Origin: Anaerobacillus sp. CMMVII
Lineage (GTDB): Bacteria > Bacillota > Bacilli > Bacillales > Anaerobacillaceae
Reading direction: 5' to 3'
DNA length: 64,000 bases
Assembly (NCBI RefSeq): GCF_025377685.1
Contig: NZ_JACEHK010000015.1
Coordinates: 310,001-374,000, forward strand
Part shown: piece by piece, positions 1 to 64,000 of the stretch
Numbering within the stretch: the first letter of the stretch is position 1
Layout: every line of letters begins with the position of its first letter
Notes under the pieces: generated by a model
The model's input: the letters and a program-made list of their open reading frames with translations, nothing else
What the model was told of the DNA's origin: nothing
Database searches by the model: none
Program-made: the position numbers and the translations under genes

Positions 1-352
1 GGCAAAGGAAGTAGAAATAATTGAAGGGGTAGTGGAGCGGATTGAACCATTTATGATAGCGGTCTGGATCATGTCGATTTTTAATACAATGGCTATCGCT
101 CATTTCCTCGCCACCAAGATTGTCAAAGATGAGATGTTGAAGAAAATCAGATTTTCAAGTATCGCCATTTGGTTAGCAGGTATTGCCTTTATTATTATTT
201 TTATCCCAGACTCTATCCAAGAAGCATTTTTATTAGGTGATTATGTATCGTACTTTGGCTTAGCGCTTACGTGCTCAGTTTTAGTTTCGGGATATCTATT
301 AGTACTCTTGAAAAAGAAAGGCAATAAACAAGAGAAAAGCGAGGCGGTCTAA
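1..352 (+). CDS. Spore germination permease, GerAB/GerKB family (5' end outside window)
   Basis: The frame is open from the left edge, so only about the last 116 residues are present. They contain the run VERIEPFMIAVWIMSIFN and further hydrophobic segments, ending in a short basic tail (KKKGNKQEKSE). This matches the last membrane helices of the B subunit of GerA-type germinant receptors, an amino-acid-permease-like integral membrane protein of the spore inner membrane. The TAA stop (350-352) is one base before the GTG of the next gene, a GerAC-like lipoprotein, which implies one operon. Recognition rests on the C-terminus plus the unmistakable neighbours. Confidence 0.85.
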   Translation, partial: AKEVEIIEGVVERIEPFMIAVWIMSIFNTMAIAHFLATKIVKDEMLKKIRFSSIAIWLAGIAFIIIFIPDSIQEAFLLGDYVSYFGLALTCSVLVSGYLLVLLKKKGNKQEKSEAV

Positions 353-353
353 A

Positions 354-1547
354 GTGATTAGAATAGTCTTGGTAGTAATAGTATGCTTACTCCTTTTAAC
401 GTCTTGCTGGGATCGAAAAGAAATTGAAGAATTAGGTCTTGTTCTGGCGGTAGCTATCGACCCCCTAGAAGAGGAGGAGATGGAACAATTTGAAGGTCAA
501 TTTAAAAGAGAAACAAGGAAAGAACCTGAACAACTATTTAAATCGACATTTCAAATTGTCATTCCAAGTACGATAACTGAAGGCCGACAACTTGAAGAAA
601 AGGCTTTTTTTAATATAAGTTCGGTAGGGCGAACGAACTTTAAAATCGTTCGAAATATAGCTTCGAGAAGAAGCCGGCGTTTAAATTTTGAACATTTAAA
701 AGTAATCATCATTAATGAAAAATTAGCACGATCTGGAGCGATTGGCAAAATGGTTGACCTGTATATTAGAGATCATGAAATGCGCAGAAGAACGTTAATG
801 TATGTCTCAAAAGGGAAAGCTGAAGACGTGTTAGAGAAGAAACTTCCTCTAGAAATGATGCCTGCGTTATCGATGAAGATGATCCAAGATAATTATCCAG
901 CACATCAAGGGATGCCAGTCCCAGTAGAGATTGGTGAATTAAGTGGGGCTGTCATTGGTGAAAAAAGTTATCTTATTCCAAGAATTACTGCAAAAGAAGG
1001 GAAAGATTTTATCATTGCAGGTGCTGGGGTATTTCTTGGTAAGACAAATGAATTAATTGGTTGGTTAGGAGAAGAAGACCTTGAAGGGTATAATTTTATG
1101 GTAGGTGAGGCTGAAAATGCCATTGTCGAGGTTAGGTTTAAAGAAAATCTATTCGTTTATGAGCTTGATGGTATGGAGACTGAAATCAATTATATGCGAA
1201 AAAATGAGACTGACCATTTCCAGGTAAGAATAAAAACTGAGGGGACATTCGTAGAGAACTGGTTAGAAGGAGTTGAGATTGGTGATCAAGCGACGATAGA
1301 AGAGCTTGAGAAAGCTATAGAAGAGGAAATAAAATTCGTCACAGAAAAAATTGTGAAGAAGATGCAAGAAGAATTTCACGCTGATATTTTTAAACTATAT
1401 ACTTCCGTGAAAAAGAAGAATTATCCATACTGGACGAAAATTGAAGATCAATGGGACGGAAAAGATGGCTATTTTTCTAAAGCAGTTGTTGAGATTGATG
1501 TAAAAGCTAAGATTAGGCATTATATGACAAAAGAACGGTTAACATAG
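354..1547 (+). CDS. Spore germination lipoprotein, GerAC/GerKC family
   Basis: 397 residues. A signal peptide ends in a lipobox with the acylated Cys at residue 18, followed by CWDRKEIEELG, the signature start of mature GerAC proteins (Ger(x)C family). It is the C subunit of a germinant receptor, anchored on the outer face of the spore inner membrane and needed for response to nutrients. GTG start with the ribosome site GAGGCGG just upstream, inside the end of the preceding permease gene. The A subunit begins 10 bp downstream. Length is normal for the family and the frame is intact. Confidence 0.92.
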   Translation: MIRIVLVVIVCLLLLTSCWDRKEIEELGLVLAVAIDPLEEEEMEQFEGQFKRETRKEPEQLFKSTFQIVIPSTITEGRQLEEKAFFNISSVGRTNFKIVRNIASRRSRRLNFEHLKVIIINEKLARSGAIGKMVDLYIRDHEMRRRTLMYVSKGKAEDVLEKKLPLEMMPALSMKMIQDNYPAHQGMPVPVEIGELSGAVIGEKSYLIPRITAKEGKDFIIAGAGVFLGKTNELIGWLGEEDLEGYNFMVGEAENAIVEVRFKENLFVYELDGMETEINYMRKNETDHFQVRIKTEGTFVENWLEGVEIGDQATIEELEKAIEEEIKFVTEKIVKKMQEEFHADIFKLYTSVKKKNYPYWTKIEDQWDGKDGYFSKAVVEIDVKAKIRHYMTKERLT

Positions 1548-1557
1548 GGAGAAAATA

Positions 1558-3080
1558 ATGCTAAAGAAACTATTTTCAAAATTAAATGCAAAAAGTGCAC
1601 GCCAGGGGCATGATTATACAATTGCTCTTACGGGAAATTTAGATGAAACAGTTCAGTCAATAATAAATATTGTCGGTGAAAGCGATGATATTTTACAAAG
1701 AAACTTTTTAATTGGAAAGAAAATACCGGCAACGCTCTTCTTTGTAGATGGACTTTGTGATTCAGATAGTATAGAGGAGGATATTATCCGTCCGCTTATG
1801 TACTTTAATGAACAAGAAAAGCTTGATAAAAAACATCTTCTAACCTATATAGAAAATGAGGTAGTGACATTAAGTGAGGTTAAAACAGAAGAGTCATTAG
1901 AAAAAGCGATTCTTCCGTTATTATCAGGTGAAACGCTTCTTGTAATTGAAGGGATTAACAAATTAATTCTTTTGAAACAAGGCAATTTAATCAACGAAGT
2001 ATTGCCGAACCAGAAAGTGAAGTTGTTGTTCGTGGTCCAAGAGATGGATTTGTCGAAACATTGCATACAAATATACTACAAATTCGCCGTAGAGTGAGAG
2101 ATCCCAATCTGACTGTGCAGTTTGGGACGTTGGGCAGACGGGGAAAAAGTGATTTCGCGATTCTTTATCTTAAAGGCATTGCAAATGAGAAACATATCAA
2201 AGAAATGCGCTATCGAATTGCATGCATTGATAATGATCAAGTGTCTGAAACAGGGACATTAGAACAATTTATTGAGGATAATGTTTTATCGATTTTTCCA
2301 CAAATGTTAAGAACTGAACGACCGGACAAAACAGTCACTGCATTAATGGCCGGGCAAGTGGTCGTTTTAAAAGATGGTAGTCCTTTTAGTCTTATGGCTC
2401 CTGTGACATTTCATATGCTGTTTCGTTCTCCTGAAGATTACTATGACCGTTGGCACATTAGTTCGTTAATTAGGCTTCTTAGATATATGGCAGCTTTTAT
2501 AGCCGTATTTCTTCCCGCAATCTATATTGCGATGGTTTCTTACCACCAAGGAATGATCCCTACGTACTTAGCCATATCCATTGCCGGTTCAAGGGAAGGC
2601 GTACCTTTCCCTGCGTTTGTTGAAGCAATTATCATGGAAGTAACGATTGAGCTATTAAGAGAGGCAGGGGTACGTTTACCAAGGGCGGTAGGACAAACAA
2701 TAGGAATTGTTGGTGGTCTTGTTATTGGTGATGCTGCAGTTAGAGCAGGAATTGTCAGTCCGATCATGGTAATCGTCGTAGCCCTCACCGCGATAGCATC
2801 ATTTGCAATTCCCGCTTATAACGTAAGTATTACATTGCGTATTCTCCGTTTTGTAATGATGTTAAGCGCAGCATCCTTTGGTTTATATGGAATTGTTATT
2901 GTTTATATTTTTTTGAATATCCATTTAGTTGGTTTAAGAAGCTTAGGTACATACTATACGTCTCCTTTTGCTCCTTATCATTTTAAGGAATGGAAAGACT
3001 TAATAATTCGCTTGCCTTTAAGTGTTTTAAGCAGCCGTTTTTCTGAATTAAAACCGAAGGATCAAAAGAAACAAGGATAA
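1558..3080 (+). CDS. Spore germination protein, GerAA/GerKA family (frameshifted by one missing base)
   Basis: A-subunit of a GerA-type germinant receptor, split into two frames. The first (from ATG 1558, after AGGGAG) has the N-terminal soluble domain and runs out of frame at about 1970. The second gives the conserved EVVVRGPRDGFVETLHTN block, then the membrane domain with several helices. Restoring one T in the run at 1970-1973 joins them (...LILFETRQFNQRSIAEPES...) and gives about 507 residues, the usual size. The gene is third in a B-C-A order; receptor operons more often start with the A gene, so another A gene may lie left of the window. A true recent pseudogene is possible, but nine other genes here have the same kind of lesion. 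Confidence 0.88.
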
Positions 3081-3334
3081 ATTTATCAAATTTATGAACT
3101 TTATTGTTTTTTGAACAAAAGTGTTAGATAAATCACATTTAATAAAAAATACTGCATGTAAGATGTAATTAAATAAGTGAAAAAAGATCAATTTTATGAC
3201 AAGTTGCTCTAAATTCTATACACTTATTCCGATAAAGGATATAGTTAATAAAGTGTATTAACGAGATTTAACTGAAAAAATATAAATTATGTACTAGGCT
3301 GCATAAAGTACAGAGTATGAAGGGTGAGGGTACA

Positions 3335-4378
3335 ATGACTACAAATCAATTTAATGACAACTTTTTAAAAGCAACTAGAGGAGAAAAGGTTTCTCATGTT
3401 CCTGTATGGTATATGAGACAGGCAGGGAGATCACAACCTGAGTATCGTGCGATTAAAGAAAAGTATTCACTTTTTGAAATTACACATCAACCTGAGCTTT
3501 GTGCTTATGTAACGAAGCTACCAGTTGATCAATATAATAATGATGCAGCAATTCTATATAAAGATATCATGACACCACTGCCTGCGATGGGGGTAGATGT
3601 TGAAATTAAAGCAGGAATTGGTCCAGTAATTGCAAATCCAGTTCGTACATTCCAAGATGTAGAAAAATTAGGAACAATCAATCCTGAAGCAGATGTTCCT
3701 TATGTATTAGACACTATAAAATTATTAAGAGAGCAATTAACTGTACCACTTATTTCTTTTGGTGGGGCGCCATTTACACTTGCAAGCTATATGATTGAAG
3801 GTGGACCTTCAAAAAACTATAATAATACAAAGGCGTTTATGTATTCACAGCCTGAAAGCTGGTTCCTACTTATGGACAAACTAGCAGATATGACAATCAC
3901 GTACTGTAAATCGCAAATTAATGCTGGTTCCCAAGCCATACAGATTTTTGATTCTTGGGTAGGGGCACTTAATGTCGAAGATTACCGTATCTTCATTAAA
4001 CCTGTGATGCACAAGATCTTTACAGCTTTAAAAGAAGAAAATGTTCCATTGATCATGTTTGGTGTTGGTGCTAGCCACTTAGCTAATGAGTGGCATGATC
4101 TTCCGCTAGATGTTGTTGGTCTTGACTGGAGATTATCAATTAAAGAAGCCGAAGAACGTGGAATTAAAAAAGCTGTACAAGGGAACTTAGATCCTGCGAT
4201 TTTACTTGCTACATGGGATGTAATAGAAAAGAAAACGACAGAGATTTTGGATCAAGGCTTGGCTCACGAAGGCGGTTTCGTATTCAATCTAGGTCACGGC
4301 GTATTCCCACAAGTAAATCCGGACACATTACGTAGATTAACTGCTTTTGTTCATGAGTATACTGCGAAAAAACTATAA
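3335..4378 (+). CDS. hemE: Uroporphyrinogen decarboxylase
   Basis: 347 residues. Converts uroporphyrinogen III to coproporphyrinogen III, the last step before the Gram-positive coproporphyrin branch of haem synthesis; cytosolic. The N-terminal [16 protein letters not shown] block holds the substrate-carboxylate-binding Arg residues, and [15 protein letters not shown] and FNLGHGVFP are further family signatures. I chose the ATG at 3335 because GGGTGAGGG lies at the right distance and the product then matches family N-termini; an in-frame ATG at 3317 has no such site. First gene of hemE-hemH-hemY. A TGTACT/AGTACA inverted repeat at 3290-3312 might be regulatory but is unsupported. Confidence 0.96.
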
Positions 4379-4380
4379 AA

Positions 4381-4488
4381 AGTTAAGAGTTATGAGTTTT
4401 GAGTTGTGAGTTATTGGAGCTTCTCAGAGATGCTTTCAAAGAAACTCAAAACTCAACACTCAAAACTCAAAACTCAACACTCAAAACT
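4381..4488. repeat. Heptamer-hairpin repeat, copy 1 (hemE-hemH gap)
   Basis: Left arm is built of 7-base units (GAGTTAT, GAGTTTT, GAGTTGT), right arm of the complementary series (AACTCAA, CACTCAA), separated by about 25 bases containing GAGCTTCTC. It starts 2 bp after the hemE stop and ends about 20 bp before hemH, inside an operon, so it must be transcribed. Same family as 13 other copies in this window. Confidence 0.85.
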
Positions 4489-4510
4489 GGGGTAGAAAGG
4501 TGTATGGCAA

Positions 4511-5455
4511 ATGTCTAAAAAAACGATTGGATTACTTGTTATGGCGTACGGGACTCCCCGGAGCGTAGCGGAAATTGAACCTTATTACACACATATTAGA
4601 CGTGGAAGAAAGCCTTCTGATGAAATGTTGGCTGAATTAACAGAGCGTTATGAAGCAATTGGCGGTCTTTCTCCATTAGCAAGAATTACTGAAGCGCAAG
4701 GCCAAGGGTTAGAAAATAGACTAAACGAGTTAAGCACGGATGTTCAATTCAAGCTTTATTTAGGCTTAAAGCATATTGCGCCATTTATTGAAGATGCTGT
4801 TGACCAAATGAAGGCTGACGGAATTGAAGATGCTGTGAGCATAGTCCTAGCACCACATTACTCAACATTTAGTGTTAAGTCTTATAATGGCCGTGCAAAA
4901 GAGCATTCGGAGAAGATTAACGGACCGAAAATACATAGTATTGATAGTTGGTATGATCATCCGAAGTTTATTCAATATTGGACAGACGAAATTAAGAAGA
5001 CAATGGCGACGATGACAGAAGAACAGAAGGATAAATCAGTTGTCATTTTCTCTGCTCATAGTTTACCGGAGAAAATATTACAATATGGTGATCCATATCC
5101 AGAGCAGTTGCAAAGAACCGCAGATTTAATTGCCAATGAAGCAGGGATCACTAACTATACGATTGGTTGGCAGAGTGAAGGGAATACTCCTGATCCATGG
5201 ATTGGTCCTGATGTACAAGATCTAACTAGGGATCTTTATAACGAAAGCGGTTATACGGCCTATGTATATTGTCCGGTAGGATTTGTTGCAGATCATTTAG
5301 AAGTTCTTTACGACAATGATATAGAGTGTAAAAATGTGACAGACGAATTAGGTGTTGCATATTTTCGACCAGAAATGCCTAATGCGAAGCCAGAATTTAT
5401 TGACTGTTTGGCAGATGTGGTGAGAACTAAGTTGACAGAGAAAGAAAGTGAATAA
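4511..5455 (+). CDS. hemH: Coproporphyrin ferrochelatase
   Basis: 314 residues. Inserts Fe(II) into the porphyrin; in Firmicutes the substrate is coproporphyrin III (name CpfC in the newer scheme). The metal ligands known from the B. subtilis enzyme fall at the same positions here: His183 in SAHSLPEK and Glu264 in [13 protein letters not shown] 4511 follows AGAAAGGTG. It lies between hemE and hemY and its stop is only 2 bp before the hemY start, so hemH and hemY are translationally close. Confidence 0.96.
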
Positions 5456-5457
5456 TC

Positions 5458-6864
5458 ATGAGTAGAAAAAGAGTTGCCATCATTGGAGGAGGAATTACCG
5501 GATTAACGGTTGCTTATTATTTACAAAAAGAAATATTGGCTAATAACCTCGATTGTGAATACCGCCTTTTTGAAAAGTCTGATAAACTAGGCGGGAAAAT
5601 CGCTACTGATTATCGCAATGGCTTTGTCATTGAAATGGGTCCTGACTCATTTTTAGCAAGAAAGCAAAGTGCAACTAGGTTAGCTAAAGAAGTTGGACTA
5701 GAAAAAGAGCTAGTTTCTAATGGTGGTGGCGGAGCGTTTATTTTAAACAATAATAAGTTATATCCGATTCCAGGCGGAGCTATCATGGGAATTCCTACAC
5801 AAATGGCACCTTTTGCGACTACTAAACTCTTCTCACCGCTAGGAAAACTAAGAGCGGCTGGCGATTTACTATTACCAAGAGCAAGTGATCCGGATGTCGA
5901 TATGGCTTTAGGAAGTTTCTTTCGTAAGCGTCTTGGAAATGAAATCGTTGATAATCTAATCGAACCACTTTTGTCAGGAATTTATGCAGGTGACATTGAT
6001 AAATTGAGCTTAATGGCAACATTTCCTCAGTTCCATCAAGTTGAACAGAAACACCGTAGTCTTATCTTAGGTATGAAAAAGGCCACTCCTCCAAAGCCCA
6101 AAACAGCCTCCAAGAAAGCAAAAGGTGGAATGTTCCTTTCATTTAAAAGAGGACTTGGATCATTAGTAGATGGAGTTGAAAAGTATTTAGATGAGGAAGC
6201 ACTGGTTAAGGGTGTTGGACTAGTCAAATTAGAGAAAAAAGGTGAGTCATATGAACTAACATTCTCTAATGGGACAGTTGAAATGTTTGATTACGTAGTG
6301 ATGGCTACGCCGCATCATGTAACGGAAGAGGCGCTACAGAATTATTCGTTTGTAAAACCATTGGCTGATATCCCTTCGACTTCAGTTGCTACAATTGCGA
6401 TGGCCTTTCCACAATCCGCAATTAAAAAAGATATTAATGGTACTGGTTTTGTTGTTTCAAGGAAGAATGACTACAACATCACGGCTTGTACATGGACACA
6501 CAAAAAATGGGATCATTCAGCTCCAGAAGGCTATGCATTGCTACGTTGTTATGTAGGGCGTGCGGGCAATGATGCGATTGTTGATTGGTCTGATGAAGAA
6601 ATTATCAATGCCGTCCTAACTGATCTAAATAAAACAATGCAGATTGATGACAAGCCAGAATTTACAATTATTCGTCGCTGGAAAAATTCAATGCCTCAGT
6701 ATGTTGTTGGCCATAAGCAACGAACAGATGAATTAAAAGAACAGCTACAGAAACATCTGCCAGGCGTTTACGTGGCCGGGGGTTCATTTGAAGGTATTGG
6801 TGTTCCTGACTGTATTGACCAAGGTGAAGCGGTTGTTGCAAAATTAAAAAACCATTTAGCTTAA
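5458..6864 (+). CDS. hemY: Coproporphyrinogen III oxidase (HemY/CgoX type)
   Basis: 468 residues. FAD-dependent oxidase of the protoporphyrinogen-oxidase family; the Bacillus enzymes oxidise coproporphyrinogen III to coproporphyrin III, the substrate of HemH. The N-terminal dinucleotide-binding motif IGGGITGLTVAYYL is followed by a Glu/Lys-rich FAD strand (LFEKSDKLGGK), and the C-terminus has the family FAD-contact segment (VAGGSFEGIGVPDCIDQG). Last gene of the haem operon, followed by an intrinsic terminator. The final decarboxylase (HemQ/ChdC) is not in the window. Confidence 0.95.
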   Translation: MSRKRVAIIGGGITGLTVAYYLQKEILANNLDCEYRLFEKSDKLGGKIATDYRNGFVIEMGPDSFLARKQSATRLAKEVGLEKELVSNGGGGAFILNNNKLYPIPGGAIMGIPTQMAPFATTKLFSPLGKLRAAGDLLLPRASDPDVDMALGSFFRKRLGNEIVDNLIEPLLSGIYAGDIDKLSLMATFPQFHQVEQKHRSLILGMKKATPPKPKTASKKAKGGMFLSFKRGLGSLVDGVEKYLDEEALVKGVGLVKLEKKGESYELTFSNGTVEMFDYVVMATPHHVTEEALQNYSFVKPLADIPSTSVATIAMAFPQSAIKKDINGTGFVVSRKNDYNITACTWTHKKWDHSAPEGYALLRCYVGRAGNDAIVDWSDEEIINAVLTDLNKTMQIDDKPEFTIIRRWKNSMPQYVVGHKQRTDELKEQLQKHLPGVYVAGGSFEGIGVPDCIDQGEAVVAKLKNHLA

Positions 6865-6870
6865 ACAATT

Positions 6871-6913
6871 AGCTCTCTGTTAGCAGTTTTACTGACTACA
6901 GGGGGCTTTTTTT
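6871..6913 (+). terminator. Intrinsic terminator of hemEHY
   Basis: AGCTCTCTGT pairs with ACAGGGGGCT (with G-U pairs), followed by a run of T at 6908-6913, directly after the hemY stop. Confidence 0.75.
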
Positions 6914-7040
6914 CTCTCTTAGGGTGTATTAATTAATACACCTTACCTGCCAGGTCGTAAGAAATGAGTGTACAAGGCAAATGCCATATCAAGCAAGGTA
7001 TAAAAAAATATTTAGGTTAGTGAATAATATACTCAATATA

Positions 7041-7070
7041 AAGAAAAAAGAAGGTAGCCAGCGCTACCCT
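7041..7070 (-). terminator. Intrinsic terminator of the ABC importer operon
   Basis: On the minus strand GGTAGC and GCTACC form a short stem followed by a T-rich tract (the A-rich run 7041-7052 on the plus strand), about 10 bp past the stop of the binding-protein gene. Confidence 0.65.
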
Positions 7071-7078
7071 CTAATTCT

Positions 7079-8071
7079 TTAGTTTCCGTTAATAATCTTA
7101 TCAAGTCTAGAAGTATCAACAAAACCTTCTAGGTTAGGCTCACTATCGATAAAGTCTAATTCATAAGAAGCAGTTGCCCAAGCTTGTAGAGCATCTGCGT
7201 GTGTTTCAGTTGTCACAGCCATACGTTTCCAAGCATTTTCTAAAACAGATTGAGGAAGTCTTTGTTGTGTTAAGCTATAAAGTAAGTCGTTAATCGTAAC
7301 TAGCGTATCCTCAGTGTTTGTTTGTGTATAATCAACCGCACGTTTATGAGCTTTTAAGAATTGATCAACAGCCTCTGGATTTTCTTTTAAGAATTGATTA
7401 GTCGTTACAACAACAACACTTGGTAGGGTTTCTCCTAAGAATACTTCGTTCCATTCTACAATAACTTTAGCGCCAAGTTCTTCCACTAAATAAGTACCCC
7501 AAGGCTCTGGAGCAGCCACAGCATCAATTTGAGCTTGCTCAAATAATACGATAGTGTTTGCAGGGTTGACACGTGGTTGATGGTCTACTGTTCCACCACG
7601 TCTTGTCGTTGTTAAACCAAGATCTTGAAGCATAATTTCTAACTGAACATTGTGTGTGCAACCATTACCCGGGGTGCAAAATGATTTATCAGCAAAATCT
7701 TCTAATGTTTCAATTCCAGATCCTTCTCTAGCGACAATTAACGTTGCTCCGTTTGCAGCAGCACCTAAAACAACAATGTCGTTTCCAGCTAAGAAACTGT
7801 TAATTGCTGGACCTGGTCCAACATACCCAATTTGAATACCGCCAGCATTTAAAGCTTCAATAAAATCATTTCCATTCGGGAAATTTGTAAACTGAACATC
7901 ACGATCTTTTAATTCTTCCTCGAAATAACCTTTTTCTTTCCCAACAATTCCAGCAGCGTGGTCTAAGTTTGGAAAATAACCAATGTTAACTGTATCAGAT
8001 TTCGATGAACCACAAGCAGCTAAAACCGCCAATAATAATGCTAATACTGTAACTGTTAAGAACCTTTTCAT
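7079..8071 (-). CDS. ABC transporter substrate-binding lipoprotein (nitrate/sulfonate/taurine type)
   Basis: 330 residues. The signal peptide ends in a lipobox with Cys20 (LLAVLAACGSS). The mature part starts VNIGYFPNLDHAAGIVGKEKGYF, typical of the SsuA/NrtA/TauA (NMT1-like) family of periplasmic-type binding proteins, tethered outside the membrane in Gram-positives. Two Cys in FCTPGNGCTHN are unusual for such a protein. ATG AAA AGG start preceded by GGAGGAATGAATGA. Last gene of an ATPase-permease-binding protein operon. The substrate cannot be read from sequence; sulfonate, taurine, thiamine precursors or a similar small anion are all possible. Confidence 0.85.
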   Translation of the reverse strand: MKRFLTVTVLALLLAVLAACGSSKSDTVNIGYFPNLDHAAGIVGKEKGYFEEELKDRDVQFTNFPNGNDFIEALNAGGIQIGYVGPGPAINSFLAGNDIVVLGAAANGATLIVAREGSGIETLEDFADKSFCTPGNGCTHNVQLEIMLQDLGLTTTRRGGTVDHQPRVNPANTIVLFEQAQIDAVAAPEPWGTYLVEELGAKVIVEWNEVFLGETLPSVVVVTTNQFLKENPEAVDQFLKAHKRAVDYTQTNTEDTLVTINDLLYSLTQQRLPQSVLENAWKRMAVTTETHADALQAWATASYELDFIDSEPNLEGFVDTSRLDKIINGN

Positions 8072-8148
8072 TCATTCATTCCTCCATATTATTATTTATT
8101 TATTTATTTAACAGCATTGAGTTACCATCATCATTTTACATTCTACAT

Positions 8149-8922
8149 TTACTTAGCCAATCCCCAACGAGTCATAACTTTTCTTTCGATTGGATTGAAA
8201 ATCAAATATTCGACGAAAAGTCCGATCGTTGAAATAATTACCATAATTGCAATTACTAAATCGATATTAAACATATCTCGTGCATCTAATAAGGTACGTC
8301 CCAAACCGCCTCGACCTAACAATTCCCCTGCCATTAACGCACGCCAACCGAATGCCCATGCGAGCCGTGCACCAGTTAAGGCAGCAGGGATAGAAGCCGG
8401 GATCATGACTTTCCAAATCAATTCTGAACCGCTATAACCCATGGTCCTAGCAGCTCTTATTAAAAGAGGCTGAACGTTTTTTATTCCCATCCTCATGTTC
8501 ATCGTCATTGCCCATGTACCACCAAGAACAATGATAAAAATGATGGCAACATTTCCCGCAGGACCAAAGATGATTAATGCGATGGGTAACCAGACGATAC
8601 TTGGGATCGATTGTAAGGCAATAACTAATGATCCTATTGTTTCATCTGCAAGTTTTGATTGACCTAATAAAATACCCAACGCAGCACCAATAATAAGTGC
8701 TAGGGCAAAGCCAATACTTATCCTTTGTAAACTAGTAATTAAGGCGTTACTTAAAATACCAGACTCAAAAAATCCTTTATACAATTGTTCAATTGCTCCA
8801 CTTGGTGAAGGGAAACCACGAGTAGAGCGGAATTCTAAGGTCATGTTAATTCTATATATGCTCTCCCAAATTGCGATTAGAGCCGTAAAGAAGGCTAGCC
8901 TTCTTAGAGTTGTAGTCATCAC
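8149..8922 (-). CDS. ABC transporter permease (SsuC/NrtB family)
   Basis: 257 residues, about six membrane segments. The cytoplasmic EAA-type loop is visible ([19 protein letters not shown]) and places it in the binding-protein-dependent permease family. It carries the substrate across the membrane with the ATPase encoded upstream. The start (GTG 8922 or ATG 8919) follows GGAGGAAATG and overlaps the end of the ATPase gene by 71 bp in another frame, an unusually long overlap. A 77-bp gap holding a short TTTA tandem run separates it from the binding-protein gene. Confidence 0.87.
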
Positions 8923-9699
8923 CCATTTCCTCCTTCATTACTTTCTCAATTTCACCAGCTAATAGACTCATAATGTCTTCTTCAAGTTGGATAAATTCTG
9001 GTGAAGATGGCTTACGCGGTCTAGGAATGTCAACTTGAAATTCTTTGATTATTCCACCTGGTCTTGTTCCCATTAGAACAATCCGATCTGAAAGTAGAAC
9101 AGATTCACGAATGTTATGAGTAACAAAGATGATTGTTTTCCCTGTTTGCTCCCAGATAAACTGAACTTCTTTATGAAGCATTGAACGTGTTTGTTCGTCT
9201 AGTGCTCCAAAAGGTTCATCCATAAGTAAAATTTCAGGGTCCATTGCTAAGGCTCTTGCAATAGATACACGTTGTTTCATCCCGCCTGATAATTCATGAG
9301 GATAGGAAGAAACGAACTTACTTAAATGGACCAATTTTAGATATTCCAACGCTTTTTTCTCAGCATCTGCTTTCGATAATTTTTTCTTTTTAAGCCGAAC
9401 ATGACATTTTCTAAGACTGTTAACCAAGGCATTAATGCGGCTTCTTGAAAGACGACACCACGGTCTGGGCCTGGACCTTTTATTTCATTTGTACCAATTT
9501 GAACGATCCCACTACTTGCTTTATCTAACCCAGCGATAATATTTAAGAGAGTAGATTTACCGCACCCAGAAGGTCCGAGTAAGGATAAAAACTCGCCCTT
9601 TTTAATAGTTAGACTAATATCACTAAAAACGGTAAATGAAGTATTTTCCTCTTTATTCGTAAACGTTTTTTCGACGTTTTTAATTGTAACGTGGTCCAT
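8852..9699 (-). CDS. ABC transporter ATP-binding protein (SsuB/NrtD family; frameshifted by one missing base)
   Basis: The first frame (from ATG 9699 after GGAGG) has Walker A ([10 protein letters not shown]) and the Q-loop ([10 protein letters not shown]). The second has the ABC signature (SGGMKQR), Walker B ([12 protein letters not shown]) and the switch His (FVTHNI). The frame changes at about 9380-9391 within an A/T-homopolymer stretch; adding one base gives [17 protein letters not shown] and a 282-residue protein of normal size. First gene of the minus-strand importer operon. Because all catalytic motifs survive on both sides, a sequence error is more likely than a dead gene. Confidence 0.87.
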
Positions 9700-9858
9700 G
9701 TTAAAACCTCCAAACTACATTAATTATATAAAACATATATTTTTACTCGGGATTAAAGTAATCATAGTATATGACGGATTAGAAAAACTGTCAACGACAA
9801 TTTTTAAGACAAAAACTTCGTAAACGGCATTTTTTTTGGTGAAAAATACTGAATAAGA

Positions 9859-9886
9859 TTGTTTATAGGGATTTTTATGTTAACAT
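9859..9886 (+). promoter_or_regulatory. Candidate promoter for spo0B-obg
   Basis: TTGTTT and TAACAT separated by 16 bases lie about 100 bp upstream of spo0B, in a region with no other gene. Only a weak match to a vegetative promoter; I infer its use from position. Confidence 0.3.
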
Positions 9887-9985
9887 ATAGTGTAGTCAAA
9901 TAGCGGATTCGTTAAAAATCATCATAGATTTCTTCGAAAATTTTGGATTAAATAAGTCAAATCTTATTGGAAATAGGTGTTGGAT

Positions 9986-10537
9986 ATGAAAGAGGAGTGG
10001 AATATATTACAAATACTTCGACATTCTCGGCATGATTGGCTCAATGTGATTCAGTTAATAAAAGGGAATCTTGCTTTGAAAAAATACGATCGTATAGAGG
10101 AAATTATTCAAGAAGTTGTTAACCAAACCCAACATGAAAGTAAGCTTTCAAATCTTAATATACCTAATTTCACTAGTGAGATTTTGGTATTTAACTGGGA
10201 GAATGGTAACCATTTTCAGCTAGAATTTGAAGTGATTGGTCATTCTCTTGACCTTAAGATGTTTGAAAAACATTTACTTGATTGGTTCCGAAAGTTTTCA
10301 ACCGTCCTAAATAAAAGCTGTGAGCAATATGGTGATAACCATTTACAGTTAACGATAGAGCTACTAGAAGACGAATTGCCAAGGTTTACGTTTGATTTTC
10401 ATGGGGCACTAATAGAAGAGGACAAGATAAAAAAATTTGTTGATGACGTAAACAATTGGAATGAACAAATGAAATTAGTGGAATCATATATTAGTAAGAA
10501 AGAGTTTTACGTAACATTTAAGCTGTTAGATGCTTAA
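9986..10537 (+). CDS. spo0B: Sporulation initiation phosphotransferase Spo0B
   Basis: 183 residues. Passes phosphate from Spo0F to Spo0A in the sporulation phosphorelay. The phospho-acceptor His is residue 16 in LRHSRHDWLNVIQ, which aligns with His30 of the B. subtilis protein; the rest is a poorly conserved histidine-kinase-like C-terminal domain (normal for Spo0B). I prefer ATG 9986, six bases after AGGTG; GTG 9977 is also in frame. Placement directly before obg is as in B. subtilis, but the usual upstream rplU-ysxB-rpmA genes are replaced by the divergent importer operon. Confidence 0.92.
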   Translation: MKEEWNILQILRHSRHDWLNVIQLIKGNLALKKYDRIEEIIQEVVNQTQHESKLSNLNIPNFTSEILVFNWENGNHFQLEFEVIGHSLDLKMFEKHLLDWFRKFSTVLNKSCEQYGDNHLQLTIELLEDELPRFTFDFHGALIEEDKIKKFVDDVNNWNEQMKLVESYISKKEFYVTFKLLDA

Positions 10538-10571
10538 ATGAGCGACATTGAAGAATTTTTGAGGTGAAAAG

Positions 10572-11851
10572 ATGTTTGTAGATAAGGTTACGGTTTATGT
10601 AAAAGGTGGCGACGGGGGTAACGGAATGGTTGCTTTTCGTCGTGAGAAATATATTCCTGATGGTGGACCCGCAGGTGGTGATGGTGGAAATGGAGCAAAT
10701 GTCGTCTTTGAAGTAGAAGAAGGCTTAAGAACGTTAATGGATTTCCGTTACCAACGTCATTTTAAGGCCCAACGCGGGGAGCATGGAAGGTCAAAAAGTC
10801 AACATGGGAAAAATGCCAGTGATTTCGTCATTAAAGTTCCACCAGGAACAACAGTGATTGATGAAGATACAAAACGACAATTGCTGATTTAGTGAACCAT
10901 GGACAAAGGGCAATTATTGCCAAAGGTGGTCGCGGTGGTCGTGGAAATTGTCGCTTTGCAACACCGACGAATCCAGCTCCAGAAATAGCTGAAAATGGTG
11001 AGCCAGGGCAGGAACGAAATATCACGTTAGAGTTAAAGCTGCTAGCAGATGTTGGTCTCGTAGGTTTTCCGAGTGTCGGGAAATCGACATTACTATCAGT
11101 AGTTTCAGCCGCAAGGCCAAAAATTGCGGAATATCACTTTACAACAATCAAACCTAATTTAGGGATGGTTGAAGTCGAAGAGGGCCGTAGTTTTGTTATG
11201 GCTGACTTACCAGGTTTAATAGAAGGAGCACATCTTGGCGTAGGGTTAGGACATCAATTTTTGAGACATATTGAAAGAACAAAGGTAATTGTTCACGTAA
11301 TCGATATGTCAGGCCTAGAAGGGCGAGATCCGTACGAAGATTACCTGAAAATTAAACAAGAATTAAAAGAATACAACCTAAGGTTAACAGAGCGTCCGGA
11401 ACTTATTGTAGCTAATAAAATGGACATGCCTGATGCTGAAGAAAATTTAGTTCAATTTAAAGAGCAGTTAGGTTTAGATATTCCAATCTTCCCAATTTCT
11501 GCAATTACAAGACAGGGACTGCGTGAGCTAATTCTTGCGATAGCCGATAAAGTTGATACGACACCTGAGTTCTTACTTGTTGAAGAAGAAGTGGAAAGCA
11601 GAATTATCTATCGACATGAAAAAGCAGAAGATCCATTTAAAATTACAAGAGATGATGATGGGGCATATGTCCTTTCTGGCGATGCGCTTGAGAAGTTATT
11701 TAAAATGACAGATTTCACAAGAGATGAATCGGTTCGTCGCTTTGCGCGGCAAATGCGTGGTCTAGGTGTTGATGCTGCTCTTCGTGAGCGAGGAGCCAAG
11801 GATGGAGACCTTGTCCGTATCTTGAAATTTGAATTTGAGTTTATTGAATAA
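10572..11851 (+). CDS. obg: GTPase Obg/CgtA (frameshifted by one missing base)
   Basis: Ribosome-associated GTPase needed for 50S maturation and, in B. subtilis, for growth and sporulation. The first frame holds the glycine-rich Obg fold ([18 protein letters not shown]), the second the G domain with G1 [17 protein letters not shown] and NKMD, plus the C-terminal OCT domain. The break is at about 10875-10880; one extra base gives [17 protein letters not shown] and a 426-residue protein, the family length. Since obg is essential in B. subtilis, the living cell almost surely has it intact and the lesion is in the sequence. Confidence 0.95.
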
Positions 11852-11855
11852 TTCT

Positions 11856-11885
11856 AAAAAAAGCTACCTTCACAGGTAGCTTTTT
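11856..11885 (+). terminator. Intrinsic terminator of spo0B-obg
   Basis: AAAAAGCTACCT and AGGTAGCTTTTT flank a TCAC loop, a perfect hairpin ending in T residues, 5 bp after the obg stop. Confidence 0.88.
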
Positions 11886-11974
11886 AGTGTAGAGTTTAGA
11901 GTGTAAAGTTGCGATAGTATTTCTAGTTTTTTTTTAGGCTTCGGAGCTTAGCTTGAACAACTCTACACTAATTA
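11886..11974. repeat. Heptamer-hairpin repeat, copy 2 (degenerate)
   Basis: Left arm AGTGTAGAGTTTAGAGTGT, centre GGCTTCGGAGC, right arm ending ACTCTACACT. The arms are shorter and more diverged than in other copies and are separated by a T-rich stretch. It abuts the obg terminator. Confidence 0.6.
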
Positions 11975-12040
11975 CTGTTGTCAAAATAGTCATACAACTT
12001 TATAATGTATTAATAGGAATTTTCCAGGTGGTGTTTTTTT

Positions 12041-12493
12041 GTGACGAAGAAAAATAGTGAGGAATTTTATTTAGTGAGAGCCGATATCTTACCGGAAGCG
12101 ATGCAAAAAACGTTAGAAGCAAAAGCTTTATTAGATAGCGGTAAAGTAAAGAAAATAAATGAAGCGGTTCAAGCAGTCGATTTAAGTAGAAGTGCTTATT
12201 ATAAATACAAAGATGGTATTTTTCCTTTTCATACAATGGTGAAGGAAAAAATTATGACCCTCTCAATTCATCTTGAGGATCGATCTGGCACGTTATCAAA
12301 ATTGTTGTCGGTTGTAGCAGAGGCGGGATCAAACGTGTTGACGATCAACCAAACGATCCCACTCCAAGGTCGGGCAACGATTACTTTGTCAATAGAAACA
12401 GCTTCTATGAATATAGAAGTCGATAAATTAGTAAAACAAATTCAGCAGCTCGATGCAGTTGAAAAAGTAGAATTAATTGGGTCAGGCGCATAA
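12041..12493 (+). CDS. pheB: ACT domain-containing protein PheB
   Basis: 150 residues. The C-terminal half is an ACT amino-acid-binding domain ([23 protein letters not shown]). The N-terminal half ([17 protein letters not shown]) looks like a small helix-turn-helix region. The gene sits 15 bp before pheA, as in Bacillus, which suggests a role in phenylalanine sensing; its biochemical function is not established. GTG start with CCAGGTGGTG upstream. Confidence 0.88.
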
Positions 12494-12508
12494 ATTTGAA
12501 AGGAGTCC

Positions 12509-13396
12509 ATGATGACTAAAATAGCTTATTTAGGTCCGAAAGGAACATTTACTGAAGTAGCTGCTAAAGCTGTATTTCCTAATGATGAGAGAGTTCCTTT
12601 TACATCAATTCCCGATTGTATGGACGGCGTTTCAAATGGAGCTGTACAATTCGCAGTCGTGCCTATTGAAAATGCGATTGAGGGCTCTGTTAACCTAACG
12701 TTGGATTATTTACTACACAATAAAAAACTTTTGATCAATGGAGAAATTGTTGTTCCGATTGAACAGCACTTATTAATTCATACCAATTATATTCATAATT
12801 GGGCGAATATCGAAAAGGTATACTCACATCCTCATGCTATAGCTCAATGTCATAAATTTTTACGTTCAATGTTACCAAATGCTCAGTTAGAGTATATGAA
12901 CTCCACAGGGGCAGCCGCAGAATATGTCGCCAAACATCCTAATGAGCCGATTGCGGCAATTGGAAACCATTTAGCTGCTAAGCAATATCAACTAGAAATT
13001 GCTCAAGACAGTGTCCATGACTATGATAATAATCATACGCGCTTTGTCATATTGAGAAATGAAAAAAGTGTCCTTTCAGATACATCTCCACTTTATACTG
13101 GCGATAAAACGACATTAATGGTCACTTTGCCTGCAGATTACCCTGGTGCACTTCATCATGTTCTCTCTGCCTTTGCTTGGCGTAAGTTAAATTTGTCGAA
13201 AATAGAGTCAAGGCCTATGAAAACCGGACTTGGTAACTACTTTTTTGTCATTGATGTTGACATGAAAATGGATGATGTTTTGATTCCAGGTGTGATTGCT
13301 GAATTAGAGGCATTGAAATGTCAGGTTTCATTATTAGGTAGTTATCCTTGCTTCTCTTTATTAAAAAAAGAAAATGAAATAATTGTCGAAACGTAA
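12509..13396 (+). CDS. pheA: Prephenate dehydratase
   Basis: 295 residues. Converts prephenate to phenylpyruvate in phenylalanine synthesis. Starts KIAYLGPKGTFTEVAAK, contains the catalytic TRF motif (NNHTRFVIL), and ends with a regulatory ACT domain whose Phe-binding signatures GALHHVL and ESRPMK are present. It is a stand-alone dehydratase, without a chorismate mutase domain. Two adjacent ATGs (12509, 12512) follow AAGGAG. Ends at a strong terminator. Confidence 0.96.
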   Translation: MMTKIAYLGPKGTFTEVAAKAVFPNDERVPFTSIPDCMDGVSNGAVQFAVVPIENAIEGSVNLTLDYLLHNKKLLINGEIVVPIEQHLLIHTNYIHNWANIEKVYSHPHAIAQCHKFLRSMLPNAQLEYMNSTGAAAEYVAKHPNEPIAAIGNHLAAKQYQLEIAQDSVHDYDNNHTRFVILRNEKSVLSDTSPLYTGDKTTLMVTLPADYPGALHHVLSAFAWRKLNLSKIESRPMKTGLGNYFFVIDVDMKMDDVLIPGVIAELEALKCQVSLLGSYPCFSLLKKENEIIVET

Positions 13397-13415
13397 TAAT
13401 GGTTACCACCATATC

Positions 13416-13472
13416 AAAAGGGATCCAAAATGTTTGTGTACTCTATACAAACATTTTGGATCCCTTTTTTTT
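13416..13472. terminator. Strong terminator between pheA and niaR
   Basis: A stem of about 22 bp with the arm AAAAGGGATCCAAAATGTTT, followed by T residues on the plus strand and preceded by A residues, so it could work for pheA and, less well, on the minus strand. Confidence 0.88.
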
Positions 13473-13600
13473 ATGCTTTTTTCATCTGCAATGTGACTAT
13501 CTATAACATCGAGCAGCTTAACAGATGTTTTTCAGTTTATATCTTAGTGTTTCAGGTAATAATTTCTAAATGGACCTTTTAATTACACTCTTTATTTTCT

Positions 13601-13670
13601 AAAAGGCTGTTGCTATTAGCTTTTAGATCGTAAATGCTTGGTTCTTCACGCTTTGCGTGAAGCCTTTAAC
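13601..13670. repeat. Cloverleaf-type repeat, truncated copy
   Basis: Contains GTTGCTATTAGCTTTTAGAT, the first inner arm in reduced form (ATGCTTGGTT) and the hairpin TTCACGCTTTGCGTGAA, but lacks the closing outer arm found in the copies at 23241 and 58421. It lies 3 bp from the niaR stop. Confidence 0.7.
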
Positions 13671-13672
13671 TA

Positions 13673-14224
13673 TTAATACTCCTCGGTGTTTAATAGGTAT
13701 CCAGCGTTTTCAAGAGCCTGGCAAATTTCCTCAAGCGTCTCCTGTTTTCTTGCCTCAATTGTATGAAGATGAACGCCATCAGTAAGTTGTGATAGTAGCA
13801 CGGCTTTTGTGGATGCCATTTTTGACATGAATATTTGAACTTCACGGCGGTTTCTAATCATCAGAGAGGCTGTGAGGTCTCCATAAACAGGATGTTCAAC
13901 GACTACATCCTTAACAATTCCTCCGTAGTCTACAATGATATTCAATTCATCTTCGGTTTGCTCTGGTTGGTGTCTACAGGCGATGACTCTCGAAACAATA
14001 TCTGCTTTAGGGTGTTCCCTCATATACATATATCCCTGTGCAGTTGCTAGGATTGGTAGATTTCTTGCTTTCAAAATTGAGATGTCTTGAACGATTACTT
14101 GCCGGCTTACGTTAGTTTTCGTTGCGAGCAGTGTTCCAGTAATTGGTTGATCTTCTTCCATGAGCCATTGCAAGATCAATTCTCTTCGTTCTTCACCTAG
14201 GATTTTTTTCTTTGGTTGTTTCAT
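13673..14224 (-). CDS. niaR: Nicotinate-responsive transcriptional repressor NiaR
   Basis: 183 residues. N-terminal winged helix (REL...TGTLLATKTNVSRQVIVQDI) followed by a 3H domain with the conserved His-containing segments EHPVYGDL and DGVHLHTIEA, which bind nickel and nicotinate in known members. Represses NAD synthesis genes in Gram-positive bacteria. Its start overlaps the nifS stop (ATGA), so the two are co-translated, and both diverge from nadBCA, the expected target. Confidence 0.92.
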   Translation of the reverse strand: MKQPKKKILGEERRELILQWLMEEDQPITGTLLATKTNVSRQVIVQDISILKARNLPILATAQGYMYMREHPKADIVSRVIACRHQPEQTEDELNIIVDYGGIVKDVVVEHPVYGDLTASLMIRNRREVQIFMSKMASTKAVLLSQLTDGVHLHTIEARKQETLEEICQALENAGYLLNTEEY

Positions 14225-15360
14225 TTAGCTCCCCCTTGATTTAAATAATCTTCGACAATTTCCTTGAAAGCATTTGCTGTAGCTTCCATATGTTCCATTG
14301 TTGTATGGTTTCCTAAAGAGATCCGGATTAATTCGGTGGCCGCTTCTTTTGGAAAACCTAGTTCTAACATAGTTTTTGAAGCTGTTTGTTCACCAACTTT
14401 ACAGGCGGTTCCTGTTGAAATAGCGATATCTTTTTGATTTAATTTCAACATCAACCATTGACCTTCTACACCATGAATTCTAAGAGATAAATGATGGCTA
14501 AGGCGATCTGTTCTATGACCAACGAGGCTAAAATCTACATCGTACTCAGACAATCGCTGCATTAAATGCTGACTTAATCTATGTAAGCGACGCTCCTCTT
14601 CTGGCATCTTACGACAAATTTCTATTGCCGCTTCAGCAAAACTAGCAATGCCAGGTACATTGATAGTTCCAGCACGAAAACCATTTTCATGAGTTGTATT
14701 AGGAATAAGTGGTTTCCAGTCTATTCGAGGTGAAATATAGACAGCTCCAACTCCTTTTGGACCATACACTTTGTGGCTTGAAAGAGCGATGCTATCAATT
14801 TGTAAATTGGTAACATCTATAGGTATTTTTCCAAAAGACTGAACACAATCGCTATGAAACAGTATTTTTTTCTCGTTCAAGAACATTCCAATTTGATGTA
14901 AATCTTGGATGGTCCCAATGTCAGAGTTGGCGTGTCCAATAGATACAAGAATCGTATTTTCTTGAAGTGCTTCTCTTAATTTGGAAAGAGAAATCTTCCC
15001 TTCTTGATCAACTTCTAAAAAAGTTATTTGATACCCTTCCTCTTGTAACTGTAAAAACGTATTTATGACAGAAAAATGCTCAACGGCTGTCGTTATGATA
15101 TGGCCTGATTTCCCTTTTACTAATGTCTTAATAGCCAAATTATTTGAATCTGACCCTCCACCAGTGAAGTAAATTCCTTTAGGATCCCCATTGATACATT
15201 TAGCTATTTCCTTACGAGATTGTTCCAATAAGCTTTTTGCTTTTGCACCTTCGTCATGAAGGCTATTAGGGTTGCCAAAAAAGTGAGTTGATGCTTTCGT
15301 AAAAACCTCCAAGGCTTTTTCTGACATCGGAGTTGTTGCACAGTAGTCTAAATAAATCAT
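14221..15360 (-). CDS. nifS: Cysteine desulfurase NifS (NAD-cluster type)
   Basis: 379 residues. PLP enzyme that takes sulfur from cysteine; in B. subtilis this paralogue matures the 4Fe-4S cluster of NadA. PLP Lys is at residue 197 (SSHKVYGPKG) and the sulfur-accepting Cys at residue 320 (STGTACKVG). Starts with ATG after AAGGTGGTG. A second desulfurase, IscS, is encoded at the right end of the window. Divergent from nadB with a shared 132-bp regulatory gap. Confidence 0.93.
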   Translation of the reverse strand: MIYLDYCATTPMSEKALEVFTKASTHFFGNPNSLHDEGAKAKSLLEQSRKEIAKCINGDPKGIYFTGGGSDSNNLAIKTLVKGKSGHIITTAVEHFSVINTFLQLQEEGYQITFLEVDQEGKISLSKLREALQENTILVSIGHANSDIGTIQDLHQIGMFLNEKKILFHSDCVQSFGKIPIDVTNLQIDSIALSSHKVYGPKGVGAVYISPRIDWKPLIPNTTHENGFRAGTINVPGIASFAEAAIEICRKMPEEERRLHRLSQHLMQRLSEYDVDFSLVGHRTDRLSHHLSLRIHGVEGQWLMLKLNQKDIAISTGTACKVGEQTASKTMLELGFPKEAATELIRISLGNHTTMEHMEATANAFKEIVEDYLNQGGAK

Positions 15361-15382
15361 TGTAGCACCACCTTAAAAAAAA

Positions 15383-15428
15383 GTCTTGTCACTAGTTTAA
15401 AAGTATGTAAATATAGGTGTCAAGACAG
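15383..15428. promoter_or_regulatory. Candidate NiaR operator between nifS and nadB
   Basis: GTCTTGTCAC (15383-15392) and GTGTCAAGAC (15417-15426) form an inverted repeat matching at 9 of 10 positions in the gap between the divergent operons. NiaR is known to control such divergent nad/nifS operons, so I assign it by context; the family operator was not aligned. Confidence 0.5.
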
Positions 15429-15492
15429 TTGTATGATATTTATGTGAAATACAGTAAAACGTTAGTCTAGTTCCTTTCTAAGGAGGGTAAGT

Positions 15493-17067
15493 ATGAACAG
15501 AAGAAAAGCGGATGTTGTTATTATCGGTAGTGGGCTTGCCGGATTAATGACTGCTGATTATCTTTGTAACGAAAAAAATGTGATGCTTATCACAAAGTCG
15601 GAGATTAACCATAGTAATTCTTGGCTAGCCCAAGGTGGCATTGCCGCTGCAGTGACAAAAGAAGATCACTGGCATGAGCATTATCAAGATACAATCGTCG
15701 CAGGTAGTTTCCATAACCGTAAAGAAACAACCGAGATACTTGTAAAACACGGAACTAGGCTTATCAAACGACTTATTGAAATTGGGGTAAATTTTGATAA
15801 GGATGAAAATAATGAACTCTCACTTGGAATGGAAGGTGCTCATGGCAAAAGAAGGATTCTTCATGCTGGTGGAGATGCCACTGGAAAAGTAATCGTAGAA
15901 GCAATAATGGCAAGAGTCCTTCCTAGAATTACAGTATTTGAGCGGGAAATGGCCTACGACTTAGTAATAGAAAATGGTGTTTGTTGTGGTGTTTATACAA
16001 AAGATGAGAATGATAACATCTGGTTGATCGAGGCGGAACACGTCATTGTTGCAACAGGAGGAATAGGTCAGCTATATTCGGCAACTTCAAATTGCCTTGA
16101 GGCTACTGGCGATGGAATTGCAATGGCTTATCGTGCCGGAGCTGCTATATCAGATATGGAATTTATACAGTTTCACCCTACACTTTTTAAGTGTGAGGGA
16201 AGTGGGAATGGCCTCATCTCAGAAGCGGTTCGAGGTGAGGGGGCAAGGTTAGTGACTGGGGATGGCGAATTCCTTATGAAAGGAAAGCATCCAATGGAAG
16301 ATTTGGCCCCACGTGATATTGTTGCTAGAGAAATCTTTCAAACCCAATTAAAAAATAAAAGTATCTTTTTAAATATACAAAGTGTCCGTAATTTTCAATC
16401 AAGATTTCCATCTATTTATGAAATGTGTCGCATAGATCCAACCTTCTTGAAAAATGGTTTATTACCAGTTCAACCAGGAGCACATTTTATTATGGGGGGG
16501 ATTAAAGTCGACGAAGATGGCTGCTCGACAATACCCAATTTATACGCAGTAGGTGAGTGTGCGAATACTGGTGTCCATGGAGCAAATAGACTAGCAAGTA
16601 ATTCTTTATTAGAAGCAGTCGTTTTTGCCGAACGCTTATCAGGTAAGATTTTAACGACTGAAAATAAAGTTGGACAAAATGAGATCGCGCCGGTTGTTTT
16701 GAAATCTATGAAAATAGTAACTCTTCCGACGATAAAGGATATACAAATGGTCATGGATCGCTATGTAGGAATTATTAGAGATGCAGAAGGTTTGCAACAA
16801 GCGATCACATGGTTTGAATATTATTTAAATGTTTTAGATGAACAACATTTTCAACTAAACATCCAAGAAAAAATAATTTGCAATATGTTGACAGTTGGAT
16901 TACTAGTTGCTAAAGCAAGCCTACACAGGAAGGAGAGTCGTGGTGGACATTATCGATCAGACTTTCCGAAATTAAATGATCACGAGTGGTATGGCTATAG
17001 AAATGTATTTCTAAAAAAGGAATTGTACCAAGAAAAATTTATTGAGCAATCCGTAATGATCAGCTGA
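15493..17067 (+). CDS. nadB: L-aspartate oxidase
   Basis: 524 residues. FAD enzyme that oxidises L-aspartate to iminoaspartate for quinolinate synthesis, using oxygen or fumarate. N-terminal FAD motif (DVVIIGSGLAGLMTADYL), HSNSWLAQGGIAAA and the substrate-binding VGECANTGVHGANRLASNSL are classic for the succinate-dehydrogenase/fumarate-reductase flavoprotein family. ATG follows AGGAGGGTAAGT. First gene of nadB-nadC-nadA. Confidence 0.96.
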   Translation: MNRRKADVVIIGSGLAGLMTADYLCNEKNVMLITKSEINHSNSWLAQGGIAAAVTKEDHWHEHYQDTIVAGSFHNRKETTEILVKHGTRLIKRLIEIGVNFDKDENNELSLGMEGAHGKRRILHAGGDATGKVIVEAIMARVLPRITVFEREMAYDLVIENGVCCGVYTKDENDNIWLIEAEHVIVATGGIGQLYSATSNCLEATGDGIAMAYRAGAAISDMEFIQFHPTLFKCEGSGNGLISEAVRGEGARLVTGDGEFLMKGKHPMEDLAPRDIVAREIFQTQLKNKSIFLNIQSVRNFQSRFPSIYEMCRIDPTFLKNGLLPVQPGAHFIMGGIKVDEDGCSTIPNLYAVGECANTGVHGANRLASNSLLEAVVFAERLSGKILTTENKVGQNEIAPVVLKSMKIVTLPTIKDIQMVMDRYVGIIRDAEGLQQAITWFEYYLNVLDEQHFQLNIQEKIICNMLTVGLLVAKASLHRKESRGGHYRSDFPKLNDHEWYGYRNVFLKKELYQEKFIEQSVMIS

Positions 17068-17103
17068 GTTCTATCTACTAGTAAAAAAGGAGTTGACTTT
17101 CTA

Positions 17104-17937
17104 ATGAATAAACTAAGGTTAAGGGCAATGTTAGCGGCATTTCTTGAAGAAGATCTAGGTACCGGAGATTTAACAAGTGAATCTATTTTTACAGAAAAGG
17201 ATTTTGGTTTCGGAGTCTTTGTCGCTAAAGAGGATGGTGTCTTCTGCGGTGAAGAGATCATTAGCCAAGGTTTTAAATTGCTTAATGATCGGATTTCAGT
17301 TGACTTACATCTAAGTGATGGAGCATTAGTCAAAAAGGGTGATAAGATTGCTACCATAGAAGGACCGGTCATTCATTTGTTAACAGGAGAACGTGTCATA
17401 CTAAACTTAATACAAAGAATGAGTGGAATAGCTACACTTACGAAACAAGCAGTTTTAAATGCGAAGAGTTCCCATACAAAAATATGTGATACACGAAAAA
17501 CTACTCCTGGCTTAAGAATGCTCGAAAAATACGCTGTTACTTGTGGTGGCGGCTTTAATCATCGAATGGGTCTATATGATGCGGTGATGATTAAAGATAA
17601 CCATATTGCAGCTGCCGGTGGAATTGCAGAAGCGGTGAAAAAAGTGAGAGAAAAACTTGGTCATACCGTAAAAATTGAGGTTGAGACCGAATGTCTAGAA
17701 GATGTCCTTGCTGCGGTAAATGCTAAGGCTGATATAATTATGTTTGATAATCGGACTCCTGAAGAAATTCGTCAATTTATTGAATTAGTCCCAGAAGGCA
17801 TTATCACCGAAGCCTCTGGTGGAATTACGATGGATAATGTAGCCAGCTATGCGAATACGGAAGTGGACTTCATATCCTTAGGGTTTTTGACCCACTCAGC
17901 AAAAGCAATAGATATAAGTTTTAATATTGAAGTTTAA
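17104..17937 (+). CDS. nadC: Quinolinate phosphoribosyltransferase (nicotinate-nucleotide pyrophosphorylase)
   Basis: 277 residues. Decarboxylating transfer of phosphoribose to quinolinate, giving nicotinate mononucleotide. Signatures EEDLGTGDLT near the N-terminus, DTRKTTPGLR, KYAVTCGGGFNHRMGL and EASGGI are the substrate-binding segments of the family. Starts 36 bp after nadB. A heptamer hairpin separates it from nadA. Confidence 0.96.
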   Translation: MNKLRLRAMLAAFLEEDLGTGDLTSESIFTEKDFGFGVFVAKEDGVFCGEEIISQGFKLLNDRISVDLHLSDGALVKKGDKIATIEGPVIHLLTGERVILNLIQRMSGIATLTKQAVLNAKSSHTKICDTRKTTPGLRMLEKYAVTCGGGFNHRMGLYDAVMIKDNHIAAAGGIAEAVKKVREKLGHTVKIEVETECLEDVLAAVNAKADIIMFDNRTPEEIRQFIELVPEGIITEASGGITMDNVASYANTEVDFISLGFLTHSAKAIDISFNIEV

Positions 17938-17943
17938 ACATTC

Positions 17944-18036
17944 AGTTTTGAGTGTAGAGTTTTGAGTTTCTTGAAAGCAGTGCCCTCGAAGCATTACTTT
18001 GAAGAATTCAAACCTCAAACCTCAAAACTCAAAACT
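17944..18036. repeat. Heptamer-hairpin repeat, copy 3 (nadC-nadA gap)
   Basis: Left arm AGTTTTGAGTGTAGAGTTTT, centre with CTCGAAGCA, right arm of ACCTCAA and AACTCAA units. It fills almost the whole gap between nadC and nadA and ends just before the nadA ribosome site (GAGGGGGTTGAG). Confidence 0.85.
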
Positions 18037-18055
18037 TAGAGGGGGTTGAGAAACT

Positions 18056-19159
18056 ATGAGTATTTTAGAGATGATGAACGAAGAAGTTATTATTCCAGCC
18101 CGTTACAAAGCGATGACGGCTGAACAAATGGAAACAAGAATTAAAGAAATTAAAGAATCATTTGGTACTAGGTTGTATATTCCAGGTCATCATTATCAAA
18201 AAGATGAGGTGATTCAATTTGCCGATGATACTGGTGATTCTTTAAGACTTGCACAGCTTTCCGCAAATAACAATTTAGCAGAGTATATCGTTTTTTGTGG
18301 TGTTCATTTTATGGCTGAAACGGCTGATATTCTAACAAATGAAAATCAAAAGGTTATCTTACCTGATATGAGAGCTGGCTGTTCTATGGCTGATATGGCA
18401 AATCTACACCAAACTGAAAAAGCATGGGTAGCGCTGCAGGAGTTATTTGGGGATACAATGATACCTTTAACATATGTTAATAGTACTGCTGAGATTAAAG
18501 CGTTTTGTGGTAAACATGAAGGGGCTACTGTTACGTCTTCCAATGCACAAAAAATGGTCCAGTGGGCATTAACTCAAAAAGAACGTATTTTCTTTTTACC
18601 CGATCAACATCTTGGAAGAAACACGGCATTTGATTTAGGTATTCCTTTAGAAGAGATGGCCATTTGGGATCCTGAAGTAGAGAAGTTGGAATATGATGGT
18701 GATATAAATAGAATTAAGGTGATTTTGTGGAAGGGGTATTGCTCTGTTCATGAAAAATTTACTGTAGAAAATATAAAACAAATGAGAAATGAATATCCAG
18801 GGATTACGATTATTGTTCATCCTGAATGCAGTCATGAGGTGGTTCAATTAGCTGACTTTGCAGGATCGACAAACTACATTATTGATAAGTTGAAAGAAGC
18901 AGAGCCTAACAGTATTTGGGCAGTTGGTACTGAAATGAATTTAGTCAATAGGTTAGCCAAAATACACGATAACAAGCAGGTCTATTCTTTAAATCCAAAT
19001 ATGTGTCCTTGTTTAACGATGAACCGCATTGATCTACCTCATCTTTTATGGGCGCTAGAAAGTATCGAAAAGGGAAATCCAATTAATGAAATTACAGTTG
19101 ATAAAGAAATTGCTCGTTACGCAGTTCTAGCCGTAGAACGAATGCTCGAACGAGCGTAA
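18056..19159 (+). CDS. nadA: Quinolinate synthase
   Basis: 367 residues. Condenses iminoaspartate with dihydroxyacetone phosphate; an oxygen-sensitive 4Fe-4S enzyme. Cys109 (RAGCSMAD), Cys229 (GYCSVHE) and Cys319 (MCPCLTM) correspond to the cluster ligands 110, 230 and 320 of the B. subtilis protein. The order nadB-nadC-nadA with nifS opposite links the enzyme to its cluster-assembly partner. Ends at a strong terminator. Confidence 0.96.
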
Positions 19160-19228
19160 TAAAAAGATAACTCTGCATCCCTTGGATTAACAGGTTTACT
19201 TCAAAGGTGCAAACAAGCCACTCACAAT

Positions 19229-19270
19229 AAAAAAACATGTGATTCACAGCAGGAATCACATGTTTTTTTT
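19229..19270 (+). terminator. Terminator of nadBCA
   Basis: AAAAAACATGTGATTC pairs with GAATCACATGTTTTTT around ACAGCAG, followed by T residues. Confidence 0.9.
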
Positions 19271-19305
19271 ATTGTTATATCAGTTTTTCATTACTAAATA
19301 GATTT

Positions 19306-19373
19306 GAAATCACAAAGTAATTCACCTCCGTTTTTCACATAGGTGGAAATAAATATTTCCTTCTTGTGATTTC
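19306..19373. repeat. Possible three-way hairpin element
   Basis: Outer stem GAAATCACAA/TTGTGATTTC encloses TTCACCT/AGGTGGAA and GGAAAT/ATTTCC hairpins, the two inner ones overlapping by a few bases. Single copy as far as I can see. Confidence 0.45.
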
Positions 19374-19424
19374 GATGTGATTTCTATTTGCTATGTGTAT
19401 TATCCAAAGGTACTTAAAATAAGT

Positions 19425-19599
19425 GGAGATTTTCCCCTTAAGCTTCGGAATATAGCTTGGTTAGGGGGAAATAAGGGGAGGTTTTCCCTTTAATATAGCA
19501 AAATAATCAAATTATCATGTTTATTTAGTAAATAGCGGGAAATTTTCCTTCTATTTTAACTCTTTTCAGTGACGTTTCCTATTTAAGGGAAGTTTCTCC
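19425..19599. repeat. Four-palindrome array, locus 1
   Basis: Cores GGAGATTTTCC, GGAGGTTTTCC, GGAAATTTTCC and GGAAGTTTCTCC start at 19425, 19477, 19538 and 19588 (steps 52, 61, 50), each flanked by AT-rich half-sites such as AATAAG and CTTATT. The same four-site layout recurs at 32167 and 57997. Confidence 0.75.
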
Positions 19600-19701
19600 C
19601 CTTATTATATCAACCCATGTTGTTGATACCCTCATTGGTCCGAGTGGGGCAATGAATAATGAATAAGGAGTGATTAGCGTTCGATAAGCAAATAGAAAAA
19701 C

Positions 19702-19731
19702 AATGGCACGAAGTCCTTCGTGCCATTTTAA
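19702..19731 (+). terminator. Orphan terminator-like hairpin
   Basis: AATGGCACGAAG and CTTCGTGCCATT form a 12-bp perfect stem with a 2-base loop, followed by TTTA. No gene ends nearby. Confidence 0.45.
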
Positions 19732-19898
19732 TATGCGAATTATACTGTGATTTCGGTTGTGAAAGTTGTGTGATTTAGCGAGTGTAATTGCCTGTGTTTT
19801 TCCGTTTTGCACCTCTTAAGTAAACCCGTTATTCCTTGGATGCATGGGTTATTTTTTCTTTTTAAAAGATAAGAATGTATAAAATTTCAACGTTATAA

Positions 19899-20025
19899 CT
19901 GTCTAGTTCCACCGCCCAGCCCCTCGAGGTCAAATAACCTTCGAGAATAAAAGTGAAAGAGCACACTTTTTTCTCGAAGAACATTTGCTAGTCGGGGCTT
20001 AACAGGGCGCTTGCGCTTTTCTTAT
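19899..20025. repeat. Structured repeat (CTAG/GCCC family), copy 1
   Basis: Begins GTCTAGTTCCACCGCCCAGC, has CCCTCGAGGTCAAATAACC, an inner stem TTCGAGAA/TTCTCGAA, then GTCGGGGCT pairing with the AGCCCC near the start, and ends GGGCGCTTGCGCTTTTCTTA. Two more copies at 41807 and 42632. Confidence 0.8.
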
Positions 20026-20147
20026 AGGATTTCAAATTTTATTGATAATCAATTAGAGATGGTTATATATCCCTTTTTAAAAGCATAAATTGTGCTGAAG
20101 GCCATTATTGAACGACGGCATGTAACAAAAAAATATATGCTTTTGGG

Positions 20148-20216
20148 TGAATTTCATAATTACCTTAATTGAGCTATATCAATCTAAATAGCGAAAATAA
20201 TGCATTATGAAATTCA
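20148..20216. promoter_or_regulatory. 13-bp perfect inverted repeat upstream of safA
   Basis: TGAATTTCATAAT (20148-20160) and ATTATGAAATTCA (20204-20216) are exact reverse complements 36 bp before the safA start. Could be an operator pair or the 5' leader hairpin; no function can be read. Confidence 0.4.
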
Positions 20217-20251
20217 TTTGCTGAAGAATTAGCTTAAGGAGGGAATATGAC

Positions 20252-21439
20252 GTGAAAATTCATATTGTTCAGCAGGGAGACACTTTGTGGAAGTTAGCCA
20301 AGAAGTACGACGTAGATTTTGAACAATTGAAAGCTGTTAATAATCACTTAAGCAATCCAGACGTGATTATGCCAGGAATGAAGATAAAAATTCCAACGGG
20401 TGGGGTTCCAGTAAAAAAGCAAGCCGTGAAAAAGGAAGAACAAGTAAAAGCTCAACAACCTAAAGAATTACCAAAAGTAAAAGAAGTACCTTTACCGAAA
20501 CATGAAGTGGTGAAAGAAGAGGTGAAATTGCCGGCACCACCACCACCTCCAGCGCCCGTACAACAACCAATTCAAGTGCAACCAATTACTCAACAGCAGT
20601 ATCTTCACCACATGAATATGAATTTTAATGTCTATAAACCAGCACCCGCACCTGTACCTATTCAAATGCCAGCACCACCTAAATTACCTGAAATGAAAGA
20701 ATTGCCGAAATTTGAAAAACCAAAACAACCAGCACCACCGAAAAAAGAAATGCCAATTGCTGAAAAGCCAATAGCGATGCCAGCACCACCGAAAAAAGAG
20801 ATGCCAATTGCTGAAAAACCAATAGCTATGTCAGCACCACCGAAAAAAGAAATGCCAATTGCCGAAATGCCAATGGCAATGCCAGCGCAGTTTGCGCCAC
20901 CACCTAGTTATCCTATGCAACAAAATTGCTATCCTGTAACAGGCATTATGCCTGGTTGTGCATATCCGCCAATGGTACCTCAATGCTACCCTCCATATCC
21001 TGGAATGGCGCAACCGACTCCTTATGGTTACCCAGTTTCACCTGGAGCACCGATGGGAGGATTTATGGCACCACCAATGCAAGGGTATCAACCGATGGCG
21101 ATGGCACCACAAATGCCAATGTACCCGCAACCTCAGCAGATGCCAATGTATCCACCGCCACAATTTGGGATGACGCCTCCTGCTGAGCTAGATTTCGAAG
21201 ATGCTGACTTACCACCGATGACTCCAAGTGGAATGGGGCAAGTGCCACCAATGCAGGTACCACCTGGGCAAGGTTGGGCGGGACCACCTAACAACAATTT
21301 ATATGGAGACATAACCATGCAACAACCGATGCTTCCACAGGGGCAACCTTGGGGATATCAACCACAGCCAATGTTTCCACAATATAATCCAACCCAGGGA
21401 CAACAGTTCCGAAATGATAAAGAAGATAATGAAGATTAA
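20252..21439 (+). CDS. safA: Spore coat/cortex morphogenetic protein SafA
   Basis: 395 residues. N-terminal LysM peptidoglycan-binding domain (residues about 2-47, HIVQQGDTLWKLAKKYDVDF ... MPGMKIKIPTGG), then a long Pro/Met/Gln-rich low-complexity tail typical of SafA, which nucleates the inner coat at the cortex-coat interface. Residues about 165-215 hold three tandem 17-residue units (APPKKEMPIAEKPIAM). GTG start chosen because AAGGAGGGA lies just upstream and the nearby ATG is followed at once by a stop. Position after nadBCA is as in B. subtilis. Confidence 0.92.
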   Translation: MKIHIVQQGDTLWKLAKKYDVDFEQLKAVNNHLSNPDVIMPGMKIKIPTGGVPVKKQAVKKEEQVKAQQPKELPKVKEVPLPKHEVVKEEVKLPAPPPPPAPVQQPIQVQPITQQQYLHHMNMNFNVYKPAPAPVPIQMPAPPKLPEMKELPKFEKPKQPAPPKKEMPIAEKPIAMPAPPKKEMPIAEKPIAMSAPPKKEMPIAEMPMAMPAQFAPPPSYPMQQNCYPVTGIMPGCAYPPMVPQCYPPYPGMAQPTPYGYPVSPGAPMGGFMAPPMQGYQPMAMAPQMPMYPQPQQMPMYPPPQFGMTPPAELDFEDADLPPMTPSGMGQVPPMQVPPGQGWAGPPNNNLYGDITMQQPMLPQGQPWGYQPQPMFPQYNPTQGQQFRNDKEDNED

Positions 21440-21451
21440 ATAATTGAAAAT

Positions 21452-21517
21452 AGCCAACCATTAATGCACCCTATTGTAAATATCATTTGCGATTGGAGGT
21501 GCTGGGTTGGCTTTTTT
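21452..21517 (+). terminator. Terminator of safA
   Basis: AGCCAACC and GGTTGGCT form the base of a hairpin with a long inner loop (further GCACC/GGTGC pairing), followed by six T. Confidence 0.8.
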
Positions 21518-21637
21518 CATGCCTTTGTAAGGAAATTACACGTGATCTTACATAAAAATGACCGATACTTCCTAGATATAACAGATTAATTTCTCAGGAA
21601 GAATGACAAATTAATTGTGAAAGGAGGAATAAAACCA

Positions 21638-23077
21638 ATGAAAAAACTTGCGATTACATTATCAGCAGCAACACTTTTACTAGGTGGTTTAGTCGGTTGT
21701 GGTGTTGATCAACAGGGGACTACTGGACAAGGTGCCAGAGATCAACGCGGTTTTGGATACCATGCAACTGAGCAACGTCAAGATACTGGCATCACAGGTC
21801 AACGTGCAGGTGAAGGCCCAATTACAGATATGTTTACACGTGATGACCGTCGAGGAGCAAGAGGCTTTGGGAGAGATACACGCCAGCCTGCAACTGGCTT
21901 AGCTGGTGAAAGAGGAGCAGGTATGAGAGGTACAGGAACTGGACTATTCGGTACTGGTGCTGGACGAGGAACTACAGGCACTGGCACAGGAACTGGGTTA
22001 TTCGGTGGTGGTACTGGTGGTGGAACTACTGGACAAGGTACAGGAATGTTTGGCGGTGGTACTGGTGGTGGAACTACTGGACAAGGTACAGGAATGTTTG
22101 GTGGTGGCACAGGTGGTGGAACAACTGGTACAGGAACTGGATTATTTGGTACAGATTCAGGATTCGGTGCAGGAACCGGACGTGGGACCACAGGAACTGG
22201 ATTATTCGGTAGAAATACTGATAGAGCAGGTATGACTGGTCATCAAAGAATGGGTGAAAACAGAACAGGATCTGGATTTGGTGCTGCTGGTAACAGAGGT
22301 ATGACAGGCTTAGGTGCTGAAGCAGGTAGAGGTGGCACAACTGGTCATGGAATTGCAGCTTCGCCAGGATGGCAAGGTGAAACAGGATACCATGGTGGTA
22401 CACGTGGTATGGATACAGGATTAGGAATGCATGGAAATGCTGGAATGAGAGGTACAGGTCGAGGACAAGCATTCGGTACAGGTGACCGTGGTGCTGGAAT
22501 TGTTGGTAACCGTCCTGGTTATGTTGACGACAGAGGTATCTTAAGAGAACGTACAGGTAGAGCTGGAATTGGTGGATTAGGCCAAACAGGAAGAACTCAT
22601 ATGAACCAAGGCCAAACTGGTCGAGCAAACATGGGGCAAGGTGGACTAGGCTTTGGACGTGAGGGTGCCAATGGCCGTGCTGGTGATCGTGAAGTTCCAG
22701 GAACTGGTATGAGTGAATATGCTTATCCAGATGGGTATGATGCAACAACTGCCCAAGATTATACAACACGATTAGCTGATGTTGAAAATGTAAGAGATTC
22801 TCGTGTAATTGTTCATGGGAATAGGGTATTAGTTGGTGTTGATGCTGACCGTCAAAATGCTCAGCGTGTAGAGCAAGACATTCGTCAAAGGCTTAGAGGA
22901 ACTGCTGGAGATAGGGAAGTCATTGTAATAACGGAAAGAGATCAATATGATCAAATTCGTACTGCAGACGATAGACTTCGTGCAGGTGAAACATTTGAAG
23001 AAGTTGGTGCAACCATTAACGATATGTTTCATGATTTTGGAAGAGCTATTCAACGACCGTTCGAACGTTCAAGATAA
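21638..23077 (+). CDS. Spore lipoprotein, YhcN/YlaJ (CoxA-like) with a long Gly/Thr-rich insert
   Basis: 479 residues. Signal peptide with a lipobox Cys at residue 21 (LLGGLVGCG). The last ~115 residues (ATTAQDYTTRLADVENVRDS ... ITERDQYDQIR) match the YhcN/YlaJ sporulation-lipoprotein domain. It follows safA exactly as coxA (cortex protein) does in B. subtilis, but that protein is under half this length. The excess is a Gly/Thr/Arg region with 16-residue units (GTGMFGGGTGGGTTGQ), nearly identical at DNA level around 22010-22130. ATG 21638 chosen for AAGGAGG 11 bases before it; a GTG at 21617 precedes that site. Confidence 0.85.
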   Translation: MKKLAITLSAATLLLGGLVGCGVDQQGTTGQGARDQRGFGYHATEQRQDTGITGQRAGEGPITDMFTRDDRRGARGFGRDTRQPATGLAGERGAGMRGTGTGLFGTGAGRGTTGTGTGTGLFGGGTGGGTTGQGTGMFGGGTGGGTTGQGTGMFGGGTGGGTTGTGTGLFGTDSGFGAGTGRGTTGTGLFGRNTDRAGMTGHQRMGENRTGSGFGAAGNRGMTGLGAEAGRGGTTGHGIAASPGWQGETGYHGGTRGMDTGLGMHGNAGMRGTGRGQAFGTGDRGAGIVGNRPGYVDDRGILRERTGRAGIGGLGQTGRTHMNQGQTGRANMGQGGLGFGREGANGRAGDREVPGTGMSEYAYPDGYDATTAQDYTTRLADVENVRDSRVIVHGNRVLVGVDADRQNAQRVEQDIRQRLRGTAGDREVIVITERDQYDQIRTADDRLRAGETFEEVGATINDMFHDFGRAIQRPFERSR

Positions 23078-23099
23078 TAAATAAAAATTAAATATGGCA

Positions 23100-23125
23100 A
23101 AAGAGGCTAGATGGCTAGCCTCTTT
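23100..23125 (+). terminator. Terminator of the CoxA-like gene
   Basis: AAAGAGGCTAG and CTAGCCTCTTT flank ATGG, 22 bp after the stop. Confidence 0.8.
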
Positions 23126-23240
23126 GTCATTTGTACATAGAAATAGGAGTGTTTGGAATAAAATCACTAAGTTTCAAGTGAAGTTTGTATTAGCGACAAT
23201 ATTAACAGTAAGAGCTTAAAAAATACGCTCGTTTCTAAGA

Positions 23241-23360
23241 GATTGTTGCTATTAGCTTTTAGGTCGTAACCAAGCGAATGCTTGGTTCTTCACGCTTTGC
23301 GTGAAGCTTATTTATTCTCAAAAGACGACCTAAAAGCAACAAAGTTTACAAAAACAGCCT
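23241..23360. repeat. Cloverleaf-type repeat, copy with two inner hairpins
   Basis: Outer stem TTTTAGGTCGT/ACGACCTAAAA extended by GTTGC/GCAAC with a 7-base bulge on the left side. Inner hairpins AACCAAGC/GCTTGGTT and TTCACGC/GCGTGAA. Half of a third arm (GCTTATTTATTCTCAAAAG) remains. Tail GTTTACAAAAACAGCC is shared with other copies. The rest of the gap 23126-23482 shows nothing else I can name. Confidence 0.75.
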
Positions 23361-23482
23361 ATAAATAAACAGTAAAAATTAGTATAAATGGATAAAAGTC
23401 AGTATGTCTGGCGATAATAATGATAGCAATTTATAAAGGCATTTTAACTTTTTTAGTAATTTAAGTAACGGTGGTGGTACTC

Positions 23483-24096
23483 ATGGAAAAAAAACTTCCT
23501 ATAAAAAAATTAAATTAATAAGTTTTTCTGCACTTTTACTTTTGTTCTCAGTTGCTATAGTATTTGTTCAGTCACAGCAGTCTAATAAATTAGCAACCGC
23601 AGTAGATTATCCACTTATGAGAGAAAATATCAATAAACGGGCAATCGAAAATGCAATTCCAGTAGCGAAAACATTTCACGTGATGGATCCAAAAACAGTC
23701 AGAGTGATTTTAGCTAGAATATACCTAGATGGTGAGGTAAGTGAAGAAGTTGTTGAGGAAACAATCCTATCAATGGAGGATTTTTGGGCAGAGTACGCTG
23801 AATGGGATTTAATTGATCAAGACGAGGCTCAAGTTGTATTTCAACAAAAGATTGACGACATATCTCCTTTATTAAAAATTAATGGCTATTTTGGTATCTC
23901 AGAAGAGGGTACTCTAAATATTTATGAAGGTAAACCATCTGAAGAAAAGGTCATACAATCATTTTTTCAAATAAACATGAAGAAGCTAAAGAGTCATCAA
24001 CAACAAGAGCTAGAAGATGGTATTCCAATTCTTTCTAGAGATCGATATGAAGAAGTGTTAAAAATGTATAAAAAGTATGCAAAGCATGAAATGTAA
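23483..24096 (+). CDS. bofC: Sigma-K checkpoint protein BofC (N-terminal frameshift, one missing base)
   Basis: Forespore-secreted regulator that inhibits SpoIVB-dependent activation of pro-sigma-K processing. Family blocks: RVILARIYLDGEVSEEVVEE, SMEDFWAEY and NGYFGISEEGTLNIYEGKPS. A conserved-looking start (ATG 23483, MEKKLPIKK) is in another frame from the body; adding one A to the run 23503-23509 joins it to the membrane anchor IKLISFSALLLLFSVAIVF and gives 204 residues. Without correction the first usable start in the body frame is TTG 23542, inside the anchor. Followed by a hairpin terminator; upstream of ruvAB as in Bacillus. Confidence 0.85.
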
Positions 24097-24132
24097 TTTG
24101 AAAATATAAGTGATACAAGAGAGTACTCTTGG

Positions 24133-24170
24133 AAAACAAGCCCTTAGAATTCTAAAGGCTTGTTTTTCTT
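24133..24170 (+). terminator. Terminator of bofC
   Basis: AAAACAAGCC and GGCTTGTTTTT with an inner TTAGAATTCTAA palindrome and trailing T residues. Confidence 0.82.
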
Positions 24171-24270
24171 TAATTATGAAGAATTGATACCTTAACTTGT
24201 TTTGGTTGTTCAACAAGACTTTTGTGGTAAAATAAAATAGAAATAAACGTTCGTATAGGAGAGATTTTTT

Positions 24271-24879
24271 GTGATAGAGTTTGTAAAGGGATACGTAAAT
24301 TATATAGATACACAGTATGTGGTCATTGATGTAAAAGGAATTGGCTATCAAATTTTTTGTGCAAATCCCTTTATATTCAAGGTAGACTTAGAGGCAGAAA
24401 TTATAGTTTATACATATCAGTATGTTAGAGAAGATACGATAAAACTTTTTGGTTTCCGCTCAAGAGATGAACGAGCGCTATTTGAAAAATTACTAAATGT
24501 TTCTGGTATTGGACCAAAAGGAGCTTTGGCAATTTTAGCGTCAGGCCAGCCACAGCAGGTAGTCAATGCGATAGAGGAAGAAAATGAAGCGTTTTTAACA
24601 AAGTTTCCTGGTGTTGGTAAGAAGACTGCACGACAGATGATCTTAGACTTAAAAGGAAAATTAGCTGATTTCATGCCTAGTTTAGTGGGTCCTGTTTATG
24701 AGCTCAAGGCAGATCAAAAAGCCAAATACCCTCGAGAATTAGAAGATGCCATTGAGGCTTTACAGGCATTAGGATATGTTGAACGGGAAATTAAAAAAAT
24801 TGCTCCGAAGCTTGCTGAAGAACAGCTGTCTACAGATCAATATATTAAAAAAGCGTTGCAACTGCTTTTAAAGATATAG
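24271..24879 (+). CDS. ruvA: Holliday junction branch-migration protein RuvA
   Basis: 202 residues. Tetrameric junction-binding protein that loads RuvB. N-terminal OB fold ([20 protein letters not shown]), two helix-hairpin-helix motifs ([33 protein letters not shown]) and the C-terminal RuvB-contacting domain ([16 protein letters not shown]). GTG start. ruvB begins 29 bp downstream. Confidence 0.95.
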
Positions 24880-24908
24880 AATGAGTTGCGTTCTCAGGAG
24901 GTAATAAT

Positions 24909-25909
24909 ATGGAAGAAAGAATGGTTTCGGCTGAGGTACAACAAGAGGAAGAAACGCTTGAAAATCAATTACGTCCCCAATTACTTAGCCAATATATCGG
25001 ACAAGAAAAAGTTAAAAATAACTTAAAAGTATTTATCGAAGCTGCCAAAATCAGGAATGAAGCTCTGGACCATGTCTTGTTATATGGGCCTCCCGGGTTA
25101 GGTAAGACCACATTAGCTACTATCATTGCGCATGAAATGAATGTTCAAATTCGAACAACATCAGGGCCTGCTATTGAACGCCCAGGTGATTTAGCCGCAA
25201 TTTTGACCGCTTTAGAACCTGGTGATGTTTTGTTTATTGATGAAATACATCGACTAAACCGTGTCGTAGAAGAAGTGCTTTATCCTGCGATGGAAGACTT
25301 CTGCTTAGATATCGTAATTGGAAAAGGGCCGACCGCCCGTTCAGTTCGATTAGATTTACCACCATTCACATTAGTAGGTGCTACGACAAGGGCGGGTCTT
25401 TTATCGTCACCTTTACGTGATCGTTTTGGTGTTTTGTCCCGTTTGGAGTATTATACCAATGATGAATTAATGAATATTGTATTAAGGACAGCAGATGTTT
25501 ATCAACTTGAAATTGCTGAACAGGCAAGTATTGAAATTGCCAGGCGATCACGGGGAACGCCTCGAATAGCAAATCGTTTGCTGCGTAGAGTTCGTGATTT
25601 TGCTCAAGTTCAAGGCACAGGATTTATTGACCTAGAATTAGCAGTCAATGCATTAGAAAGACTACAAGTAGACCCACTTGGTTTAGATCACATTGATCAT
25701 AAATTTTTAAAAGGGATTATTGAAAAGTTCCGGGGGGGGCCTGTAGGACTCGATACGATTGCCGCAACAATTGGTGAAGAGTCACATACGATTGAAGACG
25801 TTTATGAACCGTATTTATTGCAAATTGGCTTTTTACAACGAACGCCTAGGGGGAGAATGGTGTTACTCACAAAGTATATGAACATTTTCAAATGGAGGTC
25901 CCAGAGTAA
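24909..25909 (+). CDS. ruvB: Holliday junction helicase RuvB (C-terminal frameshift, one missing base)
   Basis: AAA+ motor of branch migration. Walker [10 protein letters not shown], Walker B DEIHRL, sensor motif TRAGLL and arginine-finger segment SPLRDRFG are intact. Near the end the frame slips at about 25857-25863: the expected C-terminus [14 protein letters not shown] is in the next frame. Adding one base yields 333 residues, ending at TAA 25907-25909, which overlaps the ATG of the next gene (TAATG). As it stands the frame runs on to 26030 with an unrelated tail. Confidence 0.94.
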
Positions 25910-26127
25910 TGCCAAATATTCCGAAACTACTGATTACAGTGGGGGTTATTTTAATTGTTTTAGGACTGTTATGGCAAGTTGGTGGCAAGTATCTTGCTTT
26001 AGGGAAATTACCGGGAGATATTTTCTTTAAGAAAGGAAATACGACTTTTTATTTTCCAATTGTTACTTCGATTGTTTTAAGTATTGTTATCTCGTTAATC
26101 CTATATATTGTTGGCCGCTTAAGGTAA
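25909..26127 (+). CDS. DUF2905 small membrane protein
   Basis: 72 residues with two membrane segments around the conserved [20 protein letters not shown] core of DUF2905. Function unknown. Its start overlaps the corrected ruvB stop and GGAG is provided by the end of ruvB (ATGGAGGTCCCAGAGTAATG). Common as a small gene after ruvB in Bacillaceae. Confidence 0.85.
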
Positions 26128-26248
26128 ATATTTACTTGTCAACAATATAGTACTTATGTATGCTTATATATTAGTTTGGATTAGCTAATTATTAAATAAT
26201 AGCTAATCCAAACTCCAAACCTAAATGTGAAAAAGGTGAATTAATAAA

Positions 26249-28461
<2,213 letters not shown>

Positions 28462-28526
28462 TTTTGTGAAAGAAAAGGGATAATGGATAGTATCAATATT
28501 TATTTTTAGAAAGGGGTGAAACAACA

Positions 28527-28790
28527 ATGGACTTTTTTACAGCGATTTTACCATTAGTATTTATGTTCGCGATTTTTTACTTTTTATTAATCCGACCACA
28601 ACAAAAGCGTCAAAAGAAAATTCAACAAATGCATGCTGACCTTAAAAAGGGTGACAAAATCATCACGATCGGCGGCCTTCATGGCACAATCGATGCAATT
28701 GACGAAGACAGAGTCATATTATTAGTTACTGATAACAAGAAATTAACTTTTGATCGAAATGCCATCCGTGAAGTAGTTAATCCTGACTAG
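28527..28790 (+). CDS. yajC: Preprotein translocase accessory subunit YajC
   Basis: 87 residues. One N-terminal membrane segment (FMFAIFYFLLIRPQQKRQKK) and a small cytoplasmic domain (GDKIITIGGLHGTI). Associates with SecDF in the membrane. Follows tgt as in most bacteria; AAAGGGGTG precedes the ATG. Confidence 0.94.
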   Translation: MDFFTAILPLVFMFAIFYFLLIRPQQKRQKKIQQMHADLKKGDKIITIGGLHGTIDAIDEDRVILLVTDNKKLTFDRNAIREVVNPD

Positions 28791-28799
28791 TACATAGGC

Positions 28800-28842
28800 A
28801 AAAGAGAAGGGACATCCAATTGGATTGTCCCTTCTCTTTTGT
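28800..28842 (+). terminator. Terminator of queA-tgt-yajC
   Basis: AAAAGAGAAGGGACA and TGTCCCTTCTCTTTT form a 15-bp perfect stem 9 bp after the yajC stop. Confidence 0.92.
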
Positions 28843-28846
28843 CATA

Positions 28847-28941
28847 GTTTAGAGTTAAGAGTGTAGAGTTTAAAGTGTTGTGAGTAAAGCGGCGAAGCCT
28901 AGCTTTCAAAACTCAAAACTCAAAACTTTACACTTTTAAAC
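28847..28941. repeat. Heptamer-hairpin repeat, copy 4
   Basis: Left arm GTTTAGAGTTAAGAGTGTAG, centre AAGCGGCGAAGCC, right arm of AACTCAA units ending CTTTACACTTTTAAAC. It overlaps the end of the convergent yrzE gene and supplies its stop codon. Confidence 0.8.
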
Positions 28942-29322
28942 CATACGTGAATTCCTTACTACATTTACGCCTAAGACCCCACCGATGATTGCTGCGAAAA
29001 CAAATCCACCGTGGAAAAGATATTGCTCCATTGAAAATGTGGCATTATAGCCTAAGTACTGGACTAAGAAAACAAGTAAAGAATATAAAAGACCTGTACC
29101 TGCCCCAACCATCCAGCCTTTTTGTTTTGACTTACCTCCTGAAACGAAGCCTCCAATGATTAATGCAACAAATGTTAGGACCATAATTACCCAACTGAAA
29201 GATGTTTCAGTTAATGAAGTAAACCTAAGTAGCAACGAAATAATAAAGCTTACTGAAAGAATGATCAGCAATATTGTGACAAGACCATAAACCATTGAAG
29301 TTAGAATTCCTCTGTTTTCCAA
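28936..29322 (-). CDS. yrzE: TIGR04086/YrzE family membrane protein
   Basis: 128 residues with four predicted membrane segments and a basic loop (GGKSKQKGW). Recognised from the family pattern and its place between yajC and yrbG/spoVB in Bacillus. Function unknown. TTG start after GGGGGAAGAG on the minus strand. Confidence 0.78.
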   Translation of the reverse strand: MENRGILTSMVYGLVTILLIILSVSFIISLLLRFTSLTETSFSWVIMVLTFVALIIGGFVSGGKSKQKGWMVGAGTGLLYSLLVFLVQYLGYNATFSMEQYLFHGGFVFAAIIGGVLGVNVVRNSRMV

Positions 29323-29400
29323 GCTTCTCTTCCCCCTTTACAAAAACTCTGTTTTTCAGCCTAATAAAGCTTATTCACCCTTGTACAAATTTAGAATTAA

Positions 29401-29484
29401 AGTTTTGAGTTAAGAGTGTTGAATTTTGAGTTTTAATATGAGGTCGCACCCTAACTTATAACTCATACTCAACACTCAAAACTT
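29401..29484. repeat. Heptamer-hairpin repeat, copy 5
   Basis: Left arm AGTTTTGAGTTAAGAGTGTT, right arm ACTCATACTCAACACTCAAA, with a diverged centre (GAGGTCGCACCC) lacking the TTCGAAGC core. Confidence 0.78.
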
Positions 29485-29539
29485 CTAAATAAGACAAACC
29501 CTTCATACAATGTAACAATGGATTTCATGAAAGGGGATC

Positions 29540-30832
29540 ATGATGCAACTAACCTTTGCCTTTATCATATTTATCATTAGCTACGCCCTGATAATATCTG
29601 AAAAACTAAATAGAGCATTAGTCGCCTGTCTAGGTGGAGTTCTCATGCTATTTTTTGGAGTACTTGATTTAGATTCTGCATTTATTCATCATATAGATTG
29701 GCATACAATAACCTTGCTGCTTTCAATGATGATTCTAGTATCAATCACTAGTCAAAGTGGATTTTTTGAGTATATCGCTATCACTGTGGCGAAAAAGGTA
29801 AAAGGCAAACCAATTCCGTTATTAATAGTTGTCTCGTTAATTACTGGAGTCGGGTCTGCTTTTTTAAACAATGTTACGACAGTACTGTTAATCGTACCTA
29901 TCGTCCTAACATTAACAAGATTGTTAAACATCTCGGCAATACCTTATTTATTGATGACTATCTTGGCTTCTAATATTGGCGGAACTGCGACCCTAATCGG
30001 TGACCCCCCTAATCTTATGATTGGGCAAGCCGTAGAACATTTAAATTTTAATGCATTCTTACTTCACCTAGGTCCTGTGGTTATCATTATCTTTGCTGTA
30101 ATAATTGTTGCAATGGCGTATTTTTATGGGAACAAACTTCGTGTCACTGAAGAAAATCGTCTGAAATTAATGGATGTAACAGCGACTAGATACCTAAAGA
30201 ATAAACCATTACTTTTAAAATCAGTATCAGTACTCATAATAACTACTGTAGGGTTTATCCTTCAGCCGATTTTAGCGGTAGAACTTACAAGTGTGGCAAT
30301 GGCTGGTGCTTTGTTATTACTTCTCTTAACCCACCAAGAACAACAAGTTGAGGAAGTTTTTAAATCGGTGGAATGGGTCACATTATTTTTCTTTATCGGT
30401 TTATTTATGCTCGTAGGTGGCTTAAAAGAGGTTGGAATTATTGATGAAATTGCTAAATCGATCATCTATTATACAGATGGTGATCTTCCGAAAACCGCTA
30501 TGTTAATTTTGTGGGCATCAGGGATTTTATCGGGGTTTGTAGATAATATTCCTTTTGTAGCAGCAATGATTCCAGTTATTGTAGAGTTTGAAAATTATGG
30601 GATGACAAATTTAGATCCTTTATGGTGGGCTTTAGCTTTAGGAGCTTGTTTAGGTGGAAATGCGACATTAATTGGTGCAACCTCCAATGTAATCGTTGCT
30701 GGATTAGCTGCTCGTGCTAATCAAGGGTTTAGCTATTGGGAGTTCTTAAAAGTAGGCGCACCTGTTGCATTAGTTTCATTTGTTATTTCTAGTATCTATA
30801 TTTACTTTCGATATTTAATTTACTTTTATTGA
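29540..30832 (+). CDS. SLC13/ArsB-NhaD superfamily ion transporter
   Basis: 430 residues, about 11-12 membrane segments. Repeated re-entrant signatures SAFLNNVTTVLLIVPIVL and SGFVDNIPFVAAMIPVI, plus GGTATLIGDPPNLMIG and GGNATLIGATSNVIVAG, define the ion-transporter superfamily that includes ArsB, NhaD and citrate/dicarboxylate carriers. The substrate (arsenite, Na+/H+ or an organic anion) cannot be decided. Monocistronic between two heptamer hairpins; the second supplies its TGA stop. Confidence 0.85.
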   Translation: MMQLTFAFIIFIISYALIISEKLNRALVACLGGVLMLFFGVLDLDSAFIHHIDWHTITLLLSMMILVSITSQSGFFEYIAITVAKKVKGKPIPLLIVVSLITGVGSAFLNNVTTVLLIVPIVLTLTRLLNISAIPYLLMTILASNIGGTATLIGDPPNLMIGQAVEHLNFNAFLLHLGPVVIIIFAVIIVAMAYFYGNKLRVTEENRLKLMDVTATRYLKNKPLLLKSVSVLIITTVGFILQPILAVELTSVAMAGALLLLLLTHQEQQVEEVFKSVEWVTLFFFIGLFMLVGGLKEVGIIDEIAKSIIYYTDGDLPKTAMLILWASGILSGFVDNIPFVAAMIPVIVEFENYGMTNLDPLWWALALGACLGGNATLIGATSNVIVAGLAARANQGFSYWEFLKVGAPVALVSFVISSIYIYFRYLIYFY

Positions 30833-30932
30833 GTTTAAAGTGTAGAGTATTAAGTTTAAAGTTGTTTTGCATTGCTTCGAAGTAAGACAGAGCAATTCTA
30901 AACTCTAAACTCTAAACTTTACACTTTAAACT
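30830..30932. repeat. Heptamer-hairpin repeat, copy 6
   Basis: Left arm GAGTTTAAAGTGTAGAGTAT, centre ATTGCTTCGAAGTAA, right arm of CTAAACT units (TCTAAACTCTAAACTCTAAA). The TGA stop of the upstream transporter is formed by its first bases. Confidence 0.85.
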
Positions 30933-31044
30933 TTTTTCCATTTTCTTTAACCAATTTTTTATCCAAAAATGGTCAAACTAAGAGAAAATAGCTAACACCA
31001 ACGCAAGTAGTTCGGTCGTTAAACGAATAGGAGGCGATCATTGC

Positions 31045-31709
31045 GTGGATTATTCGACCATTATCCTAAGAACGATACTAATTTACTTTATCATTTTGCT
31101 CGTTTTACGTTTTATGGGAAAGCGAGAAATAGGACAATTGTCAATATTAGATTTCGTTGTATCGATTATGATCGCAGAATTAGCTGTAATCTCGATTGAA
31201 AATGTTCGGGTTCCAATGATGAATACCATTGTTCCGATTTTGATTTTGTGTATCATTCAAATTTCTTGGCATGGGTATCGTTAAAGAGTGAAAAATTAAG
31301 AAAAATGATTGATGGAAAGCCCTCAGTTTTGATTAATAAAGGCAAAATAGATGAGGATGAAATGAAAAAGCAACGGTACAATTTTGACGATTTAATGATT
31401 CAACTAAGACAAAGTAACATTAGAAGGTTGTCTGACGTAGAGTTTGCTATCCTAGAACCTTCAGGGAAACTTTCCGTCATTGAAAAAACAGAACGAGAAA
31501 AGAAGGATCCAGACTATGCAGCTACCGTAAATTTACCTCTACCATTAGTTTTGGATGGCAAAGTACAAACAGATCATCTGGAAAAAATTGAAAAAACTCC
31601 CTTATGGTTAAGGCAAGAGCTGCGCAAACTAGGATACAAAGACATAAAAAAAATATCCTATTGCTCCTTAAATGATAATCAAACTTTTTATGTGGATTTA
31701 AAGGATTAA
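31045..31709 (+). CDS. yrbG: DUF421 membrane protein YrbG (YetF family; frameshifted by one missing base)
   Basis: The first frame has the three N-terminal membrane segments with [20 protein letters not shown], the second the cytoplasmic DUF421 domain ([27 protein letters not shown]). Adding one base at about 31261-31267 gives [18 protein letters not shown] and 221 residues, close to B. subtilis YrbG. GTG 31045 or TTG 31041 follow AGGAGGCGATC. Function poorly known; spore-associated paralogues exist. Confidence 0.86.
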
Positions 31710-31716
31710 AAAAGTG

Positions 31717-31770
31717 AAAAGAGGCTTCTTCATAAGTTAGCGTAAGCTAACTTATGAAGAAGCCTCTTTT
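31717..31770. terminator. Very strong terminator downstream of yrbG
   Basis: A perfect 24-bp stem (first arm begins AAAAGAGGCTTCTTCATAAG) with a 6-base loop, T-rich on one side and A-rich on the other. Confidence 0.92.
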
Positions 31771-31780
31771 ATTTCGGATG

Positions 31781-31863
31781 TTTTCGTAAACTTTGTTGCT
31801 TTTAGGTCGGAACCAAGCATTCGCTTGGTTCCGACCTAAAAGCTAATAGCAACAATCTTTTAG
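31781..31863. repeat. Cloverleaf-type repeat, collapsed single-hairpin copy, inverted orientation
   Basis: 31798-31818 and 31823-31843 are exact reverse complements (21 bp, starting GCTTTTAGGTCGGAACCAAG) around ATTC. The 7-base bulge (TAATAGC) is on the right and the tail GTTTTCGTAAAC on the left, i.e. reversed relative to the copies at 23241 and 58421. Confidence 0.85.
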
Positions 31864-32166
31864 TAAAAGAGCGTTATTTTTGTAACGGGTTCCGTTACCT
31901 ATCGCAAACATTAAAAATGTAATGCAAAATGACCTTCAAATTGTATGGTAATTTGGAGGTCTATTTTTGTTGATGAAAAGGGATATCGATATTTACTTCG
32001 GGAGAATTTGTAGTGCATTTTGTATATTAAAATGTTGGGGTACAATAGCCTGTGTACCGCAGCAAAATACACTACATTTTTACTTGCAAATTGAGATATA
32101 CAGATAAATATTGTTGTTTTTATTAAGGTGAGGCTCTGTTATAACTGATGTTACAGAAAAATAAAC

Positions 32167-32341
32167 GGTAAAATTCCGGCTAAACTGGGAAATACCCGTA
32201 TTTCCTTAAAAATAAGGGTAGTTTTTCCGTTTATATTATCCAAATCTTTAGATTTTTTCTTATTTAGAGCAGGTAATCGGAATATCTCCGCCTATTTCCG
32301 CTTCTTAAGCGTCTCCTATATAAATTAGCAGGAAATTCTCC
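32167..32341. repeat. Four-palindrome array, locus 2 (inside element A)
   Basis: Cores GGTAAAATTCC, GGTAGTTTTTCC, GGAATATCTCC and GGAAATTCTCC start at 32167, 32217, 32279 and 32331 (steps 50, 62, 52). Confidence 0.75.
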
Positions 32342-32455
32342 GCCTATTCATTCTCATACCTAACAAAAATCGATACGGAGAAGGCGGAAATGGTTTGCAA
32401 ACATCTTAATGAGCAAAAATCATAATTTGTAATCCGAAGAAATAGCAATTAAAGC

Positions 32456-32492
32456 AAATAGCAAGGGTATAAACCCTTGCTATTTCTAATTT
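32456..32492 (+). terminator. Terminator-like hairpin inside element A
   Basis: AAATAGCAAGGGT and ACCCTTGCTATTT (13 bp, loop ATAA) followed by CTAA and seven T. No plus-strand gene precedes it. Confidence 0.6.
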
Positions 32493-32620
32493 TTTTAGTC
32501 TCTCTAGCCCTACAAGTCGCCCTATATTTTATAGTACAAAAATGGTTACATTTTTGTTTGCATTTTCCTGTGCAAATTGACGTTTTGCGATAGGAAACAG
32601 AACCGGTTTTTATTTTTGAT

Positions 32621-34195
32621 TTAGTTTTTACTTATAATAAAGTGGGACAACCAATGACCAACGAAAGGCACCCTACGCATTTCCTCTTTCTTGATTAATC
32701 CGAATACCATAAGTAAAAATACATAGCTAATTCCGACGATAGAAATTGCTAGCAAAGTTTTCGATAAGATACTGTGCTCCAAAAACGCATGATTATAAAG
32801 AAAGGTTGCTAGCCAAGCGCTTAGCAAAATGCAAATACCTGCTTTTAAAAACTCACGAACGTGTAATGTAAAAGAAATTGTTTTTACAAGCGTAGCGAAA
32901 TGGAGTAGAGTTACGAGCATAAATCCAGCAACAATGGCTAGAGCAGCCCCCATAATCCCTAATTCTGGGCGTGACGCTAGAACAAACACTGCGCTAATTT
33001 TGACGACTGCACCTATTAAACTATTAACCATCGCAGCCTTGGCTAAGTTAAGTGCTTGAAGAGCAGCTTGTAGTGGGCCTTGAAAATATAAAAAGATACT
33101 AAAAGGTGCCATTATTTTTATATAAGTAGCAACCGTAGGTGCGTTATACATTAAATCCATAATAGGTACTGCAAATACATAAAGAATGACACACGATATA
33201 CCTCCTGATACTAACGCCAAACGAAGCGCTTGGGAGAGACGATGGTGAATTAATTTATATTGTTTTCCGGCAGCAGCCTCACTAATTGCCGGGACAAGGG
33301 AGACTGATAATGAATATGTAATAAAAGTAGGTAAAAATAGTAATGGGATAGCAAAGCCAGCCAATTCCCCGTATTGTTTAGTGGCAATCACTGTAGTCAC
33401 TCCAGCAATTGCTAAACTTTGCGACACAACAATTGGTTCAAAGAAAAATGTAATAGAACCTATTAAACGGCTTCCGGTAGTCGGTAAAGCAACTGCCATT
33501 AAGTCATTGAATGTTCTTTTACCTTCTCTTAACTCTCCAAAGAAGTTCCTTCTAACCTTAATTCTTTTTTTCAACTTGAACATCGTTAACATATAAACTA
33601 AAGACGCTAATTCGCCAATAACAACGGAAATCATTGCTCCGGCAGCAGCATATTCGATCCCATAAGGTAAAAAAGCAGTTGTTAAAAGAGCGACAAGAGT
33701 AATTCGCACAACCTGTTCGATAACTTGTGAGTAAGCTGAAGGCTTCATATTTTGTCTACCCTGGAAATATCCTCTTAGAACAGAAGATAGTGCGACAATG
33801 GGAACGATTGGTGATATAGCTATTAATGGATAAAAAACCCTTGCATCTGTAAGGAAATATTTTGATATAATTGGAGCGAAGCCGATCATTCCTAAAGTGA
33901 AAATAATACTTAAAGTACCTGTAGTGGCAAGAGAAACGACTAAGATTTGTTTGATTTTTTTGCGATCATTTACAGCCTCGGCTTCGGCAACTAGCTTAGA
34001 AATCGCAACAGGGAGCCCTATTTGGGTAATCGTAATTACTAGGAGCAATGTTGGAACGGCCATTGAATAAAGGCCTACACCCTCAGCGCCCATAATTCTG
34101 GCTACAACAATTTTATTAACAAATCCTAGGATTTTAACGACAAGTCCGGCTATAATTAGTATAAATGCACCTTGCAGAAAGCTTTGTTTGCTCAC
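32621..34195 (-). CDS. spoVB: Stage V sporulation protein B (MATE/MOP-superfamily lipid flippase)
   Basis: 524 residues, about 14 membrane segments, polysaccharide-transporter branch of the MOP superfamily. Starts GAFILIIAGLVVKILGFVNKIVVARIMGAEG, a strong SpoVB signature, and contains SVLRGYFQGRQNM. Needed for spore cortex synthesis, thought to flip lipid-linked peptidoglycan precursor. GTG start after AGGGG. Its 3' end faces element A; no dedicated terminator is obvious. Confidence 0.93.
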   Translation of the reverse strand: MSKQSFLQGAFILIIAGLVVKILGFVNKIVVARIMGAEGVGLYSMAVPTLLLVITITQIGLPVAISKLVAEAEAVNDRKKIKQILVVSLATTGTLSIIFTLGMIGFAPIISKYFLTDARVFYPLIAISPIVPIVALSSVLRGYFQGRQNMKPSAYSQVIEQVVRITLVALLTTAFLPYGIEYAAAGAMISVVIGELASLVYMLTMFKLKKRIKVRRNFFGELREGKRTFNDLMAVALPTTGSRLIGSITFFFEPIVVSQSLAIAGVTTVIATKQYGELAGFAIPLLFLPTFITYSLSVSLVPAISEAAAGKQYKLIHHRLSQALRLALVSGGISCVILYVFAVPIMDLMYNAPTVATYIKIMAPFSIFLYFQGPLQAALQALNLAKAAMVNSLIGAVVKISAVFVLASRPELGIMGAALAIVAGFMLVTLLHFATLVKTISFTLHVREFLKAGICILLSAWLATFLYNHAFLEHSILSKTLLAISIVGISYVFLLMVFGLIKKEEMRRVPFVGHWLSHFIISKN

Positions 34196-34287
34196 AACTA
34201 ACCCCTACCTTCTAAAAAATGATGGATATTTTCCGTAATTATTTATATGCTTAATAGGGGACAAAGCATGACAAGTTCTATAAAATC

Positions 34288-34377
34288 AGTTTTGAGTTCT
34301 GAGTTATGAGTTAATTTTAGTAATTCTTCGAAGCCATGCTAAACTAACTCAAACCTCAAAACTCAACACTCAAAACT
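34288..34377. repeat. Heptamer-hairpin repeat, copy 7
   Basis: Left arm AGTTTTGAGTTCTGAGTTAT, centre ATTCTTCGAAGCCAT, right arm of AACTCAA/CCTCAAA units. It ends 21 bp before the next gene. Confidence 0.85.
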
Positions 34378-34398
34378 ACATAAAAGGAGAGTTATGAA

Positions 34399-34884
34399 TT
34401 GAAAGAGAGTTTTCAGAATTTTTTAGTTGAGCATTTAAGTTTTTTACCAACGGAGTTAATAGTAGTTGTCATTTCAGCAATGCCGATACTTGAATTAAGG
34501 GGGGGCCTACCTTTTGCCTTCTTAGCTGGATTATCTTACGGAGAGGCACTTTTTTATAGTATTTTAGGTAATATTTTGCCTATCATTCCAATCTTAATCT
34601 TGTTTCGTCCATTAAGTACGTTTTTAATGAGGTTCCCAATTTATAAACGCTTTTTTGATTGGTTATATAATCGAACGATGAATAAGAGTGCTAATGTTGA
34701 AAAATACGGGGCGCTAGGATTAATTTTATTTACCGCTGTTCCCCTACCAACAACTGGGGCATGGACAGCATGTTTGGCATCCATTCTCTTTTTTATTCCA
34801 TTTCGTAAAGCTTTTCTTGCGATAACAACGGGTGTTGTCATTGCAGGTGTTGGTGTAAGTTTGTTTGTATATGCGATCTTTTAA
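34399..34884 (+). CDS. Small multidrug export-like membrane protein (COG2426 family)
   Basis: 161 residues, four or five membrane segments. The blocks SAMPILELRGGLPFAFLAGL, YGALGLILFTAVPLPTTGAW and FRKAFLAITTGV are characteristic of the family annotated as small multidrug export proteins, though transport has not been shown for most. TTG start, since AAAGGAGAG lies just upstream and the ATG at 34394 runs into a stop. Confidence 0.82.
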   Translation: MKESFQNFLVEHLSFLPTELIVVVISAMPILELRGGLPFAFLAGLSYGEALFYSILGNILPIIPILILFRPLSTFLMRFPIYKRFFDWLYNRTMNKSANVEKYGALGLILFTAVPLPTTGAWTACLASILFFIPFRKAFLAITTGVVIAGVGVSLFVYAIF

Positions 34885-35263
34885 TAAGGCTCTTTTCTAA
34901 AACATTGGTGCTTCTAAACTGAAATATTTGGAAAATCCCTTAGATGAAGATATAACTCATTAAGTTAAGTAAGAAAAGAGCAATACTTACTAAATAAGTA
35001 ATGTAATCTTAGTATGTTGTGTAAAAATCCGGATTTTGGGATTTTTACGAAAGTACAACTTTCCGAAAAATAGCCTTTTAAAATGAGCATCAGTCTAGCC
35101 ACGAGTTCAAAATTTATTAGACTATTTAATGTCTTACACGACTTGTGTTGCTTAACATTGAGCTTTGCTCTTTTTTTAATAGATAGAAAGCTTAAATTCT
35201 TTGAACTTAGGAAGGTGTCTAGTCATTTTGGGTCGGCACTTTTCATATAAAGGGGGACTTGTC
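34885..35263. other. Gene-free stretch with a possibly interrupted terminator
   Basis: AAAAGAGCAA (34974-34983) and TTGCTCTTTT (35165-35174, followed by more T) are complementary arms 181 bp apart. Between them is a hairpin GTAAAAATCC/GGATTTTTAC (35021-35048) and otherwise featureless AT-rich DNA. In-frame codons from 35201 extend comN upstream but lack a ribosome site. Confidence 0.5.
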
Positions 35264-35545
35264 ATGGTAGAGCAACAGCAATTTGAAGTTTGGAAAGACG
35301 ATGTCATGCCTGCATTAACTAGTAAAGTCGAGGAATTTCATATGTTAGGCTACGATCGTGCAACAGAAGAGGAGCTTTGGGAATGTGTCCTTGCTAAGCT
35401 TCGTAAAGAGAAGAAATTTGTGCAAATTAATCATTTAGTGAGTGTTATTCTTACGCTAAAGGTAAATGACTATATGACATGGCTTACGGTAGGAGCGTAT
35501 AAAGCGCCTAATTGGTTTACATCGGAAGAACCGCCTAATTGGTAA
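35264..35545 (+). CDS. comN: Post-transcriptional regulator ComN family
   Basis: 93 residues, soluble. Sequence FEVWKDDVMPALTSKVEEFH ... EEELWECVLAKLRKEKKF resembles ComN (YrzD), which controls comE mRNA localisation in B. subtilis, and it lies beside secDF there too. ATG 35264 chosen because AAAGGGGGAC precedes it; the longer frame from 35201 has an unrelated extension. Confidence 0.8.
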   Translation: MVEQQQFEVWKDDVMPALTSKVEEFHMLGYDRATEEELWECVLAKLRKEKKFVQINHLVSVILTLKVNDYMTWLTVGAYKAPNWFTSEEPPNW

Positions 35546-35637
35546 GTCAAAATGGTAGATTTGACGAATGAAATTGACAGTGGAAACAAAGCATCGCTAT
35601 AATTGAAATGTTGTAAATATACGGACAAGCTTTTTTA

Positions 35638-35698
35638 ATGTAGAATGTAAAATGTAGAACTTAGATGAAAAATTCTACATTCTACATTCTACATTCTA
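35638..35698. repeat. Heptamer-hairpin repeat, variant heptamer (copy 8)
   Basis: Same architecture but another unit: left arm AATGTAGAATGTAAAATGTA, right arm three to four copies of ACATTCT. Fragments of this variant occur at about 8132-8150 and 49557-49572. Confidence 0.75.
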
Positions 35699-35745
35699 AT
35701 TTTTATATACATAGCTAGTTTTAAAACAAGGAGGCATTACTGAAG

Positions 35746-37041
35746 ATGGTTAAAAAAGGTCGTATTGTAGCTTTTTTTCTAATTGTAGCTCTTCTTGCAA
35801 CGCTTGTTGTCACAACGGTAATGGATGTTGCAAAAGAAATTAAGCTTGGCTTAGACCTTCAAGGTGGGTTTGAGGTTTTGTATGAAGTCTTTCCTGCTCA
35901 TGAAGGAGATATAATAGACGATGAGGCTTTAAAAACGACAGTAACAGCGCTTAACCAGCGGATTAACGTTATTGGGGTTTCTGAGCCGAATGTATCGATT
36001 GAAGGTGAAAACCGAATTAGGGTTCAGCTTGCTGGTGTCGAAGATCAACAAACAGCTCGTGAGCTTCTCTCAACAGAAGCACAATTATCATTTCGAGATA
36101 TTAATGATAATTTGATGCTTGATGGTGCTGATCTTAAACAAGGTGGAGCAAATGTTACTTTTAGTCAGACTAACCAACCATGGGTTGCCGTTACCTTAAA
36201 TGATGCAGCGAAATTTGGTCAAGTTACAAGTGATCCGGCTGTGTTAGGAAGTCAGCTTGTTATTTGGATGGACTTTCAAGAAGGCGACTCATTTATGCAG
36301 GAAATGCAAAAACCGGAATCAGAGAGGAAGTTTATCTCGGCTCCAACTGTAAGAAATGTACTGAATACAACAAACGTAGTTATTGAAGGAACATTTACTT
36401 TAGAAGAAGCTCAATTTTTAGCCGATGTCCTAAATGCAGGTTCCCTGCCAGTAAAGTTAGAGGAAGTGTATTCGAATTCAGTAGGTGCGGCTCTTGGTGA
36501 AAAAGCAATGGAGATGACAATCTATGCTGGGTTTATTGGTGTAGCCTTAATTTTTCTCTATATGTTAATTTACTACCGTTTTATGGGAATGATTGCAGTT
36601 ATTACACTATCTTTCTACATATACCTTGTACTTGTAGTCTTTAATTGGATGAATGCAGTTCTTACGCTTCCTGGGATTGCCGCATTAATTCTAGGAGTAG
36701 GTATGGCGGTCGATGCAAATATTATTACGTACGAACGAATTAAGGACGAGCTTCGCACAGGAAAGACGACAATGTCTGCTTTCAAAGCGGGGAGCCGTCG
36801 TTCTCTATCAACCATCCTAGATGCTAACATTACAACCATTTTAGCAGCATCTGTCTTGTTCTATTTTGGAACAATGGCCGTGCAAGGATTTGCAGTCATG
36901 TTAATTGTAAGTATCTTAACAAGCTTTTTAACAGCAGTTTACGGTTCACGACTCCTTTTAGGTTTATGGGTAAACAGTAGAATTTTGAATAAGAAACCAG
37001 GCTTATTTGGGGTAAAGGAGAGTGAAATAAGTGAACTTTAA
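35746..37041 (+). CDS. secD: Protein translocase subunit SecD
   Basis: 431 residues. Six membrane segments with a large extracytoplasmic loop after the first. Signatures IKLGLDLQGGFEVLYEV and VGMAVDANIITYERIKDEL are diagnostic. With SecF it helps release and pull translocated proteins. Ends ...FGVKESEISEL, overlapping the secF start by 11 bp. Bacillus species usually encode one fused SecDF; here two genes are read. The junction would need an inserted base to fuse, opposite to the missing-base errors elsewhere, so the split looks real. Confidence 0.94.
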   Translation: MVKKGRIVAFFLIVALLATLVVTTVMDVAKEIKLGLDLQGGFEVLYEVFPAHEGDIIDDEALKTTVTALNQRINVIGVSEPNVSIEGENRIRVQLAGVEDQQTARELLSTEAQLSFRDINDNLMLDGADLKQGGANVTFSQTNQPWVAVTLNDAAKFGQVTSDPAVLGSQLVIWMDFQEGDSFMQEMQKPESERKFISAPTVRNVLNTTNVVIEGTFTLEEAQFLADVLNAGSLPVKLEEVYSNSVGAALGEKAMEMTIYAGFIGVALIFLYMLIYYRFMGMIAVITLSFYIYLVLVVFNWMNAVLTLPGIAALILGVGMAVDANIITYERIKDELRTGKTTMSAFKAGSRRSLSTILDANITTILAASVLFYFGTMAVQGFAVMLIVSILTSFLTAVYGSRLLLGLWVNSRILNKKPGLFGVKESEISEL

Positions 37042-37954
37042 TTTTGGAGATTCAAAACTAGATTTTGTAAAACATCGTAAAAAGTTCTTTATCTTCTCAG
37101 CTCTACTTGTACTAACGGGAGTTATTTTACTTTCGACTGTTGGTTTAAATTTAGGCATTGATTTTAATAGTGGGACAAAGATTGAGCTCTTAAGTGGCGA
37201 AACCTTAACTGCTGAAATTGTTAATAATGAGTTTGCTGAAATTGGTTTAACTCCTGATAATGTACTTTTAGCTGGGGACCGTAGTGAAATGGCTTATGCT
37301 ACTTTTATTGGTGTCTTAACTCAAGACGAAATTCTTAAAGTACAACGCCACTTTAATGAACAATTTGGTGCTGAGCCTAATATTAGTACGGTAACACCTA
37401 CGATCGGTCGTGAACTTGCAAGGAATGCCTTTTACTCGGTCATCTTTGCATCGATTGGTATAGTTATCTACGTAACTATCCGCTTTGAACTGTTATATGG
37501 TGTCGCAGCTATTGTTGCTTTACTTCACGATGCGTTTTTCATTATTACAATTTTTAGTATTACGCAAATGGAAGTGAACTTGCCGTTCATTGCAGCGGTC
37601 CTGACAATTGTAGGGTACTCCATTAACGATACAATTGTAACCTTTGACCGGATTAGAGAAAATCTAAGCTACGAAAAGAAGGTTAGAGGGTTTGAAGATC
37701 TAGCACGAGTTGTGAACAAAAGCTTAATCCAAACGTTAGCGCGTTCGATTAATACCGTATTAACAGTTGTTTTTGCGGCAGCAGCCCTACTTATCTTTGG
37801 TGGCGAAGCGATCCGTACGTTCTCCTTTGCTTTACTAGTAGGATTGGTAGCAGGAACATATTCATCGCTATTTATTGCAGCACAATTATGGCTAGTTTGG
37901 AAAAGTAAAAGTTTACAAAAAAAGCGCTTTAAAATAACTGAGAATGAAGCATAA
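37031..37954 (+). CDS. secF: Protein translocase subunit SecF
   Basis: 307 residues, six membrane segments. N-terminal DFVKHRKKFF before the first helix, then LGIDFNSGTKIEL, and the conserved VGYSINDTIVTFDRIREN. GTG start with AAAGGAG inside the end of secD. Followed by a terminator. Confidence 0.94.
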   Translation: MNFNFGDSKLDFVKHRKKFFIFSALLVLTGVILLSTVGLNLGIDFNSGTKIELLSGETLTAEIVNNEFAEIGLTPDNVLLAGDRSEMAYATFIGVLTQDEILKVQRHFNEQFGAEPNISTVTPTIGRELARNAFYSVIFASIGIVIYVTIRFELLYGVAAIVALLHDAFFIITIFSITQMEVNLPFIAAVLTIVGYSINDTIVTFDRIRENLSYEKKVRGFEDLARVVNKSLIQTLARSINTVLTVVFAAAALLIFGGEAIRTFSFALLVGLVAGTYSSLFIAAQLWLVWKSKSLQKKRFKITENEA

Positions 37955-37965
37955 TAGTAGTAGGT

Positions 37966-37999
37966 TAAACCGTGGTGAGAATAAGCCACGGTTTATTTT
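37966..37999 (+). terminator. Terminator of secDF
   Basis: TAAACCGTGG and CCACGGTTTA with a 10-base loop, followed by TTTTC, 11 bp after the secF stop. Confidence 0.88.
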
Positions 38000-38070
38000 C
38001 TCTTTGATACCATGAAGTTCTGGTTTGGCTACATATTAGATTGGGTACTAATTAAGAAATAGGTGATTAA

Positions 38071-38967
38071 ATGAATGATGTAAAAGACGAGCGGTATCAA
38101 CAAGTACAATTTGCCGCTTGGGTAGGGATAATCGGAAATATTATCTTGGCTTTAATTAAAGGTGTCATTGGTTGGTTAGCTGGCAGTAGAGCGCTAGTTG
38201 CAGATGCGGTCCATTCGGCCTCTGATGTGGTTGGGTCTGTCGCAGTGTTGATCGGTGTTAGGGCCGCAAAATTACCACCAGATGAAGATCATCCCTATGG
38301 TCACGGAAAAGCTGAGTCCATTGCGGCCATCATAGTAGCAGTTTTACTATTTATTGTTGGTTTCGAAATTGCTCTATCTGCAATTAAATCTTTGAATGAA
38401 CCAATTGAGGTTCCAGGGATTATTGCCATCTATGCTGTTATTTTTTCAATTGTTGTCAAAGAATTGATGTTCCGTTACAAATACCGGTTAGGGAAAAAAT
38501 ATCGTAGTGAGGCTTTAATAACAGATGCTTGGCATCATCGCTCTGATGTTTTTTCGTCAATTGCTGCTTTAATCGGGATTGGTGCATCCATATTGGGAGG
38601 CTATATTGGCGTTCCGTGGTTAGTTTACGCTGATCCTTTGGCTGGAATTTTTGTAGCAGGTCTTATTTTAAAAATGGCTTGGGGACTAGGAAAACAATCG
38701 ATTCACAATGCATTGGATCATGTGCTTCACGATGAGGATACGGTTGAAATGCGTGAAACAGCCTTAAATGTCGATGGGGTTTTAAAAATCGACGAATTCT
38801 TAGCGCGTGAGCATGGTCATTACGTTATTATTGATATTAAAATTTCTGTTGATCCCCACATAACAGTTGAAGAAGGTCATGCGATTGGCAAAAAAGTAAA
38901 AGCTGAGTTAGTAAAAATAGAACATGTCCAAGATGTTCGCATCCACATTAATCCATTTTCAGAGTAG
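38071..38967 (+). CDS. Cation diffusion facilitator family transporter
   Basis: 298 residues. Six membrane segments with the divalent-metal ligands in DAVHSASDVVGS and DAWHHRSDVFSS, and a C-terminal cytoplasmic dimerisation domain (VDGVLKIDEFLAREHGHYVI). Exports Zn, Mn, Fe or similar ions by proton antiport; the specific metal is not readable, though the Asp/His and Asp/His pairs fit Zn/Mn types. Its TAG stop is at the edge of a heptamer hairpin. Confidence 0.9.
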   Translation: MNDVKDERYQQVQFAAWVGIIGNIILALIKGVIGWLAGSRALVADAVHSASDVVGSVAVLIGVRAAKLPPDEDHPYGHGKAESIAAIIVAVLLFIVGFEIALSAIKSLNEPIEVPGIIAIYAVIFSIVVKELMFRYKYRLGKKYRSEALITDAWHHRSDVFSSIAALIGIGASILGGYIGVPWLVYADPLAGIFVAGLILKMAWGLGKQSIHNALDHVLHDEDTVEMRETALNVDGVLKIDEFLAREHGHYVIIDIKISVDPHITVEEGHAIGKKVKAELVKIEHVQDVRIHINPFSE

Positions 38968-39051
38968 TTTAGAGTTTTGAGTGTAGAGTCTAGAGTTTGT
39001 GACAGCAATGCTTCGAAGCACTACTTTGCAAAAAACTCAACACTCAAAACT
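38966..39051. repeat. Heptamer-hairpin repeat, copy 9
   Basis: Left arm AGTTTAGAGTTTTGAGTGTA, centre AATGCTTCGAAGCACT, right arm ACTCAACACTCAAAACT. It runs from the CDF stop codon to a few bases before the yrvD ribosome site. Confidence 0.87.
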
Positions 39052-39068
39052 AATAAGGAGTTGATCAA

Positions 39069-39389
39069 TTGAGAGGGCAATCGGGGTTAATTCTTGGTTT
39101 GGTTGTTGCATTACTAATTACTATTTTTGCGGTAATTAACATGGAGGTAGTAACTGTAAACTACATGTTTGGCACTGCTCAGTGGCCTCTTGTGATTGTA
39201 ATTATTAGTTCAGTTTTAATGGGCGCGTTATTGGTAGGCGGAGTGGGTTTATATCAATTTTATGGGCTGAAATCAAAACTAAAAAAGCTTCAATTAGAGC
39301 ATGAAGATCTGAAAAGAAAAAGTAGTAACACGAAGAAAGAACAGGCCAAAATACAAAATAATAATAGCGACTCGAATCCAAAAACATGA
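39069..39389 (+). CDS. yrvD: LapA-domain (DUF1049) membrane protein YrvD
   Basis: 106 residues. Two membrane segments at the N-terminus followed by a charged coiled-coil-like tail (LKSKLKKLQLEHEDLKRK), as in LapA/DUF1049 proteins. Immediately upstream of recJ as in B. subtilis. TTG start 7 bases after AAGGAG. Function unknown. Confidence 0.82.
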   Translation: MRGQSGLILGLVVALLITIFAVINMEVVTVNYMFGTAQWPLVIVIISSVLMGALLVGGVGLYQFYGLKSKLKKLQLEHEDLKRKSSNTKKEQAKIQNNNSDSNPKT

Positions 39390-39444
39390 ATTGCCACACT
39401 CTCTAACCTCTTGTATACTATATAGGTTAGGGGTGTGGTATTTC

Positions 39445-41790
39445 ATGCTAAGATCGAAGAAAAGATGGAAAGTAGAAGGAGGAGGCCATTCCTTAGAACA
39501 ACAGTTTGTCACGGAACTAAAAATATCGCCACTCGTGGCAAATTTACTTTTAAACAGAGGGATTACTTCAGTTGAGGAAGCTCGAAAGTTCTTATATATA
39601 GAAAAAACGGAGTTCCATGACCCTTTTTTGATGAAGGGAATGCGACAAGCAACAGAACGAATAATGCAAGCTATTGAAAATAAAGAAAAAATATTAATTT
39701 TTGGGGATTATGATGCCGATGGAGTAAGCAGCACGGCAGTTATGATCCTTACTCTGAAACGGTTAGAAGCGGATTTTAACTTTTATATTCCTAATCGCTT
39801 TACTGAGGGGTATGGCCCTAATGAGCCTGCACTAAGAAGAGCGAAGGCTGAAGGGTATTCATTAGTTATAACCGTTGATACTGGAATTTCGGCTGTTCAT
39901 GAGGCAAATGTGGCAATGGAAATTGGTCTGGACTTTATTGTGACAGATCATCACGAACCGCCACCAGTGCTGCCGAATGCGTTAACGATCGTAAATCCAA
40001 AACAAGAAGATTGTTTATATCCTTTTAAAGGATTAGCTGGGGTTGGGGTCGCTTTTAAATTAGCTCATGCCTTATTAGGACAAGCTCCAGAAGACTTATT
40101 AGACATTGCTGTCATTGGTACGATTGCGGACTTAGTCCCATTAGTAGATGAAAATCGTCTTATTGCGAAAAAAGGGATTCGAGCATTAGAAAAATCAAAT
40201 CGCCCAGGTTTACAAGCGTTAAAAAAAATAACAGGGATGATTGATAAAGAGTTAAACGCAGACCATGTTGGTTTTGGAATTGGTCCAAGAATAAATGCAG
40301 CTGGAAGACTTGATTCAGCCACGCCGGCTGTAGAGTTGTTAGTTTGTGAGGATCGATTACTAGCTGAGGAAATGGCAATTGAGATTGATGAGCTAAATAA
40401 GACAAGACAAGGAATTGTCAACGAAATTGCGAACGAAGCAATTGAGATGGTTGAGGAACATTACAAGACTCTAGACGAGCATAAAGTATTAATTGTCGCT
40501 AAAGAAGGTTGGAATGCCGGAGTAATAGGGATTGTAGCTTCGAGACTAGTGGAAAAATACTACCGGCCAACAATTGTCATGACGATTGATAAGGAAAAAG
40601 GGTTAGCTAAAGGATCAGCGCGTAGTATTGAGGGCTTCGATATGTTTAAAAACTTATCAGAATCTCGTGATATTCTTCCACATTTTGGTGGGCATCCAAT
40701 GGCAGCCGGTTTAACAATGAAAGTTGCTGATGTAGAAGAATTAAGATCGCGTTTGAATGTACTAGCAAGTGAAATTTTAACTGAATCTGACTATGTTCCA
40801 ATTACAAATGTCGATATTGAAGTTTCCTTATCGGATATCACGATACCGATCATTGAGGAGATGAGTTTGCTTGCTCCTTTTGGTGTTAGTAATCCAACAC
40901 CTCGAGTAATGGTAGATCGTGTTAATTTGTCACAAATGAAGAGAATTGGCAGTGAAGAGAACCATTTGAAAATGCTTTTAGAGGAAAATGGGAACACTAT
41001 CGATTGTGTAGGTTTCAACCTTGGCCATCTATATGAGGAAATCTCTTTAGCAGCACAAGTCTCAGCGGTTGGAACACTCTCAATAAATGAATGGAATGGT
41101 AACTGTAAACCACAGATAATGTTAGATGATCTAGCAGTGAACGAGTGGCAATTGTTTGATTGTCGTGGAAGCGGAGGTTTTAAACGACACCGTCATTTAC
41201 CAACAGAAAAGGTTGTCTGTATCTACTTTGATGAAACAACTATAGAAACTCTAAATATTGAAGAAAAATATCAATTCGTTCATATTCCTTATGATGTCGA
41301 GACACCAAACCTAGATTTAACAGGAAAATATGTATTTATCTTAGATTTACCTTTTGAAAAAGCTCAAATAGAAAATGTTTTTGCAAGAAATCAAAAACCA
41401 GATAGAATATATCCGATCTTTCATCATAATGAGAATCATTTCTTTACAACGATTCCTTCGAGAGAACACTTTAAATGGTTCTATGGTTTCTTAACAAAGC
41501 AACAAACATTTGATTTGAAGAAACACGGCTCACAGTTAGCAAAACATAAAGGTTGGTCTACTGACACAATTGATTTTATGGTAAAGGTGTTTTTTGATTT
41601 AGAATTTGTTACAATAAACAACGGACTTATTTCGCTTTCTACAAATATTGAGAAAAAAGATCTTAATCATTCAAAAACATACAAACGAAAGCAGGAACAA
41701 GCAAAATTAGAAAATGACTTGTACTATTCTTCTTATAATGAATTAAAAGAATGGTTTGAAAAAATCTTTTCTATAAGGAAGAAGGCATAA
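39445..41790 (+). CDS. recJ: Single-stranded-DNA-specific exonuclease RecJ
   Basis: 781 residues. 5'-3' exonuclease of recombination and mismatch repair. DHH phosphoesterase motifs IFGDYDADGVSSTA, TVDTGISA and VTDHHEPPPVLPNA, the DHHA1 domain (GWNAGVIGIVASRLVEKYYR, FGGHPMAAGLT), an OB domain and the long C-terminal extension of Firmicute RecJ. ATG 39445 chosen by alignment to the family start (LRSKKRWKVE); the frame is open for 54 bp further upstream. Confidence 0.94.
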   Translation: MLRSKKRWKVEGGGHSLEQQFVTELKISPLVANLLLNRGITSVEEARKFLYIEKTEFHDPFLMKGMRQATERIMQAIENKEKILIFGDYDADGVSSTAVMILTLKRLEADFNFYIPNRFTEGYGPNEPALRRAKAEGYSLVITVDTGISAVHEANVAMEIGLDFIVTDHHEPPPVLPNALTIVNPKQEDCLYPFKGLAGVGVAFKLAHALLGQAPEDLLDIAVIGTIADLVPLVDENRLIAKKGIRALEKSNRPGLQALKKITGMIDKELNADHVGFGIGPRINAAGRLDSATPAVELLVCEDRLLAEEMAIEIDELNKTRQGIVNEIANEAIEMVEEHYKTLDEHKVLIVAKEGWNAGVIGIVASRLVEKYYRPTIVMTIDKEKGLAKGSARSIEGFDMFKNLSESRDILPHFGGHPMAAGLTMKVADVEELRSRLNVLASEILTESDYVPITNVDIEVSLSDITIPIIEEMSLLAPFGVSNPTPRVMVDRVNLSQMKRIGSEENHLKMLLEENGNTIDCVGFNLGHLYEEISLAAQVSAVGTLSINEWNGNCKPQIMLDDLAVNEWQLFDCRGSGGFKRHRHLPTEKVVCIYFDETTIETLNIEEKYQFVHIPYDVETPNLDLTGKYVFILDLPFEKAQIENVFARNQKPDRIYPIFHHNENHFFTTIPSREHFKWFYGFLTKQQTFDLKKHGSQLAKHKGWSTDTIDFMVKVFFDLEFVTINNGLISLSTNIEKKDLNHSKTYKRKQEQAKLENDLYYSSYNELKEWFEKIFSIRKKA

Positions 41791-41806
41791 AACTTTAATA
41801 GGTAAT

Positions 41807-41995
41807 GTCTAGCTCCGGCACCCAGCCCCTCGAGGTCAAATAACCTGACTAGGAAAAAAGTGAAAAGACGCACTTTTTTCTAGTCAGAACATTTGCTTGT
41901 CGCTGCTCCTGCGATTACTCGTCGCAAAGCTCGAAGAAGTATTTCGAGGAAGTTGCTTGGCTACCCAGGGCGCTCTGCGCTTTTCTTATCAGCTC
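41807..41995. repeat. Structured repeat (CTAG/GCCC family), copy 2, longer form
   Basis: Same start (GTCTAGCTCCGGCACCCAGC) and end (GGGCGCTCTGCGCTTTTCTT) as copies 1 and 3, but the inner stem is GACTAG/CTAGTC instead of TTCGAG/CTCGAA, with the same AGTG/CACTTTTTTC extension. About 60 extra bases follow, with a CTCGAAGAAGTATTTCGAG hairpin. Confidence 0.8.
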
Positions 41996-42033
41996 GTTAC
42001 TTAAGCTTGTCGTTTATACAATTAGGAGGAAAC

Positions 42034-42555
42034 ATGAAGATGGATTTTAAAGAGTATATTACCATTGTCCCAGATTACCCGAAGGAAGGAATTCGTTTCA
42101 AAGACATCACAACCTTAATGGAAAATGGAGAGGTATATAAGCATGCAATCGACGCAATGGCTGAATTCGCGAAAGACAAGAACATCGATGTAGTCGTTGG
42201 TCCTGAAGCACGTGGATTTGTTGTAGGTTGTCCAATATCTTATGCTCTTGAAGTAGGGTTCGTTCCGGTTCGTAAAGCAGGAAAGCTTCCAAGAGAAGTG
42301 ATTCAAGTAGAGTATGGTTTAGAGTACGGGAAAGATACTCTTACTATTCACAAAGACGCAATTAAGCCAGGGCAACGTGTGTTAATTGCAGATGACCTTT
42401 TAGCAACTGGTGGAACAATTGAAGCAACAGTGAAAATGGTAGAAGAATCAGGTGGAATTGTCGCTGGGATTGTTTTTATGATCGAACTAACTTATTTAGA
42501 TGGTCGTGAAAAACTAAGTAAATATGAGGTTTTCTCATTAACCCAGTATGCGTAA
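42034..42555 (+). CDS. apt: Adenine phosphoribosyltransferase
   Basis: 173 residues. Salvages adenine to [23 protein letters not shown] at the start, [11 protein letters not shown] and the PRPP-binding loop [16 protein letters not shown] are typical. ATG 42034 or 42040 follow AGGAGGA; the repeat just upstream contributes in-frame codons back to 41893 that are not part of the gene. recJ-apt-relA is the Bacillus order. Confidence 0.95.
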
Positions 42556-42566
42556 AAATAAGTTGA

Positions 42567-42596
42567 GAGTGCTCTAATGGAGCGCTCCTTTCTTTT
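42567..42596 (+). terminator. Terminator of apt
   Basis: GAGTGCTC and GAGCGCTC pair (one G-U) around TAATG, followed by CTTTCTTTT. Confidence 0.72.
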
Positions 42597-42631
42597 AAAG
42601 ATTAATAAAGTATATGTGTTTTTAGTACTTG

Positions 42632-42761
42632 ATGTCTAGCTCCACCGCCCAGCCCCTCGAGGTCAAATAACCTTCGAGAATAAAAAGTGAAAGAGCACAC
42701 TTTTTTTCTCGAAGAACATTTGCTTGTCGGGGCTACCCAGGGCGCTTGCGCATTTCTTGTT
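42632..42761. repeat. Structured repeat (CTAG/GCCC family), copy 3
   Basis: Almost identical to copy 1: GTCTAGCTCCACCGCCCAGC ... inner stem TTCGAGAA/TTCTCGAA ... GTCGGGGCTACCCAGGGCG, ending CTTGCGCATTTCTTG. Confidence 0.82.
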
Positions 42762-42762
42762 A

Positions 42763-42860
42763 GTGTAGAGTTTAGAGTGTAGAGTTTAAAGTCTTTCTTA
42801 CGAAATCTTCGAAGCAAAAGCATAAAATAACTCTAAACTCTAAACTTTACACTCTAAACC
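42763..42860. repeat. Heptamer-hairpin repeat, copy 10
   Basis: Left arm GTGTAGAGTTTAGAGTGTAG, centre AATCTTCGAAGCAAA, right arm of CTAAACT/CACTCTA units. It is joined directly to the structured repeat on its left; together they fill most of the apt-relA gap. Confidence 0.85.
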
Positions 42861-42917
42861 CTTTACATAAGCACAAATTATAACGATAATAGAAAGAAAT
42901 ATATTAAAGGCTGTAAG

Positions 42918-45110
42918 GTGATGGTGATTCCATTGATCGAACAAGTATTAGACAAAGCGCGTTCTTATCTTTCAGATAAAGATGTAGAATTTTTAAATAA
43001 GGCCTATGAGTTTGCCAATCAAGCTCATGGAGAACAATACCGCAAGTCAGGTGAGCCATATATCCTTCACCCAATTCAAGTTGCTGAAATATTAATTGAA
43101 TTGGAACTGGACCCTGATACGATTGCTGCTGCATTTTTACATGATGTAGTCGAAGATACCGAGGTAACTTTAGATCAGTTACGAAAAGAATTTAGTGATG
43201 AAGTAGCAATGTTGGTAGATGGAGTCACAAAGTTAGGTAAGATTAAATATAAATCTCAAGAAGAACAGCAAGCTGAAAACCACAGAAAAATGTTTGTGGC
43301 CATGGCTAAAGATATTCGGGTGATTTTAATTAAGCTTGCCGATCGTCTTCATAATATGCGGACATTAAAACATTTGCCAGCAGAAAAGCAAAGAAGAATT
43401 GCAAATGAAACGTTGGAAATATTTGCTCCACTAGCACATCGCTTGGGAATATCAACCATTAAGTGGGAGCTTGAGGATACAGCATTACGCTACTTAAATC
43501 CACAGCAATACTATAGAATTGTAAATTTAATGAAGAAAAAGCGTGCTGAACGTGAGGACTATATCAATGAGCTCGTGAAAAAAATTGAAGAACGCTTAGA
43601 AGAGGTCGATGTAAAAGCGAATATTCACGGTCGAGCTAAGCATATTTATAGTATTTACCGGAAGATGGCCCTCCAAAATAAGCAGTTTAACGAAATTTAT
43701 GATTTATTAGCAGTAAGAATTATCGTGGAAAATATCAAGGATTGTTATGCGGTTTTAGGTGTGATTCATACTTGTTGGAAGCCTATGCCTGGTCGTTTTA
43801 AAGATTATATTGCGATGCCAAAGGCTAATATGTATCAATCACTTCATACGACAGTCATTGGTCCTAAAGGTGATCCACTAGAAGTCCAAATACGCTCTGA
43901 GGAAATGCACAAAATTGCTGAATTTGGGGTAGCGGCTCATTGGGCTTATAAAGAAGGCAAGGCAGTTTCTGCCGGTCAATCGTTGGAAAAGAAAATGACT
44001 TGGTTTAGAGAAATACTCGAATGGCAAAATGATGCCAATGATGCTCAAGAATTTATGGAATCCTTAAAAATTGACTTGTTTTCTGATACTGTTTTTGTAT
44101 TCACACCAAAAGGTGATGTTATTGAATTACCTGCAGGATCTGTTCCTTTGGATTTTGCCTACCGAATCCATACAGAAATCGGAAATCGTTGTATTGGTGC
44201 AAAAGTGAATGGAAAAATGGTAACACTAGACCACCGTTTGAAAACAGGAGATATTGTAGAGGTACTCACTTCAAAGCATTCATACGGTCCTAGCCAAGAT
44301 TGGATTAAAATAACACAAAGTTCTCATGCAAAAAATAAGATCCGCCAATGGTTCAAAAAAGAACGTCGCGATGAAAATGTTGCAAAGGGCAGAGATCTAG
44401 TTGAAAAAGAAATTAAAAAACATGGAATTGAGCCTAAGGAAGTATTAACAACTGAGAATATTGATTTAGTGGCCAATAAGTTTAATTTCCAAGGTGAGGA
44501 AGACATGTATGCAGCTGTAGGCTATAACGGTATTACCGCTGCTCAAATAGCCACTAGATTAACGGAAAAAATCCGAAAAAAACGTGGTCAAGAATTGGAA
44601 GATCAAACATTATCGGAACGTGTTTCTGATATAAAGAAATATACCCCAACAAAGAAAACCAATATTGGTGTCAGAGTGAAGGGGATAGACAATCTCTTAA
44701 TCCGTTTATCAAAGTGCTGTAACCCTGTTCCTGGAGATGAAATTATCGGTTTTATTACCAAGGGGCGAGGTGTGTCGATCCATAGAGCGGATTGTACAAA
44801 CGTAAGCGCTGATGATGACCAAACAAGATTGCTTCCTGTTGAATGGGAAGGTAACAATCAAGAGACCAAAAACTATAACGTTGATATTGAGATCTCAGGA
44901 TATGATCGTCGCGGGCTTTTAAACGAAGTTCTTCAAGCTGTAACAGAAACAAGGACAAACATAAATGCTGTTTCAGGAAGATCTGACAAAAATAAAATGG
45001 CAACCATCTTGATGACGATTTCCATTCATAATGTTGATCATTTGCAAAAAGTCGTTGATCGAATAAAACGAATTCGCGATATTTATTCTGTACGCAGAAT
45101 TATGCATTAA
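42918..45110 (+). CDS. relA: Bifunctional (p)ppGpp synthetase/hydrolase Rel
   Basis: 730 residues. Makes and degrades (p)ppGpp. HD hydrolase domain with HDVVEDTEVT, synthetase domain (RAKHIYSIYRKMA), TGS (VFVFTPKGDVIELPAGSVPL), a zinc-finger-like region (CCNPVPGDEIIGFITKGRGV) and a C-terminal ACT domain. Long Rel type as in Bacillus. Start GTG 42918 or ATG 42921, after AAAGGCTGTAAGG; dtd follows 12 bp downstream. Confidence 0.96.
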   Translation: MMVIPLIEQVLDKARSYLSDKDVEFLNKAYEFANQAHGEQYRKSGEPYILHPIQVAEILIELELDPDTIAAAFLHDVVEDTEVTLDQLRKEFSDEVAMLVDGVTKLGKIKYKSQEEQQAENHRKMFVAMAKDIRVILIKLADRLHNMRTLKHLPAEKQRRIANETLEIFAPLAHRLGISTIKWELEDTALRYLNPQQYYRIVNLMKKKRAEREDYINELVKKIEERLEEVDVKANIHGRAKHIYSIYRKMALQNKQFNEIYDLLAVRIIVENIKDCYAVLGVIHTCWKPMPGRFKDYIAMPKANMYQSLHTTVIGPKGDPLEVQIRSEEMHKIAEFGVAAHWAYKEGKAVSAGQSLEKKMTWFREILEWQNDANDAQEFMESLKIDLFSDTVFVFTPKGDVIELPAGSVPLDFAYRIHTEIGNRCIGAKVNGKMVTLDHRLKTGDIVEVLTSKHSYGPSQDWIKITQSSHAKNKIRQWFKKERRDENVAKGRDLVEKEIKKHGIEPKEVLTTENIDLVANKFNFQGEEDMYAAVGYNGITAAQIATRLTEKIRKKRGQELEDQTLSERVSDIKKYTPTKKTNIGVRVKGIDNLLIRLSKCCNPVPGDEIIGFITKGRGVSIHRADCTNVSADDDQTRLLPVEWEGNNQETKNYNVDIEISGYDRRGLLNEVLQAVTETRTNINAVSGRSDKNKMATILMTISIHNVDHLQKVVDRIKRIRDIYSVRRIMH

Positions 45111-45122
45111 AGGAGTAAAAAA

Positions 45123-45563
45123 GTGAGAGTAGTTGTACAAAGAACGAAACAAGCAAGTGTAGTTGTTGATGAAAAAATAGTTGGCCAGATCGAGTTTGGT
45201 TTTATGCTATTAGTCGGTATTACTCATGAGGATACTGAAGCGGATGTTGATTTTCTTGCTGAAAAAATTGTAAATCTACGGGTGTTTGAGGACGAGGCAG
45301 GGAAAATGAATTTGTCCCTATTGGATGTAGGTGGTCAAATATTATCAATTTCTCAATTTACGCTATATGGTGACTGCCGAAAAGGGAGACGACCAAATTT
45401 TATGAATGCTGCCAAACCAGAGATCGCCGAAAGACTATATCATCTATTAAATGAAAAGTTTCGTGAAAAAGGCGTCAAGGTAGAAACGGGTATTTTCGGT
45501 GCCATGATGGACGTTCAGCTATTAAATCACGGACCAGTTACGTTGATAGTTGAAAGTAAATAA
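45123..45563 (+). CDS. dtd: D-aminoacyl-tRNA deacylase
   Basis: 146 residues. Hydrolyses D-amino acids from tRNA. The catalytic SQFTLYGDC and the cross-subunit cis-proline motif NHGPVTL are present. GTG start after AAAGGAG. Transcribed with relA, as in many Firmicutes. Confidence 0.95.
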
Positions 45564-45568
45564 AATGC

Positions 45569-45664
45569 AGTTATGAGTTAAGAGTGTTGAGTTATGAGTT
45601 TGTGCAATAAGCTTCGAAGCTCTGCTAAAAAAACTCAAATCTCAAAATTCAAAACTCAAAACTC
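45569..45664. repeat. Heptamer-hairpin repeat, copy 11
   Basis: Left arm AGTTATGAGTTAAGAGTGTT, centre AATAAGCTTCGAAGCTCT, right arm of AACTCAA/ATCTCAA units. It lies between the dtd stop and its terminator. Confidence 0.87.
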
Positions 45665-45670
45665 CAAATA

Positions 45671-45704
45671 AAAAAACCTAACTTTGCCAAAGTTAGGTTT
45701 TTTT
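45671..45704 (+). terminator. Terminator of relA-dtd
   Basis: AAAAAACCTAACTTTG and CAAAGTTAGGTTTTTT with a minimal loop. The heptamer hairpin stands between it and the dtd stop. Confidence 0.92.
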
Positions 45705-45760
45705 ATTTGGAAAAATGGACATGATAAGGGAAAAGAGTTTGTAATGAAAGGAAGTCGAAT

Positions 45761-45937
45761 ATGAGAGCGGGAAGTAAACAAACAGGAACAGGAAATGGAC
45801 ATCATCAACTAATTGGAGTTGACTTTCATGACTTTATTCAAAGAGAACAAAATGCTACGAATTATGAGCTCGCTGAGGAATATGGGATCTCATTACGAAG
45901 TGTAAAAGATTTAAAAAAGAAATTATCAAGAAATTAA
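45761..45937 (+). CDS. Small conserved HTH-like protein (58 aa)
   Basis: ATG after GAAAGGAAG. The product begins MRAGSKQTGTGNGHHQLIGV and continues with a predicted helix-turn-helix-like segment (NYELAEEYGISLRSVKDLKK). I do not recognise a named family with certainty; a short gene at this spot, before hisS, is common in Bacillus. The clean start site, coding-like composition and DNA-binding-like C-terminus make it a likely real gene. The hisS promoter begins 12 bp after its stop. Confidence 0.68.
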   Translation: MRAGSKQTGTGNGHHQLIGVDFHDFIQREQNATNYELAEEYGISLRSVKDLKKKLSRN

Positions 45938-45949
45938 ATTCGAAAGATA

Positions 45950-45978
45950 TTGACAAGATTACTGTAACTTCGTATGAT
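45950..45978 (+). promoter_or_regulatory. Promoter of the hisS-aspS T-box operon
   Basis: TTGACA and TATGAT with a 17-base spacer, about 7 bp before the start of the T-box leader. A near-consensus vegetative promoter. Confidence 0.8.
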
Positions 45979-45984
45979 AGAATA

Positions 45985-46292
45985 CAACGATTAACTTAAT
46001 AAGTTTACAACCTTTGATGGAGCATAGTAGTTAAGGATTTGCTTGGTAAGAGAGGAAATGTCGTGGCTGAAAACATTTCTCCAAGTGCTTAATGAATGAA
46101 CACTCCTTAGGTTTTTCCTTGAAAGAAGCTAAGTCTACTTTGGTAGAACTATTCTTTTAGTAGGGGAAAACGTCTACAGGCGTTAACTGTCTAAAGTGGG
46201 ACTTACATGTTACATACAGTCCAATTAGGGTGGCACCACGGGATCCAAGCTCTCGTCCCTGATATTAATATCAGGGGTGGGGGTTTTTTTGT
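45985..46292 (+). promoter_or_regulatory. T-box leader of hisS-aspS (His specifier)
   Basis: Contains the invariant T-box core AGGGTGGCACCACGG (46227-46241) followed by a terminator hairpin whose arms meet at CCCTGATATTAATATCAGGG and end in a T run (46257-46290). Stem I elements GATGGAGCATAGTAG and GAGAGGAAATG are upstream. The specifier region reads TGAACACTCC, with CAC (His) at 46101-46103. Uncharged tRNA-His should stabilise the antiterminator and switch on hisS-aspS. Confidence 0.93.
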
Positions 46293-46386
46293 ACTCAAAA
46301 AAAGACTTAACTATGATAACGTGTTAAAGTGTGAAACGTGCTTTGGGATTTTACATAGAGTTGATTTTAGTTTAGGAGGAGTAAGG

Positions 46387-47670
46387 ATGAATTTTAAAAT
46401 ACCAAGAGGGACGCAGGACATATTACCCGGGAAAGTAGAACTTTGGCAATTTGTGGAGGGAAAGGCAAGAGATCTTTGTCGACGTTACAATTATAAAGAA
46501 ATCCGCACACCTATTTTTGAGCATACTGAATTGTTTTTGCGAGGAGTAGGTGACACGACGGATGTCGTTCAAAAGGAAATGTATACTTTTGAAGATCGCG
46601 GTGAACGTAGCTTAACGTTAAGACCTGAAGGAACTGCGTCTGTTGCTAGATCGTATGTGGAAAATAAACTTTTTGGTAACCCTAGCCAACCGACTAAACT
46701 TTACTATATTGGTCCGATGTTTCGTTATGAGAGACCACAATCAGGAAGAATGCGCCAGTTTGTCCAATTTGGTGTAGAGGCGTTAGGAAGCGCTGATCCG
46801 ACTATTGACGCTGAAGTAATTGCGTTAGCCATGGAGTTTTATCGCGAATTAGGGCTTAAGAACCTCAAGCTTGTTATCAATAGCTTAGGAGATACGGAGA
46901 GCAGAAATGCTCATCGAAAAGCTCTAATAGACCACTTTGAGCCGAGAATTGAAGAGTTTTGTTCAGATTGTCAATCTCGATTAGAAAAAAATCCATTACG
47001 AATATTAGATTGTAAAAAAGATCGTGATCATGAATTAATGGGAACGGCTCCAGCCATTTTGGATTACTTAAATGAAGAGTCAACAATCTATTTTGATAAA
47101 GTTAAAAAGCTGTTAACTGATATGGAAATCGCTTTTGTAGTAGATCCAAATCTTGTTCGAGGTTTAGATTATTACAATAATACAGCTTTTGAAATTATGA
47201 TTGATGGGGATGGTTTCGGGTCGATAACGACACTAAGTGGTGGGGGAAGATACAATGGTTTAGTTCAAGAAATTGGCGGCCCTGAAACACCTGGGATCGG
47301 ATTTGCCTTAAGTATCGAGCGATTATTGATGGCGCTTGAAGTTCAAAATATTTCATTACCGATAACTGAGAAATTAGATTGCTACGTAATTGCTATGGGC
47401 GATGAAGCGAAAATTGAAGCAGCCAATATTAGTTTCAAGCTAAGAAAAGCTGGCTTCTCGTGTGATCAAGACTATCTTGATAAAAAAATGAAAGCTCAAA
47501 TGAAGGCGGCTGATCGTTTTCAAGCCACTTTCGTTGTCATAATTGGTGAGAATGAGTTAGAAAAAGGCACAGTTGTTGTCAAAGAAATGGCAACTGGCGA
47601 ACAAAAAGAAGTTCCTGTAATTGAGCTAACAAGTTATTTACAAGAAAAGATGAATACTAGGGGGCATTAA
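46387..47670 (+). CDS. hisS: Histidyl-tRNA synthetase
   Basis: 427 residues. Class II synthetase: motif 1 region ([19 protein letters not shown]), motif 2 ([19 protein letters not shown]), HisRS-specific [14 protein letters not shown] and motif 3 ([15 protein letters not shown]), then the anticodon-binding domain. ATG 46387 is preceded by TTAGGAGGAGTAAGG; the open frame upstream runs through the T-box and is not coding. aspS starts 3 bp after its stop. Confidence 0.97.
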
Positions 47671-47672
47671 TA

Positions 47673-49459
47673 GTGATTGGAAGAACGCATAACTGTGGAG
47701 AAGTGTTAGAGCCGGCAATCGGCGAAAAGGTACGACTAAAGGGTGGGTACAAACACGCCGTGATTTAGGGCAAGTTATTTTTATTGATTTACGTGACCGT
47801 TCAGGTATTGTCCAAGTGGTATTTCAGCCTGAAATTTCAGCAGAAGCTCACCAAGTTGCTAATAAAATCCGTAATGAATATGTCATTGATGTTGAAGGAA
47901 CAGTTATAGCGCGTGATGAATCAACGGTAAATGCAAAAATGGTAACTGGTAAAATAGAAGTTTTAGCATCGAAAATAGAGGTCTTAAATAAATCAAAATC
48001 ACTCCCATTTTTAATTGAAGATGATGCGACAGCATCCGAAGACGTCCGTTTAAAATACCGTTATCTTGATTTAAGACGCCCTGAGATGCAAGCTACTTTT
48101 ATGTTACGACATAAAACATCGAAGTTAATTCGTGACTATTTAGACGAAAATGCATTTTTAGAAGTTGAGACTCCTATGCTTACAAAGAGTACACCAGAGG
48201 GTGCGCGCGATTATTTAGTACCAAGTCGTGTTCACCATGGAGAGTTCTATGCATTGCCACAATCTCCACAAATTTTTAAACAGTTATTAATGGTTTCTGG
48301 TTTTGAGCGTTATTATCAAATTGTTCGTTGCTTCCGCGATGAAGATTTACGTGCTGATCGCCAACCAGAATTTACCCAAGTCGATATTGAAACTTCTTTC
48401 ATGGACAAAGAAGATTTATTAGCGATGATGGAAGAGATGATGAGTAAAGTCATGAAGGAAGTTAAAGGTATTGATGCAATAACTCCGTTCCAAAGACTTT
48501 CTTATGATGAAGCGATGAATCGCTACGGTTCGGATAAGCCGGATACTCGCTTTGACATGGAACTAGTTGAACTTTCTCATATTGTCAAAGACTGTGGTTT
48601 TAAAGTATTTACTTCAGCTATCGAAAATGGTGGAATTGTTAAAGGGTTAAATGTCAAAGGTGGGGCAACGAAGTATTCTCGTAAAGAGATTGATGAACTA
48701 GCGAAATTCGTTGCGATTTATGGAGCGAAGGGTCTTGCTTGGTTAAAGGTTGAAGAAGACGGATTAAAAGGCCCAATTGCCAAGTTCTTGTCAGACGAAG
48801 AGCAAATGGAATTGCGGTCAGCTATTCACGCTGAAACAGGAGATTTGTTATTCTTTGCTGCTGACAAAAAGAAAGTCGTTTTTGATAGCTTAGGTGCACT
48901 TCGCTTAAAATTTGCCAAAGAATTAAATCTAATCGATAAATCAAAATATAACTTCTTATGGGTAACTGAATTCCCGCTTTTATCGTATGATGAAGATGCA
49001 AAACGCTATGTTGCCGAACATCATCCATTTACTCGACCAGTAAAAGAGGATCTCGAGTTACTAGTTAGCACACCTGAAAAAGTACGAGCAGAAGCTTATG
49101 ACTTAGTGTTAAATGGTTACGAGCTTGGTGGTGGATCACAACGGATTTACGAACGCGAGCTACAGGAGACGATGTTTAAAGCTCTTGGTTTTTCTGACGA
49201 GGAAGCACGTAATCAATTTGGTTTCTTAATGGAAGCTTTTGAATATGGGACACCTCCACATGGCGGAATTGCACTGGGGTTAGATCGTTTAATCATGATC
49301 CTTGCTGGTAGAACAAATTTACGTGATACCATTGCCTTCCCGAAAACAGCGAGTGCAAGTTGCTTGTTAACTAATGCACCGAGTGGAGTAAGTGAGGCAC
49401 AATTAAAGGAGCTAAACTTATCCGTTGTGCCTAAGAAAGAAGAGAAGGTTGAAGCTTAA
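47673..49459 (+). CDS. aspS: Aspartyl-tRNA synthetase (N-terminal frameshift, one missing base)
   Basis: GTG 47673 opens [20 protein letters not shown], the expected N-terminus, but the frame stops at 47768. The remainder (anticodon OB fold [18 protein letters not shown], motif 2 [20 protein letters not shown], bacterial GAD insert, motif 3 [13 protein letters not shown]) is in the next frame. Adding one base at about 47741-47747 gives [17 protein letters not shown] and a 595-residue protein, normal for bacterial AspRS. Essential in all bacteria lacking another AspRS, so a sequence error is the simplest reading. Co-transcribed with hisS. Confidence 0.95.
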
Positions 49460-49461
49460 TT

Positions 49462-49552
49462 AGTTATGAGTTTTGAGTGCAGAGTGATGAGTTGGTGAAA
49501 GTAAAGCTTCGAAGCAATACATTCAAAAACTCAAAACTCAAAACTCAAAACT
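49462..49552. repeat. Heptamer-hairpin repeat, copy 12
   Basis: Left arm AGTTATGAGTTTTGAGTGCA, centre AAAGCTTCGAAGCAAT, right arm AACTCAAAACTCAAAACTCA. It begins 2 bp after the aspS stop. No other terminator is seen for hisS-aspS. Confidence 0.87.
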
Positions 49553-49601
49553 GCAATTTTACATTTTACATTTCTTCTAGAACATGGTATATTGTTTTTA
49601 C

Positions 49602-49630
49602 TTGAATTTTATAAAAACTCTGATTATTAT
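49602..49630 (+). promoter_or_regulatory. Promoter of the SAM-riboswitch hom transcript
   Basis: TTGAAT and TATTAT with a 17-base spacer, about 30 bp before the S-box P1 stem. Confidence 0.65.
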
Positions 49631-49660
49631 AACGGTAAAATACACAACAAATAAATATCA

Positions 49661-49867
49661 CTTATCAAGAGAGGCGGAGGGACTGACCCGATGAAGCCCG
49701 GCAACCTGTTTAGGTATCCATTGGATAACCGATAGAGTAAATTGTACGCTTCTATGCGCAGACAATTCGCTTTAACAAACAAGGTGCTAATTTCAGCAGA
49801 GCTACTAGCTAGCTCTGGAAGATAAGTTAAGGCACAAAAACCTTTCCTTATCTGGAAAGGTTTTTTT
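49661..49867 (+). promoter_or_regulatory. SAM-I riboswitch (S-box) upstream of hom
   Basis: CTTATCAAGAGAGGCGGAGG, GACTGACCCGATGAAGCC and CGGCAACC are the conserved S-box core; AAGGTGCTAA and the closing GATAAG complete P1. A terminator AAAACCTTTCC/GGAAAGGTTTTTT follows (49836-49867). SAM binding should terminate transcription before hom. Confidence 0.96.
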
Positions 49868-49903
49868 ATTGGCTAAATTAAGTTCTTCCATGGTGAAAAG
49901 GAG

Positions 49904-51163
49904 ATGATGTCATTGCTTAAGATTGGTTTACTGGGCTTTGGAACAGTAAATTCTGGGGTATATGAAGGAATTACAGATACGTTACCTTATTTAGAAAGTA
50001 TTTTAGGAACAAGAATTACTGTGGAAAAAATACTGATTAGGGACAAAAAGCGTTATTTAGGTGAAAAAAATAGTGAGTTATTTACAGATTCTCCTGACGA
50101 TTTTTTTAGCTATGAATTTGATGTTGTTTTTGAGGCCATGGGTGGTGAGCAACCTGCGTTAGATTACATTACGTTTTTATTAAGTAAAAAGGTTCCGATT
50201 GTTACAGCAAATAAAGAGCTAGTAGCTAAGCACGGATCAAATCTAGAAAATTTAGCATACAAAAACGAAACATTTATTGGCTACGAGGCTACAGTTGCTG
50301 GTGGGATTCCCATTATTAATACACTGAAAAGTCAATTACAATGGACTTCTGTTGAAAAGATTTCAGGGATTTTAAACGGTACTACAAATTACATTATTAC
50401 AAGATTGCAAGCGGGTAGCGATGATTTTGAGACGGTATTAAAAGAAGCACAACAGCTTGGGTTTGCTGAAGCAGATCCTACGTCTGATATTGAAGGATTT
50501 GATGCTTTATATAAGCTACAAATACTATGTAGGCTTTGTTTTGGAAGCTGGCCAAAGCCTGAGCAGTTTCAAAGAAGTGGAATGTCTCATTTAAAGAGCT
50601 GCCATTTTAAAGCTGGTGAATACTTCAATTTAAAACTTAAGTATATTGCTGAAGCATATTATGATGGAACCGATATCAAAGGTTCAATTTCTCCATGTTT
50701 TGTAGATGCGAAATCCCCGTTGGCGTCTATTGAAAATGAGAATAATGGAGTATACTTACAAGGAGACTGGTTAGGTAATTTTTTCGCATCAGGACCAGGA
50801 GCTGGTAAAAGGCCGACAGCGACAAGTATGATTGAAGACTTTCTTCATCAACTACAGAAAAGTGGGAACCAACCACGTGTTCCGAAATTAAAAAAAATAA
50901 GTAAATTAGAATGCAAAGAGTTTTTGCTTGTTTTTGATACAAATAATGAAACAGAGGTTTATCATACCTTAAAAGAGATAATACACTCAGTAGAAGAGGT
51001 TGTCCAATTTGACAATAATCAAAAAGTTGCAATGTTAGTCACAATAAATGAGTTAATTCCATTAAACAATACCGCTAATGAAAAAGTAGAGTTTTATCCG
51101 GTATTGCGAGTTAATGGGAAAGTTCAAAAAACAAAGGCGAACAAACAATTGAAAGCATTGTAA
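49904..51163 (+). CDS. hom: Homoserine dehydrogenase
   Basis: 419 residues. NAD(P)-dependent reduction of aspartate semialdehyde to homoserine. N-terminal IGLLGFGTVNSGVYEG, then FEAMGG, TANKELVAKHG, and GILNGTTNYI ... FAEADPTSDIEGFDA, the catalytic Asp/Lys region; a divergent regulatory C-terminus. The S-box leader shows that it is controlled by SAM, so it probably feeds methionine synthesis and may be a second isozyme beside a threonine-linked one. ATG 49904 or 49907 follow AAAAGGAG. Confidence 0.93.
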   Translation: MMSLLKIGLLGFGTVNSGVYEGITDTLPYLESILGTRITVEKILIRDKKRYLGEKNSELFTDSPDDFFSYEFDVVFEAMGGEQPALDYITFLLSKKVPIVTANKELVAKHGSNLENLAYKNETFIGYEATVAGGIPIINTLKSQLQWTSVEKISGILNGTTNYIITRLQAGSDDFETVLKEAQQLGFAEADPTSDIEGFDALYKLQILCRLCFGSWPKPEQFQRSGMSHLKSCHFKAGEYFNLKLKYIAEAYYDGTDIKGSISPCFVDAKSPLASIENENNGVYLQGDWLGNFFASGPGAGKRPTATSMIEDFLHQLQKSGNQPRVPKLKKISKLECKEFLLVFDTNNETEVYHTLKEIIHSVEEVVQFDNNQKVAMLVTINELIPLNNTANEKVEFYPVLRVNGKVQKTKANKQLKAL

Positions 51164-51232
51164 TAGTAAGAAAACATTCTGCTTGTTTATTTCTCAGAAG
51201 TTCACTTTTATATAAAGTATTTCTAAGCAAAC

Positions 51233-51260
51233 TTGAATTCAAAATAAATCATGATATTAT
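51233..51260 (+). promoter_or_regulatory. Promoter of 6S RNA
   Basis: TTGAAT and TATTAT with a 16-base spacer, 7-13 bp before the predicted 6S RNA 5' end. Confidence 0.6.
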
Positions 51261-51267
51261 TGAAATA

Positions 51268-51450
51268 ACAAATGAGTCCTGAAGTGTTCGTAGGATACTA
51301 TACGTTTTGAGCCAACATTTTTAATATGGGAGCTTGAAGTTTTAGCTTGGCATACAAGCCTTCACGAGAGGAAGTACAAAGAGTTAAACAAAGCACCCAC
51401 CTGCTGAGGCAGGTTCAAAACTATGTGTTATACGGCATATCGGGACTCTA
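51268..51450 (+). ncRNA. ssrS: 6S RNA (BsrA/SsrSA type)
   Basis: Starts GAGTCCTGAAGTGTTCG and ends CGGCATATCGGGACTC; the two ends pair to close the long 6S helix. The middle holds AGTTAAACAAAGCACCCACC and GAGGCAGGTTCAAA, strongly like the 3' half of B. subtilis 6S-1 RNA, which lies at the same place (between aspS and tcdA/yrvM). Binds sigma-A RNA polymerase and mimics an open promoter. Ends are approximate. Confidence 0.85.
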
Positions 51451-51471
51451 TTTTATTTTACTGGAAATGAC

Positions 51472-51499
51472 AAACCTAGGAACTATTCCTAGGTTTTTT
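51472..51499 (+). terminator. Terminator after 6S RNA
   Basis: AAACCTAGGA and TCCTAGGTTTTTT around ACTAT. Primary 6S transcript probably ends here. Confidence 0.82.
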
Positions 51500-51656
51500 C
51501 TTATATCTTAATCAAAGGAATTAGAGTGGAGCATCAGCCTATGTATAGCTGTAGTCCGAAAGGGGAAATTTACATTTTATACTGCATATGATATATTTTT
51601 ATTCGTGTAGTTTAGATTTCCTATCGTATTAATAGGGATTGGAAGGAGAAAAAGTA

Positions 51657-52418
51657 ATGTTACATCAATTTTCTAGAAATGAACTCGCTATCGGTCATGA
51701 TGGTTTAGAACTTTTAAGAAACAGTACGGTTGCTGTCTTAGGTATCGGTGGTGTTGGGTCTTTCTCCGCAGAGGCATTAGCGAGGTCAGGTGTTGGAAGG
51801 CTAGTGCTAGTAGATAAAGATGACGTCGATATAACAAATGTAAATCGGCAAATTCATGCGCTACTTTCAACTGTAGGTCAACCTAAAGTAGATTTAATGA
51901 AGGCTAGAATTGCAGATATTAATCCAGAATGTGAAGTAATTGCTCTAAAGATGTTTTACACCGAAGAGACGTATGAAGCTTTTTTTGAATATGGACTTGA
52001 TTTTGTCGTAGATGCTTCTGATACGATTTCATATAAAATTCATTTAATGAAAGAATGTTTAAAACGGAAAATTCCTATTATTTCAAGCATGGGGGTAGCT
52101 AATAAATTGGACCCCACAAAACTTCGGATTGCAGACATATCTAAAACAAGCTATGATCCAATTGCAAAAGTGGTTAGGACAAAACTAAGAAAAGAAGGAA
52201 TTCATAAAGGGATAAACGTCGTTTTCTCTGATGAACAACCGATTAAAATTCGTGAAGAAATTAGAAAAGAAATTGTTTCCAAAGCACAGGAAGAGTCTCC
52301 GGTCAGAAAAGCCAAAATGCCTCCGTCCTCGAATGCGTTCGTACCATCTGTATCAGGGTTGATTATGGCTGGTCACGTAATTACTACCCTACTTAAGGAT
52401 ATTCATATCCAAAGATAG
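51657..52418 (+). CDS. tcdA: tRNA threonylcarbamoyladenosine dehydratase TcdA
   Basis: 253 residues. ATP-dependent cyclisation of t6A to ct6A at position 37 of tRNAs. ThiF/MoeB/E1-like nucleotide-binding motif VLGIGGVGSFSAEALARSGV, then LVDKDDVDITNVNRQ and VVDASDTI. The Cys in family members that carries sulfur-like chemistry is not obvious here. ATG 51657 chosen for AAGGAGAAAAAGT; the frame is open to 51639. Confidence 0.92.
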   Translation: MLHQFSRNELAIGHDGLELLRNSTVAVLGIGGVGSFSAEALARSGVGRLVLVDKDDVDITNVNRQIHALLSTVGQPKVDLMKARIADINPECEVIALKMFYTEETYEAFFEYGLDFVVDASDTISYKIHLMKECLKRKIPIISSMGVANKLDPTKLRIADISKTSYDPIAKVVRTKLRKEGIHKGINVVFSDEQPIKIREEIRKEIVSKAQEESPVRKAKMPPSSNAFVPSVSGLIMAGHVITTLLKDIHIQR

Positions 52419-52429
52419 CCGAAAAATTG

Positions 52430-52469
52430 GATGTTGAATTTGTTTCCCTAAAAGGACAAATTCAACATC
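52430..52469. terminator. Hairpin after tcdA
   Basis: GATGTTGAATTTGT and ACAAATTCAACATC are a perfect 14-bp stem with a 12-base loop 12 bp after the stop. There is no real T run, so termination is less sure. The rest of 52470-52700 shows nothing I can name. Confidence 0.55.
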
Positions 52470-52709
52470 TCCATTACCAATATCCTCCTTTACCATCTTT
52501 CCTACTTTTTTTCAAATAATTTGCTTTTCTAGCTAACCTGATACATGAAAAACTCATAACAACCTCCAATTTATTACCATTTTAGTACAATTTTGTTATA
52601 ACTTTCGTCCTTTCTTTGTGTTTTTATACAAAAAACGATAGTTATTTGACCTTATATTTTTACTAATGAATGAATTAGTAGTTTTTGTGGAATTTCTTTG
52701 AACTTTGTA

Positions 52710-52768
52710 TTGATAAATAATTTAACTTTTCATATAATGAAAGCACTTACAAATAATCATCAGATGAC
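52710..52768 (+). promoter_or_regulatory. Promoter and operator-like palindrome of lldP
   Basis: TTGATA, 17 bases, TATAAT form a near-consensus promoter. TCATCAGATGA (52758-52768), an exact palindrome, lies just after the expected start site. A matching TCGTCTGATGA precedes lutA. The layout suggests repression by a GntR/FadR-type regulator such as LutR. Confidence 0.65.
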
Positions 52769-52887
52769 CAGAAGATAAGGTTATCAACGAAATGGGGATT
52801 TTAGGATATTATCATAGATTATAGAGGAGATACTAAATCTATTGTTATCCGATGATCATTTGCAATTACTATCAAGGGGGAATTTTT

Positions 52888-54692
52888 TTGAGTACAGGGT
52901 TTTTAGCAATCATAGCATTAGTACCAATTTTATCAGTATTACTCTTCTTGGTCATTTTACGTTGGCCAGCTAGTCGTGCAATGCCACTATCTTTCTTAAT
53001 CACAGCTGCAGTAGCATTGTTCGTTTGGAACGTTCCAATGAATCAAGTAATGGCAGCATCGCTTCGTGGGATTGTAACATCATTAGATATTTTATTTATC
53101 GTCTTTGGAGCAATTTTACTATTAAACACACTAAAAGAAGGCGGAGCATTAAATACAATTCGCCAAGGCTTTACAGATATTTCACCTGACCGTCGTGTTC
53201 AAGCGATCATTATTGCTTGGTTGTTTGGCTCTTTCATCGAAGGTGCATCAGGTTTTGGTACGCCAGCTGCAATTGCGGCGCCACTACTAGTTGCAATTGG
53301 TTTTCCAGCAATGGGAGCAGTATTAGTAGCTTTAATTATTCAATCAACACCGGTAACATTTGGAGCAATCGGTACACCGATCGTTGTAGGTGTTAATAAT
53401 GCTTTAAACCCACTAGCTACTAGTGGAACGATTGCAGATCTTCCAGCAACATTACTTGTCATTGCTGGTCAAGTTTCAGTTTTACACATGATCGTTGGTG
53501 CGTTTGTACCATTAGTCATGGTTGCAATGTTAACAAAGTTCTTCGGTAAGAATAAATCATTTACAGAAGGTTTAGGCAATTTTGGAAGTTTGCTATTTTC
53601 GCAGGTTTAGCATTTACACTTCCTTATATGATCATCGCAAATTTATTAGGTCCTGAATTCCCATCTTTATTCGGTGGACTAATTGGTTTAGCAATCGTAG
53701 TTCCGGCTGCTAAAAAAGGTTTCTTAATTCCAAAACACACTTGGCAGTTTGATAAAGAAGAAAACTGGGATCCAGAATGGTCTGGAAAATTAAAAATTGA
53801 TAAAAATGCATTTACTGGTAAGAAAGTTTCAATGGTAGCTGCTTGGGTGCCTTACATTTTAGTAGGATTGTTACTAGTGTTAACACGCCTTAACCAATTA
53901 CCATTAAAAGCATGGTTACAGTCAGATGCAGTTAAGATTGACTTGGTTAAAATTCTTGGTTATGAAAAAGGAATGTTCGATACTGGAATTGCCGTTTCAT
54001 CAACGCCGTTATATTTACCAGCGACAATCTTGGTTGTTGTATCGTTAGTCTGTGTTGGACTATACGGTATGAAAGCAAGTTCGTTTACGAAAGCAGCAAA
54101 AGAATCGTTTGCAACAACTGTAAGTGCAGCAACAGCATTAATTTTCGCAGTACCAATGGTTCAGGTATTTATTAACTCAGGTGTTGCAACAAATGATTTC
54201 GGAACAATGCCTTTCCAATTAGCTGTAGGAGCTTCTGATTTATTCGGTGCTCAATGGCCAATCGTATCACCTATTATTGGAGCTCTTGGAGCATTCGTTG
54301 CTGGAAGTAATACAATCTCAAACATGATGTTTGCCGGTTTCCAATATGAAACAGCAGGACTTATCGGTGTAGGTGCAAGTGCTACAATTGTCGTTGCACT
54401 TCAAGCAATCGGTGGAGCAGCTGGTAATATGATTTGCGTTCATAACGTAGTTGCGGCTTCCGCTGCTGCTGGTGTTGTAGGTCGCGAAGGTTCAATGATC
54501 CGTAAGACCTTAATTCCTATGACTTACTACGTATTATTCGCAGGTGCTCTAGGTTATGTGTATCTATATGGATTTGGGTTTAACGTAGGTTCAATTATTC
54601 TTGTTGCGGTAGTTGCAGGTCTTATCTATGCAATTATGCTTGGAATTAAAAAGAATAAACAAATGGACGAAGAGCAAAAAAAAGCCGCTTAA
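52888..54692 (+). CDS. lldP: L-lactate permease (LctP family; frameshifted by one missing base)
   Basis: Membrane lactate/proton importer. First frame: [53 protein letters not shown], all LctP hallmarks. It ends at a stop at 53608-53610; the second frame continues [17 protein letters not shown] to ...[16 protein letters not shown]. Adding a T to the run 53580-53583 joins them into about 601 residues, some 14 membrane segments. TTG 52888 follows AAGGGGGAA. Paired with lutABC, it imports the lactate they oxidise. Confidence 0.92.
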
Positions 54693-54720
54693 TTTAGTTA
54701 ATTTGTGCAAAATATCACTG

Positions 54721-54757
54721 TACCCCAACCTAGTATTCTGTATAATAGGTTGGGGTA
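54721..54757 (+). terminator. Terminator between lldP and lutA
   Basis: TACCCCAACCTA and TAGGTTGGGGTA, a perfect 12-bp stem, then ATATAATTTT. Confidence 0.78.
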
Positions 54758-54818
54758 ATATAATTTTATCCGTGCCACTTAAAACGAATAATAACTATTC
54801 GCTTTTTTAACGCCTAGG

Positions 54819-54829
54819 TCGTCTGATGA
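54819..54829. promoter_or_regulatory. Operator-like palindrome upstream of lutA
   Basis: TCGTCTGATGA, followed by CCGGGTCATC, 43 bp before lutA; nearly the same as TCATCAGATGA before lldP, each followed by CC. Confidence 0.55.
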
Positions 54830-54871
54830 CCGGGTCATCTATTATAACTAATGATTAGGGGGAAGATTTAT

Positions 54872-55591
54872 ATGAAGGTTTCGTTATTTTTAACCTGTTT
54901 AGCAGATGTTGTTTATCCAGCATCTGTAGGCCAAAGTACAGTTGAGCTTCTTGAACGCTTTGGTTGTGAAGTTGATTTTCCAAAAAAACAAACATGCTGT
55001 GGGCAGCCGGCATTTAATAGTGGTTACCACCGTGAAACAAAAGAAGTAGCTAAGCATATGATCAACGTTTTTAAAGATGCAAAATATGTGGTTTCTCCTT
55101 CTGGGTCATGCACAACAATGCTACATGAATATGTTCATTTATTTGAGGATGATGCAGAGTGGAAACAAAAAGCACTAGAGTTAAAAAACAAATCGTATGA
55201 ATTAACCCAATTCCTTGTTGATGTCTTAAAGGTAACTGACGTTGGAGCAAAACTTAATGCGAAGGCTACCTATCATACATCTTGTCATATGACGCGTTTA
55301 TTAGGTGTAAAAGAAGCGCCGTTGACTTTATTAAAAAGTGTCGAAGGCCTAGAGTATACTGAACTACCAAATAAAGAACAATGCTGTGGGTTCGGTGGTA
55401 CATTTGCTGTGAAGATGATACCAATTTCTGAACAAATGGTCGATGAGAAAGTTCAGCACATAGTAGAAACAGAAGCAGAGGTTTTAGTTGGAGCGGATTT
55501 AGGCTGTTTAATGAATATTGGCGGTCGTATCAATCGCTTAGGAAAACCAATTAAAGTGATGCATATTGCAGAAGTACTTAATAGTCGATAA
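54872..55591 (+). CDS. lutA: Lactate utilization protein A (CCG-domain Fe-S protein)
   Basis: 239 residues. Two CCG domains: [15 protein letters not shown] and [12 protein letters not shown], plus SCHMTRLLG, as in heterodisulfide-reductase-like Cys-rich proteins that hold Fe-S clusters. Subunit of the LutABC complex oxidising L-lactate to pyruvate. ATG 54872 chosen for TAGGGGGAAG upstream. Confidence 0.94.
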
Positions 55592-55604
55592 GGCGGTGAA
55601 GTAA

Positions 55605-57035
55605 ATGGGGATAAAAACAGGTGATGATAAGTTCTTTACTCGTGTTGAAAAAGGAATAAATAATGACTTTATGCGGAAGGCGGTTGCAGGTGCTCAAGAG
55701 CGTATGCAAGGCCGTAGGTTAGATTCAATTAGTGCCTTAGGTGATTGGGAGGATTGGAGAAACCTTGCTGAAGAAATTCGTCAGCACACACTTGAAAACT
55801 TGGATTTTTATTTAGAACAGTTAACAGAAAATGTAACAAAAAATGGTGGGCATGTCTTTTTTGCTGAGACTGCTGAAGAAGCTAACGATTATATTAAAGG
55901 TGTAGTTTCTAGTAAAAATGCGAAGAAGATTATTAAATCAAAATCGATGGTTACTGAAGAAATCAGTATGAACCAAGCACTTGAGTCTATAGGTTGTGAA
56001 GTAATCGAAAGTGATTTAGGAGAATGGATTCTCCAATTAGACGATCATGATCCACCATCACATATTGTTGTACCGGCTCTTCATAAGAATAAAGAGCAAA
56101 TTCGTGAAACATTTGCTGAAAAAAGAGGCTACAAGAAAACAAGTGACCCAAAAGAAATGGCGCGTTTCGCCCGTGAAGAGCTCCGTAAGGATTTCTTAAC
56201 AGCTGAAGTTGGGATTACTGGTTGTAACTTTGCCGTAGCAGAATCAGGATCAATTTCGCTTGTGACAAACGAGGGGAATGCAAGGATGGCGACAACGATT
56301 CCTAAAACGCAAATTACAGTTATGGGGATGGAAAGAATTGTTCCGACATGGGAAGAATTAGACATTCTTATTAGTATGCTTGCTAGAAGCGCTGTTGGCC
56401 AAAAACTAACGAGTTACGTTACTGGCTTAACTGGTACAAAAGAAGAAGGCGACGTAGACGGACCTGATGAATTTCATTTAGTCATTGTTGATAACGGCAG
56501 ATCAAAAATTCTAGGAACACAATTCCAAAGTGCCCTTCAATGTATCCGTTGTGCGGCCTGTATTAATGTTTGCCCTGTGTATCGTCATATTGGTGGACAT
56601 TCTTATGGTTCTATTTATCCAGGTCCGATTGGAGCAGTCTTAAATCCATTATTAGGGGATTATGATGAGTGGAAGGAATTACCTTACGCATCAAGCTTAT
56701 GTGGAGCTTGTACTGAAGTGTGTCCTGTAAAAATTCCATTGCATAACCTTTTAATAGAGCATCGTCGTGTAATGGTAGAACAAGAAGGGAAAGCGCCTTT
56801 TGCTGAAAAGTTAGCAATGAAAGGCTATGCGTTCGCTGCTTCTTCACCAGCTGTTTATAGTGTTGGAACAAAATCTGCACCTTCTGTCATGGGTCCATTC
56901 ACGAAAAATGGCTTTATTACTGATGGTCCAGGACCAGTAAAACTATGGACTGATATCCGCGACCTTCCTGAACTAAGCAAAGGAAAAGATAAGTTCAGAA
57001 CATGGTTTGAAAACCGTGACAAGGGAGGAAATTAA
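55605..57035 (+). CDS. lutB: Lactate utilization protein B (4Fe-4S subunit)
   Basis: 476 residues. N-terminal LUD domain ([20 protein letters not shown]) and two ferredoxin-like 4Fe-4S motifs, [14 protein letters not shown] and [14 protein letters not shown]. Central electron-transfer subunit of LutABC. Starts 13 bp after lutA and ends just before lutC. Confidence 0.95.
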
Positions 57036-57036
57036 G

Positions 57037-57756
57037 ATGACAGTTGGAACAGTTTATAATAAAGAAAAGTTTTTAAACAAAATCGCAAGTTCATTAGGAA
57101 GAGATCGAAAAACTACTGGTGTTGTCAGACCTGAGTGGAAGCATCGTCCACAATATGAAGTGTTCAAAGGCATGTCTCAAGACGAGCTTGCAGCTCAATT
57201 AGAGGACCAATGTCAAAGAATTCATACAGTAGCAAAACGTGCAACGACACAAACATTACCAAACGTATTAAAAGAAGCCATTGCTGAACTTGGTGGGAAA
57301 TCAATTGTAAACTGGAAAGATCCTCGTTTTAACGACTATAACTTAACTGAGGTATTTGAGGAATTTGCTAGTGTTGAAGGAAATGAACTTCATGTTTGGG
57401 ACCCTTCAATAGGTGAAGAAAATATTACGATTGCCGAACGTGCAAATATCGGAATTACGTTCTCAGATATCACATTAGCAGAGTCAGGATCTGTAGTTTT
57501 ATTTAGTGACAAAGGAAAAGGTAGATCTGTTAGTCTACTTCCTGCAACATATATTGCTATTATTCCGAAAAGCACAATCGTTCCACGTATGTCGCAAGCT
57601 GCTACTAAGATTCATAAAATGGCAGAAGCTGGGCGTTTACCTTCTTGTATTAACTTTATCTCAGGACCAAGCAATAGTGCTGATATCGAGTTAAACTTAG
57701 TTGTAGGTGTTCATGGCCCAATCCAAGCGACTTATATTATTGTCGAGGATAAATAA
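57037..57756 (+). CDS. lutC: Lactate utilization protein C (LUD domain)
   Basis: 239 residues, LUD domain (NIGITFSDITLAESGSVVLF, GKGRSVSLLPATYIAI, ISGPSNSADIELNLVVGVHG). Third subunit of LutABC. ATG 57037 follows AAGGGAGGAAATTAAG, overlapping the lutB stop region. Downstream, the likely terminator is interrupted by element B. Confidence 0.94.
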   Translation: MTVGTVYNKEKFLNKIASSLGRDRKTTGVVRPEWKHRPQYEVFKGMSQDELAAQLEDQCQRIHTVAKRATTQTLPNVLKEAIAELGGKSIVNWKDPRFNDYNLTEVFEEFASVEGNELHVWDPSIGEENITIAERANIGITFSDITLAESGSVVLFSDKGKGRSVSLLPATYIAIIPKSTIVPRMSQAATKIHKMAEAGRLPSCINFISGPSNSADIELNLVVGVHGPIQATYIIVEDK

Positions 57757-57861
57757 ATAGTAAAAGCATCCAAATGGATAACGGGTTCAGTTTCCTGTCG
57801 CAAAAACCGAAAACAATCGAAAATGTAGCCCAATTTGTAGGGTCTTTTGTATCTCTTTTAG

Positions 57862-57908
57862 CAACCCAAAAGAGGCTCAGTTCACTATTCTGAGCCTTTT
57901 TTGGTTGC
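57862..57908 (+). terminator. Hairpin terminator inside element B
   Basis: CAACCCAAAAGAGGCTCAG pairs with CTGAGCCTTTTTTGGTTG with one or two bulges. It may replace the split lutC terminator. Confidence 0.75.
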
Positions 57909-57996
57909 CTGTTGAATGCCCCCAATCCTTTGCTCCTTCCCCAACCATAAAAGAACGGAACCAGATGTGGGAATCAGCAGGGGTTCATAAATAAGC

Positions 57997-58170
57997 GGAG
58001 AAATTTCCTTTATTAAAAAAATAGCATTAAAAATAGCTTAAATAGACGGAATAATTCCGACTATTTACTCGAAAAACGTGAAAATGGGTGATTTTGCTTT
58101 GCTTAACCGGAAAATCTCCGCTTATTTCCCCTGAACCGAACTCTATCTGCAATTTAACCGGAAAACCTCC
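57997..58170. repeat. Four-palindrome array, locus 3 (inside element B)
   Basis: Cores GGAGAAATTTCC, GGAATAATTCC, GGAAAATCTCC and GGAAAACCTCC start at 57997, 58048, 58109 and 58160 (steps 51, 61, 51). Confidence 0.78.
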
Positions 58171-58420
58171 GGTTATTTTTAATTTTTTGTAAGATAAATG
58201 TATATCAATTTGAGGCTAAAATTGTGGGGTAAAACAGCCATTATACCCCTACATTCTGGGGTGCATTTCACTATACAATTTTTTATGTTATCCCTACCCA
58301 AATGGCTTTACACCAATAAAAATTGAGTGTAAAACTGCACTCATTTGGACTTGCATTTTAATGTTGTGATAGGAAACGGAACTCATTACCATTTGGATGC
58401 TTTTTTTGCCTCTTTTCTAT

Positions 58421-58590
58421 AGATTGTTGCTAATCTTTTAGGTCGTAACCAAGCGAATGCTTGGTTCTTCACGCTTTGCCTGAAGCTTTTGAGAATAAAT
58501 AAGCCATTGGGACAAATTAATTTGTCCCAAAAAAGCTTATTTATTTTCAAAAGACGACCTAAAAGCAACAAATGTTTACGAAAAAAGCCT
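58421..58590. repeat. Cloverleaf-type repeat, full-length copy with three inner arms
   Basis: Outer stem TTTTAGGTCGT/ACGACCTAAAA; arm 1 AACCAAGC/GCTTGGTT; arm 2 TTCACGC/GCCTGAA (one mismatch); arm 3 CTTTTGAGAATAAATAAGC (58486-58504) with GCTTATTTATTTTCAAAAG (58535-58553), capped by the palindrome TTGGGACAAATT/AATTTGTCCCAA. Tail GTTTACGAAAAAAGCC. It ends 7 bp from the rsfA stop. Confidence 0.8.
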
Positions 58591-58597
58591 TAAAAAA

Positions 58598-59251
58598 TTA
58601 TTTTGCAATTTTTTCAAGATTTCCATTCTTGTCCATTCGGAACTTCGGTGCTTGTACCTGCTCTTCTTCATCTTGTAACAATGCCATTCTACGAGCACGG
58701 TTCATAATTTGAATTAATGATTGATAGTCTTCTTCAACGACTCGGTGATCGTTTTCGAGTTTAGAAAGCTTAGTTTCTAATTCTTTCTTCTCAGTCATTA
58801 ATTGCAAGTTTTCTTTCATTAATTTCTCGTTTTCTCTTCTTAACTCTAATGAACTACCTTCTTTTGAAGCCAATGATTGAATAAAGTTAAGTACGTCCTT
58901 TAGACTAATACTTTGTTGTGGCTGTTGGTAGTTGCCTATATTCACCTCAGAAGCTGTCATTGTTGGCATCATAGCAGTTTCCATTTGAGTATGAATAGTA
59001 GTAGTAGGTTTATAAGATAATCTGCGCTTCATTTCTTTTCTCTGTTTTTTTGCTAGTTTTATTGCCTCATTATATTGATTTCTAACTACTGCATTCCAAC
59101 GGAAGCCACATGCTGCTGAAGTTCGATTTAATTCATCGCCAACTTCATCAAATGCTTTTAACTGCGTGCCTCCCTCTCTTATATGGCGCAATACAGTTTC
59201 AGCAAGTAGTAAATCATCCTCAGACGACCAAGCATCTTGTCTAATTTTCAT
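58598..59251 (-). CDS. rsfA: Prespore-specific transcriptional regulator RsfA family
   Basis: 217 residues. N-terminal Myb/SANT-like domain (RQDAWSSEDDLLLAETVLRH ... RTSAACGFRWNAVVRNQY), then a Gln/Thr linker and a coiled coil (LELRRENEKLMKENLQLMTE). This architecture is that of RsfA/YlbO, a forespore regulator under sigma-F/sigma-G control in B. subtilis. ATG start after AAGGAGATG on the minus strand. A monocistronic unit, divergent from the methyltransferase gene. Confidence 0.88.
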   Translation of the reverse strand: MKIRQDAWSSEDDLLLAETVLRHIREGGTQLKAFDEVGDELNRTSAACGFRWNAVVRNQYNEAIKLAKKQRKEMKRRLSYKPTTTIHTQMETAMMPTMTASEVNIGNYQQPQQSISLKDVLNFIQSLASKEGSSLELRRENEKLMKENLQLMTEKKELETKLSKLENDHRVVEEDYQSLIQIMNRARRMALLQDEEEQVQAPKFRMDKNGNLEKIAK

Positions 59252-59515
59252 TTAAAATTCATCTCCTTATTATTCGTTTCTATTTTTCTACCCATTATTA
59301 AAATGTGAAAAAATATAATTGTTAGTAATACTTTTGCCAGTATTACTTAGAAATATACACAGGAAACGACCATTATTTGTATTTCTTGTCATTTTAACTA
59401 GATTTCACCCCTGTTTGTCTCTCCCAAACTACTTTGGGAGTAGAGGCATAATAGATGGAATAAAATAAGTTCATCGGATAAAATAGTAGAAACTAAAGAA
59501 GAGGAGTTGCAAAAA

Positions 59516-60112
59516 GTGAATATTTGGGATGAAAAATTTAGTGAAGAAGGCTATTACTACGGAACAGAACCTAATCATTTTATTAAGGAGTGGGGATTGA
59601 AAATAGATAAAGGTGACATTTTGACTATAGCCGAGGGTGAAGGCAGAAATGCGGTATATCTAGCTGAGCTAGAAAATAACGTAACATCTTGGGATTATTC
59701 AAAAGTAGGTGTTGAAAAAACGAAAGCATTGGCAATCCAAAAAGGTGTCAATGTTAGAGCGGAACTAAATGATTTAGGAAACGTGGAATGGGACGAAGCG
59801 AAGTGGGATACGGTTATAAATGTATTTGGACATCTTCCTAAATCTATTAAAGAAAGAACTTTGGCTGGAATAAAAAAGTCACTGAAGCCAGGGGGCCTAT
59901 TTATAACAGAAGTTTATTCTACTGAGCAATTAGAATACGGTACTGGGGGACCAAAAGATATCGATTTGTTATTTAATCCTTATATATTTCTTGATGAATT
60001 CAAAGGTTGGAAATTCATTCACTTTTTTTATGGCGAGGTGGAGCGATACGAAGGGGAACATCACCATGGATTAAGCCATGTCATTCAAGCTGTCATTCAA
60101 AAAACAGTTTAG
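59516..60112 (+). CDS. Class I SAM-dependent methyltransferase (TehB-like)
   Basis: 198 residues. Starts MNIWDEKFSEEGYYYGTEPN, a frequent start in TehB/thiopurine-like methyltransferases; SAM-binding motif ILTIAEGEGRNAVYLAELE and the motif-IV-like DTVINVFGHL follow. Substrate unknown. GTG 59516 chosen, nine bases after GAGGAG; TTG 59507 is also in frame. Its TAG stop lies in a heptamer hairpin. Confidence 0.82.
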   Translation: MNIWDEKFSEEGYYYGTEPNHFIKEWGLKIDKGDILTIAEGEGRNAVYLAELENNVTSWDYSKVGVEKTKALAIQKGVNVRAELNDLGNVEWDEAKWDTVINVFGHLPKSIKERTLAGIKKSLKPGGLFITEVYSTEQLEYGTGGPKDIDLLFNPYIFLDEFKGWKFIHFFYGEVERYEGEHHHGLSHVIQAVIQKTV

Positions 60113-60219
60113 AGTTATGAGTTATGAATTATGAGTTATGAGTTATGAGTTGTGTTAGAAAAGCTTCGAAGCTTTTGCTAGAAACTCAACACTCATAACT
60201 CAACACTCAAACCTCAAAC
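60107..60219. repeat. Heptamer-hairpin repeat, copy 13 (largest)
   Basis: Left arm with six or seven units (GAGTTAT repeated, one GAATTAT), centre AAAAGCTTCGAAGCTTTT (18-base perfect palindrome), right arm of AACTCAA/CACTCAT units. It links the ends of the convergent methyltransferase and rarA genes and carries the former's stop codon. Confidence 0.9.
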
Positions 60220-60220
60220 C

Positions 60221-61545
60221 TTATTTCTTCCTTTGTTCAAAATAATGAAGTCGTTTTGAAACAGTCATTTCGTAGCCATTGTCTGAAGGTTTGTAAAAGC
60301 TCTTTCCAAGCATATGATCAGGTAAGTATTGTTGTGGTACGTAATTTTTTTCGTAATCGTGAGGGTATTTATAACCGATACCATGGCCTAATTCTTTTGC
60401 ACCTCTATAATGAGCATCTCGCAGATGGACGGGAACTTCACCTGTCTTTTCTCTTTTTACAGCTTCAAGAGCGCTGTCGATGCCGACTATTACTGCATTG
60501 CTTTTTGGGGCGGTTGCTAAATAAAGGGCTGCTTCTGCTAGCGGTATCCTCGCTTCAGGCATACCAACAAAATCTACAGCAAAGGTAGCTGCTTGCACAA
60601 TAAGGAGTGCATTAGGATCTGCTAATCCAATATCTTCAGCAGCGTGTACATACAACCTTCTTGCAATAAATTTTGGGTCTTCACCTGCGTAAAGCATTTT
60701 TGCGAGCCAATAAAGAGTAGCATCAGGATCAGATCCCCGGATACTTTTAATGAATGCTGAAATTGTATCATAATGGTTGTCACCTTTTTTATCATAGCGC
60801 ACGATCCGTTTTTGAATAGATTCTTCTGCGATTTGTAGGGTAATTGATATCGTACCGTCAGCATCAGGGTTTGTTGTAAGTACAGCAAGCTCTAAAGCGT
60901 TTAACGCAGAGCGGGCGTCACCGTTTGCTACATTGACAATATGATTTAAGGCTTCTTCGGAAGTTCGGATTTGATAGTTTCCAAACCCTCGCTCCTTGTC
61001 ATTTAGTGCGACAGATAAAATTTTTTAATGTCTTTATCGGTGTGAGGTTTTAATTGAAAAAGTCGAGAACGAGATAGCAACGCTTGATTGATCTCGAACA
61101 TCGGACTTTCGGTTGTCGCACCAATTAATATGACTGTACCGTCTTCTACATTTGGTAATAGAGCATCTTGCTGCCCTTTGTTAAAGCGATGGATTTCATC
61201 GATAAATAACACGGTTTTTTTATCGTACATAACTAATCGTTCTTTAGCTACTTCAATTACTTTTCTAATATCTGCAATACCAGCTGTAACAGCATTTAAT
61301 TGTTCAAATGTAGCAGAGGTTGAATTTGCAATGACTCTAGCAATTGTTGTTTTACCAGTACCGGGTGGTCCAAAAAAAATCATCGGTGTTAATCGGTCGG
61401 CTTCGATAGCTCGTCTGAGTAACGTTCCTTTACCAAGGATGTCATCTTGCCCTATAATTTCATCAATTGTTCTAGGGCGCATCCGACTAGCTAAAGGACC
61501 TTTTAGTTGTTCACTTTTTTGAGAAGAATAATTAAATAAATCCAC
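60221..61545 (-). CDS. rarA: Replication-associated recombination protein RarA (frameshifted by one missing base)
   Basis: AAA+ ATPase (MgsA/WRNIP1 family) acting at stalled forks. N-terminal frame: SRMRPRTIDEIIGQDDIL, Walker A FFGPPGTGKTT, Walker B FIDEIHRFNKGQQD, sensor ATTESPMF. It stops at 61003; the continuation LSVALNDKERGFGNYQIRTS ... RYDKKGDNHYDTISAFIKSI to the C-terminus is in the next frame. Adding one base to the T run 61021-61026 (A run on the coding strand) restores 441 residues. GTG start. In B. subtilis it is next to tcdA; here lldP-lutABC, rsfA and a methyltransferase gene lie between. Confidence 0.93.
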
Positions 61546-61716
61546 TTTTTTCTACTCCTTAAGAGTCTTTTGAGTCAGAATAACTGAGATTTTCGTGAAA
61601 TGCAATGATTATCTACCTTCAAGTTATTCATTCTTTCCTTCGATTTTGTAAATCGTGCTATAATTGATAAGAAAAAAAAGACAGATTAATTGCAGACTTG
61701 GAGAGGATGACATACT

Positions 61717-62408
61717 GTGGGGATTGACAAAAGAATATTGGGTAGGAGATGGCTTATTTTTTTAGCTGGGTTACTTATTATGTCATTAGGAATTGTCTTA
61801 ATGATAGAAGCGGATCTGGGTGTTGCTCCGTGGGATGTCCTCCACATAGGATTAACGAAGCAATTGGGACTCACAGTGGGTTCATGGTCAATTATCATAG
61901 GATTTTGTATAATATCAATAACAAGTTTGTTAACGAAAGAATGGCCCCAGCTAGGTGCTTTTATTAATATGATGCTTGTAGGTGTGTTTATTGATATCTT
62001 TCGAATTTTTATTGATACTCCTGCCACAATAGTAGGACAATATGTTATGCTTTTAATCGGAGTAATTATCTGTGGTTACGGCATTGGTTTATATATAGCT
62101 CCCAAATGTGGAGCCGGTCCTAGGGATAGTTTGATGATTGCTATTACTGAAAAAAGTGGCTGGAAAGTTCAGCATGTACGATTTGTAATGGAAATTGTCG
62201 TATTAATTATTGGTTGGAGTTTAGGGGGACCTGTATTTGTTGGAACCGTCGTTTTTAGCTTAGCGATTGGTAATGTTGTAGGTTTACGTTGCCACAATGT
62301 CAACGTTTAGTAGATGGAATGATAGAAAGAGGGATTAAAATTGAAAATATCGACAAAAGGGCGTTACGGGTTAACGATCATGATGGCATTAGCAAAGAAG
62401 CACGGTGA
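61717..62408 (+). CDS. YczE/YyaS/YitT family membrane protein (C-terminal frameshift, one missing base)
   Basis: Five membrane segments with MIEADLGVAPWDVLHIGL and IAPKCGAGPRDSLMIAI, the repeated A/G-P-x-D signatures of the YczE family (function unknown). As written the frame ends at 62310 with an odd tail; the family-like end FTLPQCQRLVDGMIERGIK is in the next frame. One extra T at 62283-62285 restores it (about 230 residues, stop 62406-62408), which then overlaps the cymR start in another frame. GTG start after GGAGAGGATGA. Confidence 0.78.
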
Positions 62409-62760
62409 AGGACCAGTATCATTAAAATCCATAGCGAAGGATTATGATTTGTCAGAACATTACTTAGAGCAATTGATCGCGCCACTTCGAAATGCTTCAT
62501 TAGTAAAAAGTGTTCGAGGTGCCTATGGTGGCTACATGCTTGCGAAAGATGCAGATAAAATAACGGCTGGAGATATTATTCGAGTGCTAGAGGGACCAAT
62601 TAGCCCTGTAGAAGTACTAGAGGATGAAGAACCAGCAAAACGAGATCTTTGGATTAAAATCCGCGATGCGGTCAAAGATGTTCTTGACAATACCACACTA
62701 GATGACTTAGCTAACTACGAAGATAAAGGAAAGCAAGAATACTATATGTTTTATATTTAG
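62341..62760 (+). CDS. cymR: Rrf2 family transcriptional regulator CymR
   Basis: 139 residues. Master repressor of cysteine metabolism, acting with CysK in B. subtilis. KISTKGRYGLTIMMALAKKH, NLSEHYLEQ-like DLSEHYLEQLIAPLRNASLV and RGAYGGYMLAKD are near-identical to the Bacillus protein; the cluster-binding Cys residues of IscR-type relatives are absent. TTG start. Upstream of iscS, with a heptamer hairpin in the gap. Confidence 0.94.
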   Translation: MKISTKGRYGLTIMMALAKKHGEGPVSLKSIAKDYDLSEHYLEQLIAPLRNASLVKSVRGAYGGYMLAKDADKITAGDIIRVLEGPISPVEVLEDEEPAKRDLWIKIRDAVKDVLDNTTLDDLANYEDKGKQEYYMFYI

Positions 62761-62769
62761 TCCATAATA

Positions 62770-62867
62770 AGTTTAGAGTGTTGAGTTTTGAGTTATGAGT
62801 TGTCTTTTGCTTTGCTTCGAAGCTTAGCTGATATTAACTCAACACTCAACACTCATAACTCATAACT
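62770..62867. repeat. Heptamer-hairpin repeat, copy 14 (cymR-iscS gap)
   Basis: Left arm GTTTAGAGTGTTGAGTTTTG, centre TTTGCTTCGAAGCTTAG, right arm of AACTCAAC/ACTCATA units. Starts 10 bp after the cymR stop and ends just before the iscS ribosome site. Confidence 0.88.
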
Positions 62868-62896
62868 GAATTTAGTAAGAAGGTGCCAATATTATC

Positions 62897-64000
62897 ATGA
62901 AATCTATATATGTAGATCATGCTGCTACTTCGCCAACTCATCCGGAGGTTGTCGAAGCAATGCTTCCTTATTTTTATGAGGACTTTGGAAATCCATCTAG
63001 CATTCATCACTTCGGACGAAAAACAAGACAAGCAATTGATGAGGCTAGAGCTTATTTAGCATCTACGATCAATGCCACTGAAAAAGAGATTATTTTTACG
63101 AGTGGTGGGACTGAAGCTGATAATTTAGCTGTCATCGGGTTTACGATGGCCAATCAAAATAAAGGAAAGCATATTATCACGACTGCAATTGAACATCATG
63201 CTCTTTTGCATACGTGTGCCCATTTAGAGAAACAGGGGTTTGAGGTTACATATTTACCCGTCGATCATTCAGGAAAAATATCTATAGATGAACTAAAACA
63301 AGCAGTACGTGAGGATACGATCTTAGTTTCTATTATGTATGGGAATAACGAAGTAGGTACGATCCAACCAATTTTACAAATTGGTGAGTTTTTACAAGAC
63401 AAAGGAATTGCCTTTCATACTGATGCTGTCCAAGCTTATGGTATTGAAGATATCGATGTGAAAAAACTGCATATCGATTTTTTAAGTGTATCTGCTCATA
63501 AAGTAAACGGGCCGAAAGGTGTAGGCTTTCTTTATGCAACAAATACTAAAAAGATCTATCCAAATCTATTTGGAGGGGATCAAGAAAGAAAGCGACGTGC
63601 TGGAACAGAAAATGTTGCTGGAATTGTGGGATTGAAGAAAGCAGCTAAAATAGCCTTTGAAAAAAGAGAAGCAAGAAGAGAAGAATATTTTGCTTTTCGT
63701 CAAAGAATGTTAACGTTGTTTTCTGATCATAATCTCGACTTTGAGATCAATGGAGACGATAACGAATGTTTACCACATATCTTAAATGTTAGTTTTCATG
63801 GAGTTGGAGTAGAGTCCTTCCTAGTGAATTTAGATCTAGCAGGGATAGCTGCTTCGAGTGGTTCCGCTTGTACCGCAGGAAGTTTAGAGCCTTCCCATGT
63901 TTTAGCAGCGATGTTTCCTAACGATAAACAAAGAACAATGTCCGCAGTTAGGTTTAGTTTTGGATTAGGAAATACGTTAGAGGAAATAGAGCAAGTTGCT
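62897..64000 (+). CDS. iscS: Cysteine desulfurase IscS (3' end outside window)
   Basis: 368 residues are present, the last few being cut off by the right edge. Housekeeping sulfur donor for tRNA thiolation and cofactors; in B. subtilis this gene (yrvO) follows cymR and precedes the tRNA 2-thiouridylase gene. PLP Lys202 in VSAHKVNGPKG and catalytic Cys325 in SSGSACTAGSLEPSHV are present. ATG 62897 with AAGAAGGTG upstream. Confidence 0.95.
   Translation, partial: MKSIYVDHAATSPTHPEVVEAMLPYFYEDFGNPSSIHHFGRKTRQAIDEARAYLASTINATEKEIIFTSGGTEADNLAVIGFTMANQNKGKHIITTAIEHHALLHTCAHLEKQGFEVTYLPVDHSGKISIDELKQAVREDTILVSIMYGNNEVGTIQPILQIGEFLQDKGIAFHTDAVQAYGIEDIDVKKLHIDFLSVSAHKVNGPKGVGFLYATNTKKIYPNLFGGDQERKRRAGTENVAGIVGLKKAAKIAFEKREARREEYFAFRQRMLTLFSDHNLDFEINGDDNECLPHILNVSFHGVGVESFLVNLDLAGIAASSGSACTAGSLEPSHVLAAMFPNDKQRTMSAVRFSFGLGNTLEEIEQVA

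Follow-up and report, generated by a model that had tools for sequence, protein, structure and literature searches.

The window, i.e. the whole 64,000-nucleotide stretch of DNA analysed here (G000:C15:310001-374000, within a 4.87-Mb genome), carries at 57007..57756 (+) an open reading frame of 249 amino acids, which we take to be lutC and which has orthologues in all seven genomes of the genus. Downstream of this gene lie the two separated halves of a host terminator, namely the left stem arm (AAAAGCATCC, 57762..57771, +) and, by comparison of the arms, the right stem arm with its T-tract (58395..58407, +). The stretches 57762-57777 (AAAAGCATCCAAATGG) and 58389-58404 (CCATTTGGATGCTTTT) are complementary at 16/16 positions with 611 bp between them, exactly as the original prediction had described the arms flanking the insertion that it called element B. 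Further to the right a convergent gene of 217 amino acids, presumably RsfA-like, occupies 58598..59251 (-).

Element B itself extends from 57779 to 58388 (+; 610 bp, with termini reading TAACGGG...CATTA) and is a non-autonomous transposon (MITE) of a Tn7491-like family, which we followed within the Bacillota. Its imperfect inverted ends (TAACGGGTTCAGTTTCCTGTCGCAAAA / TAATGAGTTCCGTTTCCTATCACAA), located by end comparison at 57779..57806 (+) and 58361..58388 (-), agree at 21 of 28 positions, and over the outermost ~27 bp (TAACGGGTTCAGTTTCC / TAATGAGTTCCGTTTCC) both start with TAA and contain GTTC.GTT. Comparison of the flanks reveals a 9-bp target duplication, CCAAATGGA at 57770..57778 (+) and CCATTTGGA at 58389..58397 (+), the two copies being identical at only 7 of 9 positions. 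Both changes fall within the old loop and render the arms perfectly complementary. Template switching on a quasi-palindromic sequence would account for the perfection of the arms, both here and at locus L149. The flanks at the L149 junctions are perfectly inverted copies, not direct duplications, with three differences, as though the change found in element B had gone further there.

The placement of element B in the loop of the lutC terminator is supported by the empty site in related genomes, where the original prediction had proposed to look for the uninterrupted structure. The informative genomes were G004, G001, G006, G002 and G003, the G005 row and locus L173 being left out. In G004, whose lutC orthologue is 90% identical at the protein level, an unbroken AAAAGCATCGGAAACATTCCGGTGCTTTT lies 3' of the gene and is followed by the same convergent gene, and the G001 locus retains AAAGCATCGGATTTTCCGATGCTTT; uninterrupted counterparts of the left arm are found at L172 and L174, and the same convergent neighbour adjoins the empty site in L172. 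Because these two genomes keep the terminator whole, the AGCATCC arms must be host DNA. In G006 the hairpin is unbroken and of different sequence, and no such hairpin was found downstream of lutC in G003. In G002 (L176) the terminator starts with AAAAGCATCGG and then gives way to unrelated sequence, as if interrupted by something other than this element.

Six further full copies of element B are present in the same genome (L002-L007), besides partial ones; they are 74-93% identical to it in the search and 87-95% over the aligned bases of a global alignment. Their flanks show no relation either among themselves or to those of element B, which again places the AGCATCC arms outside the element. 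That these arms might be a part of element B is suggested by their perfect complementarity and their position directly at its borders; given six copies in unrelated surroundings, and since G004 and G001 have the same arms within an unbroken lutC terminator, we attach practically no weight to this reading. The window also holds a second family element of another subtype (31883..32609; 727 bp, 75% identical to element B over aligned bases), bordered by the duplication TTATTTTTG at 31874..31882 (+) and 32610-32618 (9/9 identical). The duplications are likewise 9/9 in L002, L005, L006 and L007 and contain one difference in L003 and L004. The copies in this genome have diverged from one another by several per cent and appear to be old, and no family transposase was found in the G000 assembly. 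Another inverted repeat (TTTTAGGTCG.AACCAAGC...) adjoins both family elements of the window (31797-31865 and 58425-58575) and looks, by eye, like a separate repeat family.

Element B was expected to bring along its own terminator hairpin at 57862-57908, and such a hairpin indeed lies near 57861-57908 (+); it faces inwards from the lut side, has T6 after it and is centred 106 nt from the left end. A second terminator-like hairpin is located at approximately 58320..58350 (-), centred 55 nt inside the right end and followed by a T run when read from the right. Judged by eye, the first of these hairpins is directed towards the lut operon and the second towards the convergent neighbour. The whole of this region, folded as a single strand, gave -212.6 kcal/mol (z -16.7 against 20 shuffles, i.e. 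far better than these). The core of the element (~57960-58180) recurs alone elsewhere in G000 (L010-L013, 73-84% identity) and may thus contain an older, nested repeat in which the motifs AAATAAGCGGAG..CTCCGCTTATT occur.

The open reading frame list contained no frame longer than 62 aa overlapping element B, and no Rfam match at the gathering threshold lies inside it; elsewhere in the window Rfam identifies a T-box leader, a SAM riboswitch and a 6S RNA (46005-46263, 49659-49828 and 51273-51450). The ~650-aa transposase of the family is thus not encoded by element B, which was for this reason filed as a non-autonomous derivative: it is short and non-coding and shares its inverted repeats and duplications with an autonomous partner. 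This partner is an element of G006 with very similar ends, whose transposase gene (L080 4653-6608, L119) has an internal TAG stop. The 6205-bp relative with a transposase in G006 occupies a near-perfect terminator site with a 9/9 duplication and codes besides for a protein split into 375 + 267 aa, of which G005 has an intact 648-aa homologue.

Ends of this type (consensus over ~27 bp, TAAC..GTTC.GTT....AAAA) occur in 6 of the 7 genomes of the genus, and controls with the reversed pattern yielded zero. They border elements from 540 bp to 9.3 kb in length with varied passengers. We mapped 40 elements, 23 with and 17 without the family transposase gene; the terminal inverted repeats match at 23.75 of 28 positions on average, and exact direct duplications of 9 or 10 bp are present at 29 of the 40 sites, a good direct duplication being absent in L060, L144 and L149. 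The autonomous members combine the ~650-aa transposase with a small ORF, passenger genes, TAA-starting ends and 9- or 10-bp duplications. Thirty-one transposase loci were examined for ends and 23 were counted; L153 was dropped as a duplicate of L096, and L094 (contig end), L126, L127, L140, L146, L151 and L152, which were not closable at both ends, were left out. For 19 of the 23 the ends came from a search blind to hairpins that demanded an inverted repeat of at least 12/20 and a direct repeat of at least 7/9; it gave 18 distinct loci at 9/9 and one at 8/9, an exactness that the demand itself partly selects. Four autonomous elements were closed by eye, two with 10-bp duplications and two without a good direct one. 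Single ends (L017, L018, L019, L028, L030, L047, L065, L067, L068, L071, L074, L076 and L079) and partial copies (L008-L014) were not counted. Inspection by eye showed that L060 355-1701 (G001:C50) consists largely of head-to-tail units of ~52 nt (..CAGCGGCTTTATGAAGGACACT..) without a target duplication, and that the single end L028 (G000:C17:45181-48207) lies near a gene with long collagen-like repeats, of a type that occurs in spore-surface proteins.

Full-length copies of the transposase, 22 in number, were aligned over 661 columns; none of them matched Pfam with an E below 0.006, and a search of PDB sequences with the transposase profile returned nothing up to E 5. The NCBIfam IS1 model matches all 22 weakly (best E 3.7e-8); with the L094 protein it covers residues 170-273, a zinc-ribbon/HTH stretch, at 17.5 bits against a cut-off of 100, and membership in the IS1 family was rejected on this score. 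Insertion sequences of the IS1 family also make 9-bp duplications, so the two groups share these and the distantly similar zinc-ribbon/HTH stretch; the family transposase, however, has about three times the length of the IS1 model (199 positions), scores below its cut-off and travels with passenger genes. In the AlphaFold2 model (pLDDT 75.6) the predicted C-terminal core aligns with the HIV integrase core (Z 10.4), Hermes (Z 10.3) and ISCth4 (Z 10.1; 237 residues, rmsd 4.6), which may be compared with the best Z values of 7-8 that are common by chance with this aligner. The 50 structural alignment rows listed are all integrases or transposases, and Foldseek gave no match for the model at E <=0.001. 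The prediction thus points to an RNase H-like catalytic core, as in DDE transposases. D277, D424 and E578 are invariant among the 22 proteins, and on this invariance we propose them as the putative catalytic acids, E578 lying in a low-confidence stretch of the model. The small ORF abuts or overlaps the transposase start at all 24 loci inspected. Its protein, modelled from 14 of the 24 sequences (pLDDT 86.8), gave in Foldseek mostly ribbon-helix-helix repressors near the top, all at E >1, and may weakly resemble this fold.

The sites of insertion were compared by joining the flanks of each of the 40 elements into an empty site that was then folded, and a hairpin was counted when it reached -10 kcal/mol or lower with its dyad no more than 2 nt from the centre of the duplication. 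By this measure 35 of the 40 empty sites bear a hairpin, as against 527 of 12,745 host control windows; these windows overlap (step 7) and the p value of 2e-43 is indicative only. A mechanism of insertion that prefers hairpins, as had been proposed for element B, would thus appear to hold for the family. The sites lacking such a hairpin are L005, L006, L034, L060 and L081, which include that of the window's second copy. Among the copies in the genome of element B, where hairpin sites had been proposed as a check, the expectation held for element B itself and for four of its six sisters (L002, L003, L004 and L007) and failed for L005, L006 and the 727-bp copy, at whose site the hairpin is weak (-4.9 kcal/mol).

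For the flanks we used a set of 52 sites, made up of the 40 elements, 11 Tn7491 sites and one element of a Pontibacillus plasmid. Complementarity of at least 9/10 between the flanks was found at 29 of the 52, compared with 0.64% for mismatched flank pairs in which base composition was kept. The A fraction reaches 0.62-0.85 at positions -17 to -12 (strands pooled, so that mirror symmetry arises by construction). With a threshold of at least 4 A of 6 and at least 4 T of 6 at +/-12-17, the A-rich and T-rich tracts are both present at 39 of the 52 sites, as against 0.94% of host positions. A simple ORF caller placed 20 of 50 sites between convergent, 30 between tandem and none between divergent genes, 2 of the 52 being left without a call. 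In tandem contexts the elements that could be oriented point one way in 10 cases and the other way in 12, without overall bias; this sum is made up of 8 and 4 for the other autonomous elements and 2 and 8 for Tn7491.

The dfrG transposon Tn7491 belongs to the same family as element B. Its transposase is 55.8% identical to that of L094, its length is 3276 bp, and its ends, 9-bp duplication and two-gene module are those of the family; unlike element B it has its own transposase and dfrG, a widespread trimethoprim-resistance gene. According to PMC10763498, Tn7491 (also printed Tn4791) was first identified inside Tn6198 of Listeria monocytogenes, has TAAGTAGTTCAGTTTTGGAGTACAAAA at both ends and a 9-bp duplication, and shows evidence of movement within the genome, a second copy lying between the convergent genes csbB and saeS. 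Of the matching records (114 from plasmids, 3 from phages) we read 15 Tn7491 loci, the plasmids read being those of Staphylococcus, Enterococcus, Listeria and Lactococcus; this gave 11 distinct sites after L179, L182, L188 and L189 were dropped for a repeated site or a common flank; L179 has neither a good direct duplication nor a hairpin. A centred hairpin is present at 6 of the 11 sites (L167, L181, L183, L185, L187 and, weaker, L186), and at the other five plasmid or phage sites (L168, L169, L180, L184 and L190) it is weak or missing; at L190 the two strands give -4.0 and -11.8. The preference of Tn7491 for terminators is therefore real but incomplete, and because of these five sites, along with the five of the 40 mapped elements mentioned above, the preference of the family as a whole is not absolute.

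We consider it highly probable that element B is a small non-autonomous derivative within a DDE transposon family whose preferred target is the dyad of intrinsic terminators. The sequence itself shows the ends with their duplications, the centred position within terminators, the hairpins near both ends and the family of possible partners in trans. The transposase itself would recognise the palindrome at the level of DNA, perhaps in the form of an extruded cruciform, along with the A and T tracts on either side of it. The family might instead be guided by transcription, with the transposase or a partner protein being drawn to RNA polymerase halted at the terminator or to the nascent RNA hairpin. 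The sites do resemble working terminators with T tracts, and 0 of the 50 resolved ones lie between divergent genes; this explanation is weakened by the lack of an overall bias of orientation in tandem contexts, and the duplication is centred on the DNA dyad rather than on the point of release at the U-tract, and we consider it unlikely, though deserving of attention. Recognition of nothing but an A-tract and a T-tract some 28 bp apart, both of which terminators have, would account for the frequency of the two tracts at the insertion sites and for some Tn7491 sites which, by eye, retain them without a good hairpin. Among 3,216 host positions with both tracts, however, only 4.3% reach a complementarity of 8/10, as against 29 of the 39 tract-positive insertion sites, which leaves this rule improbable.

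Insertion may also be random, with selection retaining only the harmless events in terminators. Terminator regions are safe sites, and the divergence of the copies in G000 suggests that they are old; but neutral DNA beside a terminator would be equally good for the element, and even with the loosest cut-off of -6 kcal/mol the dyad lies no more than 2 nt from the duplication centre at 37 of 40 sites, compared with 1,552 of 12,745 control windows. We regard such an origin of the pattern as very improbable; the folding, the flank complementarity and the tract controls leave both the tract-only and the random reading insufficient. The original prediction had looked for the cause in a mechanism of the IS605/IS200 type or one related to group II introns. 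Both use hairpins, and group IIC introns, according to PMC7923331, take terminator stem-loops as their target. The family has inverted repeats and 9-bp direct duplications and enters at the dyad, not beside the stem, and its partner protein has a predicted DDE core, so that this link has next to no chance of being correct. Inverted repeats, duplications of 9-10 bp and the predicted RNase H-like core are features of DDE elements and not of HUH transposases or retro-introns. Elements of the IS200/IS605 group have an HUH transposase and are not known to have inverted ends or to make a duplication, and membership in this group was rejected on the inverted ends, the duplications and the predicted fold of the partner. 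Group IIC introns are not known to make 9-bp duplications with inverted ends; a ribozyme and a reverse-transcriptase ORF would mark such an intron, and element B has no Rfam match at the gathering threshold and no ORF >62 aa.

If element B does belong to a terminator-preferring DDE family, its insertion may be pictured as follows. A transposase supplied in trans would bind the ~27-bp ends of element B, cut the lutC terminator with a 9-bp stagger centred on its loop and join the element there, leaving the terminator split and bordered by the 9-bp duplication; the small RHH-like protein may take part in this process. The loss could be made good by the element itself, as the ends of the family mostly hold a terminator-like hairpin ~50-140 bp inside. 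A scan accepting either strand found a hairpin of this kind within 200 bp at 70 of the 80 ends. Among the autonomous elements, 23 in number, the hairpin centre lies 63-64 nt in at the transposase-side end (18/23) and 105-124 nt in at the other (16/23), and hairpins occur at a density of 5.3 and 4.1 per kb in the first and second 100-bp bins from the end, of 1.6 per kb in the bin that follows and of 0.2-0.8 per kb between 300 and 2000 bp. These internal hairpins probably terminate transcription; with one hairpin of element B facing each neighbour gene, termination would be restored on both sides and the insertion would come close to being neutral.

Transposons that target palindromes are already known, IS1272 and the REP-targeting insertion sequences among them. 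According to PMC5678879, IS1272 (IS1182 family) targets inverted repeats whatever their sequence and replaces the stem-loop without a duplication, while the family of element B keeps the stem-loop, in split form, with a 9-bp duplication; the folding of the sites and the duplications ruled out membership in the IS1272/IS1182 group. The REP-targeting elements IS1397, ISKpn1, IS621 and ISRm22 insert in an extragenic palindrome, and ISRm22 does so at the axis, leaving 6-bp direct repeats (PMC1525189); they recognise one repeat family by its sequence, in contrast to the many unrelated terminators entered here, and the families named in that paper (IS3, IS110 and others) differ from that of our transposase. 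The group IIC introns, which target terminator stem-loops (PMC7923331), are RNA-based retro-elements inserting beside the stem-loop, whereas the present family enters at the dyad. The word "terminator" is absent from the accessible text of PMC10763498, PMC8638950, PMC6496109 and PMC4432960, and among the literature matches listed no title or beginning of an abstract announced a DDE transposon with a preference for terminators. From the literature searched, three features appear to be new, namely the class of target, an insertion point that is centred on the dyad and marked by a 9-bp duplication, and the presence of terminator-like hairpins within the element.

These observations provide a simple rule for where one transposon family mostly lands, and they suggest a strategy of near-harmless transposition in which the element enters just past the end of a gene and brings a new terminator with it. 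We lean, with some caution, towards a broader view, namely that this is a widespread and so far unrecognised DDE family for which the shape of a terminator of any sequence would serve as the landing signal, while terminators at set distances inside the ends would repair the damage, so that a structure-guided and nearly harmless transposition would move passengers, dfrG included. Should the transposase read the shape of DNA and not its sequence, this would be a case of structure-guided DDE transposition, with a possible use as a tool for insertion into safe sites of Gram-positive bacteria. Relatives of the transposase, counting fragments, are present in 72 of the 397 genomes sampled from the order, in 21 of 398 from the class and in 10 of 398 from the phylum. 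Matches were also obtained in 114 of 72,556 plasmid records, 97 of them spanning most of the query, and in 3 of 50,697 records of phages. The passengers include a sigma factor and an ABC transporter ATPase in elements of G006, and a methyltransferase and a nested IS110 transposase in those of G004. By eye, the elements L096 (9324-9695) and L081 (8052-8426), from two genera, carry similar small lipoprotein-like passengers.
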